Source of the DNA: Salinisphaera shabanensis E1L3A
GTDB lineage: Bacteria; Pseudomonadota; Gammaproteobacteria; Nevskiales; Salinisphaeraceae
Assembly (NCBI RefSeq): GCF_000215955.2
Contig: NZ_AFNV02000020.1
Location: 1-64,000 of the forward strand
Reading direction: 5' to 3'
DNA: 64,000 bases
The notes under the pieces: generated by a model
Databases searched by the model: none
What the model saw: only the letters and a program-made list of their open reading frames with translations
What the model was told of the DNA's origin: nothing
Shown here: piece by piece, positions 1-64,000 of the stretch
How positions within the stretch are numbered: the stretch's first letter is position 1
How the letters are laid out: each line of letters begins with the position of its first letter
Translations under genes and position numbers: made by a program

Positions 1-37
1 CTACTGAAAGATCACAGCTAGCGGCCGGCCCGGCGCG

Positions 38-985
38 TCACGCGAAATGATCCCAGCCGCGCGCCTTGTCGCTATTCCAGCGAACGCCATGCCTGTCGAA
101 CGCACGCAGGCCTATTTCCGCTTCGATTTCGCCGATAACAGTCAACGGGCAGTCGATGGCCGCACGCGCCCTGTCGAGCTGAGCTTCGTTCAGCGTGACG
201 CATAGCTCGTAATCGTCGCCGCCGGACCATTGCAGCCCGAGCCGAGTCTCCCGATCACAGCTGCGCATCATGCTCTCGGACGTTGGAAGCGTATCGATAT
301 CCAGACGGGCGCCCACTTCACTTGCAGACAGAACATGTTCGAGGTCTGCAGCAAGCCCGTCCGATATATCGATCGCGGCGTTGACGAGCCCGCGCAGGGC
401 AGCACCCGGCCGCCATTGCGGGCGCGCGAGGCGATCAATAAAGAATTGCTGGTCGCGGGTCGCGTTATCCCGCGTCGGCCAACACTGCAAACCGTAGGCC
501 GCATCGCCAAGTGTGCCGGTAACGGCGATCAAGTCGCCCACGCGCGCGCCGCTGCGTCGCAGTGCGGCGCCCGCCGGCAGACAGCCAATGGCCGTGATCG
601 TGAGCGAGAGTTCGCCGCGGGTGGTGTCGCCGCCGACGATATCGACTGAAGCGTCGCCGATCGCGGCCAGCGCGCCATCAAGCAGCGCATCGCACCAGCC
701 CGCGTTCAGCTCAGGCGCAGCGAGCGCAATCGTCACCCAGGCCGGGTCGGCCCCCATGGCGGCTAGATCCGACAGATTGACCGCTAGCGCCTTGTAACCG
801 ATATCGAAAGCCGACGTATCGACCGGAAAATGCCGGCCGGCGATGAGCGTGTCGGTGGTGATTGCAAGTTCCTGCCCCGCTGACGGTGCGACCAGCGCGC
901 CGTCGTCGCCAATACCGAGGCGCGTGTCCGCGCGCCGATTCGCCAGCCGTTGCGACAGTCGATCGATCAGCGCGAATTCACGCAC
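38..985 (-). CDS. thiL: Thiamine-monophosphate kinase ThiL
   Basis: This cytoplasmic enzyme phosphorylates thiamine monophosphate with ATP to give thiamine diphosphate, the last step of the cofactor pathway. The 315-residue product has the family length. It shows the N-terminal GIGDDGAL metal/ATP segment (about residues 24-31), the TTDTLIAGRHF strand, the VGGDTTRG loop near residue 118 and the DISDGLAADL motif near 207. The start is GTG. It lies 8 bases after nusB, as the last gene visible in the rib-nusB-thiL operon. No pgpA start is visible in bases 1-37. Confidence 0.95.
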   Translation of the reverse strand: MREFALIDRLSQRLANRRADTRLGIGDDGALVAPSAGQELAITTDTLIAGRHFPVDTSAFDIGYKALAVNLSDLAAMGADPAWVTIALAAPELNAGWCDALLDGALAAIGDASVDIVGGDTTRGELSLTITAIGCLPAGAALRRSGARVGDLIAVTGTLGDAAYGLQCWPTRDNATRDQQFFIDRLARPQWRPGAALRGLVNAAIDISDGLAADLEHVLSASEVGARLDIDTLPTSESMMRSCDRETRLGLQWSGGDDYELCVTLNEAQLDRARAAIDCPLTVIGEIEAEIGLRAFDRHGVRWNSDKARGWDHFA

Positions 986-993
986 GGCCGACG

Positions 994-1509
994 CTACTTG
1001 CGCGCGCGGATCTCGTTGGCGCGCAATGAACGAGCGGTGGCATCCAGCACGCCGTTGATGAAACGATGACCATCGGTCGCGCCGAAGGTTTTAGCGAGAT
1101 TGGTGGCTTCGTTGATGATCGCGGCAAACGGGATCTCGATGCGGTCCCGCAGTTCGAATGTTGCCAGCAGAAGAATCGCGTATTCGACCGGGTCCAGCTG
1201 GACCGCAGGGCGGCTCAGGTACGGATCGAAAGCCCCTTCGAGCGCGCTCACGTCGTAGACGACGCCGCGCAGCAACGTTTCGAAATACTCGCGATCGAGT
1301 TCGCGCAGACGTCCGGCCTGCGCGAATTGCAGAATCAGCTCGCCCAGATCCGTGCCGCTCATGCGCCACTGATAGATCGCCTGAACCGCCGCCATACGGG
1401 CACGAATACGCGCGCCGCCGGGAATACGCGCCGGCGTAGGCAGTTCGTCCTGCTCCGGGCGATCCTCTTCCTGCGATTCGTATTGAACCTGGTCGTCGCT
1501 GATGATCAC
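994..1509 (-). CDS. nusB: Transcription antitermination factor NusB
   Basis: NusB pairs with NusE (S10) at boxA RNA for rRNA antitermination. The conserved all-alpha fold starts near residue 37 (RARMAAVQAIYQW) and runs to the end, including the helix containing EYAILLLATFEL. The first 35 or so residues are an acidic, Gln- and Glu-rich extension that makes the protein 171 residues instead of the usual 135-150. The start used is GTG. A shorter form starting further in cannot be excluded. It sits between ribH (20 bases upstream) and thiL (8 bases downstream), the common rib-nusB arrangement. Confidence 0.93.
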   Translation of the reverse strand: MIISDDQVQYESQEEDRPEQDELPTPARIPGGARIRARMAAVQAIYQWRMSGTDLGELILQFAQAGRLRELDREYFETLLRGVVYDVSALEGAFDPYLSRPAVQLDPVEYAILLLATFELRDRIEIPFAAIINEATNLAKTFGATDGHRFINGVLDATARSLRANEIRARK

Positions 1510-1529
1510 TTGAATATCTCTTGTGTCGC

Positions 1530-2000
1530 CTATTCCGCGATCATGCGCAGCAGCGAAGCCATCTCGACCACGGCACTGGCCGCCTCCGCGCCCTTGTTGT
1601 GGTCTTCGTCGGGCTGCGCGCGTGCATCGGCCTGTTCTGCATTATCCGCCGTGATCACGCCAAAGCCGACGGGCACACCATATTCGAGTGCCGTCGCGGA
1701 CAGACCTTTGGCGCATTCACCGGCGACAAAATCGAAGTGCGGCGTTTCACCACGGATCACCGCGCCAAGGGCGATGATGCCGTCGTAATCGTCGCGCTCG
1801 GCCAGCCGATCCACTGCCAGGGGCAGTTCAAACGCGCCGGGTACGCGTACCAGGGTGACGTCGTTGTCGTCGACACCGCAATCGTTGAGCACGTCGAGCG
1901 CGCCGTCGACCAGCCGATCGACGATATCGTCGTTCCAGCGGGTACACACGATGGCGATACGCAAGCCGTCGCCGTCGAATTCTCCTTGAATGCTGCGCAT
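1530..2000 (-). CDS. ribH: 6,7-dimethyl-8-ribityllumazine synthase
   Basis: Lumazine synthase condenses 5-amino-6-ribitylaminouracil with 3,4-dihydroxy-2-butanone 4-phosphate. At 156 residues it has family length, with the VPGAFELPLA substrate loop near residue 53 and the GAVIRGETPHFDFV phosphate-binding segment near 78. It follows ribBX by 50 bases and precedes nusB by 20 bases. In this operon it uses the butanone phosphate made by the neighbouring RibB domain. The late-penultimate and last steps (ribH, ribE) are therefore co-encoded. Confidence 0.95.
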   Translation of the reverse strand: MRSIQGEFDGDGLRIAIVCTRWNDDIVDRLVDGALDVLNDCGVDDNDVTLVRVPGAFELPLAVDRLAERDDYDGIIALGAVIRGETPHFDFVAGECAKGLSATALEYGVPVGFGVITADNAEQADARAQPDEDHNKGAEAASAVVEMASLLRMIAE

Positions 2001-2050
2001 GATGGCGGCCCTTTTGATTTCGATCGATATTATCGCACGACGACCGGCAG

Positions 2051-3178
2051 TTATTCCGCGTCGTCCTTGCCTTGAACGTATTCGACAACTTCCAGCCCGA
2101 AGCCGGAAATGCCCTGTAACCGCATGGGCGCCGACAGCACGCGCATGCGCCGTACACCCAAATCCGTGAGAATTTGTGCGCCGACGCCGTAGGTGCGCAG
2201 GATACGGCTTTCGTCGCCGGCGCCATCGGGGGCGTGCGGCGGCACATTACCCTCGATGATACGAATACGCTCGATGAGTTCGCGCGCTGTTTCGGGTTTA
2301 CGCAGCACCACGACCACGCCGCAGCCCTCTTCGGCCACGCGTGCCAGCGTATCGCGCAGCGGCCAGCCGAAATCGCCGTGGCGCACACCTAGCATGTCCG
2401 CCAGCGTGTTGCGTACGTGCACGCGCACCAGCGTGGGCGTTTCGGCGTCGATATCGCCGCGCACCATCGCGAAATGCAGGACCTTGTCGACTTCGTCTTC
2501 AAAGGAGTACAGCGTGAACGGACCGAATTCGGTGTCGACCTGCGATTCGGTCACCCGCACCACGGTGCGTTCGTTTTCGATGCGGTAACGGATCAAATCG
2601 GCAATCGTGCCGAGCTTGATATCGTGCTCGGCAGCAAATGTCTCCAGATCCGGCAGCCGCGCCATGGTGCCGTCTTCGTTGAGAATTTCGACGATCACTG
2701 AGGCCGGTTCAAGGCCCGCGAGCCGGGCAAGATCGCAACCGGCTTCGGTATGGCCGGCCCGGGCGAGTGTACCGCCCGGCTGCGACATGAGCGGAAAGAT
2801 ATGACCCGGCTGCACCAGATCCGACGGCTGGGCGTCACGCTTGACCGCCGCGCGCACGGTCTGGGCGCGATCGTGTGCGGAGATGCCGGTCGTCACGCCT
2901 TCGGCGGCTTCGATCGAGAGGGTGAAATTGGTCGACTGCGCTTCATCGCTGGCAGCCACCATCAGCGGCAGATGCAGCTGACGACAGCGCTCACGCGTGA
3001 GCGTCAAACAAATCAGGCCGCGCCCATAGCGCGCCATGAAGTTGATGTCTTCCGAGCGTACGCATTCGGCGGCCATGATCAGGTCGCCTTCGTTCTCGCG
3101 ATTGGCGTCGTCGAGCATGATCACCATGCGCCCGTTGCGCATGTCGTCGACAACCTCTTCAATCGGGCTGATGGCCAT
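2051..3178 (-). CDS. ribB: 3,4-dihydroxy-2-butanone 4-phosphate synthase fused to a degenerate GTP cyclohydrolase II domain (RibBX type)
   Basis: The first 200 residues are a complete RibB domain: the acidic [11 protein letters not shown] active-site loop near residue 23, RYGRGLICL near 50, and the [21 protein letters not shown] block near 125-147. It makes butanone phosphate from ribulose 5-phosphate. Residues about 205-370 have a RibA fold ([14 protein letters not shown], then a [16 protein letters not shown] tail). The Zn-binding Cys cluster of true RibA (S-E-C-x-T-G-D, R-C-D-C-G) is absent: [20 protein letters not shown] stands there. Annotating this as bifunctional RibBA would be wrong on present evidence. 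It matches the RibBX architecture known from other gammaproteobacteria. A separate ribA is expected elsewhere. Confidence 0.9.
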
Positions 3179-3278
3179 AGCGAATTCCTTAAATAGCGCG
3201 TTACGCGAGCAGCGAGATATGCGTGCCAGGGCACGCCGCAGCGCAGTCTAGCACCGCCCCACAAAACGCAGCGACGCT

Positions 3279-3872
3279 TTATTGCGCCTCGGTCAGCCGA
3301 GCGAGATAACGGGCGATTACGTCGATTTCGAGGTTCACCCGATCGCCGACAGTGCGCTCTCCGAGCGTGGTGTGCGACATCGTATGCGGCACGATATTCA
3401 CACCGAAACGATCGCCCTCGACTTCGTTCACCGTGAGGCTGATGCCGTCGACACAAACAGAACCTTTGGGCGCAAAAAAACGCTTCAGATGCGCAGGCAC
3501 GGAGAACGTCAGCCGCCACGAGCGCGCGTCCTGCTCGCGCGCTTCAAGCACGCCAAAAGCATCAACGTGGCCCGACACCATATGCCCGCCCAGCGGCTCG
3601 CCTGCGCGCAGCGCGCCTTCGAGGTTCACCGAACTACCCACCTCAAGCGCGCCGAGCGTGGTCAGCGAGAGCGTCTCCTGTGAAACATCGGCCGCGAACG
3701 TTGTTCCGTCCAGCTCGACGGCGGTCAGACAAACCCCGCTGACAGCGATGCTGTCACCCAGGGCGACGTCGCCGAGGTCGGTGTCGACAGCGTCGATCGC
3801 AATTCGCGTATCGCCACCGCGCTCTTCGAGCGCTGCCACACGCCCAATGCCTTTAATGATGCCGGTAAACAT
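3279..3872 (-). CDS. ribE: Riboflavin synthase, alpha subunit
   Basis: Riboflavin synthase dismutates two lumazine molecules into riboflavin and 5-amino-6-ribitylaminouracil. The 197-residue protein has the expected two tandem lumazine-binding barrels. It begins MFTGIIKGIG, the family N-terminus, with GSVNLEGALRAGEPLGGHMVSGHVD near 80-100 and a second barrel from about residue 98 (PKGSVCVDGISLTVNEV). An ATG 45 bases further upstream is rejected because it lies inside ribD and breaks the conserved N-terminus. The start lies two bases after the ribD stop, with a GAGGA ribosome-binding site inside the ribD end. Confidence 0.95.
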   Translation of the reverse strand: MFTGIIKGIGRVAALEERGGDTRIAIDAVDTDLGDVALGDSIAVSGVCLTAVELDGTTFAADVSQETLSLTTLGALEVGSSVNLEGALRAGEPLGGHMVSGHVDAFGVLEAREQDARSWRLTFSVPAHLKRFFAPKGSVCVDGISLTVNEVEGDRFGVNIVPHTMSHTTLGERTVGDRVNLEIDVIARYLARLTEAQ

Positions 3873-3874
3873 GC

Positions 3875-5002
3875 TCAGTCCTCTTCGATAACCGCCGGCC
3901 GCGCGGTGATTCGCCAATCACGCCCCACCGGCTCGACGCTATCGATCACGAGTTGCGGCGCGTCGGCAAGCGTGGCGATCTGCGGCATATGCAGCAACCC
4001 GCGGCCGGCATCGCCCAGAAGTTTGGCGGCCATATAGATCACGTACTCGTCGACCAGACCGGCATCGGCGAGCGCGCCGGCCAGCTGCGGCCCCGATTCG
4101 ACCAGTACATCGTTGATTTCTCGTTTCCCAAGATCAGCCAGCACCGCGCGCAGATCGAGCCGATCATCACTGAGCCCCACCATTACGATATCCGCGCCGG
4201 CCTGCTCGAGCGCGGCGATGCGCGCACCCTCCGTGCTTGCGCAATAGATGAGAACACGCGGCGATGTTTCGAAAACTCGGGCGTCCGGCGTGATAGCGAC
4301 ATGGGTATCGAGCACGACCGGCATCGGTTGGGGCCAATCGCCTTTCAGCCGCACGTTGAGGCTCGGATCGTCTGCCTTCAGAGTGCCGCGACCGACCATG
4401 ACCGCCCCGCTTTCTGCGCGCAGCCGGTGCACATCATCGCGTGCCACCTCGCCGGTGATCCACTGGCTCGTGCCATCCGCCGCTGCGGTGCGACCATCAA
4501 GAGTCATCGCGAGCTTGACGCGCACACGCGGCCGCTTGGCCCGCATCCGTTTTTCGAAACCGGGATTGAGCGCACGACAGCGATCGGCGACCACATCGGC
4601 AATCACTTCGATCCCGGCTTCGCGCAGCCGCGCAATGCCACGGCCGTTGACCTGCGGGTTCGGATCGGTCGCGCCGACCACCACGCGTGCGACACCGGCA
4701 TCGATCAATGCATCCACACAGGGTGCAGTGCGACCGGTATGGCTGCACGGCTCAAGCGTCACGTAAGCGGTCGTACCGCGCGCGCTTTCACCGCGCCGCT
4801 CAACGTCTGCAAGCGCGGCTTTTTCGGCGTGATTTTCGCCGGCACGCTCGTGCCAGCCTTCGCCGATCACGGTCTCGCCGCGCACGATCACACAGCCCAC
4901 GCGCGGATTGGGCCGGGTCGTATACCAACCGCGTCTGGCCAGTTCGATCGCACGCTGCATGAAATAGGCATGCACCGCCTCGCGAACGGTATTCGTGCTC
5001 AC
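3875..5002 (-). CDS. ribD: Bifunctional diaminohydroxyphosphoribosylaminopyrimidine deaminase / 5-amino-6-(5-phosphoribosylamino)uracil reductase
   Basis: RibD carries out the deamination and NADPH-dependent reduction that follow GTP ring opening. The N-terminal cytidine-deaminase-like domain has the zinc set HAE (58-60) and [11 protein letters not shown] (Cys86, Cys95). The C-terminal RibD_C reductase spans about 150-375 ([38 protein letters not shown]). The GTG start sits in a GTGA overlap with the nrdR stop, so translation is probably coupled to nrdR. Length (375) is normal. Confidence 0.95.
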
Positions 5003-5517
5003 GATTGTTCCTGCTCGTCGCTCGGCGCGCTATCGATCAGCGACAACTGCCCGCTGCGCCGGCCCGGCGTCGCTTCGAGACGCTCTATTTCCTCGCGAAA
5101 CGCCTGCACGTCCTCGAAACGCCGATACACCGAGGCAAAGCGCACGAACGCCACCTGATCAAGCTCGCGCAGTTCTTCCATTACCCACTCACCCAGCTGG
5201 CGCGAAGCGACCTCGCGTTCGGCGTCGGTGCGCAGCCGCTGCAGGATATGGCTGATCGCCGTGTCGATGGCCTCGGCGGCGACCGGGCGCTTGTAGAGGG
5301 CGCGCGTGATGCCCTGGCGCAGCTTGGCTTCGTCGAACGGCTCGGGCGTACCATCGTTCTTGACGATGCGCGGCAGCACCAGTTCTGCTGTTTCGAACGT
5401 GGTAAAGCGTGCGCCGCACGCCGGGCATTCACGGCGTCGGCGCACCTGACTGCCCTCGGCCGCAAGACGTGAGTCGACCACGCGCGTGGCGCGCTCGTCG
5501 CAGAACGGACATTGCAT
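4999..5517 (-). CDS. nrdR: Transcriptional repressor NrdR
   Basis: NrdR is the ATP/dATP-sensing repressor of ribonucleotide reductase genes. The N-terminal zinc ribbon has Cys pairs at 3/6 and 31/34 (MQCPFC, CPACG). The ATP-cone follows from about residue 48 ([18 protein letters not shown]) to about 140. The product is 172 residues; the acidic C-terminal tail is slightly longer than usual. It lies 29 bases after glyA and overlaps ribD, the widespread glyA-nrdR-rib arrangement. No NrdR box pair was recognised in the window, so its targets are elsewhere. Confidence 0.95.
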
Positions 5518-5546
5518 TAGCGCCTTCCCTGCACGCTATACCGCAA

Positions 5547-6836
5547 TCAGGCGGCGCCGAGCGCGGGCGTGCGATACACCGGATAACGGGCACACAGCTC
5601 ATTGACCTGCTTGCGCACGCGTTCGGCTTCGCCTTCAATATCACCGCCTTTGGCCAGCGTATCAAGCACATCGCAAATCCAGGTGGCGATCTGGCGCACG
5701 TCGTCTTCGCCGAACCCGCGGGTGGTCGCCGCCGGCGTGCCGATACGAAGCCCCGATGTCACAAACGGAGAACGCGGGTCGTTCGGCACCGCGTTCTTGT
5801 TCGCCGTGATATGCGCCTTGCCGAGCCACTCCTCCGCGTCCTTGCCGGTGATGTCCTGTTTGACCAGGCTCACGAGCATCAGATGATTGTCCGTGCCGCC
5901 GGAAACAACGTGGTAGTCGCGGTCGATGAAAACCTGCGCCATGGCCTTGGCGTTGGCCACAATCTTCTCGGCATAGGCCTCGAAGTCGGTTTCCAGTGCC
6001 TCCTTGAAGGCGACCGCCTTGGCGGCGATCACATGCATGAGCGGACCGCCCTGCGTGCCGGGGAAGACGGCGCTGTTGAGCTTTTTATAAAGCTTTTCGT
6101 CGCCAGCCGCGGACAGAATCAGGCCGCCGCGCGGACCGCGCAACGTCTTGTGCGTGGTGGTGGTCACGACATGGGCATGCGACAACGGGCTCGGGTACTG
6201 GCCGGTCGCAACCAGGCCAGCCACGTGTGCCATATCGACGAACAGCCAGGCGCCGACCGAATCCGCGATCTTGCGCATGCGCGCCCAGTCGATACGACGC
6301 GAATAGGCAGAAAAGCCGCCGATCACCATCTTCGGTTGGTGTTCATCCGCCAGACGCTGGATTTCGTCGTAGTCCAGCTCGCCGGTTTCGGCGTTCAGAC
6401 CGTACTGCACGGCGTTGTAATTTTTGCCCGAGAAATTCGGCGCCGCCCCATGCGTGAGGTGGCCGCCGGCATCCAGGCTCATGCCGAGGATGGTGTCGCC
6501 CGGTTTGACCAGAGCGAGATATACAGCGGCGTTCGCCTGCGCGCCCGAGTGCGGCTGCACGTTGGCGAAATCGCAGTCGAAGAGCTTGCAGGCACGGTCA
6601 ATAGCCAGCTGTTCGGCCACGTCCACGTGCTCACAGCCACCGTAGAAGCGCTTGCCCGGATAGCCTTCCGCGTATTTGTTGGTCAGCAGGCTGCCCTGCG
6701 CTTCCATCACGCGGGGGCTGGTGTAGTTCTCGGAGGCGATCAGCTCGATATGATCTTCCTGGCGCTGATCCTCGTCGGCCATGGCGGTGGCCAGTTCGGG
6801 GTCGAATTCGGCGATGCGCTGGGCGGAATCAAACAT
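5547..6836 (-). CDS. glyA: Serine hydroxymethyltransferase
   Basis: GlyA interconverts serine and glycine with tetrahydrofolate, supplying one-carbon units. It is a PLP enzyme of fold type I. The 429-residue product shows [13 protein letters not shown] near residue 30, the PLP lysine in [15 protein letters not shown] near 230, and [10 protein letters not shown] near the C-terminus. The start is placed at the ATG giving [15 protein letters not shown]. The upstream in-frame ATG adds 41 basic residues unlike the family. It is the first gene of the apparent glyA-nrdR-ribD-ribE-ribBX-ribH-nusB-thiL operon. Confidence 0.96.
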
Positions 6837-6953
6837 GTTCGAATGCTCGGGTTGAAGTACGAAGAATGCACAGCGGCGGCGGCGCGATTCGCGCTCGCCG
6901 ACACGTTTTCGAAGCTTGTAAGGGCGCATAGTGTAGCGCAGACGCGGTGCCGA

Positions 6954-6967
6954 CCCCACATGTGGGG
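6954..6967. promoter_or_regulatory. Perfect 14-bp palindrome upstream of glyA
   Basis: CCCCACATGTGGGG is a perfect inverted repeat without spacer. It lies 117 bases upstream of the glyA start and just past the nadA stop. No T-run follows it, so it does not look like a terminator. It could be an operator for the glyA operon. The cognate protein is unknown. Confidence 0.35.
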
Positions 6968-6977
6968 CGGCGCGGCG

Positions 6978-8078
6978 CTAGGCGGTGATCTCGAGCATCA
7001 GATCGAGTGCGGCCTTGGCTTCGCGTGCCTCGCTGGCGTCGACCTTGATCTGATTCACGACATGCCCCTCGGCCAGATTTTCCATGACCCAGGCCAGATG
7101 CTGTGGGTCGGTGCGGAACATGGTCGAGCACATGCAAACCACCGGCGACATGAACTGTACCTTCACGTTTTTTTCCGCCATTTCGTGGTGAAGTCGGTTG
7201 ACCAGGTTCAACTCGGTACCCACCAGCCAATGACTACCCGGCTCGCTCGCACGCACGGTCTTGAGAATGGTTTCGGTCGAGCCGACCACATCGGATGCCT
7301 GACATACCTCGAAGGCATTCTCCGGATGAGAAATCACCTTGCCCTGCGGGTGCTCCTCGCGAAACTTCTTGATGTGGTTGGGATGAAACATCTGGTGAAC
7401 CGAGCAGAAGCCCTTCCAGAGAATCATCCTCGCGTTGCGGATCTGATCCGCGGTCAGCCCACCCATGGGCTTGTCGTAGTCCCAGACCACCATCTCGTCG
7501 AGGCCGATGCCCATGTCGTAGGCCGTGTTCCGACCGAGGTGCTGATCGGGGAAGAACAGCACTTTTTCACGACGCGAGAACGACCAGTCGAGCACGCCGC
7601 GCGCGTTCGATGACGTACATACGATGCCGCCGTGACGGCCGCAGAATGCTTTCAGGTCCGCCGCGGAGTTGATGTAGGTGACCGGTGTGATCGTTTCGTC
7701 CGGTTCAAGCACGTCGGAGAGCTCGCGCCAGGCGCGTTCGACGTTGCGAAGATTGGCCATATCCGCCATGGAACAGCCCGCTGCCATGTCCGGCAGAATG
7801 ACCGTCTGCTCGTCGCGCGAGAGAATATCCGCCACTTCCGCCATGAAATGCACGCCGCAGAACACGATGTACTCGGCATCAGATTGTGCCGCTTGAGCCG
7901 ATAGTTTCAGCGAATCTCCGGAGAAATCGGCATGCGCGAAGACTTCGTCTCGCTGGTAGTGATGGCCCAGAATGGCACAGCGCGAACCCAGCGCCTCCTT
8001 GGCGGCACGAATACGTGCGTCGCAGGCCGCGTCGTCGTAACGAGCGAAATCCTGCAAGGCCAGAGCAGTTGCAGACAT
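6978..8078 (-). CDS. nadA: Quinolinate synthase NadA
   Basis: NadA condenses iminoaspartate with dihydroxyacetone phosphate to quinolinate, in de novo NAD synthesis. It needs a [4Fe-4S] cluster. The 366-residue protein contains AILGHHYQRDEV near residue 35, VFCGVHFMAEVADIL near 70, and the cluster cysteines in VFCGV, GIVCTSSN and VVCMCSTM. The ATG giving MSATALALQDFARYD is preferred. The ATG 14 codons upstream would add a basic hydrophobic segment not seen in the family. It is separated from glyA by a palindrome but no terminator, so read-through is possible. It is divergent from the DUF6502 gene. Confidence 0.95.
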   Translation of the reverse strand: MSATALALQDFARYDDAACDARIRAAKEALGSRCAILGHHYQRDEVFAHADFSGDSLKLSAQAAQSDAEYIVFCGVHFMAEVADILSRDEQTVILPDMAAGCSMADMANLRNVERAWRELSDVLEPDETITPVTYINSAADLKAFCGRHGGIVCTSSNARGVLDWSFSRREKVLFFPDQHLGRNTAYDMGIGLDEMVVWDYDKPMGGLTADQIRNARMILWKGFCSVHQMFHPNHIKKFREEHPQGKVISHPENAFEVCQASDVVGSTETILKTVRASEPGSHWLVGTELNLVNRLHHEMAEKNVKVQFMSPVVCMCSTMFRTDPQHLAWVMENLAEGHVVNQIKVDASEAREAKAALDLMLEITA

Positions 8079-8121
8079 GCTTGTGATCAGTCGGCGAATC
8101 GTCCGGAAAATGTACCACAAC

Positions 8122-8146
8122 CGGGCAGAGAGTCGGTGGCTGCCCG
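8122..8146. promoter_or_regulatory. Inverted repeat in the nadA / DUF6502 divergent promoter region
   Basis: CGGGCAG (8122-8128) and CTGCCCG (8140-8146) form a perfect 7-bp inverted repeat with an 11-base spacer. It covers the expected -35 positions of both divergent promoters: a TACATT -10 candidate for nadA at 8109-8114 on the minus strand and TATAAT for the plus gene at 8155-8160. This is a reasonable place for a repressor site. Confidence 0.4.
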
Positions 8147-8154
8147 CAGACCTC

Positions 8155-8160
8155 TATAAT
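8155..8160 (+). promoter_or_regulatory. Consensus -10 box immediately before the DUF6502 gene
   Basis: A perfect TATAAT ends six bases before the ATG at 8167, so a standard +1 would fall on the A of the start codon. The -35 region is poor. No Shine-Dalgarno sequence fits between the box and the ATG. Confidence 0.5.
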
Positions 8161-8166
8161 GGCCCG

Positions 8167-9006
8167 ATGAATAACCACGATCGTCAATGGCTCGCCCGCG
8201 CATCGCACCGCCTGCTGCGACCGCTCGTGCGCATCATGCTTACGCAAGGCATCGCGCATCGGGATTTCGACGCCATCGTTCGTGCGGTCTATGCGGAAGT
8301 CGCACGCGATTCATTCGCGCCCGACGGCAAGCGCGCAACCGATTCACATGTGGCCGTCATAACCGGGTTGACGCGTAAGGAAGTCAAGCGACTGCGCGAA
8401 CAAAGCGATTCCCAATACGACGCGGGCAACTGGGGCGGCGCAAACCGCGCGACCCGGGTTCTTTCCGGCTGGCACCGCGACCCGGACTTCACCGACGACG
8501 AAGGCGCGCCGCGGCCTCTGCCCCTCGACGACGACAGCGACGGCTTCAGTGCGCTGGTGCGTCGCTATAGCGGCGATATTCCGGTGATGGCCATTCTCGA
8601 CGAACTCGAACGGGTTCATTCGGTTGCGCGTGGGCAAGATGGCACGGTCCGCGTACTCAATCGCGCTTACGTACCCGGCGCAGGCGATTCCGAGCGCATT
8701 CGTATGCTCGGTTCGGCCGGACACGATCTGCTCTCGACCCTGGAGCACAATCTTTCATCGGGCGAAGATAAAAAACCGCGATTTCAACGTACTGTATTCA
8801 ATACGCGCGTCAACAAACGGGTTTTGCCCGTATTCCATCGTCTGATCTCACAGCAGGCACAACAGCTGCTCGAAACGCTCGACGATTGGCTCGAGCGACA
8901 CGAAGTCGATGACACGGACAACGAGACCGCTCATACCCGCGCCGGCGTGGGTATTTACTATTTCGAGGACCAGGGGGAGACAACGGATGACGACCAGTCT
9001 AAATAA
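8167..9006 (+). CDS. DUF6502 family protein
   Basis: The 279-residue soluble protein matches, from its N-terminal pattern (LLRPLVRIMLTQGIAHRDFDAIVRAVYAEVAR, then VAVITGLTRKEVKRLRE), the uncharacterised DUF6502 family. That segment looks like a winged or helix-turn-helix arrangement (about residues 10-80), suggesting a DNA-binding regulator, but this is inference. No signal peptide or membrane segment is visible. The start at 8167 is chosen by conservation; an ATG 90 bases upstream lies in the nadA start. The last 20 bases overlap the DUF5666 lipoprotein gene, so the two are probably translationally coupled. Confidence 0.7.
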   Translation: MNNHDRQWLARASHRLLRPLVRIMLTQGIAHRDFDAIVRAVYAEVARDSFAPDGKRATDSHVAVITGLTRKEVKRLREQSDSQYDAGNWGGANRATRVLSGWHRDPDFTDDEGAPRPLPLDDDSDGFSALVRRYSGDIPVMAILDELERVHSVARGQDGTVRVLNRAYVPGAGDSERIRMLGSAGHDLLSTLEHNLSSGEDKKPRFQRTVFNTRVNKRVLPVFHRLISQQAQQLLETLDDWLERHEVDDTDNETAHTRAGVGIYYFEDQGETTDDDQSK

Positions 9007-10459
9007 CGCGGCGCATCGCGCGACGAAAATCATCCTGTTGCTCGCAAGTCTGTTCGTACTGGCCACGTTCGCCGGCTGCAGCTCCGGTGGCAGCGGCGAT
9101 GACCGTCAGGCCGGTATCGAGGGCACCGGTATCGTTTCCGGGTTCGGCAGCGTTTATATCGAGGGCATGGAGTTCGAAACCGACGATGCGACGATCCTAT
9201 TCGTGGGCGAAGAAGTCCCCGAATCGAAGCTCAGTGTCGGCGATCGCGTTGCCGTGACCGGCACGCTGGACGCCGACGGCCGCGCGCATGCCGATCGCAT
9301 CGTCTATCTCCGCACGCTCGATGGCCCCATCGAAAGCATCGAAACCGATGGCGAACGCGGTTCGCTCGTGGCGCTCGGACAGACGGTGTATTTCGATGGC
9401 AATACCACATTCGTGAACACGCCGGCCGATGAGCTCGCCGCGGGCGACCTGATCGCCGTAAGCGGCTTCACGCGGCCATCCAATCGGGTCTATGCCGAGT
9501 CGATCCGGCAAAGCGAGACGGATTTCGTGCCCAATAACTCGACGCTGGAAATCGAAGGCCCGATCGATACCATCGACGGCACCCGCCTGACTATCGGCGA
9601 CCAGGTCATCGATTTCGCCAACGCCGATATCCGCCCAAGTCGCGCCGCGCTTACACCTGGCAGCCGTATCGAGGCGTTTGGAAGCCGGGATGCGGCGCGC
9701 ACCGATCCGCTCATTGCCAGCCGCATCAACGTACAAAGCCTGAACGAAGCGCCCGAAGGCCGACAGATGCTTGTCGGCGCCGAGATCGACGACTATGAGA
9801 ATCTATCCGACTTCGTTGCTGGCGGCTGGCGTATCGATGCAGGCGACGCCGAACGCCAGGGTGACGATACGACTGCGCTCGCGCCGGGCGTACGTGTGAG
9901 CGTACGCGGCGTATTCGAGAATCAGCGCGTGCGAGCCCGCACCTTGTGGGTCGAGCCGCGCTCGAATGGGATGCTGCAAGCGCGCTTGGACGCTATCGAT
10001 AGCGACGCCGACACCCTCACGCTCTTCGGGCGAACGATTCACGTGTCGGCACAAACGGGCTATACCGACAAGAGCGCGACGAACGATCGCGCACTGCGTA
10101 TCAGCACGCTCTCACCAGGCGATATTCTCCGCGTGCAGCTATATATGGTCCAGGGTAAGGCCGTTGCCCGGCGCATTGTGCGCGTACAGACCAGCGAAGC
10201 CGACGACGCCGCGGTGGCCGGCCACGTCACAGATACGACACGTAATGGCGCGAGCACCACGCTCGTCGTGGCAGGCATTACCGCACAACTGGCCGATGCC
10301 ACCACGACCTACCATGACGCGGACGGCAACGTGATCGATCCACCGACGTTCTTCGCTCGCGTCGATGCGGGCACACAGGTACAGCTCGTCGGGCCGCAGA
10401 ACGGTACGCAAATCAATATCGTGCGCAACGCGCGCCTTCTTCGCGCCGACACGTACTGA
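8987..10459 (+). CDS. DUF5666 domain lipoprotein
   Basis: The 490-residue product begins with a lipoprotein signal peptide (hydrophobic IILLLASLFVLATF, then AGC near residue 29). After a Gly/Ser linker it repeats beta-rich modules of about 70 residues: GTGIVSGFGSVYIEGMEF, V-G-D-R-V-A-V-T-G-T-L, then IEGPIDTIDG, and so on. These resemble the OB-like DUF5666 domain. It is likely anchored in a membrane facing the periplasm. A purine-rich site (AGGGGGAGA) lies inside the end of the DUF6502 gene. The function is unknown. An alternative start 26 codons upstream lacks the signal-peptide form. Confidence 0.7.
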   Translation: MTTSLNNAAHRATKIILLLASLFVLATFAGCSSGGSGDDRQAGIEGTGIVSGFGSVYIEGMEFETDDATILFVGEEVPESKLSVGDRVAVTGTLDADGRAHADRIVYLRTLDGPIESIETDGERGSLVALGQTVYFDGNTTFVNTPADELAAGDLIAVSGFTRPSNRVYAESIRQSETDFVPNNSTLEIEGPIDTIDGTRLTIGDQVIDFANADIRPSRAALTPGSRIEAFGSRDAARTDPLIASRINVQSLNEAPEGRQMLVGAEIDDYENLSDFVAGGWRIDAGDAERQGDDTTALAPGVRVSVRGVFENQRVRARTLWVEPRSNGMLQARLDAIDSDADTLTLFGRTIHVSAQTGYTDKSATNDRALRISTLSPGDILRVQLYMVQGKAVARRIVRVQTSEADDAAVAGHVTDTTRNGASTTLVVAGITAQLADATTTYHDADGNVIDPPTFFARVDAGTQVQLVGPQNGTQINIVRNARLLRADTY

Positions 10460-10503
10460 CACGCATGCCGGTATCCACGTCATGGCATCGCGGCGGCGCA
10501 AGG

Positions 10504-10540
10504 CAAAAAAAACCGGACCGGGCAGCGCCCGGTCCGGCTT
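10504..10540 (-). terminator. Rho-independent terminator of the beta-helix gene
   Basis: Perfect 11-bp stem CCGGACCGGGC / GCCCGGTCCGG (10513-10523 and 10527-10537) with loop AGC. On the minus strand it is followed by a run of eight T. It lies just past the stop at 10567. Confidence 0.9.
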
Positions 10541-10566
10541 GTTACAACGATGATTCGAAGCGGGAG

Positions 10567-13527
10567 CTAGTCTGGCCCGTCCTCGTCCATCGCCGGTGCC
10601 TCGAACGACACGGTCGGGCCGGTTATCGGCAGACCATCGCCGATAACCAGATCCGTACCGGTGCCGTTGATCTCGCTGAGCACGAACGTCGCCTCACCCT
10701 CGCCCATCATCGCGTTGTCGGGCTGAGTGACGTTGACCTTGCGGTCACTGTCGCTGTCGCTACAAGCGGTGAGCATCAGCACAAGCGCCCCGGCGATGAG
10801 CAGGTACTGGGTACGTCGACGCACACCTCCGATCGATAGCAGACCGAACAACGCAAGCAACCCGCCACCGGCGAAGACCGGCGGGCTCGCCAGCGTTGCC
10901 GGCGCGCTGCCGGCTGTGCTGCCGACGGTAAACGGCTGTTCCGCCGCCGGATCGGCGAGATTGGCAACAATGAAATAGCTCGCGCTCGCCCCCGCCGCGA
11001 CGGGCTGGCCGGCACCACCGTTGAACGTGACCGTGAAGTTGTAGCCATCGTCCAGCGTTGCGGTACCCACGCTCATATCGCTACCCATATCGTAGGCAGC
11101 GTTGTCGTTGCTATCCGCATAGACCGTCAGCTCGATATCGCCCGGGGCGATACCTTCAGGCAGCATGTCGTCACGATCCACATAGCCGGAGAAACCGCCG
11201 ACCGTAACCGAGTCATCACTGCTGTTCGTAAGCGTGACCCCCAGCACGACGGCTTCACTGTCGCCGCTGCCGACCGTTGTGTCGCCGAGACTGATAGCGA
11301 CTGCCTGCACCACGGGATCGTCGGTGAGCTCGAACGCCCCCGAGTCGCAATCGCCGGTGCCGTTATTCGGGTCCACGGCATTGAAGGGACGCTGCGCCCC
11401 GCGCTGATCCGTATCCATTGCGCCGCAGTCGGCGTTCGTATCGAGCGCGGCACTATCCATGGCCAGCGGCTGGGTCGGAGTCGGCCCGCCATATAGGCGA
11501 TACGTGCCGTCAAGTAACGATGCCTCGCCCGTAACATTGCCATCGCCGTCGGCTGCGGTGATGCCCGCACCCAGATTGGTATCGTTGCCCGCAATCAGGC
11601 TGTTGGTGATGGTATAGGCGTCTTGCGGCGTCTGCAGTTCACCGGCATCGATACCCGTGCCGTTGTTATTGACCACCGAGACGTAGTCGAGGCTGATGCC
11701 CTCGCCGGATACAGACTGATCGTCGCCGCCGTCCTGATAGATGCCCGCGCCGGTGCCCGCCGTATTGTCGGACACGGTCACATTGTCCACCGTCAGCGAG
11801 CCGCCGGGGGAATTCCAGAAACCGCCGCCTTCCATGGCCTGGTTGTAGCCCACGCTGGACATGGTAAATGTCGCCGAACCGGTGCCGCCGATATGCAACG
11901 CGCCGCCGTTGCCGGGATTGGAACCGGCGTTGTTGCCCTGCGCTCTGGTGGTGCCACCTAGCGTGACATTGGTTGCCGTCACCATGCCGCCCGCATTCTC
12001 GATACCGCCACCCGCGCGCTGTGCGCTGTTGCCGGTGATACGCGTATCGGAGATGTCAGCCGTTGCGTTGGGGCTGACCAGAATGCCGCCGCCGGAGCCA
12101 GAGGTTCCCGAGGCGCGGTTCATGGCAATACGGCTATCCGTGATTGTGAGCGTGCCACTATCGCCCATGTCGTTGCCTTCGGCGTAGATGCCACCACCGC
12201 CCTGAGTCGCGTCGCCCCCCGTGGCTTCATTGTTGACGATCGACACGCCCGCAAGCGTCATTTCGCCCTGATTGTTCCAGAACGCGCCGCCTTCGACCGC
12301 GGTATTACGCGCGAACACGCCACCACTGACATCGACGTTTCCGGCCCCCGTGACGTGCAGTACGCCGCCGTTGCCCGGATTGGCGCCCGCGTTGTTGCCG
12401 GCGGCGGTCACGTTGGTCAACGTAGTCATGCTCCCGTCGAGCACTTCGAATACGCCGCCAGCGCGCTGGGCACTGTTGTCGCGAAACACGCTGTTGGTCA
12501 CATCGAGCATCGCGCCCGTGGTGACAAAGATCGCACCACCCGATGCCGAGCTATCGTTATCAGCATTGTCGTCGTCATCGGCCATGCCGGCGCTGTTGTT
12601 GGTGAACGTCGAATCATCCACGGTGACCGAGCCGCCGTTGAGGAAGATTGCACCGCCGCCGTTATCCGCCGCCGTGCCGTTCGCCTGATTGGCGACAAAA
12701 GTCGCACCGGTCACGGTCGTTGTACCGTTGAAATTCCAGAGCGCGCCGCCTTCAGCCGCTGCGACGTTGGAATCGAAACGACCCCCATCAACCACGACAT
12801 CGCCGTTGCCGGTCACGTGCACGGCACCGCCGTTACCCGGGTTGGCGCCCGCCCTGTTGCCGGAGAAAGAAACGTCGTTGAGCGTGACACGCACGTTGTC
12901 GGTCGCGTCGTCACTGCCGTCGTCGTCGTCATCCATGCCGCCGGGATTCGAGGCTTCCTCGATCGCGCCACCGGCGCGGTCTGCGCTGTTGTTGTTCATC
13001 GCACCGCCGTTGACGATAAGCGTGCCGCCTTCGTCGTTGAGCACGGCGCCCCCCGAACGATCGTCGGCCGATGCGTTGCTGCCGCTGGCCGTGGCGCCAT
13101 TGATCAGCGTCAGTGCGTTGAGCGTCAGATTGCCCTGGTTGGTAAAGATGCGGCTCTGGCTATTGGCATCGATGGTTACGCCCGCGGAATCGCTGTCCTG
13201 CGTGCCGATTGTCAGCGTCGAACCGGCGACGATCGTGGGAAGCGCTGTGCCGCTCAGCGTGATGGTTGCCCCGGCCACGCCACTACCGAATTGGATCGTG
13301 TCGTTGGCGTCATCGCCAGCCATACAGGCGCCGACCATCTCATTCTGGTTTGCAGCCGCGATCGCGTCACGGAGCGTGCACTGATCTGCACTGCTTGAAT
13401 CGCCGGATGAATTCACGGTAATCGTGGCGGCCATCGCGCCGGGCGCGGTGACTGCCAACGACGTGCCGATAAGCGCCAGACGCACTTGCTGGCGCAATCG
13501 ACACCCGATTGGGTTCGGAATTTTCAT
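10567..13527 (-). CDS. Secreted right-handed beta-helix (CSLREA / choice-of-anchor type) repeat protein
   Basis: The 986-residue exported protein starts MKIPNPIGCRLRQQ with a signal peptide ending in APGAMAA (about residue 32). Then comes a CTLRDAIAAANQN block (about 50-62), the CSLREA motif of polymorphic-outer-membrane-like proteins. About 550 residues of beta-helix follow, with three recurrences of GxNPGNGGxxHxxG and of EGGxxWN spaced roughly 145 residues apart, and Asp-rich inserts (MDDDDDGSDD, MADDDDNAD). A beta-sandwich-like region (about 730-860) precedes a C-terminal hydrophobic segment ending in GGVRRR and, directly after, a second hydrophobic stretch ending LMLTAC. The start has a GGGGAA ribosome site; an upstream start lacks the signal peptide. 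It is likely a cell-surface or adhesin-like protein. Partners are unknown. Confidence 0.75.
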   Translation of the reverse strand: MKIPNPIGCRLRQQVRLALIGTSLAVTAPGAMAATITVNSSGDSSSADQCTLRDAIAAANQNEMVGACMAGDDANDTIQFGSGVAGATITLSGTALPTIVAGSTLTIGTQDSDSAGVTIDANSQSRIFTNQGNLTLNALTLINGATASGSNASADDRSGGAVLNDEGGTLIVNGGAMNNNSADRAGGAIEEASNPGGMDDDDDGSDDATDNVRVTLNDVSFSGNRAGANPGNGGAVHVTGNGDVVVDGGRFDSNVAAAEGGALWNFNGTTTVTGATFVANQANGTAADNGGGAIFLNGGSVTVDDSTFTNNSAGMADDDDNADNDSSASGGAIFVTTGAMLDVTNSVFRDNSAQRAGGVFEVLDGSMTTLTNVTAAGNNAGANPGNGGVLHVTGAGNVDVSGGVFARNTAVEGGAFWNNQGEMTLAGVSIVNNEATGGDATQGGGGIYAEGNDMGDSGTLTITDSRIAMNRASGTSGSGGGILVSPNATADISDTRITGNSAQRAGGGIENAGGMVTATNVTLGGTTRAQGNNAGSNPGNGGALHIGGTGSATFTMSSVGYNQAMEGGGFWNSPGGSLTVDNVTVSDNTAGTGAGIYQDGGDDQSVSGEGISLDYVSVVNNNGTGIDAGELQTPQDAYTITNSLIAGNDTNLGAGITAADGDGNVTGEASLLDGTYRLYGGPTPTQPLAMDSAALDTNADCGAMDTDQRGAQRPFNAVDPNNGTGDCDSGAFELTDDPVVQAVAISLGDTTVGSGDSEAVVLGVTLTNSSDDSVTVGGFSGYVDRDDMLPEGIAPGDIELTVYADSNDNAAYDMGSDMSVGTATLDDGYNFTVTFNGGAGQPVAAGASASYFIVANLADPAAEQPFTVGSTAGSAPATLASPPVFAGGGLLALFGLLSIGGVRRRTQYLLIAGALVLMLTACSDSDSDRKVNVTQPDNAMMGEGEATFVLSEINGTGTDLVIGDGLPITGPTVSFEAPAMDEDGPD

Positions 13528-13654
13528 GACTTGGTTCCCCTTGCCACTAACGCGGTGGGCGCGCCTCCCACAGTTTAGGATTTTTATCCCAAACCGCAGA
13601 AATAGACTCCGCGCTTGCCGCGGGCACGTCAAAACCAGGTGCCAGATACAACAA

Positions 13655-13684
13655 AGCCGGCGACCGCTCGAGGCGGCGCCGGCT
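13655..13684 (-). terminator. Probable terminator of aspS
   Basis: AGCCGGCG (13655-13662) pairs with CGCCGGCT (13677-13684), with an inner CCGC/GCGG stem and one bulged A. On the minus strand CTTTGTTGT follows, a short T-rich run. It lies about 40 bases after the aspS stop. Confidence 0.6.
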
Positions 13685-13722
13685 CCTTGCAACAACGTTT
13701 GCGGGAAAGTTAAGTCGTGGCG

Positions 13723-15522
13723 CTATTGGCCGTCGGAGGCTTCGCTCTTGCCGGTTGCGCGCAACCGAATACCCAGTTCACGCAGTTGGGCGTTGTCGGC
13801 AAGCCCCGGCGCGCCGGTAAGAAGATCGGTCGCTGTCTGGGTCTTGGGAAAGGCGATGACTTCACGAATCGAATCCGCGCCCGCCATCAACATCACCAGA
13901 CGATCGAGACCAAAGGCAATACCGGCATGCGGCGGGGCGCCGAACTTGAGCGCTTCCAGCAGGAAGCCGAACTTCTCTTCGGCGTCTTCACGAGAGATGC
14001 CGAGCACATCGAACGCAGCCTGCTGCATTGACGGCGTGTGGATACGCACCGAACCGCCGCCGATTTCCGTACCGTTGAGCACCATATCGTAGGCTTGCGA
14101 AAGCGCGTGCTTGGGATCGTTACGCAACGCATCGGCGTCGTCGACAGCCGGCGCGGTAAACGGATGGTGCAGCGCATTCCAGCGCTTGGCTTCGGGGTCG
14201 TACTCGAACATCGGCCAGTCGATGACCCACAGCGGCGCCCAGTCACCTTCGACCCGGCCGAGATCGTGGCCGAGCCGCACCCGCAATGCGCCCAGCGCAT
14301 CGTTGACCACGGTTTCGGTATCCGCGCCGAAGAACAGCAGATCACCATCCGCCGCGCCGCTACGCGTCATGATGCCCTCGACCGCTTCATCGGAGAGGAA
14401 TTTCAGAATCGGCGAGGCCAACCCTTCGCGTCCAGCAGAGGTATCGTTGACCTTGACGTAGGCCAAACCCTTCGCGCCGTAGCGGCTAACGAACTCGGTA
14501 TAGCCATCGATCTGCTTGCGTGTGAGGCTCGCCCCGCCCGGCACGCGCATGACGGCAACGCGGCCGGTATCGCTGTTGGCCGGGCCCGAGAACACCTTGA
14601 AATCGGCATCGGCGACAAGGTCGGCAATATCGACCAGTTCGAGATCGATCCGCAGGTCGGGCTTGTCGGACCCAAAACGGCGCATCGCCTCTTCATAGGT
14701 CATGCGCGGGAACGGATCGGGCAGCTTCACGTCGAGCACATCGGCGAACAGCGAGCGGATCATGGTTTCGTTGATCGCCATGATGTCGTCGGCATCGACG
14801 AACGAGGCCTCGATATCGATCTGGGTGAACTCGGGCTGACGATCGGCGCGCAGATCTTCGTCACGGAAGCAGCGCGCGATCTGGTAGTAGCGGTCCATGC
14901 CCGACACCATCAGCAGCTGTTTGAACAGCTGCGGCGACTGCGGCAGCGCGAAGAAATGACCCGGCTGGGTACGACTGGGCACGAGATAGTCGCGCGCACC
15001 TTCGGGCGTGGCCCGGGTGAGAATCGGTGTTTCGATATCCAGAAAGCCGAGTTCGTCGAGCGCGTTGCGTACTGCTCGCGTGACCTGGGCGCGCAGCTGC
15101 ATATGCCGCTGCATGCGCGGCTTGCGCAGTTCGACATAGCGATAGCGCAAACGCGCCGCGTCGCCCACGTTTTCGGTGTCGTCGAGTTGCAGCGGCGGCG
15201 TTTCCGACGCGTTGAGCACGGTCAGCGCGGTGGTATAGACCTCGATTTCGCCCGACGCGAGATTCCTGTTGACCGTGCCTTCAGGCCGCGCGCGTACACG
15301 TCCGGTCACCTGAATCACGTATTCGCTGCGCAGCTTTTCGGCTTCGGCGAATGTGCCGGGCTCGTCCGGATCGAAGACAACCTGAATCAGGCCGCTGCGA
15401 TCCCGCAGGTCGACGAAGATCACGCCGCCATGGTCGCGGCGGCGATGCACCCAGCCGCAGACGGTAATTTCGCTGTCGATGGCAGCGGCGGTGACATCGC
15501 CGCTGTAGTGGGATCGCATCAT
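13723..15522 (-). CDS. aspS: Aspartyl-tRNA synthetase (probably non-discriminating, Asp/Asn type)
   Basis: This class II synthetase charges tRNA-Asp. The roughly 599-residue bacterial form has the N-terminal OB anticodon-binding domain ([11 protein letters not shown], about 22-32), motif 2 ([20 protein letters not shown]) and motif 3 ([15 protein letters not shown]), with the bacterial GAD insertion between. Counting from the second of two adjacent ATGs (15519), His30 and Gly81 occupy the positions where tRNA-Asp-specific enzymes carry Leu and Lys. This is the pattern linked to non-discriminating AspRS, which also charges tRNA-Asn. Either adjacent ATG could be the start. DUF502, yebC and ruvC genes that often flank aspS are not here. 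Confidence 0.93.
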
Positions 15523-15669
15523 GGCTATCGTCTTGAAGGTGTGCAAAAGAGCGCGAGTCTAGCAAGAGCGGGCGCCCTGCCGGTACCCGCGCGGAACTCG
15601 CCAGTCTGACGTCGGCGGCGCTGGCGCGACACCATACGCCGCTTATCTGATGACCGCGCGTTTGGCGTA

Positions 15670-16047
15670 CTAGCTGCCGGCGTCGGTCGAAGGCTTGCTC
15701 TCGGTCTTTTTCGCCGGCTTGCTGGACGTGTCGGTTTTCGTGTCGGCGCTCGAACTCTTGGACGCGGTCGATGCGCTATCGGACTTGGCACCGTCGCTGG
15801 CGGTCGCGTTCGAGCTGGTCGATTTCGACGTCTTGTCGTCGCCGCTGGCGATATTGCGCTTGCCATCCGACTTGAAGTCGGTTTCGTACCAGCCACCGCC
15901 TGCCAGGCGAAAACCAGCGGCGGAAATCTTGCGCTTGAGTTCCGGGGTATCGCACTCGGGGCATTGGATCAGCGGGTCTTCCGACAACCGCTGGAGCCGT
16001 TCGAGTTCATGGCCGCAATTGCGGCAGACATATTCGTAGATGGGCAT
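15670..16047 (-). CDS. FmdB-family zinc ribbon protein
   Basis: The 125-residue product begins MPIYEYVCRNCGHELE, the FmdB regulatory-protein signature. It has zinc-ribbon Cys pairs CxxC near 8/11 and CPEC near 31/34. After about residue 55 (GGGWYETDF, a family motif) it changes to a low-complexity Ser/Thr/Lys/Asp tail of some 65 residues that is likely disordered. The ATG giving MPIYEY is preferred over one 61 codons upstream. It precedes aspS by about 150 bases on the same strand, a common neighbourhood. The molecular role of the family is not established. Confidence 0.85.
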   Translation of the reverse strand: MPIYEYVCRNCGHELERLQRLSEDPLIQCPECDTPELKRKISAAGFRLAGGGWYETDFKSDGKRNIASGDDKTSKSTSSNATASDGAKSDSASTASKSSSADTKTDTSSKPAKKTESKPSTDAGS

Positions 16048-16084
16048 GCTCAGAAACTCTGCGAGGCCAATGACGGCGCGTATT

Positions 16085-17434
16085 TTATACGACGTGACGC
16101 GTTGCGCCACTGGCTGCAGAGCGGCCGATACCGTAATAGGTGAAACCCGCCTGGGCCACGTAGGACGGTTTGTAGATATTACGCCCGTCGACGAGCACCG
16201 GCTGGCGCATGCGTCGTGCGATATCGGCAAAATCCGGCGTCCGGAAAATATGCCACTCGGTTACCAGCACGAGCGCATCGGCATCTTCGACGGCCTGCTC
16301 TGCGGTTTCGCAAAGAAGCAGGTCGTCGCGTTCGCCATAGATGCGTCGGGTTTCTTTCATGGCTTCCGGATCGTAAGCACGAACACGCGCCCCGGCTTCC
16401 CATAGCGCTTGCATCAGCGTGCAGCTGGGCGCTTCGCGCATATCGTCGGTATTCGGTTTAAAGGCAAGGCCCCACAGCGCGATAGTCTTGCCCGACAGAT
16501 CGCCGAAATGGGCAGCGAGCTTTTCGAACAGGACCTGCTTCTGGCGATCGTTGACGCGCTCGACGGCGTTAATGATTTCGGTGTCGTAGCCGAGCTTGCC
16601 GGCTGTTTGCGCCAGGGCGCGAACGTCTTTGGGAAAACAGGAACCACCAAAGCCGCAACCTGGATAGATGAAGTGATAGCCGATGCGATGGTCGGCGCCA
16701 ATAGCCTTGCGTACCTGTTCTATGTCGGCGTCCACGCGATCAGCGACCTGCGACAACTCGTTCATGAGGCTGATCTTGGTCGCGAGCACGATGTTGGCGG
16801 CGTACTTGGTCAGTTCGGCCGAACGGATATCCATAATGATGGTGCGATCGTGCTGGCGGTTGAACGGCGCATAGAGCGCGCGCAGATGTTCTGCGGCGCG
16901 GTCGCTATCCACACCCACGACCACGCGATCTGGTTTCATGAAGTCCTCGACCGCCGCGCCCTCTTTCAGAAACTCGGGGTTCGAGGCCACATCGAATTCG
17001 ATATCGACACCGCGCTCACGCACGGCCTGGCCCAGGGCTTCCCGCACTTTGTCGGCCGTACCTACCGGCACCGTCGACTTGGTGATAACGAGCCGATAGT
17101 CGTCCATATGGGCGCCGATAGTCGATGCGACCTTCAATACATACTGAAGGTCCGCACTGCCATCTTCATCGGGCGGCGTGCCGACGGCGATGAACTGCAG
17201 CGTCCCATGGGCAACCGCTTCGGCAGCATCGGTGGTGAAACGCAGCCGCCCCGAGCGAACGTTGTCGTGCACGATCTGCTCAAGGCCGGGCTCATAAATC
17301 GGGATTTCGCCGCGGGTCAGACGCGCGATCTTGTCTTCGTCGATGTCGACGCAGACGACATGATTGCCGCTTTGCGCAAGACATGCGCCGGTCACAAGGC
17401 CCACATAGCCGGTTCCGAAAATCGTGATATGCAC
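16085..17434 (-). CDS. ugd: UDP-glucose 6-dehydrogenase
   Basis: Ugd oxidises UDP-glucose twice with NAD+ to give UDP-glucuronate, a precursor for surface polysaccharides. The 449-residue protein opens with a Rossmann motif ([14 protein letters not shown]), has the central dimerisation helix ([23 protein letters not shown]) and the catalytic Cys in [14 protein letters not shown] near residue 260. The C-terminal UDP-binding domain ([17 protein letters not shown]) follows. The start is GTG at 17434, preceded by AAGGGG five bases away. Starts further upstream would run into the tRNA-Val terminator. It lies downstream of tRNA-Val but behind a terminator. Confidence 0.93.
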
Positions 17435-17540
17435 TCTGACCCCTTGACTGCTTGAATTGGAAAGGTGGGTGGCACTCGAAATGCGGGCGATTATGCGCAA
17501 CCGGGCAGCGGGATGCGAGTTCCACGCCGGCGCTCTGCGC

Positions 17541-17571
17541 AAAAAAAAGGGCCAGACCAACTGGCCTGACC
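17541..17571 (-). terminator. Terminator of tRNA-Val
   Basis: GGCCAG (17551-17556) pairs with CTGGCC (17562-17567). On the minus strand the hairpin is followed by eight T. It separates tRNA-Val from ugd. Confidence 0.8.
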
Positions 17572-17584
17572 CTCTTTCGATGTC

Positions 17585-17659
17585 TGGTGGGCGGTACTAG
17601 GTTCGAACTAGTGACCCCTGCCGTGTGAAGACAGTGCTCTACCGCTGAGCTAACCGCCC
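17585..17659 (-). tRNA. tRNA-Val (anticodon CAC)
   Basis: The 75-base cloverleaf reads GGGCGGT...ACCGCCC plus encoded ACCA on the minus strand. The acceptor stem is a full 7 bp, the D-arm is GCTC/GAGC, and the anticodon stem is CTGTC/GGCAG with loop TTCACAC, giving CAC at positions 34-36. The T-arm has TTCGAAC. It is a single-gene unit with its own promoter and terminator. Confidence 0.95.
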
Positions 17660-17681
17660 GGTTCGCCGTGCGAGCGCGCAA

Positions 17682-17710
17682 AGTCTAGTGTGCAAGGTCT
17701 GACGGGTCAA
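17682..17710 (-). promoter_or_regulatory. Sigma-70 promoter of tRNA-Val
   Basis: On the minus strand TTGACC (17705-17710) and TAGACT (17682-17687) are separated by 17 bases. They lie 22 bases upstream of the tRNA 5' end. Confidence 0.8.
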
Positions 17711-17717
17711 CGAATAA

Positions 17718-17733
17718 ATCGCACCGGTGCGAT
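17718..17733. promoter_or_regulatory. Perfect 16-bp palindrome between tRNA-Val and the sugar aminotransferase gene
   Basis: ATCGCACCGGTGCGAT is a perfect palindrome with no spacer. It lies 8 bases upstream of the tRNA-Val -35 box and about 52 bases before the plus-strand ATG at 17785. It has the size of a dimeric repressor site. Confidence 0.4.
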
Positions 17734-17784
17734 GCTAGAATTCCCGCGATTTGATAACTCTCACCCTCGAAGCCGGGAGCCCGG

Positions 17785-18867
17785 ATGCAACTCATCGACC
17801 TGCAAGCCCAGTATCAGCGCATTAAGCCGGATGTCGACGCGCGCATTCAGGCAGTTCTCGATCATGGCCGCTATGTGATGGGCCCGGAGGTCGAGGCCCT
17901 TGAAGCACGCTTGGCGGAATACGTCGGCATCGAACACTGCATCGCGCTCTCGAGCGGTACCGATGCCCTGCTCGTGGCGATGATGGCGCTGAATATCGGC
18001 CCGGGCGACGAAGTCATCACCACGCCGTTTACCTTCATCGCGACCGGCGAGATGATCGGCCTGCTCGGCGCGACACCCGTATTCGTGGATATCGACCCGG
18101 ATACCTACAACATCGATGCCGCACTCATCGAGGAAAAGATTACCGATCGCACCAAGGCCATCGTACCGGTGAGCCTGTTCGGTCAGATCGCTGATATGGA
18201 CGCGATCAATGCCGTGGGCGAACGTCACCACGTGCCGGTGATCGAAGACGCCGCCCAGAGCTTTGGCGCCACCTACAAGGGAAAACGTTCCTGCGGTGTC
18301 TCGCAGATCGCAGCGACATCGTTCTTTCCAGCCAAACCGCTGGGCTGCTATGGCGACGGCGGTGCCGCGTTCACCACTGATGCCGCGCTGGCCGAACGCA
18401 TGCGCGAGCTGCGCAACCATGGCCAGAACGCGCCGTATCACCATCCGCGGCTGGGCATCAACGGCCGTCTGGATACGATTCAGGCCGCCGTACTCCTGGC
18501 CAAGATGGAAGTCTTCGACGACGAAGTCGCGCGCCGCGCACAGGTGGGTGCGCGCTACGGCGAACTGCTTAGCGGCCTGGTCAAGACACCCGCGCTCGCT
18601 GCGGACTGCACGAGCGTCTATGCCCAGTACACGATCGAAGTCGACGACCGCGAGCGCGTTCGTCAGTCCTTGAATGACGCGGGCATCCCGAACGCGGTCT
18701 ATTACCCGGTGCCCCTGAATCGCCAGCCCCCCCTGTATTCGGATGTGGCGATCCCCAAGTCCGAGCGTGCCGCGGAACGCGTGCTCAGCCTGCCCATGCA
18801 TCCGTACCTCGAACAGGCCGATCAGGACCGCGTGGTGGACGCGCTGAAAAACGCAGTAAAAAAATAG
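17785..18867 (+). CDS. DegT/DnrJ/EryC1/StrS-family nucleotide-sugar aminotransferase (WbpE-like)
   Basis: This PLP enzyme probably transaminates a keto-sugar nucleotide with glutamate. The 360-residue protein has SSGTDAL (56-62), IEDAAQ with PLP-contacting Asp155 and Gln158, and the Schiff-base Lys184 in FFPAKPLGCYGDGG. The opening MQLIDLQAQYQRI resembles WbpE/WlbC, which make UDP-3-amino-GlcNAc-uronate. No oxidoreductase or acetyltransferase partners (WbpB/WbpD types) are adjacent, so the substrate is not settled. It is divergent from tRNA-Val and ugd. Confidence 0.88.
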   Translation: MQLIDLQAQYQRIKPDVDARIQAVLDHGRYVMGPEVEALEARLAEYVGIEHCIALSSGTDALLVAMMALNIGPGDEVITTPFTFIATGEMIGLLGATPVFVDIDPDTYNIDAALIEEKITDRTKAIVPVSLFGQIADMDAINAVGERHHVPVIEDAAQSFGATYKGKRSCGVSQIAATSFFPAKPLGCYGDGGAAFTTDAALAERMRELRNHGQNAPYHHPRLGINGRLDTIQAAVLLAKMEVFDDEVARRAQVGARYGELLSGLVKTPALAADCTSVYAQYTIEVDDRERVRQSLNDAGIPNAVYYPVPLNRQPPLYSDVAIPKSERAAERVLSLPMHPYLEQADQDRVVDALKNAVKK

Positions 18868-18878
18868 TGCGATAGAGG

Positions 18879-18907
18879 TTGGCAAGGCGCGAGCCAATCT
18901 CTACAAT
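18879..18907 (+). promoter_or_regulatory. Sigma-70 promoter of the tRNA-Ala/tRNA-Glu operon
   Basis: TTGGCA (18879-18884) and TACAAT (18902-18907) have a 17-base spacer. A GC-rich discriminator follows, as is usual for stringently controlled stable-RNA promoters. The predicted start is about 13 bases before tRNA-Ala. Confidence 0.85.
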
Positions 18908-18926
18908 ACGCCCTCGCTGCAGATCA

Positions 18927-19002
18927 GGGGCCATAGCTCAGCTGGGAGAGCGCAACACTGGCAGTGTTGAGGTCGGCGGTTCGATCCCGCCTGGCTCCAC
19001 CA
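18927..19002 (+). tRNA. tRNA-Ala (anticodon GGC)
   Basis: The 76-base cloverleaf starts GGGGCCA and ends TGGCTCC-ACCA. The anticodon stem is CAACA/TGTTG with loop CTGGCAG, giving anticodon GGC. The T-loop is TTCGATC and CCA is encoded. It is the first of two tRNAs, five bases before tRNA-Glu. Confidence 0.97.
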
Positions 19003-19007
19003 AAACT

Positions 19008-19083
19008 GTCCCCATCGTCTAGAGGCCTAGGACACTGCCCTTTCACGGCAGCGACAGGGGTTCGAATCCCCTTGGGGACGCCA
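19008..19083 (+). tRNA. tRNA-Glu (anticodon TTC)
   Basis: The 76-base cloverleaf starts GTCCCCA and ends TGGGGAC-GCCA. The anticodon stem is CTGCC/GGCAG with loop CTTTCAC, giving anticodon TTC. CCA is encoded. It is co-transcribed with tRNA-Ala. Confidence 0.97.
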
Positions 19084-19092
19084 TTACGGCAG

Positions 19093-19127
19093 AAGCCGCC
19101 CACCGACAGGTCGGGCGGCTTTTTTTT
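19093..19127 (+). terminator. Terminator of the tRNA-Ala/tRNA-Glu operon
   Basis: AAGCCGCCC pairs with GGGCGGCTT across an 11-base loop and is followed by eight T. It begins ten bases after tRNA-Glu. Confidence 0.95.
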
Positions 19128-19474
19128 GCCCAACATAAGGCCAGGCCCAAGTGGCAACAGGCTTTTGTTAGCTGCCAAGACGCCTCCTAGCGCGTCATGG
19201 CCTACGGCTTGTCGCATTTATCGAGCGCAGTGCCTTGCACGGTAAGCAGACATACGCCGCCTGCGCGTTAATCACCGCTGACCGGACCTGACGGCACAAA
19301 GCGTTTCTAAACAACTGACGCTATTGCATAAATTCCCGTATCTCTCGTTTTGAGAGAACGCGCTCGGCAATAACGGTGTATGGCCGCAACCGCCGCCAAG
19401 GGGGACCGGGTCGACTTCCCGTAGACCGCCGCGATAGATTGACCTTGTTAATTCAAGCTGAGACGCGTTACCTG
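19128..19474. other. Intergenic region before putA
   Basis: About 350 bases without a supported gene. It should hold the putA promoter, but no convincing -35/-10 pair or operator was picked out. Frames read here continue into putA from a GTG at 19376 and add 33 basic residues of no recognised type. Confidence 0.5.
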
Positions 19475-22400
19475 ATGGATTATTCCCGCCCCAGCCAGAT
19501 CGATGAACCCGCCTATCGCGGCGTACTCGAAACCTATCGCTGCGATGAAGCCGAGCAAGTCAATCGGCTGATCGAAATCGCCCGGCTGTCGCCCCATACC
19601 AGCCGGCGGGTGGAAGCCGAGGCCGGCAAGCTGGTTCAGGCCGTGCGCAAGAAGAATGCCCATGGCAGCGGCATCGACGCGTTCATGCACGAATACGAGC
19701 TGTCCAGTCAGGAAGGCGTCGTGCTGATGTGCTTGGCCGAAGCGCTGCTGCGCATTCCTGATGCCACAACGGTCGACCGTCTCATCGACGATAAGATCGG
19801 CGGCTCGAACTGGGAATCGCATCTGGGCGAGTCGAAATCCTGGTTCGTGAACGCCTCGACCTGGGGCCTCATGCTTACCGGCCGTATTCTGCGCTATGAG
19901 GATTCGCCCCAGCGCAATTTCCGTACCGTGCTGCAACGGCTGGTCAAACGCAGCGGCGAGCCGTTCATTCGCCAGGCCGTCAGCCAGGCGATGCGCATCA
20001 TGGGTAAGCAGTTCGTGATGGGCCGCACCATCGAAGAAGCGATCAGCAACGCCAAGTCCCTGGAAAAGCGCGGCTATACCTATTCCTACGACATGCTGGG
20101 CGAAGCCGCACGCACCGATCGCGACGCCCAGCGCTATTTCGACGATTACTGGCACGCCATCGAAGAATGCGGCAAGGCCAGTCGCGGCATGGGCCCGGAA
20201 AAATCACCCGGCGTCTCGGTCAAGCTCTCTGCCCTGCACGCGCGCTACGAACTCAGCCATCGCGTTCGCGTGCATCGTGAACTTCTGCCGCGACTGCTCA
20301 AACTCGCCCGTTTGGCCGCTAAGCACAACATCAACATGACGATCGACGCCGAAGAAGCGGCGCGTCTCGACCTGTCGCTGGAACTGTTCGCCTGTGTATC
20401 TCAGGAAGAGGATCTGGCCGATTGGCAAGGTCTTGGCCTGGCCGTCCAGGCGTATCAAAAGCGTGCACTCGACGTGATTGACTGGCTTGCCGATCTGGGC
20501 CGGCGTCACAACCGACGCATCATGATCCGTCTGGTCAAGGGCGCCTACTGGGATACCGAGATCAAGCGCGCTCAGGAAGCCGGCGTCGACGGCTATCCCG
20601 TTTTCACCCGCAAGATGAACACGGACGTATCGTTCCTTGCCTGCGCGCAGCATATTCTCGATGCCTCGGACGTGTTCTACGGCCAGTTCGCGACTCACAA
20701 TGCTCATACGCTGGCTTATATACGTCAGGCCGTCGGCGAGCGGACAGACTTCGAGTTCCAGCGCTTGCACGGCATGGGCGAGGATCTCTATGAAGAGATC
20801 GTGGAAAAAGGCGAACGCCGCGCGGCCTGCCGAATCTATGCACCCGTGGGCGCGCACGAGGACCTGCTGGCCTATCTCGTACGCCGTCTGCTTGAGAATG
20901 GCGCCAACAGCTCCTTCGTCAATCGCCTCGTGGACGAAAGCGAGCCGGTCGAAGATATCGTTGCTGACCCGATTTTCGCAGCCGAAAAGCAGGACCAGGC
21001 GCAGCATCCGCGCATCCCCCTGCCCCATAACCTTTATGGCGAACGACGCCCGAATGCAAAAGGCGTAGACCTCTCCGACATCCGCGAACTCGACGCCTTG
21101 GCCAAGGGCATGCAAGACGCCGATGCCCAAACCTGGCGCGGCATCCCGCTGATCGGCGGTGGCCAGACCGATTTCGACAAGCGCAGCGCTATCACGGTGA
21201 AATCGCCGGCCAATAACGACATTAGCGTCGGCGAAGTGGTCTGGTCGAACGAGGACGATATCGAAGCAGCGCTGGCCGGTGCCGCGGCAGCGGCCGACGG
21301 CTGGAGCGCGACGCCGGGGCGTGAACGCGCGGCCATACTACGACGCTACGCCGATCTGCTCGAAAGCCATATGGCCGAACTGATCGCGCTATGCGCGCGC
21401 GAGGCCGGCAAGAATATCGGTGACGGCGTGGCCGAAGTGCGCGAGGCCGTCGATTTTTGTCGCTACTATGCCTGCCAGGTCGAAGACGAATTCGACGGCG
21501 AAATGCTCTTGCCGGGCCCGACGGGCGAACGCAACACGTATCGCCTGGTCGGGCGCGGCGTGTTCGTGTGCATTTGCCCGTGGAATTTCCCGCTGGCGAT
21601 TTTCACCGGTCAGGTTACGGCCGCGCTTGCGGCCGGCAACGCCGTGATCGCCAAACCCGCCGAGCAGACCTGTCTGATCGGTCATCGTGCCATTGAGCTT
21701 ATGCACGAAGCCGGCGTGCCACGCGACGTACTCTATTTCTTGCCCGGCGATGGCCCGTCGGTAGGGGCGAAGCTCGTCGCCGATCAACGCATTGCAGGCA
21801 TCGCTTTCACGGGTTCGCTGGCCACCGCGAAGGCGATCAACAAGACACTCGCCGAGCGTGACGGGCCGCTGATACCGATGATCGCCGAGACCGGCGGCCA
21901 GAACGCGATGATCGTCGACTCCTCGGCGCTGATCGAACAGGTCGTGGCCGATGTCATTCGCTCGGGCTTTCAAAGCGCCGGCCAGCGCTGTTCGGCGCTG
22001 CGCGTGCTCTACGTACAGAACGATATCGCCGACACCCTGTTGACCATGCTCTCCGGCGCGATGGCCGAACTGTCGATTGACGACCCCTGGAAGCTCTCGA
22101 CCGACGTTACACCGGTCATCGATGCCGAAGCCCGCGACGGGCTGGTCGACTACGTAGAAAAAACCCGACAGAAGCTGGATACGATCTACGCCTGCGAGCT
22201 ACCCGAAGGCAACGGCACCTATGTCGCACCGCGCGCCGTCGAACTCAAAAGCATCGACGATCTCGGCGAGGAACAGTTCGGGCCCATCGTGCACGTCATT
22301 CGCTATGAAGCCGAAAACATCGATGATGTGGTCGATCAGATCAACCAGCTGGGCTATGGCCTGACGTTCGGCATTCACAGCCGGATCGATACCACCGTGG

Positions 22401-22672
22401 AGCGGGTGGTACGTCGCATCAAGGTTGGCAATGCCTACGTGAATCGCAACATGATTGGCGCGGTTGTCGGTGTGCATCCGTTTGGCGGCGAGGGTCTGTC
22501 CGGGACCGGCCCGAAAGCCGGCGGCCCGCATTATCTGCATCGCTTCGCCACGGAGCGCGCCATCAGCCGCGATACCACGGCGGCCGGTGGCAACGCATCT
22601 CTGATGTCTCTCGAAGAGGACGAACCGGCGGATAACGCGCTGGTTACCCCCGAGCCGCAGCGCTACGGCTGA
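19475..22672 (+). CDS. putA: Bifunctional proline dehydrogenase / L-glutamate gamma-semialdehyde dehydrogenase
   Basis: PutA oxidises proline to glutamate in two coupled steps, with electrons passed to the membrane quinone pool through FAD. Of 1065 residues, about 1-480 are the alpha-domain and PRODH barrel (MIRLVKGAYWDTEIKRAQ, FATHNAHTLA). About 560-1040 are the aldehyde dehydrogenase (CICPWNFPLAIFTGQV, FTGSLATAKAI, AETGGQNAMIVD) with catalytic Cys839 in SAGQRCSALR. It lacks the N-terminal ribbon-helix-helix DNA-binding domain of enterobacterial PutA, so it should not repress its own genes. The ATG giving MDYSRPSQID is chosen by domain start. putP lies downstream in the opposite orientation. 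Confidence 0.96.
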   Translation: MDYSRPSQIDEPAYRGVLETYRCDEAEQVNRLIEIARLSPHTSRRVEAEAGKLVQAVRKKNAHGSGIDAFMHEYELSSQEGVVLMCLAEALLRIPDATTVDRLIDDKIGGSNWESHLGESKSWFVNASTWGLMLTGRILRYEDSPQRNFRTVLQRLVKRSGEPFIRQAVSQAMRIMGKQFVMGRTIEEAISNAKSLEKRGYTYSYDMLGEAARTDRDAQRYFDDYWHAIEECGKASRGMGPEKSPGVSVKLSALHARYELSHRVRVHRELLPRLLKLARLAAKHNINMTIDAEEAARLDLSLELFACVSQEEDLADWQGLGLAVQAYQKRALDVIDWLADLGRRHNRRIMIRLVKGAYWDTEIKRAQEAGVDGYPVFTRKMNTDVSFLACAQHILDASDVFYGQFATHNAHTLAYIRQAVGERTDFEFQRLHGMGEDLYEEIVEKGERRAACRIYAPVGAHEDLLAYLVRRLLENGANSSFVNRLVDESEPVEDIVADPIFAAEKQDQAQHPRIPLPHNLYGERRPNAKGVDLSDIRELDALAKGMQDADAQTWRGIPLIGGGQTDFDKRSAITVKSPANNDISVGEVVWSNEDDIEAALAGAAAAADGWSATPGRERAAILRRYADLLESHMAELIALCAREAGKNIGDGVAEVREAVDFCRYYACQVEDEFDGEMLLPGPTGERNTYRLVGRGVFVCICPWNFPLAIFTGQVTAALAAGNAVIAKPAEQTCLIGHRAIELMHEAGVPRDVLYFLPGDGPSVGAKLVADQRIAGIAFTGSLATAKAINKTLAERDGPLIPMIAETGGQNAMIVDSSALIEQVVADVIRSGFQSAGQRCSALRVLYVQNDIADTLLTMLSGAMAELSIDDPWKLSTDVTPVIDAEARDGLVDYVEKTRQKLDTIYACELPEGNGTYVAPRAVELKSIDDLGEEQFGPIVHVIRYEAENIDDVVDQINQLGYGLTFGIHSRIDTTVERVVRRIKVGNAYVNRNMIGAVVGVHPFGGEGLSGTGPKAGGPHYLHRFATERAISRDTTAAGGNASLMSLEEDEPADNALVTPEPQRYG

Positions 22673-22685
22673 CAGATCGGCACCG

Positions 22686-22714
22686 CCCCGGTCGGCACGC
22701 GTTGCCGACCGGGG
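22686..22714 (+). terminator. Strong hairpin after putA
   Basis: CCCCGGTCGGCA (22686-22697) and TGCCGACCGGGG (22703-22714) form a perfect 12-bp stem with a 5-base loop, 13 bases past putA. No T-run follows, so it may protect the 3' end or work with Rho rather than terminate on its own. Confidence 0.45.
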
Positions 22715-22807
22715 CACCCAATTGCCGACTATATCGATCGCCCTGGTTGCGATTGGTAGCAGCAGGCGGTTTCCGCTAAAGGCCATCGCTGACCACGTAT
22801 AACAGGC

Positions 22808-22835
22808 AAAAAAAGCCGGGCCTCACGGCCCGGCT
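22808..22835 (-). terminator. Terminator of putP
   Basis: AGCCGGGCC (22814-22822) pairs with GGCCCGGCT (22827-22835) with loop TCAC. On the minus strand a run of seven T follows. It lies about 40 bases after the putP stop. Confidence 0.9.
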
Positions 22836-22876
22836 CCTAAAGCCTACAGCTGATAACTCGCGGACTGGCTACGCGC

Positions 22877-24370
22877 TCAGGTCGTTTCGATCGCGCGATA
22901 CTCGCCGCTGGATTGCGTCGCGAGGCTCACACCATAGATCGCCAGCCATGACACGATGAAGCCGGGAATGATCTCGTACACCCCGGGGCCTCCCAGGAAA
23001 CTGCTGTTCCAACCCAGCGTGATCCATACCAGTACGGTCACCGCGCCGCTTACCAGCCCGGCGACCGCCCCGGCCCCGGACATACGCGGCCACATCAACG
23101 ACAGAATGATCAACGGCCCAAACGCCGCGCCGAAACCGGCCCAAGCGTTACTGACAAGCCCCAGCACCTGCGACTCGGGATCGCGTGCGATGAAGGCGGC
23201 GATCAGCCCCACGATCAGCACGCACACGCGGCCGACCATCACACTCTCACCGTCGCCCGCCTCCTTACGCAGGAACAGTCGATAAAAATCCTCGGTCAAC
23301 GACGAAGATGCGACCAGCAGCTGGCTTGAAATGGTGCTCATGATTGCTGCGAGCAGCGCAGCGAACAGGAAGCCAGTGACCAGCGGATGGAACAACAGGT
23401 TGGCCAATACGATGAAAATCGTTTCCGAATCTTCGACGTTCAGCCCGTTGCGCTCGGCATAAGCACGCCCGAACACGCCGACACATACAGCGCCGATGAG
23501 TGAAATGCCCATCCAGGTCATACCGATATTGCGCGCCTTGGACACCTCGCCCACCGTGCGAATCGCCATGAAGCGCACGATGATGTGTGGCTGGCCGAAA
23601 TAGCCAAGCCCCCATGTCACTGCCGACAGGAACCCTACGAAGGTCAAACCATTGGCGAGCGACAGAAAGTTCGGATCCACGCCCGCGAGCGTTTCCGACG
23701 CCTGATCGAAACCGCCGCCACCGCTGCCGAAAAGCACCACCGCGGGCATGACGATCAATGCAAGCATCATGATCACGCCCTGGCAGAAGTCGGTCAGACT
23801 GACCGCCAGAAAGCCACCGACCACGGTATAGGCGAGCACGACCGCGAGCGTACCCCAGACGCCCACCTGGTAATCCGTCAGTGAGGCGAAGCTGACAATG
23901 TCGCCGAACGCGCTTTGTACCAGCTTGCCGCCGGCCACCAGCCCGGACGCGGTATAGACCGCGAAGAACACGACGATAATCACGGCCGAAACCGTACGCA
24001 GCGCCATCGCACGTGTTGGAAAACGTTTCGACAGAAATTGGGGAATCGTCAGGCTGTTGTCATATCGCTCTGTCTGCTCGCGCAGACGCGGCGCCACAAT
24101 AACCCAGTTGACGAATGCGCCCACGAACAGGCCGATGCCGATCCAGGCCTCAACCAGACCGGAGGCATAAAGCGCGCCGGGCAACCCCAGCAGCAGCCAG
24201 CCGCTCATGTCCGATGCCCCGGCCGACAATGCAGCGACCGCCGGACTCAGATTGCGTCCGCCGAGCATATATTCTTCGGACGACGCGGTGGATTTGCGCC
24301 ACGCATAGAAGCCGATGCCGAGCATCAGCCCAAAATAAAGGATCAGACTGATCCATACCCCAATCGCCAT
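22877..24370 (-). CDS. putP: Sodium/proline symporter PutP
   Basis: PutP imports proline with Na+ through the inner membrane. The 497-residue protein has about 13 hydrophobic segments and the SSS-family signatures: LGGRNLSPAVAALSAGASDMSGWLLLGLPGALYASGL (split across residues 37-72) and the GxxFGxxxxP region with IMSTISSQLLVASSSLTEDFYR near 340. An upstream GGGGA ribosome site supports the ATG at 24370. It converges on putA, with which it forms the proline uptake and catabolism pair. The two use separate promoters. Confidence 0.95.
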   Translation of the reverse strand: MAIGVWISLILYFGLMLGIGFYAWRKSTASSEEYMLGGRNLSPAVAALSAGASDMSGWLLLGLPGALYASGLVEAWIGIGLFVGAFVNWVIVAPRLREQTERYDNSLTIPQFLSKRFPTRAMALRTVSAVIIVVFFAVYTASGLVAGGKLVQSAFGDIVSFASLTDYQVGVWGTLAVVLAYTVVGGFLAVSLTDFCQGVIMMLALIVMPAVVLFGSGGGGFDQASETLAGVDPNFLSLANGLTFVGFLSAVTWGLGYFGQPHIIVRFMAIRTVGEVSKARNIGMTWMGISLIGAVCVGVFGRAYAERNGLNVEDSETIFIVLANLLFHPLVTGFLFAALLAAIMSTISSQLLVASSSLTEDFYRLFLRKEAGDGESVMVGRVCVLIVGLIAAFIARDPESQVLGLVSNAWAGFGAAFGPLIILSLMWPRMSGAGAVAGLVSGAVTVLVWITLGWNSSFLGGPGVYEIIPGFIVSWLAIYGVSLATQSSGEYRAIETT

Positions 24371-24901
24371 AATGTCCCCAACTAATAAAAGCGTTCCCCA
24401 TCACAACCCTTTCACATTCGGCGGATGCTGTGAAGGCCGACATAGGTCGCGCTACGCGGCGCGGTGGATGGCAAGAGACCGAATTACTCCGGCTGCGCGG
24501 CCGAGTTCGGAACGCCTTTAGCGGCAACCAGGCCGTATTGCCGCTACATTGCCCGCTATTGCGCGCCCCGATCACCGAGCAAACGCACCGTATGAAGCAT
24601 TCATTTTAAAACCGGCGTTGCCGAGTCCCTTGCATAGACGCGCGGTTCGCGCCCAAAGATGGGAAAAGCGCTTGCTCGTATGGCAGCCATACATGAGGCC
24701 GCCCAGCGCGTTCCTTTATAAAACGAGGACAGTCTCATCTGGCACGATGGACTGTCGCCCCGCGCTAAATACGGCCGCTTCCGAAATCACTACGCGGGTG
24801 CCAGCGACCGGTCATCGACAATCATAAACCGGGCGGTACGCGGTCTGTACGTCAGCCGCGACAGATCAGTGCAGACTCGGCTAGTCCGGCGGGTAGGCAA
24901 C
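24371..24901. other. Long intergenic region upstream of putP
   Basis: About 530 bases carry the putP promoter side and then sequence with no supported gene, RNA or repeat. Short frames here lack ribosome sites and recognisable motifs. Composition seems slightly less GC-rich in places (24590-24620, 24710-24725). An unannotated small RNA cannot be ruled out. Confidence 0.4.
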
Positions 24902-24938
24902 GAATAAAAAAGCCGGCACGAGGCCGGCTTTTTTATTC
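24902..24938 (-). terminator. Terminator of the CotH-like gene, symmetric
   Basis: GAATAAAAAAGCCGGC pairs with GCCGGCTTTTTTATTC around loop ACGAG. A-runs and T-runs on both sides make it active in either direction. It lies 11 bases past the stop at 24950. Confidence 0.95.
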
Positions 24939-24949
24939 GCGGTTCGCCT

Positions 24950-26893
24950 TCAGTCCTCGAGAGACGTTATCGCGGTCCCGTCGAAGTTGAACCCATAGAC
25001 ACCATTATAAATTTCATCATCATCGGATGTATCCGGATCACCTTCGTAAAAGTAGGAGTCGAACGCGCTCTGGCAGTAGCCGTTCGAATCGCGTACGACC
25101 ACTTGCATGTAGTAGTCGCCCGCCGCCGGTGTCGGGATAGTGACGCTACGGCCAGTCAAGCCATCCGGACTACTACTATAAACATCGCCGTTGATCACCG
25201 GCATCGGATCGTCCTGATCGGTACACGCCGCAAGATTGCTGCCCAGCGTCGGATCCGAGCCTATACGCACATCATAGACGAGCGAATCACCCTGGATATC
25301 GTACGACTCGTCCCAGGTCAGCCGCAGGCCGCCGCTTGTGGCCTCGACGCCCATGAACACCGGCATCGGCCGATCGAGCGCATTCAGATAGCGTTGGCGT
25401 GCTTCGGTTACCGTCTCCGGCAAACGCTCTATTTCGTCCCGCATGGCCTGTGCCGGATCGCTTGTGTCACCAGTCGGTAGATACTCGCCATCCTGATTGG
25501 ATGTCGAAATAGCGATAATGCCCCCAGCGCCTTCGGTCGGGTAGCCCTCAATCATTTCCTCGACGCTGGACGGGCTAACCGGACCATTGAACAGCTCGTT
25601 GATCTTCGCGGTCAGCGACGGGACATTACCCGCGCGGATATAGCGCTCAACGAGCGGCATGAGCCACCAGTTGCTTACACCTTCCTGCCAACGCGGCAGC
25701 CCGTCGTCCGGTTCGGCCGGCTGGCCATAGAAGTCGAAGGCGCCATCGTAGTCCCAGGGGGTGAAATAGAACTGGTCGATCTGGGACGGCCGATACAGAT
25801 AGAAGTTCTGGGTATTCGAATCGGCGTTCGCCAGCAGAATGTTGATACCCAGCCAGGTCTCGAAGTTGTCCTGGTTGAAATATCGGTTCAGCACCGTATT
25901 GAAATTGTTGCTGTCGTCATTTACCGCGCGCAGCATTTCCAGAAGCTTGGCCGAACTCTCATCGTCGCCCTTGGATTCCAGGACCGTCTCGAACTCGTCG
26001 GAGTCGACCGCAGCGAGTAATTCCGGCGTTTCTTCAAGCGAACGGAATGAAAATTCTTCGGTCTTGAAGATATTCGATTCTTCTTCCTGGCCGTGATAAC
26101 GCGCCCACTTGTCGTCCATATACTCGACGTTGGTGAACAGACCGGCATCCTGGCGGACATCACGAAGGGCCGGATCGGTCTGGTCGTAGAGGTAGACATG
26201 CACAAACTGCGTGCGCAGGCTGGGGAAATTACCGACTTCCCGGAACAGATCGAATGCCAGCTTGTTGCGGATCCGGCTTAGGTCATAGGGATGCTTGTTG
26301 AGCTGCAGGCGCTCCATACGGAACCAGTCTTCCTGCTCATACTCGCCGTCGTTGTCGTCAAACTCGACCTTGTAGGATTTCTGCTTGCTAAAGCGGCTGC
26401 TGGCGCCACGAACTTCCACTTCGTCGGAAAACAGTTCCAGGTCGCCGATACGAATCGTCGCCCGTAGCTCGGGATCGAACGCATCGTCACCCTCGGTGTC
26501 TCCTAGGTTGTTGGGGTCGTCACCACCGTTCAGGTCGGCCAGCGTGCAGCCGCTATAGTCTTCCTCGTCGACATCGGGCGTCGTCGGGTCATCGCCGCGG
26601 CACGGGCCGCCAGGATTCGGCGGCGGCAGAATCGTAACTTCGATCTCGATGATCCCGCTGTCATCGGGCTGGGTATAGATGTTGGGTGTCGTCGGACCGG
26701 GATCCATAATGCGACCATTCTCATCCAGCCCCAGGACCGACACCGGTTCCGTGGGCGGATTCGGCGTGCCGCCACCGCCGCCACCATCATCGTCGGAGCC
26801 GCCGCCACCGCTGCCGCAGGCGCTCAAGCTTGCGACCAAGGCAGCCGTTATTAAAGGTCGGGCATGCGCCCCGCATAGCAAACGTTCAAGCAT
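24950..26893 (-). CDS. CotH kinase-family surface lipoprotein
   Basis: The 647-residue product has a lipoprotein signal (LITAALVASLSAC, Cys near 26) followed by a Gly/Asp/Pro linker. The CotH-like domain spans about 110-480. Signs are RGASSRFSKQKSYKVEF, the LSRIRNKLAFDLFRE helix, RTQFVHVYLYD, GLFTNVEYMDDKW and TPWDYDGAFDF, where the Asp pair is the likely metal site. A fibronectin-III-like segment (about 500-600, VEATSGGLRLTWDESY) follows. B. subtilis CotH is an atypical protein kinase of the spore coat; the substrate here is unknown. The start has AGGGGGAA eight bases before the ATG. The gene appears monocistronic. Confidence 0.8.
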   Translation of the reverse strand: MLERLLCGAHARPLITAALVASLSACGSGGGGSDDDGGGGGGTPNPPTEPVSVLGLDENGRIMDPGPTTPNIYTQPDDSGIIEIEVTILPPPNPGGPCRGDDPTTPDVDEEDYSGCTLADLNGGDDPNNLGDTEGDDAFDPELRATIRIGDLELFSDEVEVRGASSRFSKQKSYKVEFDDNDGEYEQEDWFRMERLQLNKHPYDLSRIRNKLAFDLFREVGNFPSLRTQFVHVYLYDQTDPALRDVRQDAGLFTNVEYMDDKWARYHGQEEESNIFKTEEFSFRSLEETPELLAAVDSDEFETVLESKGDDESSAKLLEMLRAVNDDSNNFNTVLNRYFNQDNFETWLGINILLANADSNTQNFYLYRPSQIDQFYFTPWDYDGAFDFYGQPAEPDDGLPRWQEGVSNWWLMPLVERYIRAGNVPSLTAKINELFNGPVSPSSVEEMIEGYPTEGAGGIIAISTSNQDGEYLPTGDTSDPAQAMRDEIERLPETVTEARQRYLNALDRPMPVFMGVEATSGGLRLTWDESYDIQGDSLVYDVRIGSDPTLGSNLAACTDQDDPMPVINGDVYSSSPDGLTGRSVTIPTPAAGDYYMQVVVRDSNGYCQSAFDSYFYEGDPDTSDDDEIYNGVYGFNFDGTAITSLED

Positions 26894-26971
26894 TTGGTTC
26901 CCCCTGGGTTGTAATTAGCACCGCGCCACCGCCTTCTATAGCACGGCATGCCGGGCGCTGATAGTGGCATA

Positions 26972-28306
26972 CTAGGCCGTGACGTCGGCAAGCGTTTCGA
27001 TCATGTGCATACTACGTTCGAGCGCGCCCGACCGCTCATTGACCAAGCGCCGACCTGCTCGCCCAGCGGCCGCGGCACCGACCGGATCAGCAAGCCAGCC
27101 ATGCAGCGTTGCCACCAGCGCAGTAGTCGTATCGCAGATACACGCCGCTTCAACGGCAACCAGCGCCTCGACGATATCCTGCCATTCGCGAACGTGGGGG
27201 CCCACGCAGAATGCACGCGCAAGCGCTGCGGGTTCGAGCACGTTGTGCCCCTCGATGCCGGGCACAAGGCTGCCACCGACCAGCACCGCATCGGCCGCCG
27301 CATAGAACAGCGGCACCTCACCCAGCGTATCGGCCAGTACAACGCCGATATTGTCGTCGACCGGCTGACCAGCACTGCGGCGTACGAAAGCGATGCCGCG
27401 CGACTTAAGCAATTCGGCAACGGCTGCGAAACGCTGCGGGTGACGTGGCGCGATCACGAGTAGCAGCTTCGGATGGCGGGCGCGCAATTCGGCCCAGGCC
27501 TCGAGCACCTGCGCCTCTTCCCCCTCGTGCGTGCTGGCCGCCACCCAAATGGGTCGATCGCCTGCCTTCCAGCCCTCGCGCAGGAACTTCGCCTGGGCTT
27601 CGCCGACGCCGGTGGGGAGGCTGTCATATTTGAGATTGCCGATCACATGAACCCGCTCGGGTGGCGCACCCAGGGCGACGAAGCGCTCGGCATGGACGTC
27701 GCTGGCGGCACCAACGGCGGCCAGCGAAGCGAGCATACGGGCGATGGTATGCCGCCACAGCGGGTTTCGGTAGCGCGCTGCCGAGCGTGCCGACACGCTC
27801 GCGTTAACCAGCGCGATGGGCACGTCATATCGATCGGCGGCGGCCAGCAGATGCGGCCACAGCTCGGTTTCTGCGATCACGCCGAGGCGCGGGCGCGCGC
27901 TGCGCATGAACCGCCGCGGCGCGCCCACGGTATCGAGCGGCATATACCGACAATACACGTCGCCAGCGAAGACCCGCTCGATGCGTTCACGCCCGGTGGG
28001 CGTCATGGTGGTCACCAGAAGGGGACGATGTGGATGCGCCTGCTTGAGCCGCCGAATAAGCGGTGTGACCAGAACCGCTTCGCCCACCGACGCGGCGTGC
28101 ACCCAGATCGCGCCCGCGGGCACGTCACCGACATAGCCCAAGCGTTCGTTCCAGTGCCGACGATAAGCCGGTTCGCGCCGCCCCCGCCCGTAGAAATAAG
28201 CCAGGGCAACAGGCAGACCGGCCCAGGTCACCAAGCGATAGATCCCACGCATCAGCAGATCGGCGAGCCGCGCCGGGAACGCGCTGCTACCGGAGTGATC
28301 GGTCAC
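26972..28306 (-). CDS. waaA: 3-deoxy-D-manno-octulosonic acid transferase
   Basis: WaaA (GT30) transfers Kdo from CMP-Kdo onto lipid IVA at the inner face of the inner membrane. The 444-residue protein starts with a membrane-associating helix (LVTWAGLPVALAYFYGRG, about 25-43). It then shows IWVHAASVGEAVLVTPLI and LLVTTMTPTGRERIE, the WVAASTHEGEE motif near residue 252, and VGGSLVPGIEGHNVLEPA near 345. The start overlaps the hldE stop by four bases (ATGA). With kdkA present in the window, the product may add a single Kdo, but this is inference. Confidence 0.94.
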   Translation of the reverse strand: MTDHSGSSAFPARLADLLMRGIYRLVTWAGLPVALAYFYGRGRREPAYRRHWNERLGYVGDVPAGAIWVHAASVGEAVLVTPLIRRLKQAHPHRPLLVTTMTPTGRERIERVFAGDVYCRYMPLDTVGAPRRFMRSARPRLGVIAETELWPHLLAAADRYDVPIALVNASVSARSAARYRNPLWRHTIARMLASLAAVGAASDVHAERFVALGAPPERVHVIGNLKYDSLPTGVGEAQAKFLREGWKAGDRPIWVAASTHEGEEAQVLEAWAELRARHPKLLLVIAPRHPQRFAAVAELLKSRGIAFVRRSAGQPVDDNIGVVLADTLGEVPLFYAAADAVLVGGSLVPGIEGHNVLEPAALARAFCVGPHVREWQDIVEALVAVEAACICDTTTALVATLHGWLADPVGAAAAGRAGRRLVNERSGALERSMHMIETLADVTA

Positions 28307-29745
28307 CGCGGATCGGCCGCGTCGCTATTCATACGTTCGATGATCGACGTAGTGGAGTAGCCGTCGACGAAATCGAGAACGCGCACCTCACCGCCCGCAT
28401 TGCGTACACAGTCGCCGCCTGCAATCTGATCCGGCGTGTAATCGCCGCCCTTGACCAGAACGTCCGGCAGAATACGGCAGATCACACGCTCCGGCGTATC
28501 TTCCGAGAAAGCCACCACCCAATCGACTGCGGCAAGCCCACGCAGCACCTGCATGCGGTGATCGAGATCGTTGAGCGGTCGCGACGCGCCTTTCAGGCGT
28601 CGTACCGAGGCATCGTCGTTGACGGCAACGATCAACCAGTCACCCAGCGCACGCGCGGCTTCGAGATAAGCGATATGGCCCGGGTGCAGCAGATCGAAAC
28701 AGCCGTTGGTCATGACCACGCGCTCGCCGCGGCCACGACGTTCCGCCACCATTGCGGCCAATGTATCTTCGTCGACCACGCCTCGGCGTCCATTGCTCTG
28801 CCTGTGCGCGGCCTGCTTGAGCTCGCCCGGCGTCACCGTTGCCGTACCCAGCTTGGCAACGACGATGCCGGCGCCCAGGTTCGCAATGGCAGCGGCATCG
28901 GCCAGCGACATGTTCGCGCCCAACCCGGCACCGAGCAGCGCGATGACCGTGTCCCCCGCACCGGTGACATCGAAGACTTCCTGAGCCTGAGCGGGCAAAT
29001 GCAAATGGCCGTCGTGTGCGAACAGGCTCATGCCTTTTTCGCTACGCGTGACCAACAAGGCATCGATATCCAGCCGGGTGCGTAGCGCCGCCGCTTCATT
29101 CTGCAGGGCTGTGTCGTCATCGACGGGCCCGACGACTGTCTCGAACTCGTGCAGATTGGGCGTGATCAGATGCGCACCGGCGTAGCGACCCCAGTCACTG
29201 CCTTTCGGATCGACAAGCACGGGAATATCGCGCTCGCGTGCCGCGGCAATGATCGCATCGACATCGGCCAGCGTGCCCTTGCCATAATCGGAACACACCA
29301 CAACGTCTGCGTGCTGCAGTGCCGCGCGATACCGCTCGATCAGACCCTCACGGTCAAAGGCGCCATCGAGCGCAAACGATTTTTCGAAATCCAGACGGAT
29401 GAGCTGCTGGTTGCGACTCATCACTCGTAACTTGGCGATCGTGGGATGGGTTTCGCTTGCAATCAGATCGGCGACCACACCGGCTTGTTCAAGCAGTGTG
29501 CGGGTTGCCGTGCCCGGCTCATCATCGCCGATGACGCCGATCAGACGTGTTTTCGCCCCGACACGGGCCAGATTGAGTGCGACATTGGCGGCGCCACCGA
29601 GCCGGCGTTCCTCGTCGGCAATACGGACCACGGGCACCGGCGCTTCCGGCGAGATCCGGCCCGTATCGCCATACCAATAGCGGTCGAGCATGATGTCGCC
29701 GACCACCAGTACGCGTGCGTTTTCAAACGAGGGAACCGTAAGCAT
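28303..29745 (-). CDS. hldE: Bifunctional D-glycero-beta-D-manno-heptose-7-phosphate kinase / 1-phosphate adenylyltransferase
   Basis: HldE carries out two steps of ADP-heptose synthesis. The N-terminal PfkB-type kinase (about 1-320) has GDIMLDRYWYGDTGRISPEAPVPV (split over residues 17-40), GGAANVALNLA and DVTGAGDTVIALLG. The C-terminal nucleotidyltransferase (about 345-480) has TNGCFDLLHPGHIAYLE. Its 480 residues match E. coli HldE. It is first in the hldE-waaA unit and divergent from the acyltransferase gene. Confidence 0.96.
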   Translation of the reverse strand: MLTVPSFENARVLVVGDIMLDRYWYGDTGRISPEAPVPVVRIADEERRLGGAANVALNLARVGAKTRLIGVIGDDEPGTATRTLLEQAGVVADLIASETHPTIAKLRVMSRNQQLIRLDFEKSFALDGAFDREGLIERYRAALQHADVVVCSDYGKGTLADVDAIIAAARERDIPVLVDPKGSDWGRYAGAHLITPNLHEFETVVGPVDDDTALQNEAAALRTRLDIDALLVTRSEKGMSLFAHDGHLHLPAQAQEVFDVTGAGDTVIALLGAGLGANMSLADAAAIANLGAGIVVAKLGTATVTPGELKQAAHRQSNGRRGVVDEDTLAAMVAERRGRGERVVMTNGCFDLLHPGHIAYLEAARALGDWLIVAVNDDASVRRLKGASRPLNDLDHRMQVLRGLAAVDWVVAFSEDTPERVICRILPDVLVKGGDYTPDQIAGGDCVRNAGGEVRVLDFVDGYSTTSIIERMNSDAADPR

Positions 29746-29869
29746 GCTTTCACCGGGCGAACAATTCGCGCATCATACAAACCCTGCTGCGCGCTGTGTA
29801 GCGCGCCATTCGTGACCCGATCCTCGTTCGTGCCTATGACCGCCGACCGACTGCTGCGGCTTGCCTCGC

Positions 29870-30832
29870 ATGGCTAGCCCCGTTCCGTCCAAAAATTCCG
29901 ATACGACTGGCCTTCGCAGCCCCCGTTATTGGGCGAGCTGGGCGTTAATGGGCCTGGGTTGGGTGCTCGCGCGCCTGCCCTACCGTCTGCAGATGGCCCT
30001 GGGTCGGCGCTTCGGCGACCTTGCCTATCACATCATCGGCGAACGCCGGCGTATCGCGGCCGTTAACCTGCGGCTGTGTTTTCCCGAGCTGGACGCCGAC
30101 GCCCGTCAGCAATTGCTGCGCGAACACTTCCAGTCGGTGGGCATGGGCGCAATCGAAACCGCGCTGTGCTGGTGGGGCCCCACTGAGAAAATCGAGTCAC
30201 TGGCCCATATCGAAGGACTGGAAAATCTCGAAGCCGCCTGCGCGCGGGGCCGCGGCATCATTCTGTTATCCGCGCATTTCACCTCACTGGAACTGGGCGT
30301 GCGCATGGCCAAGCGGCCTCTGCGCGAACTGGGCTATATCACGACCGCGATGTACAAGGCGCCGCACGACCCGGTGGTCGATCACGTCATGCGCACACGA
30401 CGCGAAGCCCATATCGGCGGATCGAGTATTCGCGACGATGACGTCAAAGGGCTGCTCAAGGCACTAAGGCGCAAGGACGCGGTCTGGTATGCCGCCGATC
30501 AGAAGCCACCGAAACGGCTCGGTACCGTGGTCGATTTTTTTGGCCAGCCGGCACGCACGCATATTGCGCTCAGCCGCTTGGCGCGGATGAGCAAGGCCAG
30601 CGTCGTGCCGTTTTTCACGCTTCGCTGCGAGGACGGCAGCGGCTATCGGCTGATCATCCTGCCTGCGGTCGAGGATCAGCTCGGCCAAGATGAGGCCGAA
30701 GACGCGCGCACGATCAATGCCCTGATCGAATCAGTCGCCCGCCAGGCGCCAGCGCAGTATTTCTGGCTACACCAACGCTTCAAACGCGCCGGGTACAACC
30801 CCTACAAAGCAGCGGCCGAAGCCGATACGTAG
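29870..30832 (+). CDS. lpxL: Lipid A late acyltransferase (LpxL/HtrB family)
   Basis: This inner-membrane enzyme adds a secondary acyl chain from acyl-ACP to Kdo-lipid IVA. The 320-residue protein has an N-terminal hydrophobic helix (about 18-36), NLRLCFPEL, the HX4E catalytic motif in SAHFTSLELG near residue 140, and the conserved DQKPPKRLGTVVDFFG block near 210. The C-terminus has YFWLHQRFK. The ATG is preferred to a TTG three codons upstream. LpxL and LpxM cannot be separated from sequence alone. Its end overlaps the kdkA end by 31 bases, tail to tail. Confidence 0.9.
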   Translation: MASPVPSKNSDTTGLRSPRYWASWALMGLGWVLARLPYRLQMALGRRFGDLAYHIIGERRRIAAVNLRLCFPELDADARQQLLREHFQSVGMGAIETALCWWGPTEKIESLAHIEGLENLEAACARGRGIILLSAHFTSLELGVRMAKRPLRELGYITTAMYKAPHDPVVDHVMRTRREAHIGGSSIRDDDVKGLLKALRRKDAVWYAADQKPPKRLGTVVDFFGQPARTHIALSRLARMSKASVVPFFTLRCEDGSGYRLIILPAVEDQLGQDEAEDARTINALIESVARQAPAQYFWLHQRFKRAGYNPYKAAAEADT

Positions 30833-31539
30833 CCGCCCCGCAGCGCGCTCCAATCGGCTTCGAGAAAGTGGAACGCGAGCGAGGTATCGCGAAATTTCGC
30901 CAGCGATCGGTAAAAGCGTGCCAGATTGGCCTGGCGCCATTTGCCGGGCGCGCGCAGCCTTGCCTTATCGAAATCGATGAGATGAAACGCATCGTCGGCA
31001 TCGACCAGCACATTGCGCGCATTCAGATCGGCGTGCCATAGCCCGGCGCGATGAAACCGTGCCAGCACCGCACCGAGCCGCTGCCACGCCATCGACGGTA
31101 ACGCTTGGTTGGCGAGGCGATCTGCCAACGGTTCGGCCTGTTCGATGCGCTGCGTGATGACATCGCCGCAATAAAAACCCAGCCGCGGTGCCACACGGGC
31201 AGCGATTGGCCGCGGCACAGGCAAATCCAGAGCCTCCAGTGTCGCAATCAGACGAAGCTCGCGGATCGGGCGTGCGCGCTCGGCCCCGGTGTATAGAAAT
31301 CTATCGTGATTGAAGCGCGCAATCACTCCGCCACGCCGATTGTGGCGCAGCACCCATTCCTTGCCATCGAGCCCGTGTAGAAAATACGCCGCGCCACGGC
31401 CCTGCGCCTCACCCAACAGCGCATCACGTGAACGCCACCAGTCCGGCTCGAACAGGTCCGACTCAGCACTATCCAGAACGGAATCGTTCCAGACCATGCG
31501 ATCGCCGTTATCACCTTGGGTGAACTGCAGCGTCATCAT
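30802..31539 (-). CDS. kdkA: 3-deoxy-D-manno-octulosonic acid kinase
   Basis: KdkA phosphorylates the Kdo of the LPS inner core with ATP. The 245-residue protein has a small protein-kinase-like fold: a lysine-poor N lobe with YFLHGLDGKEWVLRHNRRGG, then catalytic HADLNARNVLVD near residue 170 and the metal-binding HLIDFDKARLR near 190. Length and motifs fit KdkA of Haemophilus and Vibrio types. It is the last gene of the six-gene minus operon, 25 bases after ilvE. Confidence 0.9.
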   Translation of the reverse strand: MMTLQFTQGDNGDRMVWNDSVLDSAESDLFEPDWWRSRDALLGEAQGRGAAYFLHGLDGKEWVLRHNRRGGVIARFNHDRFLYTGAERARPIRELRLIATLEALDLPVPRPIAARVAPRLGFYCGDVITQRIEQAEPLADRLANQALPSMAWQRLGAVLARFHRAGLWHADLNARNVLVDADDAFHLIDFDKARLRAPGKWRQANLARFYRSLAKFRDTSLAFHFLEADWSALRGGYVSASAAAL

Positions 31540-31564
31540 CGCGCACGCGCCGTGCGGCGCAGGC

Positions 31565-32488
31565 TTATACGAATGTCAGCCAGTCCGCATGGTCATCGCG
31601 CTTGCCGGTCACCTGGTCGAAATAACGCGACTGCATGGCCTCGGTGATCGGGCCGCGCTTGCCTTCGCCGATCGGGCGATCGTCGAGTTCACGCATGGGC
31701 GTGACTTCAGCCGCGGTCCCGGTCAGAAACGCTTCGTCGGCGATATAGACTTCGTCACGGGTGATGCTCTTTTCCCGATACTCGATGCCCATTTCCTGGG
31801 CATAGGTCAGGATCGTACGACGCGTGATGCCATCGAGCGCGCTGGTCAGATCGGGCGTATACAGCACGCCGTCGCGCACGATGAACAGGTTCTCACCACT
31901 GCCTTCCGAGACGAAGCCGTTGCAATCGAGCATCAATGCTTCGTCGTAACCGGCCTTATTGGCTTCGGTCACGGCAAGCATGGAATTGAAATACGGCCCG
32001 TTGGCCTTGGCCTTGGTCATCGCGGAATTGACATGGTGACGCGAAAACGACGACGTCTTCACGCGAATGCCCTTGGTCATGTTCTCTTCGCCGAGATAGC
32101 TGCCCCAGGTCCAGGCGGCGATAGCGACATGAGAGGTCAGGTCGTGGGCGTGCAGACCCATCGCTTCCGAGCCATAGAAGATGACTGGGCGGATATAAGC
32201 CGACTCCAGCTTGTTTTCGCGCACGACCGCTTTCTGGGCGGCATTCAGCTCGTCTTCGGAATACGGCATCGGCATGCCGAGAATCTTGGCCGAGCGACAC
32301 AGCCGACGCGTATGGTCGGCGAGCCGGAAAATCGCCGTGCCGCGATCAGTGTTGTAGGCGCGTACGCCCTCGAACGCGCCCATGCCGTAATGCAGGGTAT
32401 GCGTGAGTACGTGGACCTTGGCATCGCGCCAGTCGACGAGTTCGCCGTCGAACCAGATCAGGCCATCGCGGTCGGCCATCGAAGTCAT
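31565..32488 (-). CDS. ilvE: Branched-chain amino acid aminotransferase
   Basis: IlvE is a fold-type IV PLP enzyme for the last step of Val, Leu and Ile synthesis. The 307-residue product shows THTLHYGMGAFEGVRAYNT near 31-47, the PLP lysine in SAMTKAKANGPYFNSM near 160, EALMLDCNGFVSEGSGENLF near 185, and FLTGTAAEVTPMRELD near 260. An AGGAGAAAA ribosome site precedes the ATG. Upstream hldD ends 111 bases away and kdkA starts 25 bases downstream, so an amino-acid gene is embedded in an LPS operon. Confidence 0.95.
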   Translation of the reverse strand: MTSMADRDGLIWFDGELVDWRDAKVHVLTHTLHYGMGAFEGVRAYNTDRGTAIFRLADHTRRLCRSAKILGMPMPYSEDELNAAQKAVVRENKLESAYIRPVIFYGSEAMGLHAHDLTSHVAIAAWTWGSYLGEENMTKGIRVKTSSFSRHHVNSAMTKAKANGPYFNSMLAVTEANKAGYDEALMLDCNGFVSEGSGENLFIVRDGVLYTPDLTSALDGITRRTILTYAQEMGIEYREKSITRDEVYIADEAFLTGTAAEVTPMRELDDRPIGEGKRGPITEAMQSRYFDQVTGKRDDHADWLTFV

Positions 32489-32599
32489 GCGCTTTTCTCC
32501 TGTTACGCGTGCAGCTGCGCTACCGTGCGAGCACGGCGAGGCCGGCTATTTGACCATATCGGCGCCGGTGCAGGCCAGCGGTTTGGCTGCATGGGGCAG

Positions 32600-33574
32600 C
32601 TACTCGGCCTGCCCCGCGTGCTTGTCGGCTTCCCCGCGATCAGCAAGCCAGTCGAGATATCGGGCCACGCCCTCACCCACGGTGGCGAAAGCCGGGCCGT
32701 AGCCAGCAGCACGCAAGGCGTCGATATTGGCCTGGGTGAAGCTTTGGTAACGCCCAACCAGCGATTGCGGGAACTCGATATAGCGTTTCTCGCCCCGGCC
32801 GTACCAGGCGATCACTGCATCGGCGACGTCATTGAATGTCTGGCTGCGACCAGTACCGCAATTGAAGATTCCGGATACGCCCGAGTCGAGCAACCAGAGA
32901 TTGACGTCGACGCAGTCGCCGACATAAACGAAATCCCGACGCTGCTCGCCGTCGCCGAAACCTTCTGCGCCTTCGAACAGCCGGCATTCGTCGTCAGCCT
33001 CGATCTGGCGCGAGAAATGCCAGGCCACGCTCGCCATCTTGCCCTTGTGCTGTTCGCGCGGGCCGTAGACGTTGAAATAACGCAAGCCGGCGACCTGCGA
33101 TTTCGTCGTCGCCGACTGTGCGCGTACGTACTGGTCGAACGCGAACTTCGAAAACGCATACATATTGAGTGGGCGTTCCGCTTGCCGTTTTTCCACGAAG
33201 TCCGGGCCCATGCCGTACACCGATGCCGAGGAGGCATAGATAAACGGAATGGCCCGCGCCACACACCAGTCGTGCAGGCTTTTGGAATAGCGGTAATTGC
33301 GCGCCATCACATAGCGGCCGTCCCACTCGGTGGTATCCGAGCAAGCGCCCTGGTGAAATACGGCGCGAATATCGCCGAGATTGTCACCGGCTTCGATACG
33401 GGCGATCAGATCGTCGTATTCGAGGTAATCGCTGAAGTCCAGGTCGGCGAGATTCAGACATTTTTGTCCGTCGGACATGTCGTCGACGATAAGAATGTCG
33501 CGTTCGCCACGGGCATTGAGTCCGGCCACGATATTGCTGCCGATGAAGCCCGCGGCCCCGGTTACGATGATCAC
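32600..33574 (-). CDS. hldD: ADP-L-glycero-D-manno-heptose 6-epimerase
   Basis: HldD epimerises ADP-D,D-heptose to ADP-L,D-heptose. This SDR-type enzyme has the N-terminal [15 protein letters not shown]-binding loop (residues 5-15), YASSASVYG with the catalytic Ser region near 115, and [11 protein letters not shown] (Tyr/Lys pair) near 143. [18 protein letters not shown] near 170 is diagnostic of the family. At 324 residues it has the usual length. The downstream GT4 gene's stop overlaps its start by four bases, coupling the two. Confidence 0.96.
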
Positions 33575-34701
33575 TGGCGCGTATCTCCATTGTGTTCGTT
33601 GCTGCGATCGACGGCCGCGATATCGTCGGCGACACCAAGATCCAGCCCAAGTGTGCGATACCAGCGCACATAGCGGTCGGCCATCGCGGCGGCAGTATAC
33701 GCGAGCGATTTTTCCCCTGCCGCGTTCGCCAGGCGCCGCGCCAGCGCCGCATCGTCGCGCAGACGCTGCAGTGCGTCGGCCAGCGCTACGGCATCGCGAG
33801 GCGGCACCAGCAGCCCGTCGACGCCGTCGACCACGATATCGGGAATACCATCGACATCGCTGGCAACGATCGGCAACCCGGCATGCATGGCATCCAGCAA
33901 CGCCGACCCCAAGCCCTCGTGCACCGACGGGAAAGCGAAGATATCGAAAGCGGCCAAATGGTCGCCGACATTATCGACATGGCCGGTAAAGCGGATCGCT
34001 GGGTTATCGCCGGCCAACTCGCGCAACATCGCTTCATCGCGCCCGCCGCCAACGAACACAAACCGCCAGCCCGCATCCACCGCGCTGAGTTCGTGGGCAG
34101 CAGCGATCAGATCGCGCTGACCTTTCTGACTGTCATCGAGCGCGCCGACATGGCCGACGACGCAATCGCCGCCGAACTCTGCGCGCAGCGCGGCGACATT
34201 CGGGTGCGAGGTATGAAACTCGCCACAGGCGCTGGGAATACGCACCGTCGCGAGCCCCGAGAAACGAGCCTGCAAAATACGATCGATCGCGCGCGATAGC
34301 ACCGCCACACCGCGCGCCTGTCGATACATGCGTTGTGTAGCCCAGCTTTTCGACGGCGCATTGTCGACACGTCGGGTGAATACGTAGTCGCAGCCAACCA
34401 ACGTATGGGCCGCATGCGCGAAATGCGCCCCCCTGCCATCATGCGCATGAAGAAAATCGCCGCGCACCATGCGCGCGTTCAGCGCGAACGGCTTGCCGAT
34501 CGGCATCCGCTCCAGATTCGCCACGTCGGCCAAGCGATCGAACAACACTTCACCGCGCCGCAGTACCACGCGCTGTGCTACGCCGCGCGCGGCCAACTCG
34601 CGGATCAACAATTCGGTCTGGCGTTCGCCACCGCGAAAGCCGCGAGCGAGATTGATATGGGTCAGTTGTGGGCGCGCCGCCGCAGCACTTGATTGCGTCA
34701 T
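33571..34701 (-). CDS. GT4-family glycosyltransferase
   Basis: The 376-residue protein is a GT-B retaining transferase. Its N-terminal domain opens with a nucleophilic loop ([17 protein letters not shown]). The C-terminal domain has [19 protein letters not shown] near 205 and the [24 protein letters not shown]-x7-E region near 300. In the operon between the WaaP-like kinase and hldD it probably extends the LPS core. The donor and acceptor are not predictable. Confidence 0.85.
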
Positions 34702-34737
34702 CGTTCAGCCCTCCGACGAAAAGCCACAAGACATACG

Positions 34738-35547
34738 CTATTCATTTGGCAACGTTTGCACGAACGCCGGCACGGAGGTCGCTGCAAGTACGCGCCCCAA
34801 ATCCGTGACGCAAAGGTGCTCGGAAAGCGTGGCGGCAAACTGGTGCCACTCGCTCGTCGAGATGAAATTCCGAGAGGTAAATGCCAGCTGGCGCAAGGAC
34901 GCGTCGAGCCGCCGGCAGGCATGATCGGCACGAACGCTGTAACGCAGGTCATTATCGACCCATACCAGTTCGGGCTCGGAGGTCGCCGGCATGGCTTCGC
35001 TTGCATGCGTCAGCAGCACGTTTTCCAAGTGGCAGTCCTTGTGGTGATAACCATTGCGGTAAAGCGCCGCGATATCGCGAGCGATCCGATCAAGCAGCAC
35101 GGTTCGCCGCGTCTTCTCCGTGGTCCGACGCAGCACAACACGCAACGTATCGTGCGGCGGCAACGCCCCCATTAAAAGCAGCGACTCTGCCCGCACCCAG
35201 GGCGCAATGCGAATACCAAACCCCGTAAGCGAAGCGGTTTGCATCCCCAGCCTGCGCATGACGCGATTCGCCGCCATTTCACGCTTCGCCTGGGACGCCC
35301 AGTATTTGCGCACATTATCGCGCGGCGCCGTTTTCACCCACGATAATTTGCTTATCAAGCCTGGGCAATCGGGGTGACGGCTTATGCGGGTATAGGTGCC
35401 CTCGTAGATTGTTTCCGCCCGCGCGAAATCCGGACAGCGCGCCGCTATCGTGGCATCAATCCACCATATGTCGCGCGATGCGAGCACGCCGCGGCGAATA
35501 GTCATCCCCATGGCGCGGCCTGCCGCAGGAGATGACCGGCACACCAT
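34738..35547 (-). CDS. Lipopolysaccharide core kinase, InaA/WaaP-like
   Basis: The 269-residue protein resembles the Kdo/WaaP kinase clan. It has an N lobe with ISKLSWVKTAPRDN, then catalytic GYHHKDCHLENVLL near residue 165 and LVWVDNDLRYSV near 195 where a D-x-D/DFG-like metal site is expected. It likely phosphorylates a core heptose. The first 12 residues are uncertain: internal ATGs at 35511 and 35505 are alternatives. It follows the WaaG-like gene by 30 bases and precedes the GT4 by 36. Confidence 0.75.
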   Translation of the reverse strand: MVCRSSPAAGRAMGMTIRRGVLASRDIWWIDATIAARCPDFARAETIYEGTYTRISRHPDCPGLISKLSWVKTAPRDNVRKYWASQAKREMAANRVMRRLGMQTASLTGFGIRIAPWVRAESLLLMGALPPHDTLRVVLRRTTEKTRRTVLLDRIARDIAALYRNGYHHKDCHLENVLLTHASEAMPATSEPELVWVDNDLRYSVRADHACRRLDASLRQLAFTSRNFISTSEWHQFAATLSEHLCVTDLGRVLAATSVPAFVQTLPNE

Positions 35548-35577
35548 CGCTCGGGCGGTTTCAGCGAACGCCGACGG

Positions 35578-36720
35578 TCAGCGGAAGCCATCGTAGAATT
35601 CGAGTAATTCACGGCGCATACGCTCAACCGAGTAATCCTGCGCGACCGCTTCGCATGCCATACGGCTTTTTAAGCACGCGTCAACGTCGCGCTCTGCGAT
35701 AGCCCGCATAGCCCTGGCAAATCCGTTCACATCGAGCGAGTCGAACAACTGGCCGGTTTCGCCCCCCCTAACCATCGCGCGCGCGGCCCCGGTACGCGTA
35801 GACGCGATGACCGGTATGCCCGACGCCATGGCTTCGGCAATGACGATGCCGAATGCCTCATAGAGTGCCGGATGCACCAGGGCGTCCGCAGCCCAGAAAT
35901 AGGGTCGAACGTCATCACGCGAGCCCATAAAGTGCGTTCGATCCTCGACGCGATGCCTACGGGCCGCTCGGCGATAGTGTGCTGTTCGGCTGTCGCGTCC
36001 TACGATAATGAGGTGCGCCTGTGGCGGCATTTTTGCCAAGGCAGCTATGGCGGTTTTAACGCCCTTGCGTTCGAACCCGGAGCCCACGCATAGAAAAACT
36101 GGGGCATTGGCGGAAATACCGAGCTGCGCGCGTGTTTGCCGCCCAATCTCTTGTGCCCGCGCGTCGCGTTTGAAATGTGCGACGTCGATGCCGTTTTCGA
36201 TCACGCGCAATTTCGCGCGACAATCGGGAAAACGGCGTTCGATATCCTCAAGAACCATTTGCGAGTTGCAGATCACAGCTTTGAGTCGAGCGCTGGCATA
36301 CATCTGCTCCTCCATACGCAGCTTATCGCGATGATAGCCGCCAAAACGACGCCACCATCGCGCAAGTGGCGCAGCGGCACGTCGACGCTGGGTAAGCCAT
36401 TCAGCGTGAACACCACCGTCGGCACGAAAGATATCGACCTGCGGCAAATGAACCTGGGACTGAACGAAGTCCACAGAGAGCGTTCGCAAATGGCGCTCCA
36501 GTGACCGTATGAACGACCGCAACCGCCAACGCCGGCCGATCGCAAACGGGCGGCATTCGATAACGCGCACATTGGGCGGTAGAACGCCGCCCCAGCGCCG
36601 TGTCAGCACAACCCACTCGACGTTATCCTCGGCAAGCGCATCGAACACGCTGGACGTAATACGCTCGGTACCGCCATCACTACGATAACGGTTAAAAATT
36701 AGTCCGATGCGAATGCCCAT
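35578..36720 (-). CDS. WaaG-like GT4 glycosyltransferase (LPS core glucosyltransferase type)
   Basis: The 380-residue GT-B protein resembles WaaG, which adds the first glucose to the heptose region. It shows a glycine-rich N-terminal loop (FNRYRSDGGTERIT), VDIFRADGGVHAEWL near 100, VGSGFERKGVKTAIAAL near 210 and HPALYEAFGIVIAEAMASGIPVIAS near 290. The ATG at 36720 is preferred to a TTG three codons upstream. It is the first gene of the six-gene minus operon, divergent from another GT4 across 213 bases. Confidence 0.83.
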   Translation of the reverse strand: MGIRIGLIFNRYRSDGGTERITSSVFDALAEDNVEWVVLTRRWGGVLPPNVRVIECRPFAIGRRWRLRSFIRSLERHLRTLSVDFVQSQVHLPQVDIFRADGGVHAEWLTQRRRAAAPLARWWRRFGGYHRDKLRMEEQMYASARLKAVICNSQMVLEDIERRFPDCRAKLRVIENGIDVAHFKRDARAQEIGRQTRAQLGISANAPVFLCVGSGFERKGVKTAIAALAKMPPQAHLIIVGRDSRTAHYRRAARRHRVEDRTHFMGSRDDVRPYFWAADALVHPALYEAFGIVIAEAMASGIPVIASTRTGAARAMVRGGETGQLFDSLDVNGFARAMRAIAERDVDACLKSRMACEAVAQDYSVERMRRELLEFYDGFR

Positions 36721-36933
36721 ACGGATCAAGTTGCCATTGTCGTGACGTCCAGCTCTCGGGTTGAAAACCCACCGTCCAGCGTGGCCACGTCGCTTTTCCA
36801 GCGCGCAATTGTGCCATATGCAGGGTGATCGGCGCTCTCATGCGTACCCGGGCGTGGCCCCTGCGCGTTTTTGTCTTCAAAATGCCCTTCTCGCACACCG
36901 AATTCGGCCCCATGCCGGGCGCCCTGTAAACGC

Positions 36934-38172
36934 ATGTCAGACATCAAGCGCCGTATTGCCTTCTTTCTCCCCACCTTCCCGGCGGGTGGTCAGGAACACA
37001 CCACGCTATTGCTGATGAAGGGGCTGGTCGAGCGCGGCCACCGGGTCGAGCTGTTGCTCGAACGCAAGGTCGGCGCCTACCTCGAGCGCGTACCCGAGAG
37101 TATTCCTGTACATGAACTCAAGCGGCGTTCGCGATGGAGCGGTTATCCGCGTTTCATCACGGGCTGGCCGAGCGAAGCATTACGCCATTTTCGTGGCTCC
37201 ATCGGCCTCGGGGAACGCTCCATACCGCTGCACCGTCTGATCGCACTCGTCGATTACATGGAAGCGCAGCACCCTGACGTCATTATCAGCGCACACGACC
37301 GGGCACCGTTGCTTGCACAGTGGGCCGCCGGCATTTCGCGACACCGCGTTGCCACGGTTGTCATTGAGCGCAGCATCTTCTCGCGAAATTACGCGGCGTC
37401 GCGTACGGACGCCCGCACGCACGCGGTCATGCAGCACCGCCTGACGCTCATGCGCAGGCTCTACCCCGCTACGGACCAGCTCTTCGCGGTCTCGAACGGT
37501 GCTGCTGCGGATCTGGCGGATATTCTGAACCTGCCGCGAGACGCCGTGCGTACAATGTACAACCCTGTCCTGCGCCCCGAATTGACCGAACGTGCAGCGG
37601 AGCCCCTGAATGATCCATGGGTGAACGATCGAACCGTACCGCTGATCGTAACGGCAGGACGGCTCGCGCCTGAAAAGGCGCAACATGTATTAATCGATGC
37701 GTTCGCCCAACTACTCGATCAGGGACAGAAAGCGCGTCTCGTCATTCTCGGCGAAGGTCCTGAACGCGAGAATCTCACCCGCCAAATTGCAGAGAACGGA
37801 CTGGAATCGTCTGTCCGCTTGCCGGGCTGGGCAGACAATCCCTACGCCTGGATGGCCGCTAGCGCTCTGTGTGTTCTACCGTCCGAATTCGAAGGCCTTC
37901 CCAATACGCTGATCGAAGCCATGGCCTGTGGCTGTCCCGTGGTAGCTACGGACTGCCCCGGCGGCACACGAGAGATTCTGGTGGACGGCGAGTACGGCCA
38001 ACTCGTACCGGTCGGCGATAGCACGGCCCTGGCCGCGGCCATGGCACAGACACTGGCAAATCCGCCTGCTCCGGACCATCTGTACGCTCGTGCGTCGGAT
38101 TTCTCGCTCGAGCGCGCGATCGATGCCTACGAAATCGAGATAAACCGCCTGGCCGGTAGCGTGTCGGGCTGA
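36934..38172 (+). CDS. GT4-family glycosyltransferase
   Basis: The 412-residue GT-B transferase begins AFFLPTFPAGGQEHTTLLLMKGL. It has VTAGRLAPEKAQHVLIDAFAQL near 240 and LPSEFEGLPNTLIEAMACGCPVVATDCPGGTREIL (split over about 320-360). It shares with the minus-strand GT4 at 39152-40393 the GWxDNPxAWMA block and the VVATDCPxGxRE block, so the two are likely paralogues. The start is an internal ATG; upstream starts add an unrelated Cys-rich stretch. It converges on the deacetylase gene with a five-base gap. Confidence 0.85.
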   Translation: MSDIKRRIAFFLPTFPAGGQEHTTLLLMKGLVERGHRVELLLERKVGAYLERVPESIPVHELKRRSRWSGYPRFITGWPSEALRHFRGSIGLGERSIPLHRLIALVDYMEAQHPDVIISAHDRAPLLAQWAAGISRHRVATVVIERSIFSRNYAASRTDARTHAVMQHRLTLMRRLYPATDQLFAVSNGAAADLADILNLPRDAVRTMYNPVLRPELTERAAEPLNDPWVNDRTVPLIVTAGRLAPEKAQHVLIDAFAQLLDQGQKARLVILGEGPERENLTRQIAENGLESSVRLPGWADNPYAWMAASALCVLPSEFEGLPNTLIEAMACGCPVVATDCPGGTREILVDGEYGQLVPVGDSTALAAAMAQTLANPPAPDHLYARASDFSLERAIDAYEIEINRLAGSVSG

Positions 38173-38177
38173 GTTGG

Positions 38178-39041
38178 CTACGCCTGGCGCTGGGTGCGCT
38201 TTCGGTCGCGCTCGCGCATACGAAATACTTCCCAGGCCAGATCGCGTCGTGGCCAATCGAGCCTACGCAGAACAGGCACTTCGCTGCGCCAGCCGTGGTT
38301 GGTGGTGACGTACGCACGTTTGTAGCCCGCCGCGGCAGCGGCACGGCGCACGCGCGCGTCGGTATCGCCAAAGGGATAGGCCAGCGTCGTCACACGGTGT
38401 CCGAGCCAGTCTTCGAGTCGATCCCGGCCGGTGACGAGTTCTTCGCGCAACTCGGCATCCGTCACGTGGCGTAAATCCGGGTGGCTAACCGTATGCGCAC
38501 CAATGGTAATCAGTGGGTGGGCATCGAGCTCGCGCAGCTGATCCAGCGTCAGATAGTCTGACGTCAATTCGGCCGCGTCCAGGCCATAGTCCGCCATGAT
38601 CGCTTGCTGATGCTCGAAGCGCTCATGGTTGGTCATCTTCTTCAATACGCCACGCAGCTCGGCGAATGCGGCCTTGCGCTCGTCGCGGGCAATGGCACGC
38701 AGCCAAGGCGCTACCGACGGCCGACTCCAGTCATCATGGCGTGCAACCGCCGCCGCAATACGCGACAGGAGCGGCTGACTACGGTCGATAAAGCCGGTCG
38801 TCACGAAAACGGTCGCAGGCGTGGCATAGCGCTCGAGGATGGGCAGTGCCACCGTCAGGTTGTCGGCATAGCCGTCATCGAAGGTGATGTTGGCCTGGTG
38901 CGAATGGCGCCGCAGAAACTCGTCCAGATCGGCCGGATGCACATAGGTCACCCGGTCGGAGCTGACCTCGGGGGCCGAGAGAGGGTCGGCTACGCCGTGG
39001 CCATAGAAAACGCGGCGATAACGCGAGCGAATACGTGCCAT
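38178..39041 (-). CDS. NodB-type polysaccharide deacetylase
   Basis: The 287-residue protein contains the NodB motif ITFDDGYADN (Asp55, Asp56), a metal-binding second motif in IGAHTVSHPDLRH near residue 160 and AYPFGDTDARVRRAAAAAGY near 230. It has no clear signal peptide, so it may act on a cytoplasmic lipid- or nucleotide-linked sugar. Its neighbours are two related GT4 genes, implying a de-N-acetylated amino sugar in their product. This is inference. Confidence 0.85.
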   Translation of the reverse strand: MARIRSRYRRVFYGHGVADPLSAPEVSSDRVTYVHPADLDEFLRRHSHQANITFDDGYADNLTVALPILERYATPATVFVTTGFIDRSQPLLSRIAAAVARHDDWSRPSVAPWLRAIARDERKAAFAELRGVLKKMTNHERFEHQQAIMADYGLDAAELTSDYLTLDQLRELDAHPLITIGAHTVSHPDLRHVTDAELREELVTGRDRLEDWLGHRVTTLAYPFGDTDARVRRAAAAAGYKRAYVTTNHGWRSEVPVLRRLDWPRRDLAWEVFRMRERDRKRTQRQA

Positions 39042-39151
39042 CAATCATTCCGTTATTGCGCGCCAATCGGCGTCGATATTCAAAGACATCGGCGCCCTAC
39101 GCATCGGTGTGCAATATACGTAGCGATACCTGCTGGCGCCACCCGGGCAGG

Positions 39152-40393
39152 TCATAGACTGCCCGCCAGCACCCGTTGCACGAGCGCGCGGTAACGCTGT
39201 GTCGCAGCCGCTACCGAATAATGCTGAGCCCGAGCAATCAACAAATCGCTATTGCGGTCGGCGTCGAGTGTTTGCTCTATAGCTGATGCGAAGGCGTCTA
39301 CATCGTTAACCGGAACGAGCCGCCCGTAGCGCCCGTGATCGAGAACTTCGCGCGGGCCATGAGGGCAATCGGTGGCGACGACCGGAACACCACAGGCCAG
39401 TGCTTCGATCAGCACATTACCCAAGCCTTCCCAGTTAGACGACAACGCAACCATTGTCGCCCGCGCCATCCAGGCATGGGGATTATCAACCCAACCGGGC
39501 ATCAGCACGCATTCGGTGAGTCCGAGTTCGTCGCGAAGGCTTTCCAGGTGTGTCCGCTCACTGCCTTCGCCAAGAATCGCCAAGCGCACATCGGGTCGGC
39601 TAGCACGCAAGCGCGCGAAAGCATGCAGTAGCAAGGCATGATTCTTCTCGGGGCTCAGGCGCCCCACCGCGACTATGAGCGGTGGCGCATCGGATTGCAG
39701 CCAGGCATGGGTCACGGGCTCGGCAGCACGCGCAGCCAATCTCGGCGAAACCACCGGGTTCGATAACGTCTCAACCTGCGGGTGCGCCACGCCGACAATA
39801 CGAACGAGGTCTTGCCCCACGCCGTCGGAAACGCTTGCGAGCGCATCGGCTTGTGAATAGAAGTGGCGACAGAACGCATAGAAATGGCGCCAGCGCCAGG
39901 GATGCTTGCGTGCCGAACGCCGCTGTGCGGCCTCGGCGAAAAAGGTGCCATGAAACAGACCAATCAAGCGTGGTGATCGCTGGACTGCCGCGCACGCACA
40001 AGCCGCGACCAGCACCGTATTCCAGACGTTGGCCAACAACAGAACAGGTTGTCGCGTTTCAAGATAGTCGACCAATGCTGGCAAAAATTCCAGATCGGTC
40101 AGCCGATTCGGCGAGATGTAGCGCGCCCGGATGCGCATCATCGGATGTCCGCTTAGCGCGCGTCGCATATACTGGCCGATTGACTCGCTATCCGCGCTTT
40201 CCAGCGTGAGGATCCGGACATCTGCGGGTACTTGCGCTCGGTACTCACCGACGTCGCGATGTAGCAGCAAATCGACTGTATGGCCGGCCGCCTGCAATAT
40301 GTCGATCTGCGCCAGCGCGATATGGGCTACCCCACCGCCGAGATCGGGGCAATAGACGGCTACGTGGCCAGGTGCCGAAGAAGGCGTATTCAT
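39152..40393 (-). CDS. GT4-family glycosyltransferase
   Basis: The 413-residue GT-B transferase starts MNTPSSAPGHVAVYCPDLGGGVAHIAL. It contains VAVGRLSPEKNHALLLHAFARL near 240 and LSSNWEGLGNVLIEALACGVPVVATDCP near 320. It is related along its length to the plus-strand GT4 at 36934-38172 and lies in inverted orientation across the deacetylase gene. Upstream in-frame starts (to 40579) are rejected since they overlap the promoter side of the asparagine synthase gene. Confidence 0.85.
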   Translation of the reverse strand: MNTPSSAPGHVAVYCPDLGGGVAHIALAQIDILQAAGHTVDLLLHRDVGEYRAQVPADVRILTLESADSESIGQYMRRALSGHPMMRIRARYISPNRLTDLEFLPALVDYLETRQPVLLLANVWNTVLVAACACAAVQRSPRLIGLFHGTFFAEAAQRRSARKHPWRWRHFYAFCRHFYSQADALASVSDGVGQDLVRIVGVAHPQVETLSNPVVSPRLAARAAEPVTHAWLQSDAPPLIVAVGRLSPEKNHALLLHAFARLRASRPDVRLAILGEGSERTHLESLRDELGLTECVLMPGWVDNPHAWMARATMVALSSNWEGLGNVLIEALACGVPVVATDCPHGPREVLDHGRYGRLVPVNDVDAFASAIEQTLDADRNSDLLIARAQHYSVAAATQRYRALVQRVLAGSL

Positions 40394-40671
40394 CCGTGTC
40401 TTGTGCCTGTTTCGCTGCGCCGTGTCGATAACGACTCGGTTGTAAGACATGCGTTTCGTATGGTCCGCGCGGTTGCTCAGGCTGTGGTTGCCACCAAGCC
40501 GCTTCAAGTCATCCCTGCCGGGCGCGGTCGATAACGGCGCTGCGCCGTAGCGTACAAGGTGTGCGGCCCTCGCGAGCACTCATCCTATCGCTACCCAGGC
40601 GAGGCGAACACTGGGTAACCGTCATATCAGCGTTGTCGACAACACCGCCCGTGCGCCTGACAATACGCACG

Positions 40672-42564
40672 ATGTGCGGCATAACCGGTATTCTCCAGCG
40701 CCAGCCCGATGTCGGCTCCCTAGCTGACAACCTCGATCGGATGCGCGATGCGCTTGTGCATCGGGGCCCGGACGATTGCGGCAGCTGGGTTGATCGCACA
40801 AGTGGCCAGGTGGCGCTCGGCCACCGTCGCCTGGCGATCATGGATACGTCGTCTCTGGGCGCTCAGCCCATGATTTCTGCAGACGAACGCTATGTCCTCG
40901 TGTTCAACGGCGAGATTTACAACTTCCTCAGCCTGCGCGACACCCTTCAGGCGCAGGGGCACGTATTCACCAGCCGCTCCGATACCGAGGTCATGCTGGC
41001 CGCGTTCATGGAATGGGGCGTTGAAGACGCTCTGCCCCTGTTCGAAGGCATGTTCGCGATCGCGGTCTGGGATCGGCGCGATAGCGCTTTGTATCTGGCT
41101 CGCGATCGCTTTGGCGAGAAACCGCTCTACTACGGACTGCACGACGGCACCCTATTATTCGGTTCCGAGCTCAAGGCGCTCGCACGCCATGATCGATTCG
41201 TCGACACAATCGATCGCAGCGCGCTAACCGAAATGATCCGCCTGTCCTATATTCCCTGCCCGCACAGTATCTTCAAGCACTATCGTAAACTGCCTCAAGG
41301 CAGTTATCTGCGGATAACCGACCAACTCGAACCCGCAGAGCCCAGACAATATTTCGATATCGATACGCTCGCACAGGCGAGCGCCGAGCCGCTCGCGGAC
41401 AACGAGGCCATCGACACGCTCGATCGTCTTTTATCCGCCTCAATCGCCAAACGGATGGTCGCCGACGTACCCGTGGGCGCGTTTCTATCGGGCGGTATCG
41501 ATTCTTCCCTGATCGTGTCGCTGATGCAGGCGCATACGGCCCATCGCATTCAGACGTTCACCATCGGCTTCGATGACCCGACCCTCAACGAAGCGGCCCA
41601 GGCGCGTGCGACCGCCGACATCCTCGGCACCGAACATCACGAACTGACCGTGAGCGATGACGATCTGCTTGCCGTCGTGCCCCGCTTGGCTGAAATCTAC
41701 GACGAGCCGTTTGCGGACCCGGCACAGATTCCGGCGGTGCTGTTGTCGCAGATGGCCAGACGACAAGTCACCGTAGCCCTGTCGGGCGACGGTGGTGACG
41801 AACTGATGGCCGGCTATGACCGGTATCACGATATCGGTCGCCACTGGCAAAGCCATGAACAGACAGCCCCGGCCCTGCACGGAATTCAAGCACGGTGGCT
41901 GGGACTCAAATCGAAGATACAGCCGCGAAAAAGTGCGAAATATACACGTCAACAGGCGATCAAACGCGCCGGGCAAGATCTGCCGCGTTTCTACCGCGAT
42001 AGCGTCAGCATCTGGAAGGATCCCCAGCAGCTCGTCCTCGGGGGGCAAGACGCTGCAACGGCCTTTCTGCGTCACGACCCCGCCATCGCACGACAGGATC
42101 CACAGCGCTGGATTCAGGCCACGGACGCCCAGTGCTACCTGCCCGACGACATCATGACAAAGGTCGACCGGGCCGCGATGGCCGCGAGCCTGGAAACGCG
42201 GGCCCCGTTTCTTGATACCGAACTCGCGACATTCGCCCTGGGCCTGCCGGTCGCCCAGCAGTATCGCGATGGCAAGGCCAAATGGCTCTCGCGTCAGCTG
42301 TTATATCGCTATCTGCCCCGAGAAACCGTCGAACGACCGAAACACGGCTTCGAGGTGCCGCTCGCGCAATGGCTGCGCGGCCCCCTGCGGGAATGGAGCG
42401 AAGCAATGCTCGATCCGAGCCGCCTGGATCGCGAGGGCTATTTCGATACGGCCTATGTGCGCCGCCTCTGGCGCCAGCATCTCGGCGCGAGCCACGACTG
42501 GAGCAACCAGCTCTGGTGCGTATTGATGTTCCAGTCCTGGTTGGCGGACTTTTTCGACCGCTGA
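40672..42564 (+). CDS. asnB: Asparagine synthase (glutamine-hydrolysing) family amidotransferase
   Basis: The 630-residue protein has the N-terminal Ntn glutaminase (Cys2 of MCGITGILQR, then RGPDDCGSW, FNGEIYNF) and a C-terminal ATP-dependent synthetase domain. The pyrophosphatase loop is SGGIDSSLIVSL near residue 286 and ALSGDGGDELMAGYDR follows near 375. Length is that of the large AsnB group found in polysaccharide clusters, where such enzymes amidate uronic acids or similar sugars. Ordinary asparagine synthesis is equally possible. The start must be at 40672 to expose Cys2. Confidence 0.9.
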   Translation: MCGITGILQRQPDVGSLADNLDRMRDALVHRGPDDCGSWVDRTSGQVALGHRRLAIMDTSSLGAQPMISADERYVLVFNGEIYNFLSLRDTLQAQGHVFTSRSDTEVMLAAFMEWGVEDALPLFEGMFAIAVWDRRDSALYLARDRFGEKPLYYGLHDGTLLFGSELKALARHDRFVDTIDRSALTEMIRLSYIPCPHSIFKHYRKLPQGSYLRITDQLEPAEPRQYFDIDTLAQASAEPLADNEAIDTLDRLLSASIAKRMVADVPVGAFLSGGIDSSLIVSLMQAHTAHRIQTFTIGFDDPTLNEAAQARATADILGTEHHELTVSDDDLLAVVPRLAEIYDEPFADPAQIPAVLLSQMARRQVTVALSGDGGDELMAGYDRYHDIGRHWQSHEQTAPALHGIQARWLGLKSKIQPRKSAKYTRQQAIKRAGQDLPRFYRDSVSIWKDPQQLVLGGQDAATAFLRHDPAIARQDPQRWIQATDAQCYLPDDIMTKVDRAAMAASLETRAPFLDTELATFALGLPVAQQYRDGKAKWLSRQLLYRYLPRETVERPKHGFEVPLAQWLRGPLREWSEAMLDPSRLDREGYFDTAYVRRLWRQHLGASHDWSNQLWCVLMFQSWLADFFDR

Positions 42565-42651
42565 GTTCGTCGATCGCCATCGCCCCGAGCGCATAGGCGC
42601 GAGTGCGCCACTCGAATGCTCAAGCCAAGCCCAGCTGCGGTGACTGAACGC

Positions 42652-43884
42652 CTATGCTGAATGCGCGCGCTGCTCGCCGAATTGCCCGAGTGCGTCAATA
42701 ACACTGGCTATATGACGCTCGAACGAAAAGGTTGCGCGCGCGTGCGCGGCGGCGGCCTGCGATGTATGCGCATAGACCTGCGCATCGCCGACAATACTCG
42801 TAACGGCGTCGGCAAGCGTTTCGGGCCGCGCAAACGCCGCCGGGCGCAAGGCGTTGCTGTCCGGATCGTACACCTGGGTCGATTGCATGCTCGAGCGTGT
42901 CCCGCCCAGATCCGGGTATTTCGCATAGGGCTCGCTGGCAACCACCAGCCGCCCGGTCTCGCCATGACGAACGGTTTCGGCCATACCGTCGACACGCGTT
43001 GCCACCACCGGCACGCCAAAGGCCTGGGCTTCGATCGTGACGTTGCCCAATGGCTCCTGCAGGGCGGGATGCAAGAGCACATCGATACCACGATAGAACG
43101 CCGGCATATCCGATACACGCCCCAGAAACCGCAGATGGTCACGCACGTCGAGTGTCGTTGCCAGCGCTTCAAGCACGGCACGATCCGGGCCGTCGCCGGC
43201 AATATGCAGCTCGCAATCCATGCCGCCCGCGCGCAGATGACGCAATGCATGGATGGCCAGACAGACCCCTTTTTCCGAGGCCAGACGTGCAGCCACACCA
43301 ATACGCACACGCTCGCGATTCGCCAGGCTGCGTACAGTCACCTCCGCCGCATCGGCAGCCGCCATCACCTCGGGGCGAATACCGCCCAGACACACCCGTG
43401 CCGGCCCGTCATAACCCCACTTGAGCTGCAGCATGCGCATGGACGCATGGGTATTGCAGATCGCACCGCTTATTGATCGTATGAACTCGGCTGCGGCTTG
43501 TGGCGGATGTTCAAACCAGCAGCCCCCGCCCTCGCGATAGACCAGCGGCGTAGCGCTTGCGCGCGCGGCCCGAGCAACCCCGGTGCGCGCGAAACCGCTC
43601 CAGGACAGAACCACATCGGAGCGCAGCCGTTTGATTCGCGACGCCAACGCGTATTGACGCAGTGCCGTCGGGCGACGCGGCAAACGAAGCCAGCCAGCCC
43701 GTTTGAACGATACCGCGCTATCCACGAACGGCTCGACATACGGCGCGAGATCCGGATGCAGGCGACTGCCGTAAACCAGGTCGTGGTCGAAAGCGGCCTG
43801 CACCGCAGCGTGGCCAATCAGTGCACAGAACTGGTATTCCACCCCGGCCGGCACATCGAGATTGATCCGGTGCAATATCCGCAT
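42652..43884 (-). CDS. GT4-family glycosyltransferase
   Basis: The 410-residue GT-B protein begins MRILHRINLDVPAGVEYQFCALI. It has GVAARLASEKGVCLAIHALRHL near 200 and HPALQEPLGNVTIEAQAFGVPVVATRVDG near 275. It is similar in start, length and C-terminal layout (Q-x-Y-D-P-D near 345) to the next gene at 43945-45174, so the two look like a duplication. It converges with asnB across 87 bases. Confidence 0.84.
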   Translation of the reverse strand: MRILHRINLDVPAGVEYQFCALIGHAAVQAAFDHDLVYGSRLHPDLAPYVEPFVDSAVSFKRAGWLRLPRRPTALRQYALASRIKRLRSDVVLSWSGFARTGVARAARASATPLVYREGGGCWFEHPPQAAAEFIRSISGAICNTHASMRMLQLKWGYDGPARVCLGGIRPEVMAAADAAEVTVRSLANRERVRIGVAARLASEKGVCLAIHALRHLRAGGMDCELHIAGDGPDRAVLEALATTLDVRDHLRFLGRVSDMPAFYRGIDVLLHPALQEPLGNVTIEAQAFGVPVVATRVDGMAETVRHGETGRLVVASEPYAKYPDLGGTRSSMQSTQVYDPDSNALRPAAFARPETLADAVTSIVGDAQVYAHTSQAAAAHARATFSFERHIASVIDALGQFGEQRAHSA

Positions 43885-43944
43885 CCGCCAATTCCCTTCG
43901 TTCAGAAACGTTTGTAATACCGGCGTTTTCGCGCGGCGCAGCGA

Positions 43945-45174
43945 TCACACCCCATCGGTGGTCAAACGCAGGATCGCCTGATCGAGCGCCGGCCCGTAGT
44001 CGTCAACCGAGAAGCGCGCACCCACATGGCTCAACCCGCACTGGCTTGCGCGATGATATGCGGCATCACTGCAAATCAATTGCATCACCGCCGCAGCGAA
44101 ACGCGTCGGCGTTGGGGCGCGCGGATGAACCAATTCATCGGTTTGCGGATCGTAGACCCAGGGCACGCCGATGTCGGACTGACCGCCCAGCTCGTTGGCG
44201 TATTCCGCCAGCGACCATTCCGGCGTAACCAGGCTCTCTGCCTGCTGGGTGGCCGGCAGTGTTTCCGGCAAACCGTCGACGGCCGTTGCCACGACCGGGC
44301 AGCCCCGGGCCTGGGCCTCGATGCTGGTACGACCAAAGGGCTCTCGCAATGAGGCAACGAGCAGCAGATCGATCGCGTCGTAAAACGCGCCCATATCGTC
44401 GACTGAACCGGCAAACCGCACCACGGGGGCCAACCCCAGCGTACGGGCCGTCTCGCGTAGCGCCGTCTCGCGCTCGCCGGTGCCCGCGATCGTGAGCTGC
44501 GCATCGACGCCATGGACATCGCGCAGGGTCTTGAGTACATGCAGTGCAATCAGGTGCCCTTTCACCTCGACCGTCCGCCCCGCACTGCCCAGGCGCAGCG
44601 GTCGGTCCCTCGGCAATGCCACACGGGCCGCCCCAGCGTCCAGAATGCCGTCGATCGCACAATAGACCCGCTTCGTCGGCCCTTGCCACCCCCAGCGCAG
44701 CGCCAACATACGTTCGGCGGCGAAACTATTGCTGATCACGCCACAGGCACGGGCAAGATAATTTCGCGCATGGCGACGTTGTTGCCGCCACGCCTGGCCA
44801 TGCTCATAGTGGATCAACGGCAACCCCGCCCGATCGGCGATGTCTGCAATATCGCGATTGCCGATACTGTTCCACCCCACCAGAGCGGACTCACCACCCC
44901 GCACCAGCTGCCTCACCGCATTACGCGCGCGCAAGGCGCGTGCGGATCGCGGCAAACGAACCCCATGCCAGTGCCGTAGGGTTCGGCGTGAGACAGTGCG
45001 AAACGGCGGCGCGATCACGGCCTCGAAACGAGGATGGATTGGATCATCCACGATCACCGTATCGTCGCCATGGCATGCGCGCCGGTAGCCCGCGTATTGC
45101 GCGAACGACACTTCCGCGCCGCCAACCACATTCAGATTGAGCCGGTAGATCAAGCGACCCGGCCTCTCGTTCAC
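43945..45174 (-). CDS. GT4-family glycosyltransferase, tandem paralogue
   Basis: The 409-residue product begins (V)NERPGRLIYRLNLNVVGGAEVSF, parallel to the N-terminus of the gene at 42652-43884. It has GSAGRTVEVKGHLIALHVL near 190 and ASLREPFGRTSIEAQARGCPVVATAVDG near 275. The GTG at 45174 is chosen because it gives the paralogue's length. GTG at 45225 is another option. The open frame extends upstream to 45498 without family similarity. It follows the GT2 gene at 45293. Confidence 0.78.
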   Translation of the reverse strand: MNERPGRLIYRLNLNVVGGAEVSFAQYAGYRRACHGDDTVIVDDPIHPRFEAVIAPPFRTVSRRTLRHWHGVRLPRSARALRARNAVRQLVRGGESALVGWNSIGNRDIADIADRAGLPLIHYEHGQAWRQQRRHARNYLARACGVISNSFAAERMLALRWGWQGPTKRVYCAIDGILDAGAARVALPRDRPLRLGSAGRTVEVKGHLIALHVLKTLRDVHGVDAQLTIAGTGERETALRETARTLGLAPVVRFAGSVDDMGAFYDAIDLLLVASLREPFGRTSIEAQARGCPVVATAVDGLPETLPATQQAESLVTPEWSLAEYANELGGQSDIGVPWVYDPQTDELVHPRAPTPTRFAAAVMQLICSDAAYHRASQCGLSHVGARFSVDDYGPALDQAILRLTTDGV

Positions 45175-45292
45175 AAGCTCAGCATCGATTGTCGATGCGG
45201 CACCGGCGATGGCGTTCGTTTTCACGGGCGGCACGCACCCGCGTCGGAAAGCCGGATCTGTTCGACAGAATCGCGCGCCAGACCGCGGCCAG

Positions 45293-46264
45293 TCATTGGC
45301 GCGACTCCTCTTTCGAGTCCCGGCTATCCAGATAGCCGCGCAAACGACCCGCCCGCACCTGCCATTGCCAGCCGTACTTGAGCCGGAAATGGCGCGGCCC
45401 GAAGGCAAACGGTGCGTAGCGCAGCCAGGCCCGGGCCGCTCCGGACCAATAGCGCAGCGGCACACCGTAGAGATAGACACCACGCGAACTGCGCCCATGG
45501 GTGAGCGCCATGCTGCGCCCCCACAGATAGGCGCGCGCCCAGACTGCTTTCACGGTCAGTTGTTCGGGTCGCACGCGGTGCTCGGCACGTGCGGCCGGCA
45601 CATAGACATACGGGTGATACCCCAATCGCGCCAGGCGATACTCAAATTCGGTTTCATCGCCCATCAGGCGATGCGTGCCACCGGGGCCGAGACGTTCATC
45701 GAAACGGTGCGCGCCAATCGCGCTGCGCCGGATCATCATGTTCGGGCCCAACGGTACGCGTGTCGTCAGCCCTTCATCTTCACGCGCCTCGTAATAGGCA
45801 AACATGGGGCTCTGGCGAACATAGCGCTGGTCCTGAACCCAGGCCGGTGCATCCGGCGGGAATACGGGGATGATCGGCCCGCCGAAGATCGCGTGATCGG
45901 GCCAGCGCGCTGCGGCATCGATATAGGATTGCAGCCAGTGCACGCCCAGATTGACGTCGTCGTCGATAAAGACGACGAGTCCCGCCTCGATCTGGTCGAC
46001 CGCGCGATTGAGCGCCCGAGGCTTGCCCGGTCTCGGCTCGCTCAGTGCTTTCAATTCAAATCGCGTGTCCGCCGCGAAGCGCTCGAGTACTGTGGGGGTT
46101 TCATCGGTACTGGCATTGTCGACCGCCAGAACCCGCCAACGCGCGCCCGTCACATGCTGTCGACAAAGGCATTCGAGCGTTGTCGCGAGCGACTGCGCAC
46201 GATTGTGACTTGCCACGACCACCGTGACATCGAAACCGGATACAGGGTTGGAATCGTTCGACAT
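45293..46264 (-). CDS. GT2-family glycosyltransferase
   Basis: The 323-residue inverting GT-A protein opens VTVVVASHNRAQSLATTLECL, then VDNASTDET near 50 and the metal-binding VVFIDDDVNL near 92. GDETEFEYRLARLGYHPYVYVP near 215 provides the acceptor-side ED motif. Only weak hydrophobic segments follow, so it is probably peripheral to the membrane. It is divergent from the GT2 gene at 46455. Confidence 0.85.
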   Translation of the reverse strand: MSNDSNPVSGFDVTVVVASHNRAQSLATTLECLCRQHVTGARWRVLAVDNASTDETPTVLERFAADTRFELKALSEPRPGKPRALNRAVDQIEAGLVVFIDDDVNLGVHWLQSYIDAAARWPDHAIFGGPIIPVFPPDAPAWVQDQRYVRQSPMFAYYEAREDEGLTTRVPLGPNMMIRRSAIGAHRFDERLGPGGTHRLMGDETEFEYRLARLGYHPYVYVPAARAEHRVRPEQLTVKAVWARAYLWGRSMALTHGRSSRGVYLYGVPLRYWSGAARAWLRYAPFAFGPRHFRLKYGWQWQVRAGRLRGYLDSRDSKEESRQ

Positions 46265-46454
46265 ACAAGCAATCGAATAGGGTCAGGCAGCCTCCTGGGT
46301 AAGTGGCATGTCCCAGAGAGCAATGCGTTCTCGCAACACCGCGAGACGATCGGCGTAGTACGCCGGTACCCGGATTGTACTGGAAGCGATGCCGCGCGTT
46401 GAGCGCGTCGATGGAGCGGCCGAAAACGTTATCATCCGTGTTCTGTCGAAGCCC

Positions 46455-47567
46455 ATGCCCTGGCCTATGCGAACCGCTTCCAACGACTGCCCGCATGCGA
46501 CGGGCGCACCTCGCGTGACGGTGCTTATTGCGGCTTTTCAAGCCGGCCGCTATATCGACGAGGCCATCGAAAGCGTACTCGCGCAGACCTTTCATGATTT
46601 CGAGCTGTTGATTATCGATGACGCATCCACCGACGACACATCGAACCGGGTCTGTGCGCATACCGGCGACCCGCGTGTGTGCGCAATCACGCACATCCGG
46701 AATATCGGCAGGGCTGCCAGTCGCAATCACGGAATCGATCTTGCACGCGGCGAATATATTGCATTCCTGGACGCAGACGACCGCTGCGAGTCGAGCCGTC
46801 TCGAGCAGCAGCTCGCCTATCTCGACAGCCACCCTGAAATAACCGGGGTTGGCAGCTGGATGGCATTGATAGACGAGCAAGGCAATCGGCTCGACGATCA
46901 GATCTATTCGTTGCCACTCGAACCAGACCACGTGGCTTGCCGGATGCTGTTTGAATGCTCGCTCGCACAACCGGCGATGATGGTGCGTCGCTACGCGCTC
47001 TCAAGCTATCGCTACGACACGGACATTGCGCTCGCAGAAGATTACGAACTCTGGGCACGCATGATCACCACCTGCAGGTTCGCCAATCTTGCAGAACCAT
47101 TGACATGCTATCGACGCCACGCCGAGCAGGTATCGGTCAATCAACTCCATGCACAGCAACACGTCGATTTCGATATCTACGGCCGGCAGCTCGCAAGGCT
47201 TGGCATCACCTACGATCAGCAAGACCTGATTCGCCATGAATGCGTGTTCAAGCGCTACGGCCGCAAGCCTGTACTCGAACACACCGGCGCCCCCCTCGAT
47301 ATTCACTACCTGCGCTGGTGCAATGCCTGGCTCAGCGAACTACGTGCGGCGAATGCGCAATATCGCATCTATCCCGAGCCGGCATTGTCGGACATGCTCG
47401 TCTCATGCTGGATCTTCGCCTGTCGCAAGGCGGCACGAAACAGTGGCTGGTTACGCGTAGCGGCTGAATTCATGCGCTCGGAATTACGATCTGCGATAGT
47501 TCCGTTCATGAAAAGGCATATGAAAACACGCTTGCGCGTACGCGGCGGCTTGGCGCGACCGGACTGA
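46455..47567 (+). CDS. GT2-family glycosyltransferase
   Basis: The 370-residue protein has the GT-A nucleotide domain: VTVLIAAFQAGRYIDEAIESVL, then IDDASTDDTS near 50, ARGEYIAFLDADDRCE with the DxD motif near 100, and IALAEDYELWARMI near 185. The start is uncertain: ATGs at 46389, 46455 and 46467 are all in frame, and the extra 22 residues of the first show no family match. It precedes the methyltransferase gene by 52 bases and is probably co-transcribed. Confidence 0.82.
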   Translation: MPWPMRTASNDCPHATGAPRVTVLIAAFQAGRYIDEAIESVLAQTFHDFELLIIDDASTDDTSNRVCAHTGDPRVCAITHIRNIGRAASRNHGIDLARGEYIAFLDADDRCESSRLEQQLAYLDSHPEITGVGSWMALIDEQGNRLDDQIYSLPLEPDHVACRMLFECSLAQPAMMVRRYALSSYRYDTDIALAEDYELWARMITTCRFANLAEPLTCYRRHAEQVSVNQLHAQQHVDFDIYGRQLARLGITYDQQDLIRHECVFKRYGRKPVLEHTGAPLDIHYLRWCNAWLSELRAANAQYRIYPEPALSDMLVSCWIFACRKAARNSGWLRVAAEFMRSELRSAIVPFMKRHMKTRLRVRGGLARPD

Positions 47568-47619
47568 CGCGACTTGAGCTTCGCATCAGCCCACTTTCCA
47601 CAATCGAGCTTCAAACGGT

Positions 47620-48342
47620 ATGAGTCTATTCAGAAAGCCTGCCAAGCCAACACCCGCGCCGCGCTCCAGCGAGCAAATCATCCGCGCCTACGAAAACAAC
47701 GAGAACATCACGCGGGACGAGTGCCGCATTCTCTATGACCTGGTCGAAGATCCCTGGGATCTGGGTTCGCAGACGCACTATGAATCCTATGCGCGCCTGA
47801 TCGAAGTCACCGACAAATATATCGACTGGGCGAATATCGACTGGATTGTGGATTACGGCAGCGGTGTGGGTACCTTCACCAAGGCGCTCAAGGACGCCCA
47901 TCCGCATATTCGCTCGCTGGGCATCGACTTCGATCGGGCACGCGAAGCCGCTGATCGACGTTTCGGCAGCAACCTGTTCGACGCGTTCTATGAAATGACA
48001 CCCGGCATCAGCGAATACGACCTGATGCGCGACGGCCTGCCCGACATCGATCTGGCACGGGTATGTATCTGTTTCATAAACAGTACGTACTATGTATTCA
48101 CAGAGCAGCGTCGGCGCCAGCGAATCGAACACATGTCGCGCCTGATCGCGCGTTTCGAGGCACGGGCTCAGGCCGACGCCGTGAAGTATCTGCTTGTCAC
48201 CGCGAACAACACCGACCGCGCCGCCGTCGACGCCATCAACAAGCGCGGGGCTGAACTGGTCTATCTGTCGCGCGATCTGGAACTGGCCAGCCGTATCGCC
48301 CAGTTCAATTCCGAACTGCACACCCGTGTGTGGCAGCGTTGA
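47620..48342 (+). CDS. SAM-dependent methyltransferase-like protein
   Basis: The 240-residue protein has a Rossmann-type SAM site: WIVDYGSGVGTFTKALKDA near residues 79-98 and GIDFDRAREAADRRFGS near 107. Later motifs are degenerate (LARVCICFINSTYYVFTE near 145). The substrate could be a sugar of the neighbouring glycan, but no diagnostic motif supports that. Its stop lies seven bases from the convergent glnE stop. Confidence 0.65.
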   Translation: MSLFRKPAKPTPAPRSSEQIIRAYENNENITRDECRILYDLVEDPWDLGSQTHYESYARLIEVTDKYIDWANIDWIVDYGSGVGTFTKALKDAHPHIRSLGIDFDRAREAADRRFGSNLFDAFYEMTPGISEYDLMRDGLPDIDLARVCICFINSTYYVFTEQRRRQRIEHMSRLIARFEARAQADAVKYLLVTANNTDRAAVDAINKRGAELVYLSRDLELASRIAQFNSELHTRVWQR

Positions 48343-48349
48343 GTCGCGC

Positions 48350-51109
48350 TCAGCTCTTTTTTCGCGCGTCGCCGATCCACGCCTGCCATATGTCAGCGAC
48401 TGCACGGCGCTGTTTTGCGTATTCATCGGCCCCGATCATGGCGCGCTGACGTTGCAGAGACTGCGCATGGATAATGCGCCGATAGCGTCGATACGCTGAC
48501 GTTAGCGTCTTGATGTCTTCATAGCCCGCCCGCCCCGCGGACTCGTATGTTTCCAGCACACGAATCGCGTCGGTAAAGATCAATAGCTCGGGGCAATTCG
48601 TACCGTGTGCGAGTGCGACGAATTGAGCGATGAATTCGATATCGATCAGCCCGCCCGGCATCTGTTTTACATCGAGCCAGTCGTCCTGGGTTTCATCCTT
48701 GACGCGGCGCATGCGATCGCGCATTTCGCACACTTCCCGGGCAAGTGCGCCGGTATCACGCGGTGTAGCCAACACGGCGCGACGGATTTCGGCAAAACGC
48801 TCCCCCAGAGCGGCGTCGCCACTGACCGGCCGCGCGCGGACCAGGGCTTGGTGTTCCCAGGTCCATGCATTTTCGCGTTGATAGCGCTCGAACGCATCGA
48901 TATGGGTCACCATCATCCCCGCCTTGCCGCTGGGGCGCAGGCGCATGTCTATTTCATATACGCGACCCGCGGCAGTTTGAGTACTGAGAACATGAATCAG
49001 CCGCTGGGCAAGGCGGGTGAAAAAGGCCTGATGACTCAGGGCACGCTCGCCATCAGTCATCGCCTCGGTCTTGCCGCTGTAGACGAACACGAGATCCAGA
49101 TCCGAGGTGTACCCAAGCTCCAGACCACCCAACTTGCCGTAGGCGATAATCGCGAATGGCGCGCGCTCACCGTTGTCGGCACGCGGCGTGCCATAACGCT
49201 GTGTCATTTGATGCCAGGCCATGTCGAGCGCGGCATCAAGCACCAGCTCGGCGAGTTCGGTGAGGTGATCGGATACGATCATCAACGGCATCGAGTTGCT
49301 CACATCCGCAGCGGCAATTCGCAACGTCGCGCTTTGCTTGAAACGACGCAGGGTGTCCATGCGCAGTTCGAGATCGTCGGCATCGATGCCGGCCAGGTCC
49401 GCTGCCAGATCCTTGGCCAGTTCGGCACGGCGCGGCGGCCGGTATAGCTGACGCGGATCCAGCAGGCTGTCCAGCAAGGCCGGTTGAGCACGGATACGGC
49501 TGGTGATCCATTCGCTGGCCGAGCACAAACGCATTAACGTGGATAGCGCGGCCGGATGCTCGACCAGCAGCGCCATATAGGTGCTGCGCCCCACAATGGC
49601 TGACAGTACGCTGATCGTGCGGGTGATCGCACGGTCCGGACTGTCGGCACGTGCTGCCGCGCCAAACAACAACGGAATCAGGCGTGCAATCCAGCGCCGC
49701 CCCCGGTCCTCCAGGCCACGGTAGAGGCTTTGCCCCTGGATGTCGGCCAGCGCTTCACGCACACCCGACACGTCCTCGATGCCGTACTCGGCCAACAGGT
49801 CCTTTGCCTGGGTTTCATCCAGTTCGCCGTCCCAGAATGCGCTCAAGCGCTGGGTATCCTGATCCGGCGTACTGTCATCGGCCTGCGGCGAGACGAATAC
49901 CTGCTCGAAAGCCTGGTGTACCCCTTCACGGGTATCCTGCATGGCTCGACTGAAGGCAGCCCAGTTTTCATACCCCATGGATTCGGCGAGCGCCTGTTGC
50001 GCGGCGCCGTCGTCGGGCAAGTCGTGGGTCTGGCGATCATTCGCCATCTGCAAACGGTTTTCCGCGCGGCGCAGGAACCGATACGCGGTTTCCAGCTCCT
50101 CTGCCGTATGTGACGGCAGATGCCCACCGCTCGCCAGGCGGGCCAATGTCGGCAGCAGCCGCGTATCCTGCAGTGACGGCTCCTGACCGCCCCGGATCAG
50201 CTGAAACGCCTGCACGATGAATTCGATCTCGCGAATGCCGCCGATACCGAGCTTGATGTTGTCCTGAAGCTCGGCGCGTACCACCTGGCGGTCGATGAGC
50301 GCCTTCATGTCGCGAATCGACTCGAAGGTTCCATAATCCAGGTAGCGTCGATACACGAACGGCCGTAGACACTCTATAAGGCGCCGCCCCCCTTCGATAT
50401 CCCCGGCCACAGGGCGTGCCTTGACCCAGGCGTAGCGCTCCCATTCGCGTCCGTGCGACTGATAATAGCTCTCCATTGCAGCGATACTGGCAGTCAGCGC
50501 GCCGGAATCGCCGAAAGGACGCAAGCGCGTGTCCACTCGGTAGACAAAGCCGTCGGCGGTGGATTCACTGAGTGTCTGCACCAGACGACGTGCGACGCGC
50601 TTGGTATACCCCTCGGCATCCAGTGGCTTGTCGCCATCGGACTCGCCACGCGCGCGATAGCCGAAGATCAAGTCGATATCCGACGAGAAGTTGAGCTCGC
50701 GCCCACCGAGTTTGCCCATGCCGATCACGATCAGGCGCTGCGCGTTACCTTTGGCATCGCGCAGCACACCGTGACGTTCCTGCATCGCCTGCTCGGCCGC
50801 GTCGAGTGCCGCCTCGATACAGCGGTCAGCGAGCGTACTCAACGCCGAAAGCGTGGTCTCCAGCTCGTCGACACCTGCCAGGTCCCGCCAGGCGATTATC
50901 GCCATGCTTTCGTTTCGATATGCGCGGAGCGCGGCGTCGAATGAATCGGGAGACGACGGTTGCGGCGCCTCGGCGATCACTTCAGCATTATCGCGGTCGA
51001 ACCGCCCTTGCTGCCATAGCGCCTCGAAGCGTTCCGGATTCTGTTCGCACCAGGTGTCTAGAAAGCGGCTCCAGCAGCGCACACGCGCATCGATTTTGGT
51101 TTGAGGCAC
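48350..51109 (-). CDS. glnE: Bifunctional glutamine synthetase adenylyltransferase / adenylyl-removing enzyme
   Basis: GlnE adds and removes AMP on glutamine synthetase in response to PII. The 919-residue protein has two nucleotidyltransferase domains in tandem. The first (about 60-430) has FSSDIDLIFGYRARGESDG near 142; the second (about 560-905) has LGYTSDLDLVFVYSG near 665. The helical PII-response regions lie between and after. The order follows the family, deadenylase first. The N-terminus is GTG and slightly short compared with the about 945-residue E. coli enzyme. Confidence 0.95.
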   Translation of the reverse strand: MPQTKIDARVRCWSRFLDTWCEQNPERFEALWQQGRFDRDNAEVIAEAPQPSSPDSFDAALRAYRNESMAIIAWRDLAGVDELETTLSALSTLADRCIEAALDAAEQAMQERHGVLRDAKGNAQRLIVIGMGKLGGRELNFSSDIDLIFGYRARGESDGDKPLDAEGYTKRVARRLVQTLSESTADGFVYRVDTRLRPFGDSGALTASIAAMESYYQSHGREWERYAWVKARPVAGDIEGGRRLIECLRPFVYRRYLDYGTFESIRDMKALIDRQVVRAELQDNIKLGIGGIREIEFIVQAFQLIRGGQEPSLQDTRLLPTLARLASGGHLPSHTAEELETAYRFLRRAENRLQMANDRQTHDLPDDGAAQQALAESMGYENWAAFSRAMQDTREGVHQAFEQVFVSPQADDSTPDQDTQRLSAFWDGELDETQAKDLLAEYGIEDVSGVREALADIQGQSLYRGLEDRGRRWIARLIPLLFGAAARADSPDRAITRTISVLSAIVGRSTYMALLVEHPAALSTLMRLCSASEWITSRIRAQPALLDSLLDPRQLYRPPRRAELAKDLAADLAGIDADDLELRMDTLRRFKQSATLRIAAADVSNSMPLMIVSDHLTELAELVLDAALDMAWHQMTQRYGTPRADNGERAPFAIIAYGKLGGLELGYTSDLDLVFVYSGKTEAMTDGERALSHQAFFTRLAQRLIHVLSTQTAAGRVYEIDMRLRPSGKAGMMVTHIDAFERYQRENAWTWEHQALVRARPVSGDAALGERFAEIRRAVLATPRDTGALAREVCEMRDRMRRVKDETQDDWLDVKQMPGGLIDIEFIAQFVALAHGTNCPELLIFTDAIRVLETYESAGRAGYEDIKTLTSAYRRYRRIIHAQSLQRQRAMIGADEYAKQRRAVADIWQAWIGDARKKS

Positions 51110-51353
51110 TCAGAACACTCCGAATCGGTCGTCGACATCGCGCATGGTAGCGCTGTTGTTCGGTTGTGCCATCCCTGAGTATATATTGGCCACAACCGCA
51201 AATGAATCAATCGACGCGGGCGGAAAGCGCTAACTATCGTGCAGCATCTGCTCGCACCGGACGTCTGCCCCGCGTTACTGCGCTTGATACCGTATCGGCC
51301 GGTAAACGAATATAAGCTCGTCCAGAATCGCCTTGTGAAGCCCGAATCGCCCA
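51110..51353. other. Intergenic region upstream of glnE
   Basis: About 240 bases between the groEL terminator and glnE. It should carry the glnE promoter on the minus strand. No clear promoter, RNA or small gene was recognised. Confidence 0.4.
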
Positions 51354-51380
51354 TAAAAAAGCCCCGCACGAGGCGGGGCT
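51354..51380 (-). terminator. Terminator of groES-groEL
   Basis: AGCCCCGC (51360-51367) pairs with GCGGGGCT (51373-51380) around a five-base loop, with seven T-pairing A bases on the minus-strand 3' side. It lies 44 bases past the groEL stop. Confidence 0.92.
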
Positions 51381-51423
51381 CTATTCACGCTGGGATAGGC
51401 ATCCCGGACGTGGACCGCACGAT

Positions 51424-53085
<1,662 letters not shown>

Positions 53086-53129
53086 CTAAATACTGTGTTC
53101 GTAAACGGTGAACGTAAGCGACGCGGGTA

Positions 53130-53417
53130 TTAACCCAGCACCGCCAGGATGTCGTCTTCGCGCATTACGACGACTTCGTCACCGTCGACCTTGATTTCGG
53201 TGCCCGAGAACTTGCCGAACATGACTTTATCGCCGACCTTGACTTCAGGCTTGCGCGTCTCGCCATTATCAAGCGGCTTGCCATTGCCAACCGCGACGAC
53301 TTCGCCACGCTGGGGCTTTTCGGCCGCCGTATCGGGAATGACGATACCCCCGGCCGTCTTCTGCTCTTCCTCGAGCCGCTTGATGACGACACGGTCATGT
53401 AAAGGACGGATATTCAT
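53130..53417 (-). CDS. groS: Co-chaperonin GroES
   Basis: GroES caps the GroEL ring. The 95-residue product begins [25 protein letters not shown] (first part residues 1-20) and has the mobile loop with GGIVIPDTA near 24 and [17 protein letters not shown] at the end. The ATG at 53417 is supported by GGAGAAGGG upstream. An in-frame start 32 codons further out is rejected. Confidence 0.97.
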
Positions 53418-53525
53418 GCCACCCTTCTCCTCGAAACGTTGGTTGTTGATCAAAACGTCTTGCCGACGTGCCATCTGGCCGCCGGGAGAGAACGTCACCA
53501 TTGACGATCTCAATCATCGCCATTG

Positions 53526-53551
53526 ATGCGGCCTTGGCTCAGCCTTTCAAG
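53526..53551 (-). promoter_or_regulatory. Sigma-32-type heat-shock promoter of groES-groEL
   Basis: On the minus strand CTTGAA (53546-53551) and CCGCAT (53526-53531) are spaced by 14 bases. Known sigma-32 promoters use CTTGAA and CCCCAT with 13-17 bases. The start would be about 100 bases before the groES ATG. No CIRCE element was seen. Confidence 0.7.
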
Positions 53552-53704
53552 AGCGCATGGCGTTTTTTTTATCGGTGAGGCGTCATAAAAGGCTCTGACG
53601 CGCAATGGATTTGAAAGGGTTTCTTGTCACTTTGCACTGCAACAATTATCTTGGAGCAGTCAATCAACCGCGCCGGCATGACGCCGGCGAAACTGGAGGG
53701 ATCA

Positions 53705-54991
53705 ATGGCCGAGAACATGCCACGCCGGGTCGCCATCGTCGGCGGCGCCCGTATTCCGTTCTGCCGCTCGAACACCAAGTACTCGCACCAATCCAATCAG
53801 GACCTGCTCACCGCATCGTTCAAGGCACTGTCGGAAAAATACAAGCTGGCCGGCAAACAGATCGGCGAAGTCGCCGGGGGCGCAGTGCTCAAGCACGCGC
53901 GTGACTTCAACCTGACGCGTGAAGCAGTGCTCGGTACGGATCTCGATCCCCACACGCCGGCGTTCGATGTGCAGCAGGCCTGCGGCACCAGTCTTGAAGC
54001 TACCCTGCTCATCGCCAACAAGATCGCCATGGGCCAGATCGATTGCGGTATCGCCGGCGGTGTGGATACCACCTCCGACGCACCGATCGCGATCAACGAA
54101 GACCTGCGCAAGATTCTGCTCGATGTGAATCGCGCCAAGACGGGCGGCGAGCGCGCCAAACTGCTGGCCAAGCTGCGCCCGCGTCATCTCGTGCCGAACT
54201 TCCCTGGCGTATCCGAGCCGCGTACCGGCCTGTCCATGGGCGAGCACTGTGAGCTCATGGCCAAGGAATGGAAGATTTCGCGCAAGGCACAGGATGAATT
54301 GGCCGTCGCCAGTCACAAGGCCGCCGCCCAGGCTTATGTCGACGGCTTCTACGACGATCTGGTCTTTCCCTACCTCGGCGTCGAACGCGACAACAACATG
54401 CGTCCGGACACCAGCGTCGAACAGTTGGCCAAGCTCAAGCCGGCCTTCGACAAGGAAAACGGCACCCTCACGGCGGCGAACTCCACGCCGCTGACCGATG
54501 GCGCATCGTCGGTCTTCCTGTGTAGCGAGGAATATGCCGAGGCCAATAACCTGCCGGTGCAGGCGTTCTTTACGCCCTACTCGCGCACCGCAGCGGTCGA
54601 TTTCGTCGATGGCGGCGAAGGCCTGCTCATGTCACCGACCTATGCCGTGGCCGATATGCTCGACGCAGCCGGCCTGACCTTGCAGGATTTCGACTTCTAC
54701 GAAATCCACGAGGCATTCGCTGCCCAGGTGTTGTGCACGCTCAAGGCGTGGGAGTCCAAGAAATACTGCAAGGAACGCCTCGGTCGCGACACGCCGTTGG
54801 GTTCGATCGATACGAGCAAGCTCAACGTCAAGGGCTCATCGGTCGCCCTCGGGCATCCGTTTGCAGCCACCGGTACGCGCATCGTGGCCACCCTCGCCAA
54901 GATCCTCGACGAAAACGGCGGTGGCCGGGGCCTGATCTCGATCTGCGCAGCAGGCGGCCAGGGCGTGACCGCGATTCTGGAAAAACCGTAA
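53705..54991 (+). CDS. Acetyl-CoA C-acyltransferase (thiolase)
   Basis: The 428-residue enzyme belongs to the thiolase family. The catalytic Cys is in VQQACGTSLEA near residue 92. The His is in FYEIHEAFAAQ near 340, and the C-terminal GHPFAATGTR and CAAGGQG motifs follow (second Cys). It cleaves or forms beta-ketoacyl-CoA. It resembles FadI-type or acetyl-CoA C-acetyltransferase enzymes, which sequence alone does not separate. GGAGG lies eight bases before the ATG. It is transcribed divergently from groES. Confidence 0.9.
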   Translation: MAENMPRRVAIVGGARIPFCRSNTKYSHQSNQDLLTASFKALSEKYKLAGKQIGEVAGGAVLKHARDFNLTREAVLGTDLDPHTPAFDVQQACGTSLEATLLIANKIAMGQIDCGIAGGVDTTSDAPIAINEDLRKILLDVNRAKTGGERAKLLAKLRPRHLVPNFPGVSEPRTGLSMGEHCELMAKEWKISRKAQDELAVASHKAAAQAYVDGFYDDLVFPYLGVERDNNMRPDTSVEQLAKLKPAFDKENGTLTAANSTPLTDGASSVFLCSEEYAEANNLPVQAFFTPYSRTAAVDFVDGGEGLLMSPTYAVADMLDAAGLTLQDFDFYEIHEAFAAQVLCTLKAWESKKYCKERLGRDTPLGSIDTSKLNVKGSSVALGHPFAATGTRIVATLAKILDENGGGRGLISICAAGGQGVTAILEKP

Positions 54992-55036
54992 CGCCGTTCA
55001 ACGTTAGAAATAGCGCTTTCAGAGCGCTCAGAGGCT

Positions 55037-55068
55037 AAAAAAGACGGGCGTTATCGCCCGTCTTTTTT
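55037..55068 (+). terminator. Terminator after the thiolase gene
   Basis: AAAAAAGACGGGCG and CGCCCGTCTTTTTT form a perfect 14-bp stem with loop TTAT. It can act in both directions. Confidence 0.95.
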
Positions 55069-55254
55069 TATGCGTGCCAATCGCTTGTCCTAGCCGAATG
55101 GCTACAAGACAGCGCGCCGAGAAAAGTGGCAGGATTGACCGCCGGTGCCGATCCAGGGAGAACATAAGTCGGCACGAATAGTGCAAGGCTGACATAGCGC
55201 GAACTCAGGCGTCCTGTGGCGGCCATCAATCGGCGACACGAACAAGGGGGAAGC

Positions 55255-55308
55255 ATGGAAAACAAGTACGCGATCATCGAATTTATCGGGCAAGCACCAC
55301 GGCCATGA
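55255..55308 (+). CDS. 17-residue ORF overlapping the NSS transporter start
   Basis: The frame ATG GAA AAC ... CCA TGA encodes MENKYAIIEFIGQAPRP. It has a strong ribosome site (AAGGGGG, about four bases before the ATG), which the transporter itself lacks. Its TGA overlaps the transporter ATG (ATGA), the classic arrangement for translational coupling. It is not a recognised MetS-type small subunit, which in known systems is longer and downstream. It may be a leader that drives transporter translation. Confidence 0.45.
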   Translation: MENKYAIIEFIGQAPRP

Positions 55309-56642
55309 GTGTGGCGCGCGAACATTGGGGCAGCCGGCTGGGCTTCATCATGGCGTCGGCCGGCTCGGCGGTCGGGCTCGGCAATGTCTGGAAATTTCCG
55401 TATATGGCCGGCGAGAACGGCGGTGGCGCATTCCTGATCATCTATCTGGGTTGCGTCGTGTTTTTCGGCCTATCTCTGGTAATCGCCGAGCTCCTTATCG
55501 GGCGCATGGCCCAGAGCAACCCGGTCGGCGCCTTTCGCACGCTCGGCGGGCGCGGCTGGCCCGCGGTCGGCGCCATGGGCGTGCTGACCGCTTTCATCAT
55601 CCTGTCGTTTTATATCGTCGTCGCCGGCTGGACGCTGGCTTATATCCTGTTCATGGGCGAAAACACCTTCGGCGGCGTCGACATCGAACAGAGCACGAAG
55701 ATCTTCACCAGCTTTATCGCTTCACCGGTACAACCGCTGGTCTATGCCGCGATCTTTACCGTGTTGATGGTCGGCGTAGTGCTCGGCGGCGTCGCCTCCG
55801 GTATCGAGCGCGCATCCAAATGGCTGATGCCGTTGCTTTTCGTCCTGCTGATCGTGCTCGCGATTCGCGCGGTGACCCTGCCGGGCGCCGGTGAAGGCGT
55901 GGACTTCTATCTGATGCCTGACTGGAGTCGGGTGACCGCTAGCACCTGGGGCGGCGCGATCAGCCAGGCATTCTTTTCCCTGTCGCTCGGCATGGGGGCC
56001 ATGCTGACCTACGGCTCTTATATGTCGCGTGAACAGAACCTGCCGCGCGACGCATCGCTGGTCGTGGGCCTGGATACCCTGGTCGCCCTGCTCGCCGGGC
56101 TTGTGATCCTGCCGGCGGTTTTTTCGGCGGGCATGGAACCCAGTGCTGGCGCCGGGCTGACCTTCATGACCCTACCGACGGTATTCGCGCAAATGCCGGC
56201 CGGCGAGATATTCGGACTGGCATTCTTCATTCTGCTGGCGATCGCCGCGTTGACCTCGGCCGTGTCGCTGCTTGAAGTGGTGGTGAGTTATCTGGTCGAT
56301 GACAAGGGTTTGTCCCGCTTCGCCGCGGCCGCAGGGACGGGCATCGTGATCTTCATCATAGCCATCCCGATTTCCCTGTCGCAGGGCATCTGGAAAGAAA
56401 ACACCATTGCCGGCATGACCTTCCTGGACTTCGCCGATTTCGTAACCGCGCACGTCATGATGCCGGTCGGCGGGTTGCTGATCGCGCTGTTCGTCGGCTG
56501 GCGGTTGGGGCCGCGTGCGGTCGAGGCGTTGAAATCGCATCCGGAACAGCACTTGCCGCTTGCGGGCTTGTGGCTATTTGTCCTGCGCTTCCTGGCGCCG
56601 GCGGGGATTGCCTGGATTCTGGTTCAGGGTTTTTTTGAATAA
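55305..56642 (+). CDS. Neurotransmitter:sodium symporter (NSS) family amino-acid transporter
   Basis: The 445-residue integral membrane protein opens with the NSS signature: SRLGFIMASAGSAVGLGNVWKFPYMAGENGGGAFL, split over residues 10-44, forming TM1 and the Na+/substrate site. Ten or more further helices follow, with LEVVVSYLVDDK near 325. It probably imports a hydrophobic or neutral amino acid with Na+. It has no good ribosome site of its own and overlaps the 17-codon ORF. Confidence 0.92.
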   Translation: MSVAREHWGSRLGFIMASAGSAVGLGNVWKFPYMAGENGGGAFLIIYLGCVVFFGLSLVIAELLIGRMAQSNPVGAFRTLGGRGWPAVGAMGVLTAFIILSFYIVVAGWTLAYILFMGENTFGGVDIEQSTKIFTSFIASPVQPLVYAAIFTVLMVGVVLGGVASGIERASKWLMPLLFVLLIVLAIRAVTLPGAGEGVDFYLMPDWSRVTASTWGGAISQAFFSLSLGMGAMLTYGSYMSREQNLPRDASLVVGLDTLVALLAGLVILPAVFSAGMEPSAGAGLTFMTLPTVFAQMPAGEIFGLAFFILLAIAALTSAVSLLEVVVSYLVDDKGLSRFAAAAGTGIVIFIIAIPISLSQGIWKENTIAGMTFLDFADFVTAHVMMPVGGLLIALFVGWRLGPRAVEALKSHPEQHLPLAGLWLFVLRFLAPAGIAWILVQGFFE

Positions 56643-56687
56643 TGTCATCCGGGCCCGTAAACGCGGCCCACTCAGGGGGATTTGATC

Positions 56688-58028
56688 ATGGAAACACTTA
56701 CTAACGCGCTGAGCACGCTCAGCGGCTGGGTCTGGGGCCCGGTCATGCTGATACTGCTGCTGGGTACCGGCATTTATTTGACCGTCGGTTTGCGCGGTAT
56801 ACCGCAACGCAAACTGTTCTACGGTTTTTCGATGATGTTCGCCGGGCGTAAACAGACCACGGAGCCCGGCGACATCACACCTTTCCAGGCCCTGGCCACG
56901 GCTCTGGCGGCAACGGTCGGTACCGGCAACATTGCCGGTGTGGCCACCGCCATCCATTTGGGTGGGCCCGGTGCGATCTTCTGGATGTGGGTGACGGCCA
57001 TCGTGGGCATGGCCACCAAGTACGGCGAAGCCGTGCTGGCAGTGAAGTATCGCGAAACCAATGCCGAGGGCGCCTACGTGGGTGGCCCGATGTACTACAT
57101 CCGCAACGGACTCGGCACGAACTGGAAATGGTTGGCCTTCGCCTTTGCCCTGTTCGCGACGATCGCGGCGTTCGGTATCGGCAATACCGTGCAATCCAAC
57201 TCGGTTTCGCAGGTGTTCGATGAAACCCTGTCCATCCCGCGCTGGCTGACGGGTCTGGTCATGGCTGCCGGCGTGTTCGCCGTGATCATCGGCGGCGTGC
57301 AACGCCTGGCGAGTGTCACCGACAAGCTTGTGCCGGTGATGGCGATCATCTACGTGATCGGCGCCGCCGTCGTTCTTGTGCTTAATGCCGGCGAAGTGCC
57401 GGGGGCAATCGCACTGATCTTTTCCGATGCCTTTACCGGCACCGCGGCCACCGGCGGCTTTGCTGGCGCGGGCATCATCATGGCGATCCGTTTCGGCGTG
57501 GCGCGCGGCATCTTCTCCAACGAAGCGGGTCTGGGTAGTGCACCGATCGCCCATGCGGCCGCACGCACCGACAGCCCGGTCCGCCAGGGCGTGGTCGCGA
57601 TGCTGGGTACGTTCATCGATACCATCATCGTTTGCACCATGACAGCGCTGGTGATCATCTCTACCGGCGCCTGGTCTTCCGGCACGACGGGCGCGCAGCT
57701 GTCGGCCGAAGCCTTCACCACCGGCATGCCCGGCCCAGGCGGCTGGATCGTGAGCTTCGGGCTGGTGATCTTCGCGTTCTCGACCATGCTCGCCTGGAGC
57801 TACTACGGCGAACGCACTGCCGAGTACCTGTTCGGCTCACGTATCATCACGCCGTACCGCCTGCTGTGGGTCGTCGCCGTGTTCGTGGGCGCCATCGCGC
57901 AGCTGGACTTCGTCTGGCTCGTGGCCGACGTCATGAACGCCCTGATGGCGATTCCGAACCTCATCGCGCTGGTTCTGCTCGCACCGGTCGTGTTCAAGCT
58001 CACACGCGCGTATTTCGATAAAACGTAA
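56688..58028 (+). CDS. Alanine/glycine:cation symporter (AGCS family)
   Basis: The 446-residue membrane protein shows the AGCS patterns TPFQALATALAATVGTGNIAGVATAI near 64-90, GGPGAIFWMWVTAIVGMATKY and the TM8 region FSNEAGLGSAPIAHAAA near 280. It imports alanine or glycine with Na+ or H+. AGGGGG lies eight bases before the ATG at 56688; a TTG two codons upstream is less likely. It follows the NSS transporter by 45 bases and is likely in one transcript with it. Confidence 0.92.
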   Translation: METLTNALSTLSGWVWGPVMLILLLGTGIYLTVGLRGIPQRKLFYGFSMMFAGRKQTTEPGDITPFQALATALAATVGTGNIAGVATAIHLGGPGAIFWMWVTAIVGMATKYGEAVLAVKYRETNAEGAYVGGPMYYIRNGLGTNWKWLAFAFALFATIAAFGIGNTVQSNSVSQVFDETLSIPRWLTGLVMAAGVFAVIIGGVQRLASVTDKLVPVMAIIYVIGAAVVLVLNAGEVPGAIALIFSDAFTGTAATGGFAGAGIIMAIRFGVARGIFSNEAGLGSAPIAHAAARTDSPVRQGVVAMLGTFIDTIIVCTMTALVIISTGAWSSGTTGAQLSAEAFTTGMPGPGGWIVSFGLVIFAFSTMLAWSYYGERTAEYLFGSRIITPYRLLWVVAVFVGAIAQLDFVWLVADVMNALMAIPNLIALVLLAPVVFKLTRAYFDKT

Positions 58029-58052
58029 GCGTTAAAATAGGCGGTAAACCCA

Positions 58053-58088
58053 GATACGGGATGCGTCCGATCGGTTGCATCCCGTATC
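58053..58088. promoter_or_regulatory. Perfect 12-bp inverted repeat upstream of hemH
   Basis: GATACGGGATGC (58053-58064) and GCATCCCGTATC (58077-58088) surround a 12-base loop. No T-run follows. A related GTATCCCG lies at 58105-58112. It could end the transporter transcript or bind a regulator. Confidence 0.45.
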
Positions 58089-58135
58089 ATCGGCCCTACG
58101 TATCGTATCCCGCGACACGATAGCGAGAGCAAATA

Positions 58136-59137
58136 ATGGATTCCCGCCGCGCGCAGCGCCCTATCGGGGTGCTTTTCACAAATCTGGGCACGCCAGACGA
58201 CACCTCTGTTAAAGCGGTTCGTCGCTATCTGGCGGAATTTCTGAGCGATCGCCGAGTGGTCGATCTCAATCGGGCACTCTGGCTGCCGATTCTCTACGGC
58301 ATCATCCTCACGTTCCGACCCAAGAATTCGGCGGAAGGCTATCACTCGGTCTGGACCGAAGAAGGCTCGCCATTGCTTGTTTACGCCCGCCGCCAGGCCG
58401 AACAAATCCAGGCCCGTCTGGATCGGGAGGTCGAACGCCCGGTCCATGTCGCGCTGGCCATGCGTTATGGCAACCCTTCTATCGAGACCGGGTTGCGCGA
58501 GCTGGACGCCGCCGGCTGCAAGCAGGTGCTGGTGCTGCCCGCGTACCCGCAGTATTCGGCCACCACGGTGGCCACCACGTTCGACAAGATCGGCGAAGTG
58601 CTCGCCGACTGGCCGGAACCGCCGGCATTGCGTCAGATCAATCGCTACCACGACGAGCCTGGGTATATCGAAGCCCTGGCGAATTCCGTACGCGAACACT
58701 GGGCAGAACACGGGCGCGCCGAGAAGCTGGTGATGTCGTTCCACGGCATTCCGAAACGCTATGTAAAACTCGGCGATCCCTACCCGCGCGATTGCGGCGT
58801 GACCGCACAGCTGCTTGCCTCGGAACTCGGGCTGTCCCGCAACGAATACAAGGTCTGTTTCCAGTCGCGCTTCGGCCGTGAACCCTGGCTGCAGCCGTAT
58901 CTCGACGAGACCATGAAAGCCTGGGGCGCGGCCGGCATGAAGAGTGTGGATGTGATGTGCCCCGGCTTTTCTTCCGACTGTCTGGAAACGCTCGAAGAGA
59001 TCAAGGAAGAAAATCGCGAGTACTTCGAGGAAGCCGGCGGCGGCTCGCTGCGCTATATTCCTGCCCTTAATGACCGCGACGATCATGTGGACATGTTTAC
59101 CCAACTGATCAAACGCGAACTCTCGGGCTGGATCTGA
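58136..59137 (+). CDS. hemH: Ferrochelatase
   Basis: HemH inserts ferrous iron into protoporphyrin IX. The 333-residue protein has LFTNLGTPDDTSV near residue 13, the VLPAYPQYSATTVATTFD region near 137, the catalytic His in MSFHGIPKRY near 200, and MCPGFSSDCLETLEEI near 275. It has no C-terminal Cys cluster of a [2Fe-2S] type. It probably associates with the inner membrane face. Confidence 0.96.
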   Translation: MDSRRAQRPIGVLFTNLGTPDDTSVKAVRRYLAEFLSDRRVVDLNRALWLPILYGIILTFRPKNSAEGYHSVWTEEGSPLLVYARRQAEQIQARLDREVERPVHVALAMRYGNPSIETGLRELDAAGCKQVLVLPAYPQYSATTVATTFDKIGEVLADWPEPPALRQINRYHDEPGYIEALANSVREHWAEHGRAEKLVMSFHGIPKRYVKLGDPYPRDCGVTAQLLASELGLSRNEYKVCFQSRFGREPWLQPYLDETMKAWGAAGMKSVDVMCPGFSSDCLETLEEIKEENREYFEEAGGGSLRYIPALNDRDDHVDMFTQLIKRELSGWI

Positions 59138-59197
59138 TCCCTAGGCGCACCGTCCGGGTGCGCGCCCCGCCAGTCTCACCAACGGATAATCGACGCC

Positions 59198-60253
59198 ATG
59201 GAGCTCATCGCCGACTTCGCCGTGAACTACGGCCTGTTTCTCGCAAAGGCGCTGACGGTGGTTATCGCAATCGGTCTTGTCGCCGGCTGGATTCTGAGCA
59301 TGATCGCGCAGGCCCGTGCCGAACGGGATGGCGATCAGCTCAAGATTACCCATGTCAACGAACGGCTCGAGCGTATGGCCGATACGCTTAACGCCACGCT
59401 GCTCAACGACAGCGAGCGCAAGGCGCGCGCCAAGCGCAAGAAAGTCGAAGACAAGCAACGCCGCAAGGCCGAAAAGCTCGGCAAGCGACACAAACCGGCG
59501 CGCCTGTTCGTACTTGATTTCGACGGTGACATTCGTGCCTCGGCGGTGGAATCCCTGCGTGACGAAATCACCGCGGTGCTACAGGTCGTCGAGCCCGAAG
59601 ACGAAGTCATGATCCGCCTCGAATCTGCCGGCGGCATGGTCCACAGCTACGGCCTGGCTGCTTCGCAGCTGGCACGGCTGCGCGATGCCGGCGTACGCCT
59701 GACCATCTGTGTCGACCGTCTCGCAGCCAGTGGTGGCTACATGATGGCCTGCGTTGGCGAGCGGGTCGTCGCTGCCCCGTTTTCCATCATCGGTTCCATC
59801 GGCGTCGTCGCCCAGATTCCCAACTTTCATCGGCTTCTAAAAGACAAGCAGATCGATTTCGAAATGCACACGGCAGGCGACTACAAGCGCACGCTGACCG
59901 TGTTCGGCGAAAACACCGAAGAAGGCCGTGCCAAGTTTCGCGAAGAGCTGGAAGACACACATGGCCTGTTCAAGCATTTCGTCGCACGCTATCGCCCGTC
60001 GCTCGATATCAACCGAGTGGCCACCGGCGAACACTGGTATGGCAGTCAGGCGCTCGATCTTGCGCTGGTCGACGAGGTCGCGACCAGCGACGACGTGATG
60101 CTCATCGCCGCCCGTGATGGGCGTGACGTATTCACCGTAGCGGTGCACCACAAGAGCGGCTTGTTGTCGCGTATTGCCGAGCAGTCACGGCTGGCGATCA
60201 GTCGCAGCCTGGGCGAAAGCGGTCTCGCAAAAGTGGTACACCGCCCGCAATAG
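59198..60253 (+). CDS. sohB: SohB-type membrane-bound serine protease (S49 family)
   Basis: The 351-residue protein has an N-terminal membrane helix (about 13-35) and a charged Lys/Arg linker (about 70-100). The S49 protease domain follows: LDFDGDIRASAVESLRDEI, the nucleophile Ser in LAASGGYMMACVGER near 190 and the general-base Lys in AGDYKRTLTVFGEN near 240. It resembles SohB, a suppressor of HtrA loss in E. coli. A DegP-type protease gene lies 141 bases downstream, an apt pairing. Confidence 0.92.
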   Translation: MELIADFAVNYGLFLAKALTVVIAIGLVAGWILSMIAQARAERDGDQLKITHVNERLERMADTLNATLLNDSERKARAKRKKVEDKQRRKAEKLGKRHKPARLFVLDFDGDIRASAVESLRDEITAVLQVVEPEDEVMIRLESAGGMVHSYGLAASQLARLRDAGVRLTICVDRLAASGGYMMACVGERVVAAPFSIIGSIGVVAQIPNFHRLLKDKQIDFEMHTAGDYKRTLTVFGENTEEGRAKFREELEDTHGLFKHFVARYRPSLDINRVATGEHWYGSQALDLALVDEVATSDDVMLIAARDGRDVFTVAVHHKSGLLSRIAEQSRLAISRSLGESGLAKVVHRPQ

Positions 60254-60305
60254 GCAGGCTCCAGGGTACGATTGTCTGTACTGGGCAGGTTCTTGTGAAA
60301 CGCAT

Positions 60306-60333
60306 GAAACTCGTTTGCCTGGAAATGGTCTTA
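60306..60333 (+). promoter_or_regulatory. Sigma-E-like promoter before the DegP-type gene
   Basis: GAAACTC (60306-60312) and TCTTA (60329-60333) have a 16-base spacer. Sigma-E promoters use GGAACTT and TCTGA at this distance. The start would be about 55 bases before the ATG at 60395. Confidence 0.5.
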
Positions 60334-60394
60334 CGCTGCGGGACGATCCGGGGTACGCCGGTCGTATGGTGAACACACCAACGAGAAAGAACCT

Positions 60395-61807
60395 ATGACG
60401 CCAACTGTAAGCAAGCGTTTCAACACGCTCCTGTTTTCCTGTGTTCTGTTACTGGCCATGAGCAGCGCCCATGCCGCCGTGCCGAGCGGCATGCTGGGTG
60501 GCGACAATCCGTCGCTCGCGCCCATGCTCGACGAAGCGCTGCCTGCCGTGGTCAACGTGGTCGTTACCGGTAAACCGCAGCAAATGCCGGACAACCCGCT
60601 GTTCAACGACCCCTTCTTCCGTCGCTTTTTCGACATGCCCGACCAGCAGCAGCGTCAGACACCGCGCCAGCCTACCGCGGCCGGCTCCGGCGTCATCGTC
60701 GATGCCGACAAGGGTTATGTACTGACCAATCACCACGTGGTGACCGACGCCGAGAAGATCGTGGTGCGCCTCAACGACAACCGCGAATACGACGCCAAGC
60801 TCATCGGCGACGATCCGGAAACCGATATCGCGGTGCTGCAGATCAAGACCGACGACAAGCTCACCGAACTGCCCATCGCCAACTCCGACGATTTGCGCGT
60901 CGGCGATTTCGTGGTCGCCATTGGCAATCCGTTCGGCCTGCGCCAGACCGTTACGTCGGGCATCGTTAGCGGGCTCGGCCGGCACGGCCTTGGCAACCGC
61001 TATGAAGATTTCATTCAGACCGATGCCTCGATCAACCCCGGCAACTCCGGCGGCGCCCTGGTTAATCTCAAGGGCGAGCTGATCGGGATCAACAGCGCGA
61101 TTCTCTCCCGCACCGGGGGCAACATCGGTATCGGCTTTGCCATCCCCAGCAACCTCGTTAACAGCGTCTACACACAGATCGCCGAAAATGGCGAAGTCCA
61201 GCGCGGCCGTCTGGGCGTGGTCGGGCAGAACCTGACCGCCGACCTGGCATCGGCCTTCGACCTGGATATCAATCAAGGCGTGGTCGTCGCCCAGGTGATG
61301 CCGGATTCTCCGGCAGAAAAGGCCGGAATCAAGGAACGGGACGTCATCACCCAGGTCAACAACAAGAATATCGACGACTTCTCCCAGCTCGCCAACGCCA
61401 TCGGGCTGAAGTCCCCCGGCGATAAGGTCACAATCACGCTGCTACGCAACGGCAAGGAGCGCAAGGTCGATGCCACGCTCGGCAACGCCGCGGACGCTGC
61501 CGACAGCAGCGGCGGTTCGGCCACTGCCGACAACGACCTGGCAGACGGTTTGAAAGGCGCGACCTTTGGCCCCCTGACCGATGACAATCCGTTGGCCGGA
61601 GAAGTCGAAGGCATCGTGGTGACCGATGTCGAACGCGGCTCGCCGGCAGCCCGTGCGGGCCTGCGCCCGGACGATGTGATTACATCGATCAACCGCCAGC
61701 CCATCAACGACGTCTCCCAGCTGTCTAAATTGGCCGGTCCCGACGTCAATCAGCTGTTGCTGCACGTGCGTCGAGGCGGCGGGGCGTTGTTCCTGCTGAT
61801 CCGTTAG
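60395..61807 (+). CDS. degP: Do-family periplasmic serine protease/chaperone (DegP/DegQ/MucD type)
   Basis: The 470-residue exported protein has a signal peptide ending near AHAAV (about 28). The trypsin-like domain carries His114 (TNHHVV), Asp144 (PETDIAV) and Ser218 (NPGNSGGAL). Two PDZ domains follow (about 275-360 with SPAEKAGIKERDVITQVN, and about 390-465 with SPAARAGLRPDDVITSIN). It degrades or refolds misfolded envelope proteins. DegP and DegQ are not separated with certainty. A long flexible Asn/Asp/Gln loop lies near 66-95. Confidence 0.94.
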   Translation: MTPTVSKRFNTLLFSCVLLLAMSSAHAAVPSGMLGGDNPSLAPMLDEALPAVVNVVVTGKPQQMPDNPLFNDPFFRRFFDMPDQQQRQTPRQPTAAGSGVIVDADKGYVLTNHHVVTDAEKIVVRLNDNREYDAKLIGDDPETDIAVLQIKTDDKLTELPIANSDDLRVGDFVVAIGNPFGLRQTVTSGIVSGLGRHGLGNRYEDFIQTDASINPGNSGGALVNLKGELIGINSAILSRTGGNIGIGFAIPSNLVNSVYTQIAENGEVQRGRLGVVGQNLTADLASAFDLDINQGVVVAQVMPDSPAEKAGIKERDVITQVNNKNIDDFSQLANAIGLKSPGDKVTITLLRNGKERKVDATLGNAADAADSSGGSATADNDLADGLKGATFGPLTDDNPLAGEVEGIVVTDVERGSPAARAGLRPDDVITSINRQPINDVSQLSKLAGPDVNQLLLHVRRGGGALFLLIR

Positions 61808-61831
61808 CCTGCAGGCACGATCGCTCGCACG

Positions 61832-61861
61832 AGGCCCGGCATTCGCCGGGCCTTCTTTTTG
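61832..61861 (+). terminator. Terminator of the DegP-type gene
   Basis: AGGCCCGGC (61832-61840) pairs with GCCGGGCCT (61845-61853) with loop ATTC, followed by TCTTTTT. Confidence 0.93.
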
Positions 61862-61918
61862 CATATTTCCCGCAGCGCCCGGCGACGGCTATACTCGGGT
61901 ACACATCCAGGGAGCGTT

Positions 61919-62116
61919 ATGAGCCAGTTCGAGATCGCCCACTTCGAGGATCGCGTCGAGGCCTTGATCGAGGCCTATCGTGTGTTGCTGCACGATTACG
62001 AAGCACTCAAGACCTCCTACGAGCAAGAACAAGCCCGTAATCGAGAAACACGCGAGCGTCTCAACGGCGTGATCGAACGCATTCGCGCGCTCGAGGCTGA
62101 AGCCGACAACGCCTAA
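61919..62116 (+). CDS. ZapB-like coiled-coil protein (TIGR02449 type)
   Basis: The 65-residue product is almost wholly coiled-coil (heptad Leu/Ile with E/R flanks from residue 8 to 62: FEDRVEALIEAYRVLLHDY, ERLNGVIERIRALE). It corresponds to the small conserved gene that precedes zapA in many gammaproteobacteria. It may help organise FtsZ with ZapA; this role is inferred. AGGGAG precedes the ATG. An upstream in-frame ATG is rejected. Confidence 0.85.
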   Translation: MSQFEIAHFEDRVEALIEAYRVLLHDYEALKTSYEQEQARNRETRERLNGVIERIRALEAEADNA

Positions 62117-62128
62117 CGGATACACCCA

Positions 62129-62455
62129 ATGCCGCCAGAAAAACAAACCGCGCTGACCATCCGTATTTTGGGCCGTGATTACTCCATCGCCTGCCCCGAT
62201 GGCGAACGCGAGAGTCTGCTCAATTCGGCCGAATATCTGTCGCGGCGCATGCACGCCATCCAACGCAAGGGCAAGACGCTGGGCGTCGAACGTATTGCAG
62301 TGATGGCCGCACTCAATATCGCGCGCGACCTGATCGCCGCCGAGCGCCGTCTCGAGCGCCAGGAAGCCGGGCTGCCGGCCACCGACAGCGAAATCACCGA
62401 GCGATTGTCGCAACTGCAGCTCCATATCGAATCCGCGCTCAAAGAGCCCAACTAG
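62129..62455 (+). CDS. zapA: Cell division protein ZapA
   Basis: ZapA cross-links FtsZ protofilaments. The 108-residue product has the N-terminal beta domain (LTIRILGRDYSIACPDGERESLL, first part residues 9-28) and a C-terminal coiled-coil (about 60-105). It starts 12 bases after the ZapB-like gene and is followed by 6S RNA, the standard zapA-ssrS-ygfA arrangement. Confidence 0.95.
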   Translation: MPPEKQTALTIRILGRDYSIACPDGERESLLNSAEYLSRRMHAIQRKGKTLGVERIAVMAALNIARDLIAAERRLERQEAGLPATDSEITERLSQLQLHIESALKEPN

Positions 62456-62585
62456 CCTGGCGCGCGAACCGAAAATTCGGTCTTGCATCGCGGCAGGAGC
62501 GCAGCAGAACCAACCGGGTGCAACACGGCCCCGTGTTCGATTGCACCATTGGCACCACCGCGCCGAGCCGCGTATCATCGTGATT

Positions 62586-62774
62586 GCCGGCACTCCTGCG
62601 GTGTTCGACGACCTCCCGGTTCCCCTTGAGCCTAAGTACCTAAACCGGGGTGGGAAACGTCGCAGGTGAGTACGCCCGCCTTGCTGCGGGAAACCTAATG
62701 CGGCGTGGAACGCCCCACTTGAGCATTCGTCTCAAGGATAGTGGACGGTCGACGGCACAGGCGGGAGTGTCGGC
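62586..62774 (+). ncRNA. ssrS: 6S RNA
   Basis: 6S RNA binds sigma-70 RNA polymerase and lowers promoter use in stationary phase. A closing stem pairs GCCGGCACTCCTGC (62586-62599) with GCGGGAGTGTCGGC (62761-62774). The 189-base length matches E. coli 6S (184). Internal parts include CCCCTTGAGCC near the 5' side and GTCTCAAGGATAGTGGACGG near the 3' side, enclosing a bubble typical of the family. A T-rich stretch follows. The position between zapA and the 5-FCL gene is diagnostic. Confidence 0.88.
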
Positions 62775-62813
62775 CCTTTCGTTTTTCTCCTGAGTCATTG
62801 ATGCTGTGACGCC

Positions 62814-63410
62814 ATGAGCGTTTCCATCGACGACCAACGCCGCGCCGCACTGCGCGCCCGCCGCAATCTCAATCCCGCTGCAGCTCACGCCGCCAGCCGC
62901 AAGGCCTGCAGGCGTATTGCCCGCCTGTCCGTATTCAGGCGCGCCCGCCGTATCGGCCTGTACTGGCCCATGCGTAATGAGGCCGACCCGCGGCTGCTGC
63001 TGCCCTACTTCGACCAACGCCAACAGGCCTTCCTGCCGCGTGTTAACGGTAAACGCCTGGAATTCATTGCCTTCGACGGCCTGGGTTTTCGTCAGCGTCG
63101 CAGCCCGCTCGGCATTGTCGAACCGACCGCAAGCCACGCTAGGCCGGTGGCCACGCTCGACCTGCTCATCGTGCCGTTATCGGCCTTCGATGCCGCGGCC
63201 CGGCGTATCGGCATGGGCGGCGGCTTCTACGATCGCACCCTCGCCAGTCAGGGCGAATCGGCTTTTCGCGGCCCTTGGCTCCTGGGTTTAGCGTTCGAAG
63301 TGCAACGCGTCGAACGTATCGCTACGCGCGAGTGGGATGTGCCACTGGACGCGGTCGCCAGCGATGCGGGTATCTACCGGCGCGCGACCTGCCCCACCTC
63401 GCTGCGTTAA
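62814..63410 (+). CDS. ygfA: 5-formyltetrahydrofolate cyclo-ligase
   Basis: This enzyme converts 5-formyl-THF to 5,10-methenyl-THF with ATP. The 198-residue protein has the N-terminal RRAALRARRNLNP helix, IGLYWPMRNEADPRLLL near 47, and the family signature RIGMGGGFYDRTLA near 140. It follows 6S RNA as in E. coli ssrS-ygfA, where both are co-transcribed. Confidence 0.93.
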   Translation: MSVSIDDQRRAALRARRNLNPAAAHAASRKACRRIARLSVFRRARRIGLYWPMRNEADPRLLLPYFDQRQQAFLPRVNGKRLEFIAFDGLGFRQRRSPLGIVEPTASHARPVATLDLLIVPLSAFDAAARRIGMGGGFYDRTLASQGESAFRGPWLLGLAFEVQRVERIATREWDVPLDAVASDAGIYRRATCPTSLR

Positions 63411-63455
63411 ACTCGCGCACAACGCACTCATCACGTTTCCAAGGATCGAATTCGC

Positions 63456-63932
63456 ATGCGTTATTGGCTGATGAAATCCGAACCGGACGAGTTCAGTATT
63501 CAGGACCTGCAGCAGCGCAAGAACCAGACCGAAGGCTGGGACGGCGTGCGCAACTATCAGGCACGCAATTTCATGCGCGACGACATGTCCGAAGGCGATC
63601 TCGCGTTTTTCTATCATTCGAACACCAAGGTGCCCGGCGTAGTCGGCATCATGCGCGTCTCGCGGGCGGGCTACCCGGACGACAAGGCGTTCGATCCCAA
63701 GGACGCCCACTACGACCCCAAGTCGGACCCGGAAAAACCGCGCTGGTATCGCGTGGATGTCACCTTCGAGCGCGAACTCGACCGCGTCATTTCACTGGCC
63801 GAGATCAAGGATCACGCCGACGAACTCGGCGGCTTCCCGCTGGTGCGCAAGGGCAACCGACTTTCTGTCATGCCGGTCGACAAAGAGCACTGGGATTTCA
63901 TTCTCGGGCTGGAACACAACGCACCCGAATAG
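63456..63932 (+). CDS. EVE-domain protein
   Basis: The 158-residue protein is a complete EVE domain: MRYWLMKSEPDEFSIQDL, GVRNYQARNFMRDDM near 28, LAFFYHSNTKVPGVVGIMRVS near 50, WYRVDVTFERELDRVISL near 93 and LVRKGNRLSVMPVDKEHWDFIL near 130. EVE domains belong to the PUA-like fold and may bind modified bases. It sits next to the 5-FCL gene as in many proteobacteria. Confidence 0.92.
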   Translation: MRYWLMKSEPDEFSIQDLQQRKNQTEGWDGVRNYQARNFMRDDMSEGDLAFFYHSNTKVPGVVGIMRVSRAGYPDDKAFDPKDAHYDPKSDPEKPRWYRVDVTFERELDRVISLAEIKDHADELGGFPLVRKGNRLSVMPVDKEHWDFILGLEHNAPE

Positions 63933-63983
63933 CGCATTCCTTGCGCGCGCTGTCATCCGCCGCCCAAACACGAGGCTTGATTC

Positions 63984-64000
63984 ATGCCCCAAAACCCGAT
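63984..64000 (+). CDS. Start of an unidentified gene, cut by the window end
   Basis: ATG at 63984 opens MPQNP..., with a purine-rich stretch (CGAGG) about nine bases before it. Only five codons are visible, so the product cannot be named. Confidence 0.4.

Follow-up and report, generated by a model that had tools for sequence, protein, structure and literature searches.

Background

In Escherichia coli, where two frames meet at an AUGA or UAAUG junction and the downstream gene has no Shine-Dalgarno (SD) sequence, loss of the upstream ORF start abolished downstream reading, and the downstream frame at such junctions was read entirely by ribosomes that had first translated the upstream one, according to the available part of the report (PMC9955659). 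In the UAAUG tests described there, upstream ORFs of three to five codons were insufficient and those of six and seven were permissive (PMC9955659). It has been proposed, in the accessible portion of a 2025 review, that a short ORF possibly just delivers ribosomes (PMC12548453). For PPE2 of Mycobacterium tuberculosis, mutation of the SD or the start codon of an upstream ORF (uORF) cuts expression, and the excerpted text attributes this mostly to termination-reinitiation (PMC11260477).

Here we describe a locus of Salinisphaera shabanensis E1L3A lying in a window of 64,000 nucleotides, the whole stretch of DNA that was analysed (contig NZ_AFNV02000020.1). An initial annotation, made from the sequence alone, had pointed to a 17-codon ORF with a strong ribosome site overlapping an NSS transporter gene, and had offered two readings of this arrangement, a leader for translational control or a micro-subunit of the transporter.

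Results and discussion

A short frame with its own ribosome site

The features of the locus are collected in Table 1. The overlapping 17-codon ORF and its strong ribosome site were both confirmed: the frame opens with an ATG at 55255, closes with a TGA at 55306-55308 and encodes MENKYAIIEFIGQAPRP in the window sequence, its SD, two bases 5' of the ATG, forms a duplex of -10.5 kcal/mol with the anti-SD, and the TGA and the transporter ATG (55305) overlap in an ATGA. The small frame is also, as had been claimed, the owner of the only good SD, the best value for the region upstream of the transporter ATG being just -2.5, where the 1% quantile among 3000 random 18-mers of the window, used as the reference for these energies, is -7.2. 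With an SD of its own, a stop/start overlap and a downstream gene without an efficient SD, the frame has the make-up of a translationally coupled uORF of the uof or uPPE2 kind. An antisense frame of 85 codons (window positions 55068-55325, reverse strand) spans the leader; nothing marks it as a gene.

Table 1. Features of the NSS transporter locus and their positions in the window
Feature	Position	Strand	Evidence and remarks
Terminator-like hairpin and T run	55046..55068 (stem 55046-55063)	+	3' of upstream thiolase gene; separates thiolase from leader
Sigma-54-type (-24/-12) promoter GGCACG-AATA-GTGC-A, predicted	55171..55185	+	GGCACG-N4-GTGC invariant in 7/7 uORF loci
Predicted 5' untranslated leader	55196..55254	+	From promoter geometry, putative start ~12 nt after the -12 GC
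uORF Shine-Dalgarno (AAGGGGGAA)	55244..55252	+	-10.5 kcal/mol; -7.4 to -10.5 across 7 uORF loci
17-codon leader uORF, MENKYAIIEFIGQAPRP-stop	55255..55308	+	Layout kept, peptide not
ATGA overlap, uORF stop/transporter start	55305..55308	+	16-17-codon ATG frame ending there in 9/17 genus NSS loci (7 with SD, 2 without)
NSS (SNF) transporter (445 aa) lacking a good SD	55305..56642	+	Pfam PF00209 E 1.1e-59; NCBIfam NF037979; closest solved chain 4us3 E 5.2e-114
AGCS sodium:alanine symporter, likely next gene of the operon	56688..58028	+	TIGR00835 E 1.7e-154; CAGGGGG before ATG (by eye)

The start of the transporter

The transporter scores 203 bits with PF00209 against a cut-off of 27, and its residues 1-440 align with residues 1-465 of the LeuT chain (2a65), while 4us3 covers residues 3-443 of the query; since the homology with LeuT runs from residue 1, position 55305 is a sensible start. 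No in-frame ATG, GTG or TTG was found in the window upstream of this ATG before the stop at -126. An alternative transporter start with an SD of its own, which would speak against a leader, is therefore not present in the window, but two of the related loci described below (L005 and L006) carry a TTG in the transporter frame at -51, adjoining the same SD.

Such a TTG could mean that the uORF region encodes an N-terminal extension of the transporter, reached either from an in-frame non-ATG start or by a -1 slip at the stop, and a minor uORF-PPE2 fusion arising through stop suppression at the AUGA overlap is mentioned in the available text on that gene (PMC11260477). However, the other five uORF loci have no in-frame upstream NTG (stops at -126, -42, -42, -75 and -87), no slippery sequence common to the loci was seen by eye before the TGA, and the homology of the transporter begins at its ATG, so that we regard an extended transporter as extremely unlikely. 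In a locus from another genus of the family (L027 in genome G015, reverse strand), the NSS gene has no in-frame upstream ATG, GTG or TTG before the conserved region; an ATT preceded by a GGGGGA site stands nine bases before that region, and an ATT start is possible there.

Predicted promoter and neighbouring genes

All seven uORF leaders share the pattern GGCACG-N4-GTGC-W, and in the five lineages this site is 66-86 nt upstream of the uORF. Sigma-54 promoters follow the consensus TGGCACG-N4-TTGC-W with a GG-N10-GC core; the leader site has this core and differs from the consensus at -26 and, with G in place of T, at -15. Its GG-N10-GC spacing and its asymmetric flanks fit a putative sigma-54 -24/-12 site. 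The RpoN DNA-binding domain is present in the genome (E 2.5e-65), and no sigma-70-like site satisfying the scan criteria was found in 54980-55420.

The leader pattern is not in excess in its own genome, where it occurs 7 times as compared with 10 for a reversed-pattern control. Of its six other sites, two precede genes that are typical sigma-54 targets, a P-II gene at a distance of 73 nt (PF00543, E 3e-32; L141 on C34) and a pilin gene at 57 nt (PF00114, E 1.9e-21; L139 on C28); behind the remaining four sites no recognised sigma-54 target was found in this genome. The sites before the P-II and pilin genes suggest that sigma-54 promoters of S. shabanensis may accept GTGC as a -12 element. The consensus itself was found at 5 sites in the genome vs 1 in the control; a purine/cytosine-type permease and an EF-hand protein were identified among the genes behind these sites, and no textbook target was among them.

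No Rfam family was detected in the leader at the gathering threshold; elsewhere in the window a 6S RNA was found (62590-62771, forward strand, RF00013, 75.3 bits). The order thiolase-NSS-AGCS is kept in all seven uORF loci, the AGCS gene of L002 being cut by the contig end. Within this stretch (window positions 53624-58028) the NSS protein evolves much faster than its neighbours, with identities of 61-64% in L005-L007 vs 91-94% for the thiolase and AGCS.

Layout across the genus and wider relatives

A first search covered 61 genomes, of which 49 had a match, and the best 30 loci were taken; in the genus set the transporter was found at E <= 1e-100 in 13 of 14 genomes, giving 17 loci. The full layout, comprising the SD, an ATG, 16-17 codons and ATGA, is present in 7 of these 17 NSS loci, representing five distinct lineages with uORFs of 17, 17, 16, 16 and 16 codons, and the length difference of 3 nt preserves the frame. 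Across the seven, SD energies are -7.4 to -10.5 for the uORF and -1.7 to -5.0 for the transporter. Two further loci (L028 and L029, from G005 and G007) carry the 17-codon ATG frame with its ATGA end and lack the SD, and the transporter's own SD there is weak (-5.0 and -6.3). The layout is missing from the other eight genus loci. Four are NSS2 copies, in which an SD (-5.1 to -6.9) stands directly before the transporter; the other four, the NSS1 copies, lack both SD and uORF (SD energy -1.5 to -3.6). Conservation of the frame in relatives, on which the initial annotation had made its proposal depend, is therefore found in part: the frame is kept in seven loci, but eight of 17 lack the layout and two have the frame without its SD.

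A tandem NSS pair lies between the thiolase and AGCS genes in four genomes of the genus (L008, L009, L011, L012 and L032-L035), the first copy being the one without SD and uORF. The protein tree (midpoint root, four open forks) places uORF loci in both halves of the genus. This placement fits, without proving, the view that the uORF layout may be an old feature which was lost in the lines with tandem copies.

Orthologues with a direct start have an SD of their own at -5.1 or below in 19 of 20 cases, and an ATG uORF ending near the start in none of the 20. In each of the seven uORF loci, opening takes less energy at the uORF site than at the transporter site. As compared with the direct-start orthologues, the transporter site of the uORF loci has a higher opening energy (p 0.008) and differs in its SD (p 0.001), both values being uncorrected and drawn from 5 vs 20 related rows. 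This count excludes L003 and L006, almost duplicates of L002 and L005 respectively, and L027, which has no NTG start; nor does it include L028, L029 or any of the four NSS1 copies.

Among 75 wider NSS loci (L041-L115, taken from the top 80 of 549), none has an overlapping ATG uORF with an SD of -6 or below, and some overlapping ATG frame is present in 10, three from Halomonas included. In these three (L091, L099 and L100) a 16-codon ATG frame ending in ATGA lies upstream of the NSS gene with a weak SD (-5.1 to -5.8). They were not counted as the same layout, because in the other four of the 7 Halomonas loci the frame is broken or the ATG is absent. Some stretches of the leader DNA are alike even among Halomonas loci with a broken frame, a hint of an element acting at the RNA level.

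Could the frame be there by chance, with the transporter using its own AUG without an SD and the uORF being meaningless? The NSS1 copies, in the same genus, do stand without SD and uORF, a protein beginning with Met-Ser or Met-Thr already yields ATGA, and the layout is absent from 8 of the 17 loci. Against this, when each of the seven leaders was subjected to 20,000 dinucleotide shuffles, a uORF defined by an ATG, 8-40 codons, an SD of -7 or below and an end in ATGA arose in only 0.7-5.2% of the shuffled sequences, and one of 16-17 codons in 0.04-0.38%. Multiplying the first of these chances over one row per lineage gives ~1e-8, a figure to be read as a rough guide only because the sequences share ancestry. 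Moreover, the strong SD is retained while the codons drift, and a chance frame is in our view unlikely.

A scan with loose criteria over 444 kb of the S. shabanensis genome, in which 316 genes were called crudely from ORFs of 150 codons or more, gave four raw matches: the window locus, two at internal start codons (+273 and +216) and one with a 38-codon upstream frame that was taken, by eye, to be the end of an ordinary gene. By our own reading, and with gene calling as crude as this, the window locus is the sole clean leader among the four.

Drift of the encoded peptide

The uORF peptide of the window has no constant counterpart in the related loci, which encode MKDSQTMTRFISG[C/G]IQP (G003 and G006), MHEQASILFIGRAVHA (G008), MHNGIRRHDAAGTGRS (G011 and G012) and MIDHPIGQNTAAERTR (G004). 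Over the ten pairs of the five lineages, uORF interiors are 0.53-0.60 identical vs 0.52-0.55 for shuffled sequence and 5' leaders 0.50-0.68 vs 0.55-0.62, and codons 2-21 of the transporter reach 0.73-0.92. The transporters of the window and L002 (G006) are 89% identical, with codon-position identities of 0.91/0.96/0.64; their uORFs share 29 of 54 bases, with codon-position identities of 0.5/0.5/0.4, and, counting start and stop, 5 of 18 peptide positions. Near-identical uORF pairs are little informative, L002 and L003 differing at 1 of 54 bases and L005 and L006 at 0 of 51. When uORF interiors are compared ungapped or with one gap, identity is 0.46-0.53 among the three closest lineages and 0.30-0.40 in the remaining pairs; because of this residual similarity the three are not fully independent, and some apparent common ancestry still shows in their uORFs. 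The check on codon conservation suggested with the initial annotation thus has two sides: 7 of the 17 loci retain the SD, the start, the length and the overlap of stop and start, but the 17 codons themselves drift.

This drift bears on the proposal that the 17-residue peptide is a micro-subunit, a functional partner of the transporter as MetS is of MetPS. A likely translated frame does adjoin the NSS gene, and AIIEFIGQA of the window resembles SILFIGRA of L004. Yet the window and L002 peptides share so few positions despite their closely similar transporters, and over the five lineages peptide identity is near the shuffled level. No run with the length and hydrophobicity of a membrane helix was seen by eye, charged residues occurring throughout. 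NF033493, the model of MetS, the small subunit of NSS transporters, had 0 matches in the S. shabanensis genome at E <= 1; as a control, the same model gave matches in 7 of 14 genomes, above the cut-off in 3. The micro-subunit is thus left without support, and we hold it to be highly improbable.

A second possibility is a sensing leader, in which codon-specific ribosome stalling or an arrest peptide within the uORF would switch the transporter. Regulatory leader peptides are similar in position and length, and the Pro-stop ends of three of the seven uORFs (L001, L002 and L003) could slow termination. However, no codon run or arrest motif was seen to be kept across the five lineages, and a terminator is impossible between overlapping frames, the sole forward-strand terminator-like site in 54980-55420 belonging to the upstream gene. 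A sensing role is accordingly considered very unlikely. As the uORF peptide is not conserved, the evidence goes against a micro-subunit or an arrest peptide and in favour of a leader for translational coupling.

A possible coupling mechanism

In the reading that we consider likely, the 17-codon frame serves as a leader for translational coupling, and the peptide it encodes is immaterial. Termination-reinitiation of this kind is inferred from the layout and the absent transporter SD, taken together with the junction experiments of others and the anatomy of PPE2. Transcription probably starts at the predicted sigma-54 promoter, ~60 nt upstream of the uORF. Ribosomes would then load on the strong uORF SD, read 16-17 codons, terminate at the UGA and re-initiate on the overlapping AUG of the NSS transporter; the transporter start would itself recruit ribosomes poorly, and the ribosome site of the uORF would act as the entry gate. 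Since the NSS1 copies have neither SD nor uORF, a missing SD alone is no proof of coupling. Additionally, in overlapping gene pairs of E. coli, removal of the internal SD lowered or abolished re-initiation in four of five cases, as given in the available part of that study, and coupling without an SD could therefore be inefficient (PMC6728339).

A conserved hairpin at the start codon, pairing AUGA with the UCAU of the FIMA codons in a consensus fold of 5 sequences, was considered and dropped, because its pairing is not kept among the loci and the partner lies in coding sequence. The probability that the U of the AUG is paired varies from 0.09 to 0.95 among the seven uORF loci.

Of the two readings offered at the outset, a leader for translational control is the one that the comparison favours, with SD, start, length and overlap kept in five lineages while the peptide drifts. 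More tentatively, and as a possibility that we think rather doubtful in its full extent, a sigma-54-controlled amino-acid transporter of Salinisphaera might be switched at a peptide-free ribosome gate, where selection would hold the strong SD, the 16-17 codons and the AUGA and leave the codons free, the gate being the place where an sRNA or an RNA-binding protein tunes uptake.

The locus is of wider interest as a clean natural candidate for a leader in which evolution has set the act of translation apart from its peptide product. It provides a signature, consisting of an SD, an ATG, a narrow length, ATGA and no codon constraint, for a genome-wide search of ribosome-delivery leaders, which searches for conserved small proteins would miss.

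Comparison with known systems

MetS is likewise a small frame beside an NSS gene; it lies, however, downstream of that gene and has a family signature, which is absent from the S. shabanensis genome. No literature on a leader peptide in Salinisphaera and, among the matches listed, no report of translational coupling of a sodium symporter was found, the search covering few subscription journals. The literature on MetPS and NSS small subunits within the same coverage, judged by title and abstract start, has nothing on such a leader. The arrangement had been expected to be new, which goes too far: AUGA-coupled uORFs before genes without an SD are known, as the available parts of one report (PMC11260477) and of related ones (PMC8395346, PMC12548453) make clear. 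The kind is thus known, and within the literature covered its NSS member, the conservation pattern and the gene are undescribed.

The comparisons that follow draw on the accessible portions of the papers cited. Termination-reinitiation of overlapping genes has in common with the Salinisphaera locus the stop/start overlap and the re-initiation that we propose; those cases mostly join two real proteins, whereas here the upstream peptide is free to vary (PMC6728339, PMC9955659, PMC12548453). The uPPE2-PPE2 pair of M. tuberculosis similarly consists of an SD-led uORF, an AUGA overlap and a gene without an SD, but its uORF is under a B12 riboswitch, while no Rfam family was detected in the Salinisphaera leader, and phylum and gene differ (PMC11260477). 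In uof-pqsR of Pseudomonas, with the sRNA PhrS (PMC8395346), and uof-fur of E. coli, with RyhB (PMC11550727), a gene is likewise tied to a short upstream frame, which there is the control point; for both the sRNAs are known, and the gene functions differ from that of an NSS transporter. Rare codons of the uof frame are said to matter (PMC11550727), in contrast to the drifting codons of the Salinisphaera uORF.

The synthetic bicistronic design BCD2 has a second SD inside its leader, whereas the region before the Salinisphaera transporter ATG is as weak as given above; it otherwise consists likewise of an SD1, a 17-residue leader peptide and a coupled second cistron (PMC5995908). Read as a leader, the S. 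shabanensis frame would argue against a new NSS subunit and would mirror, in a natural genome, the 17-residue leader of the bicistronic design.
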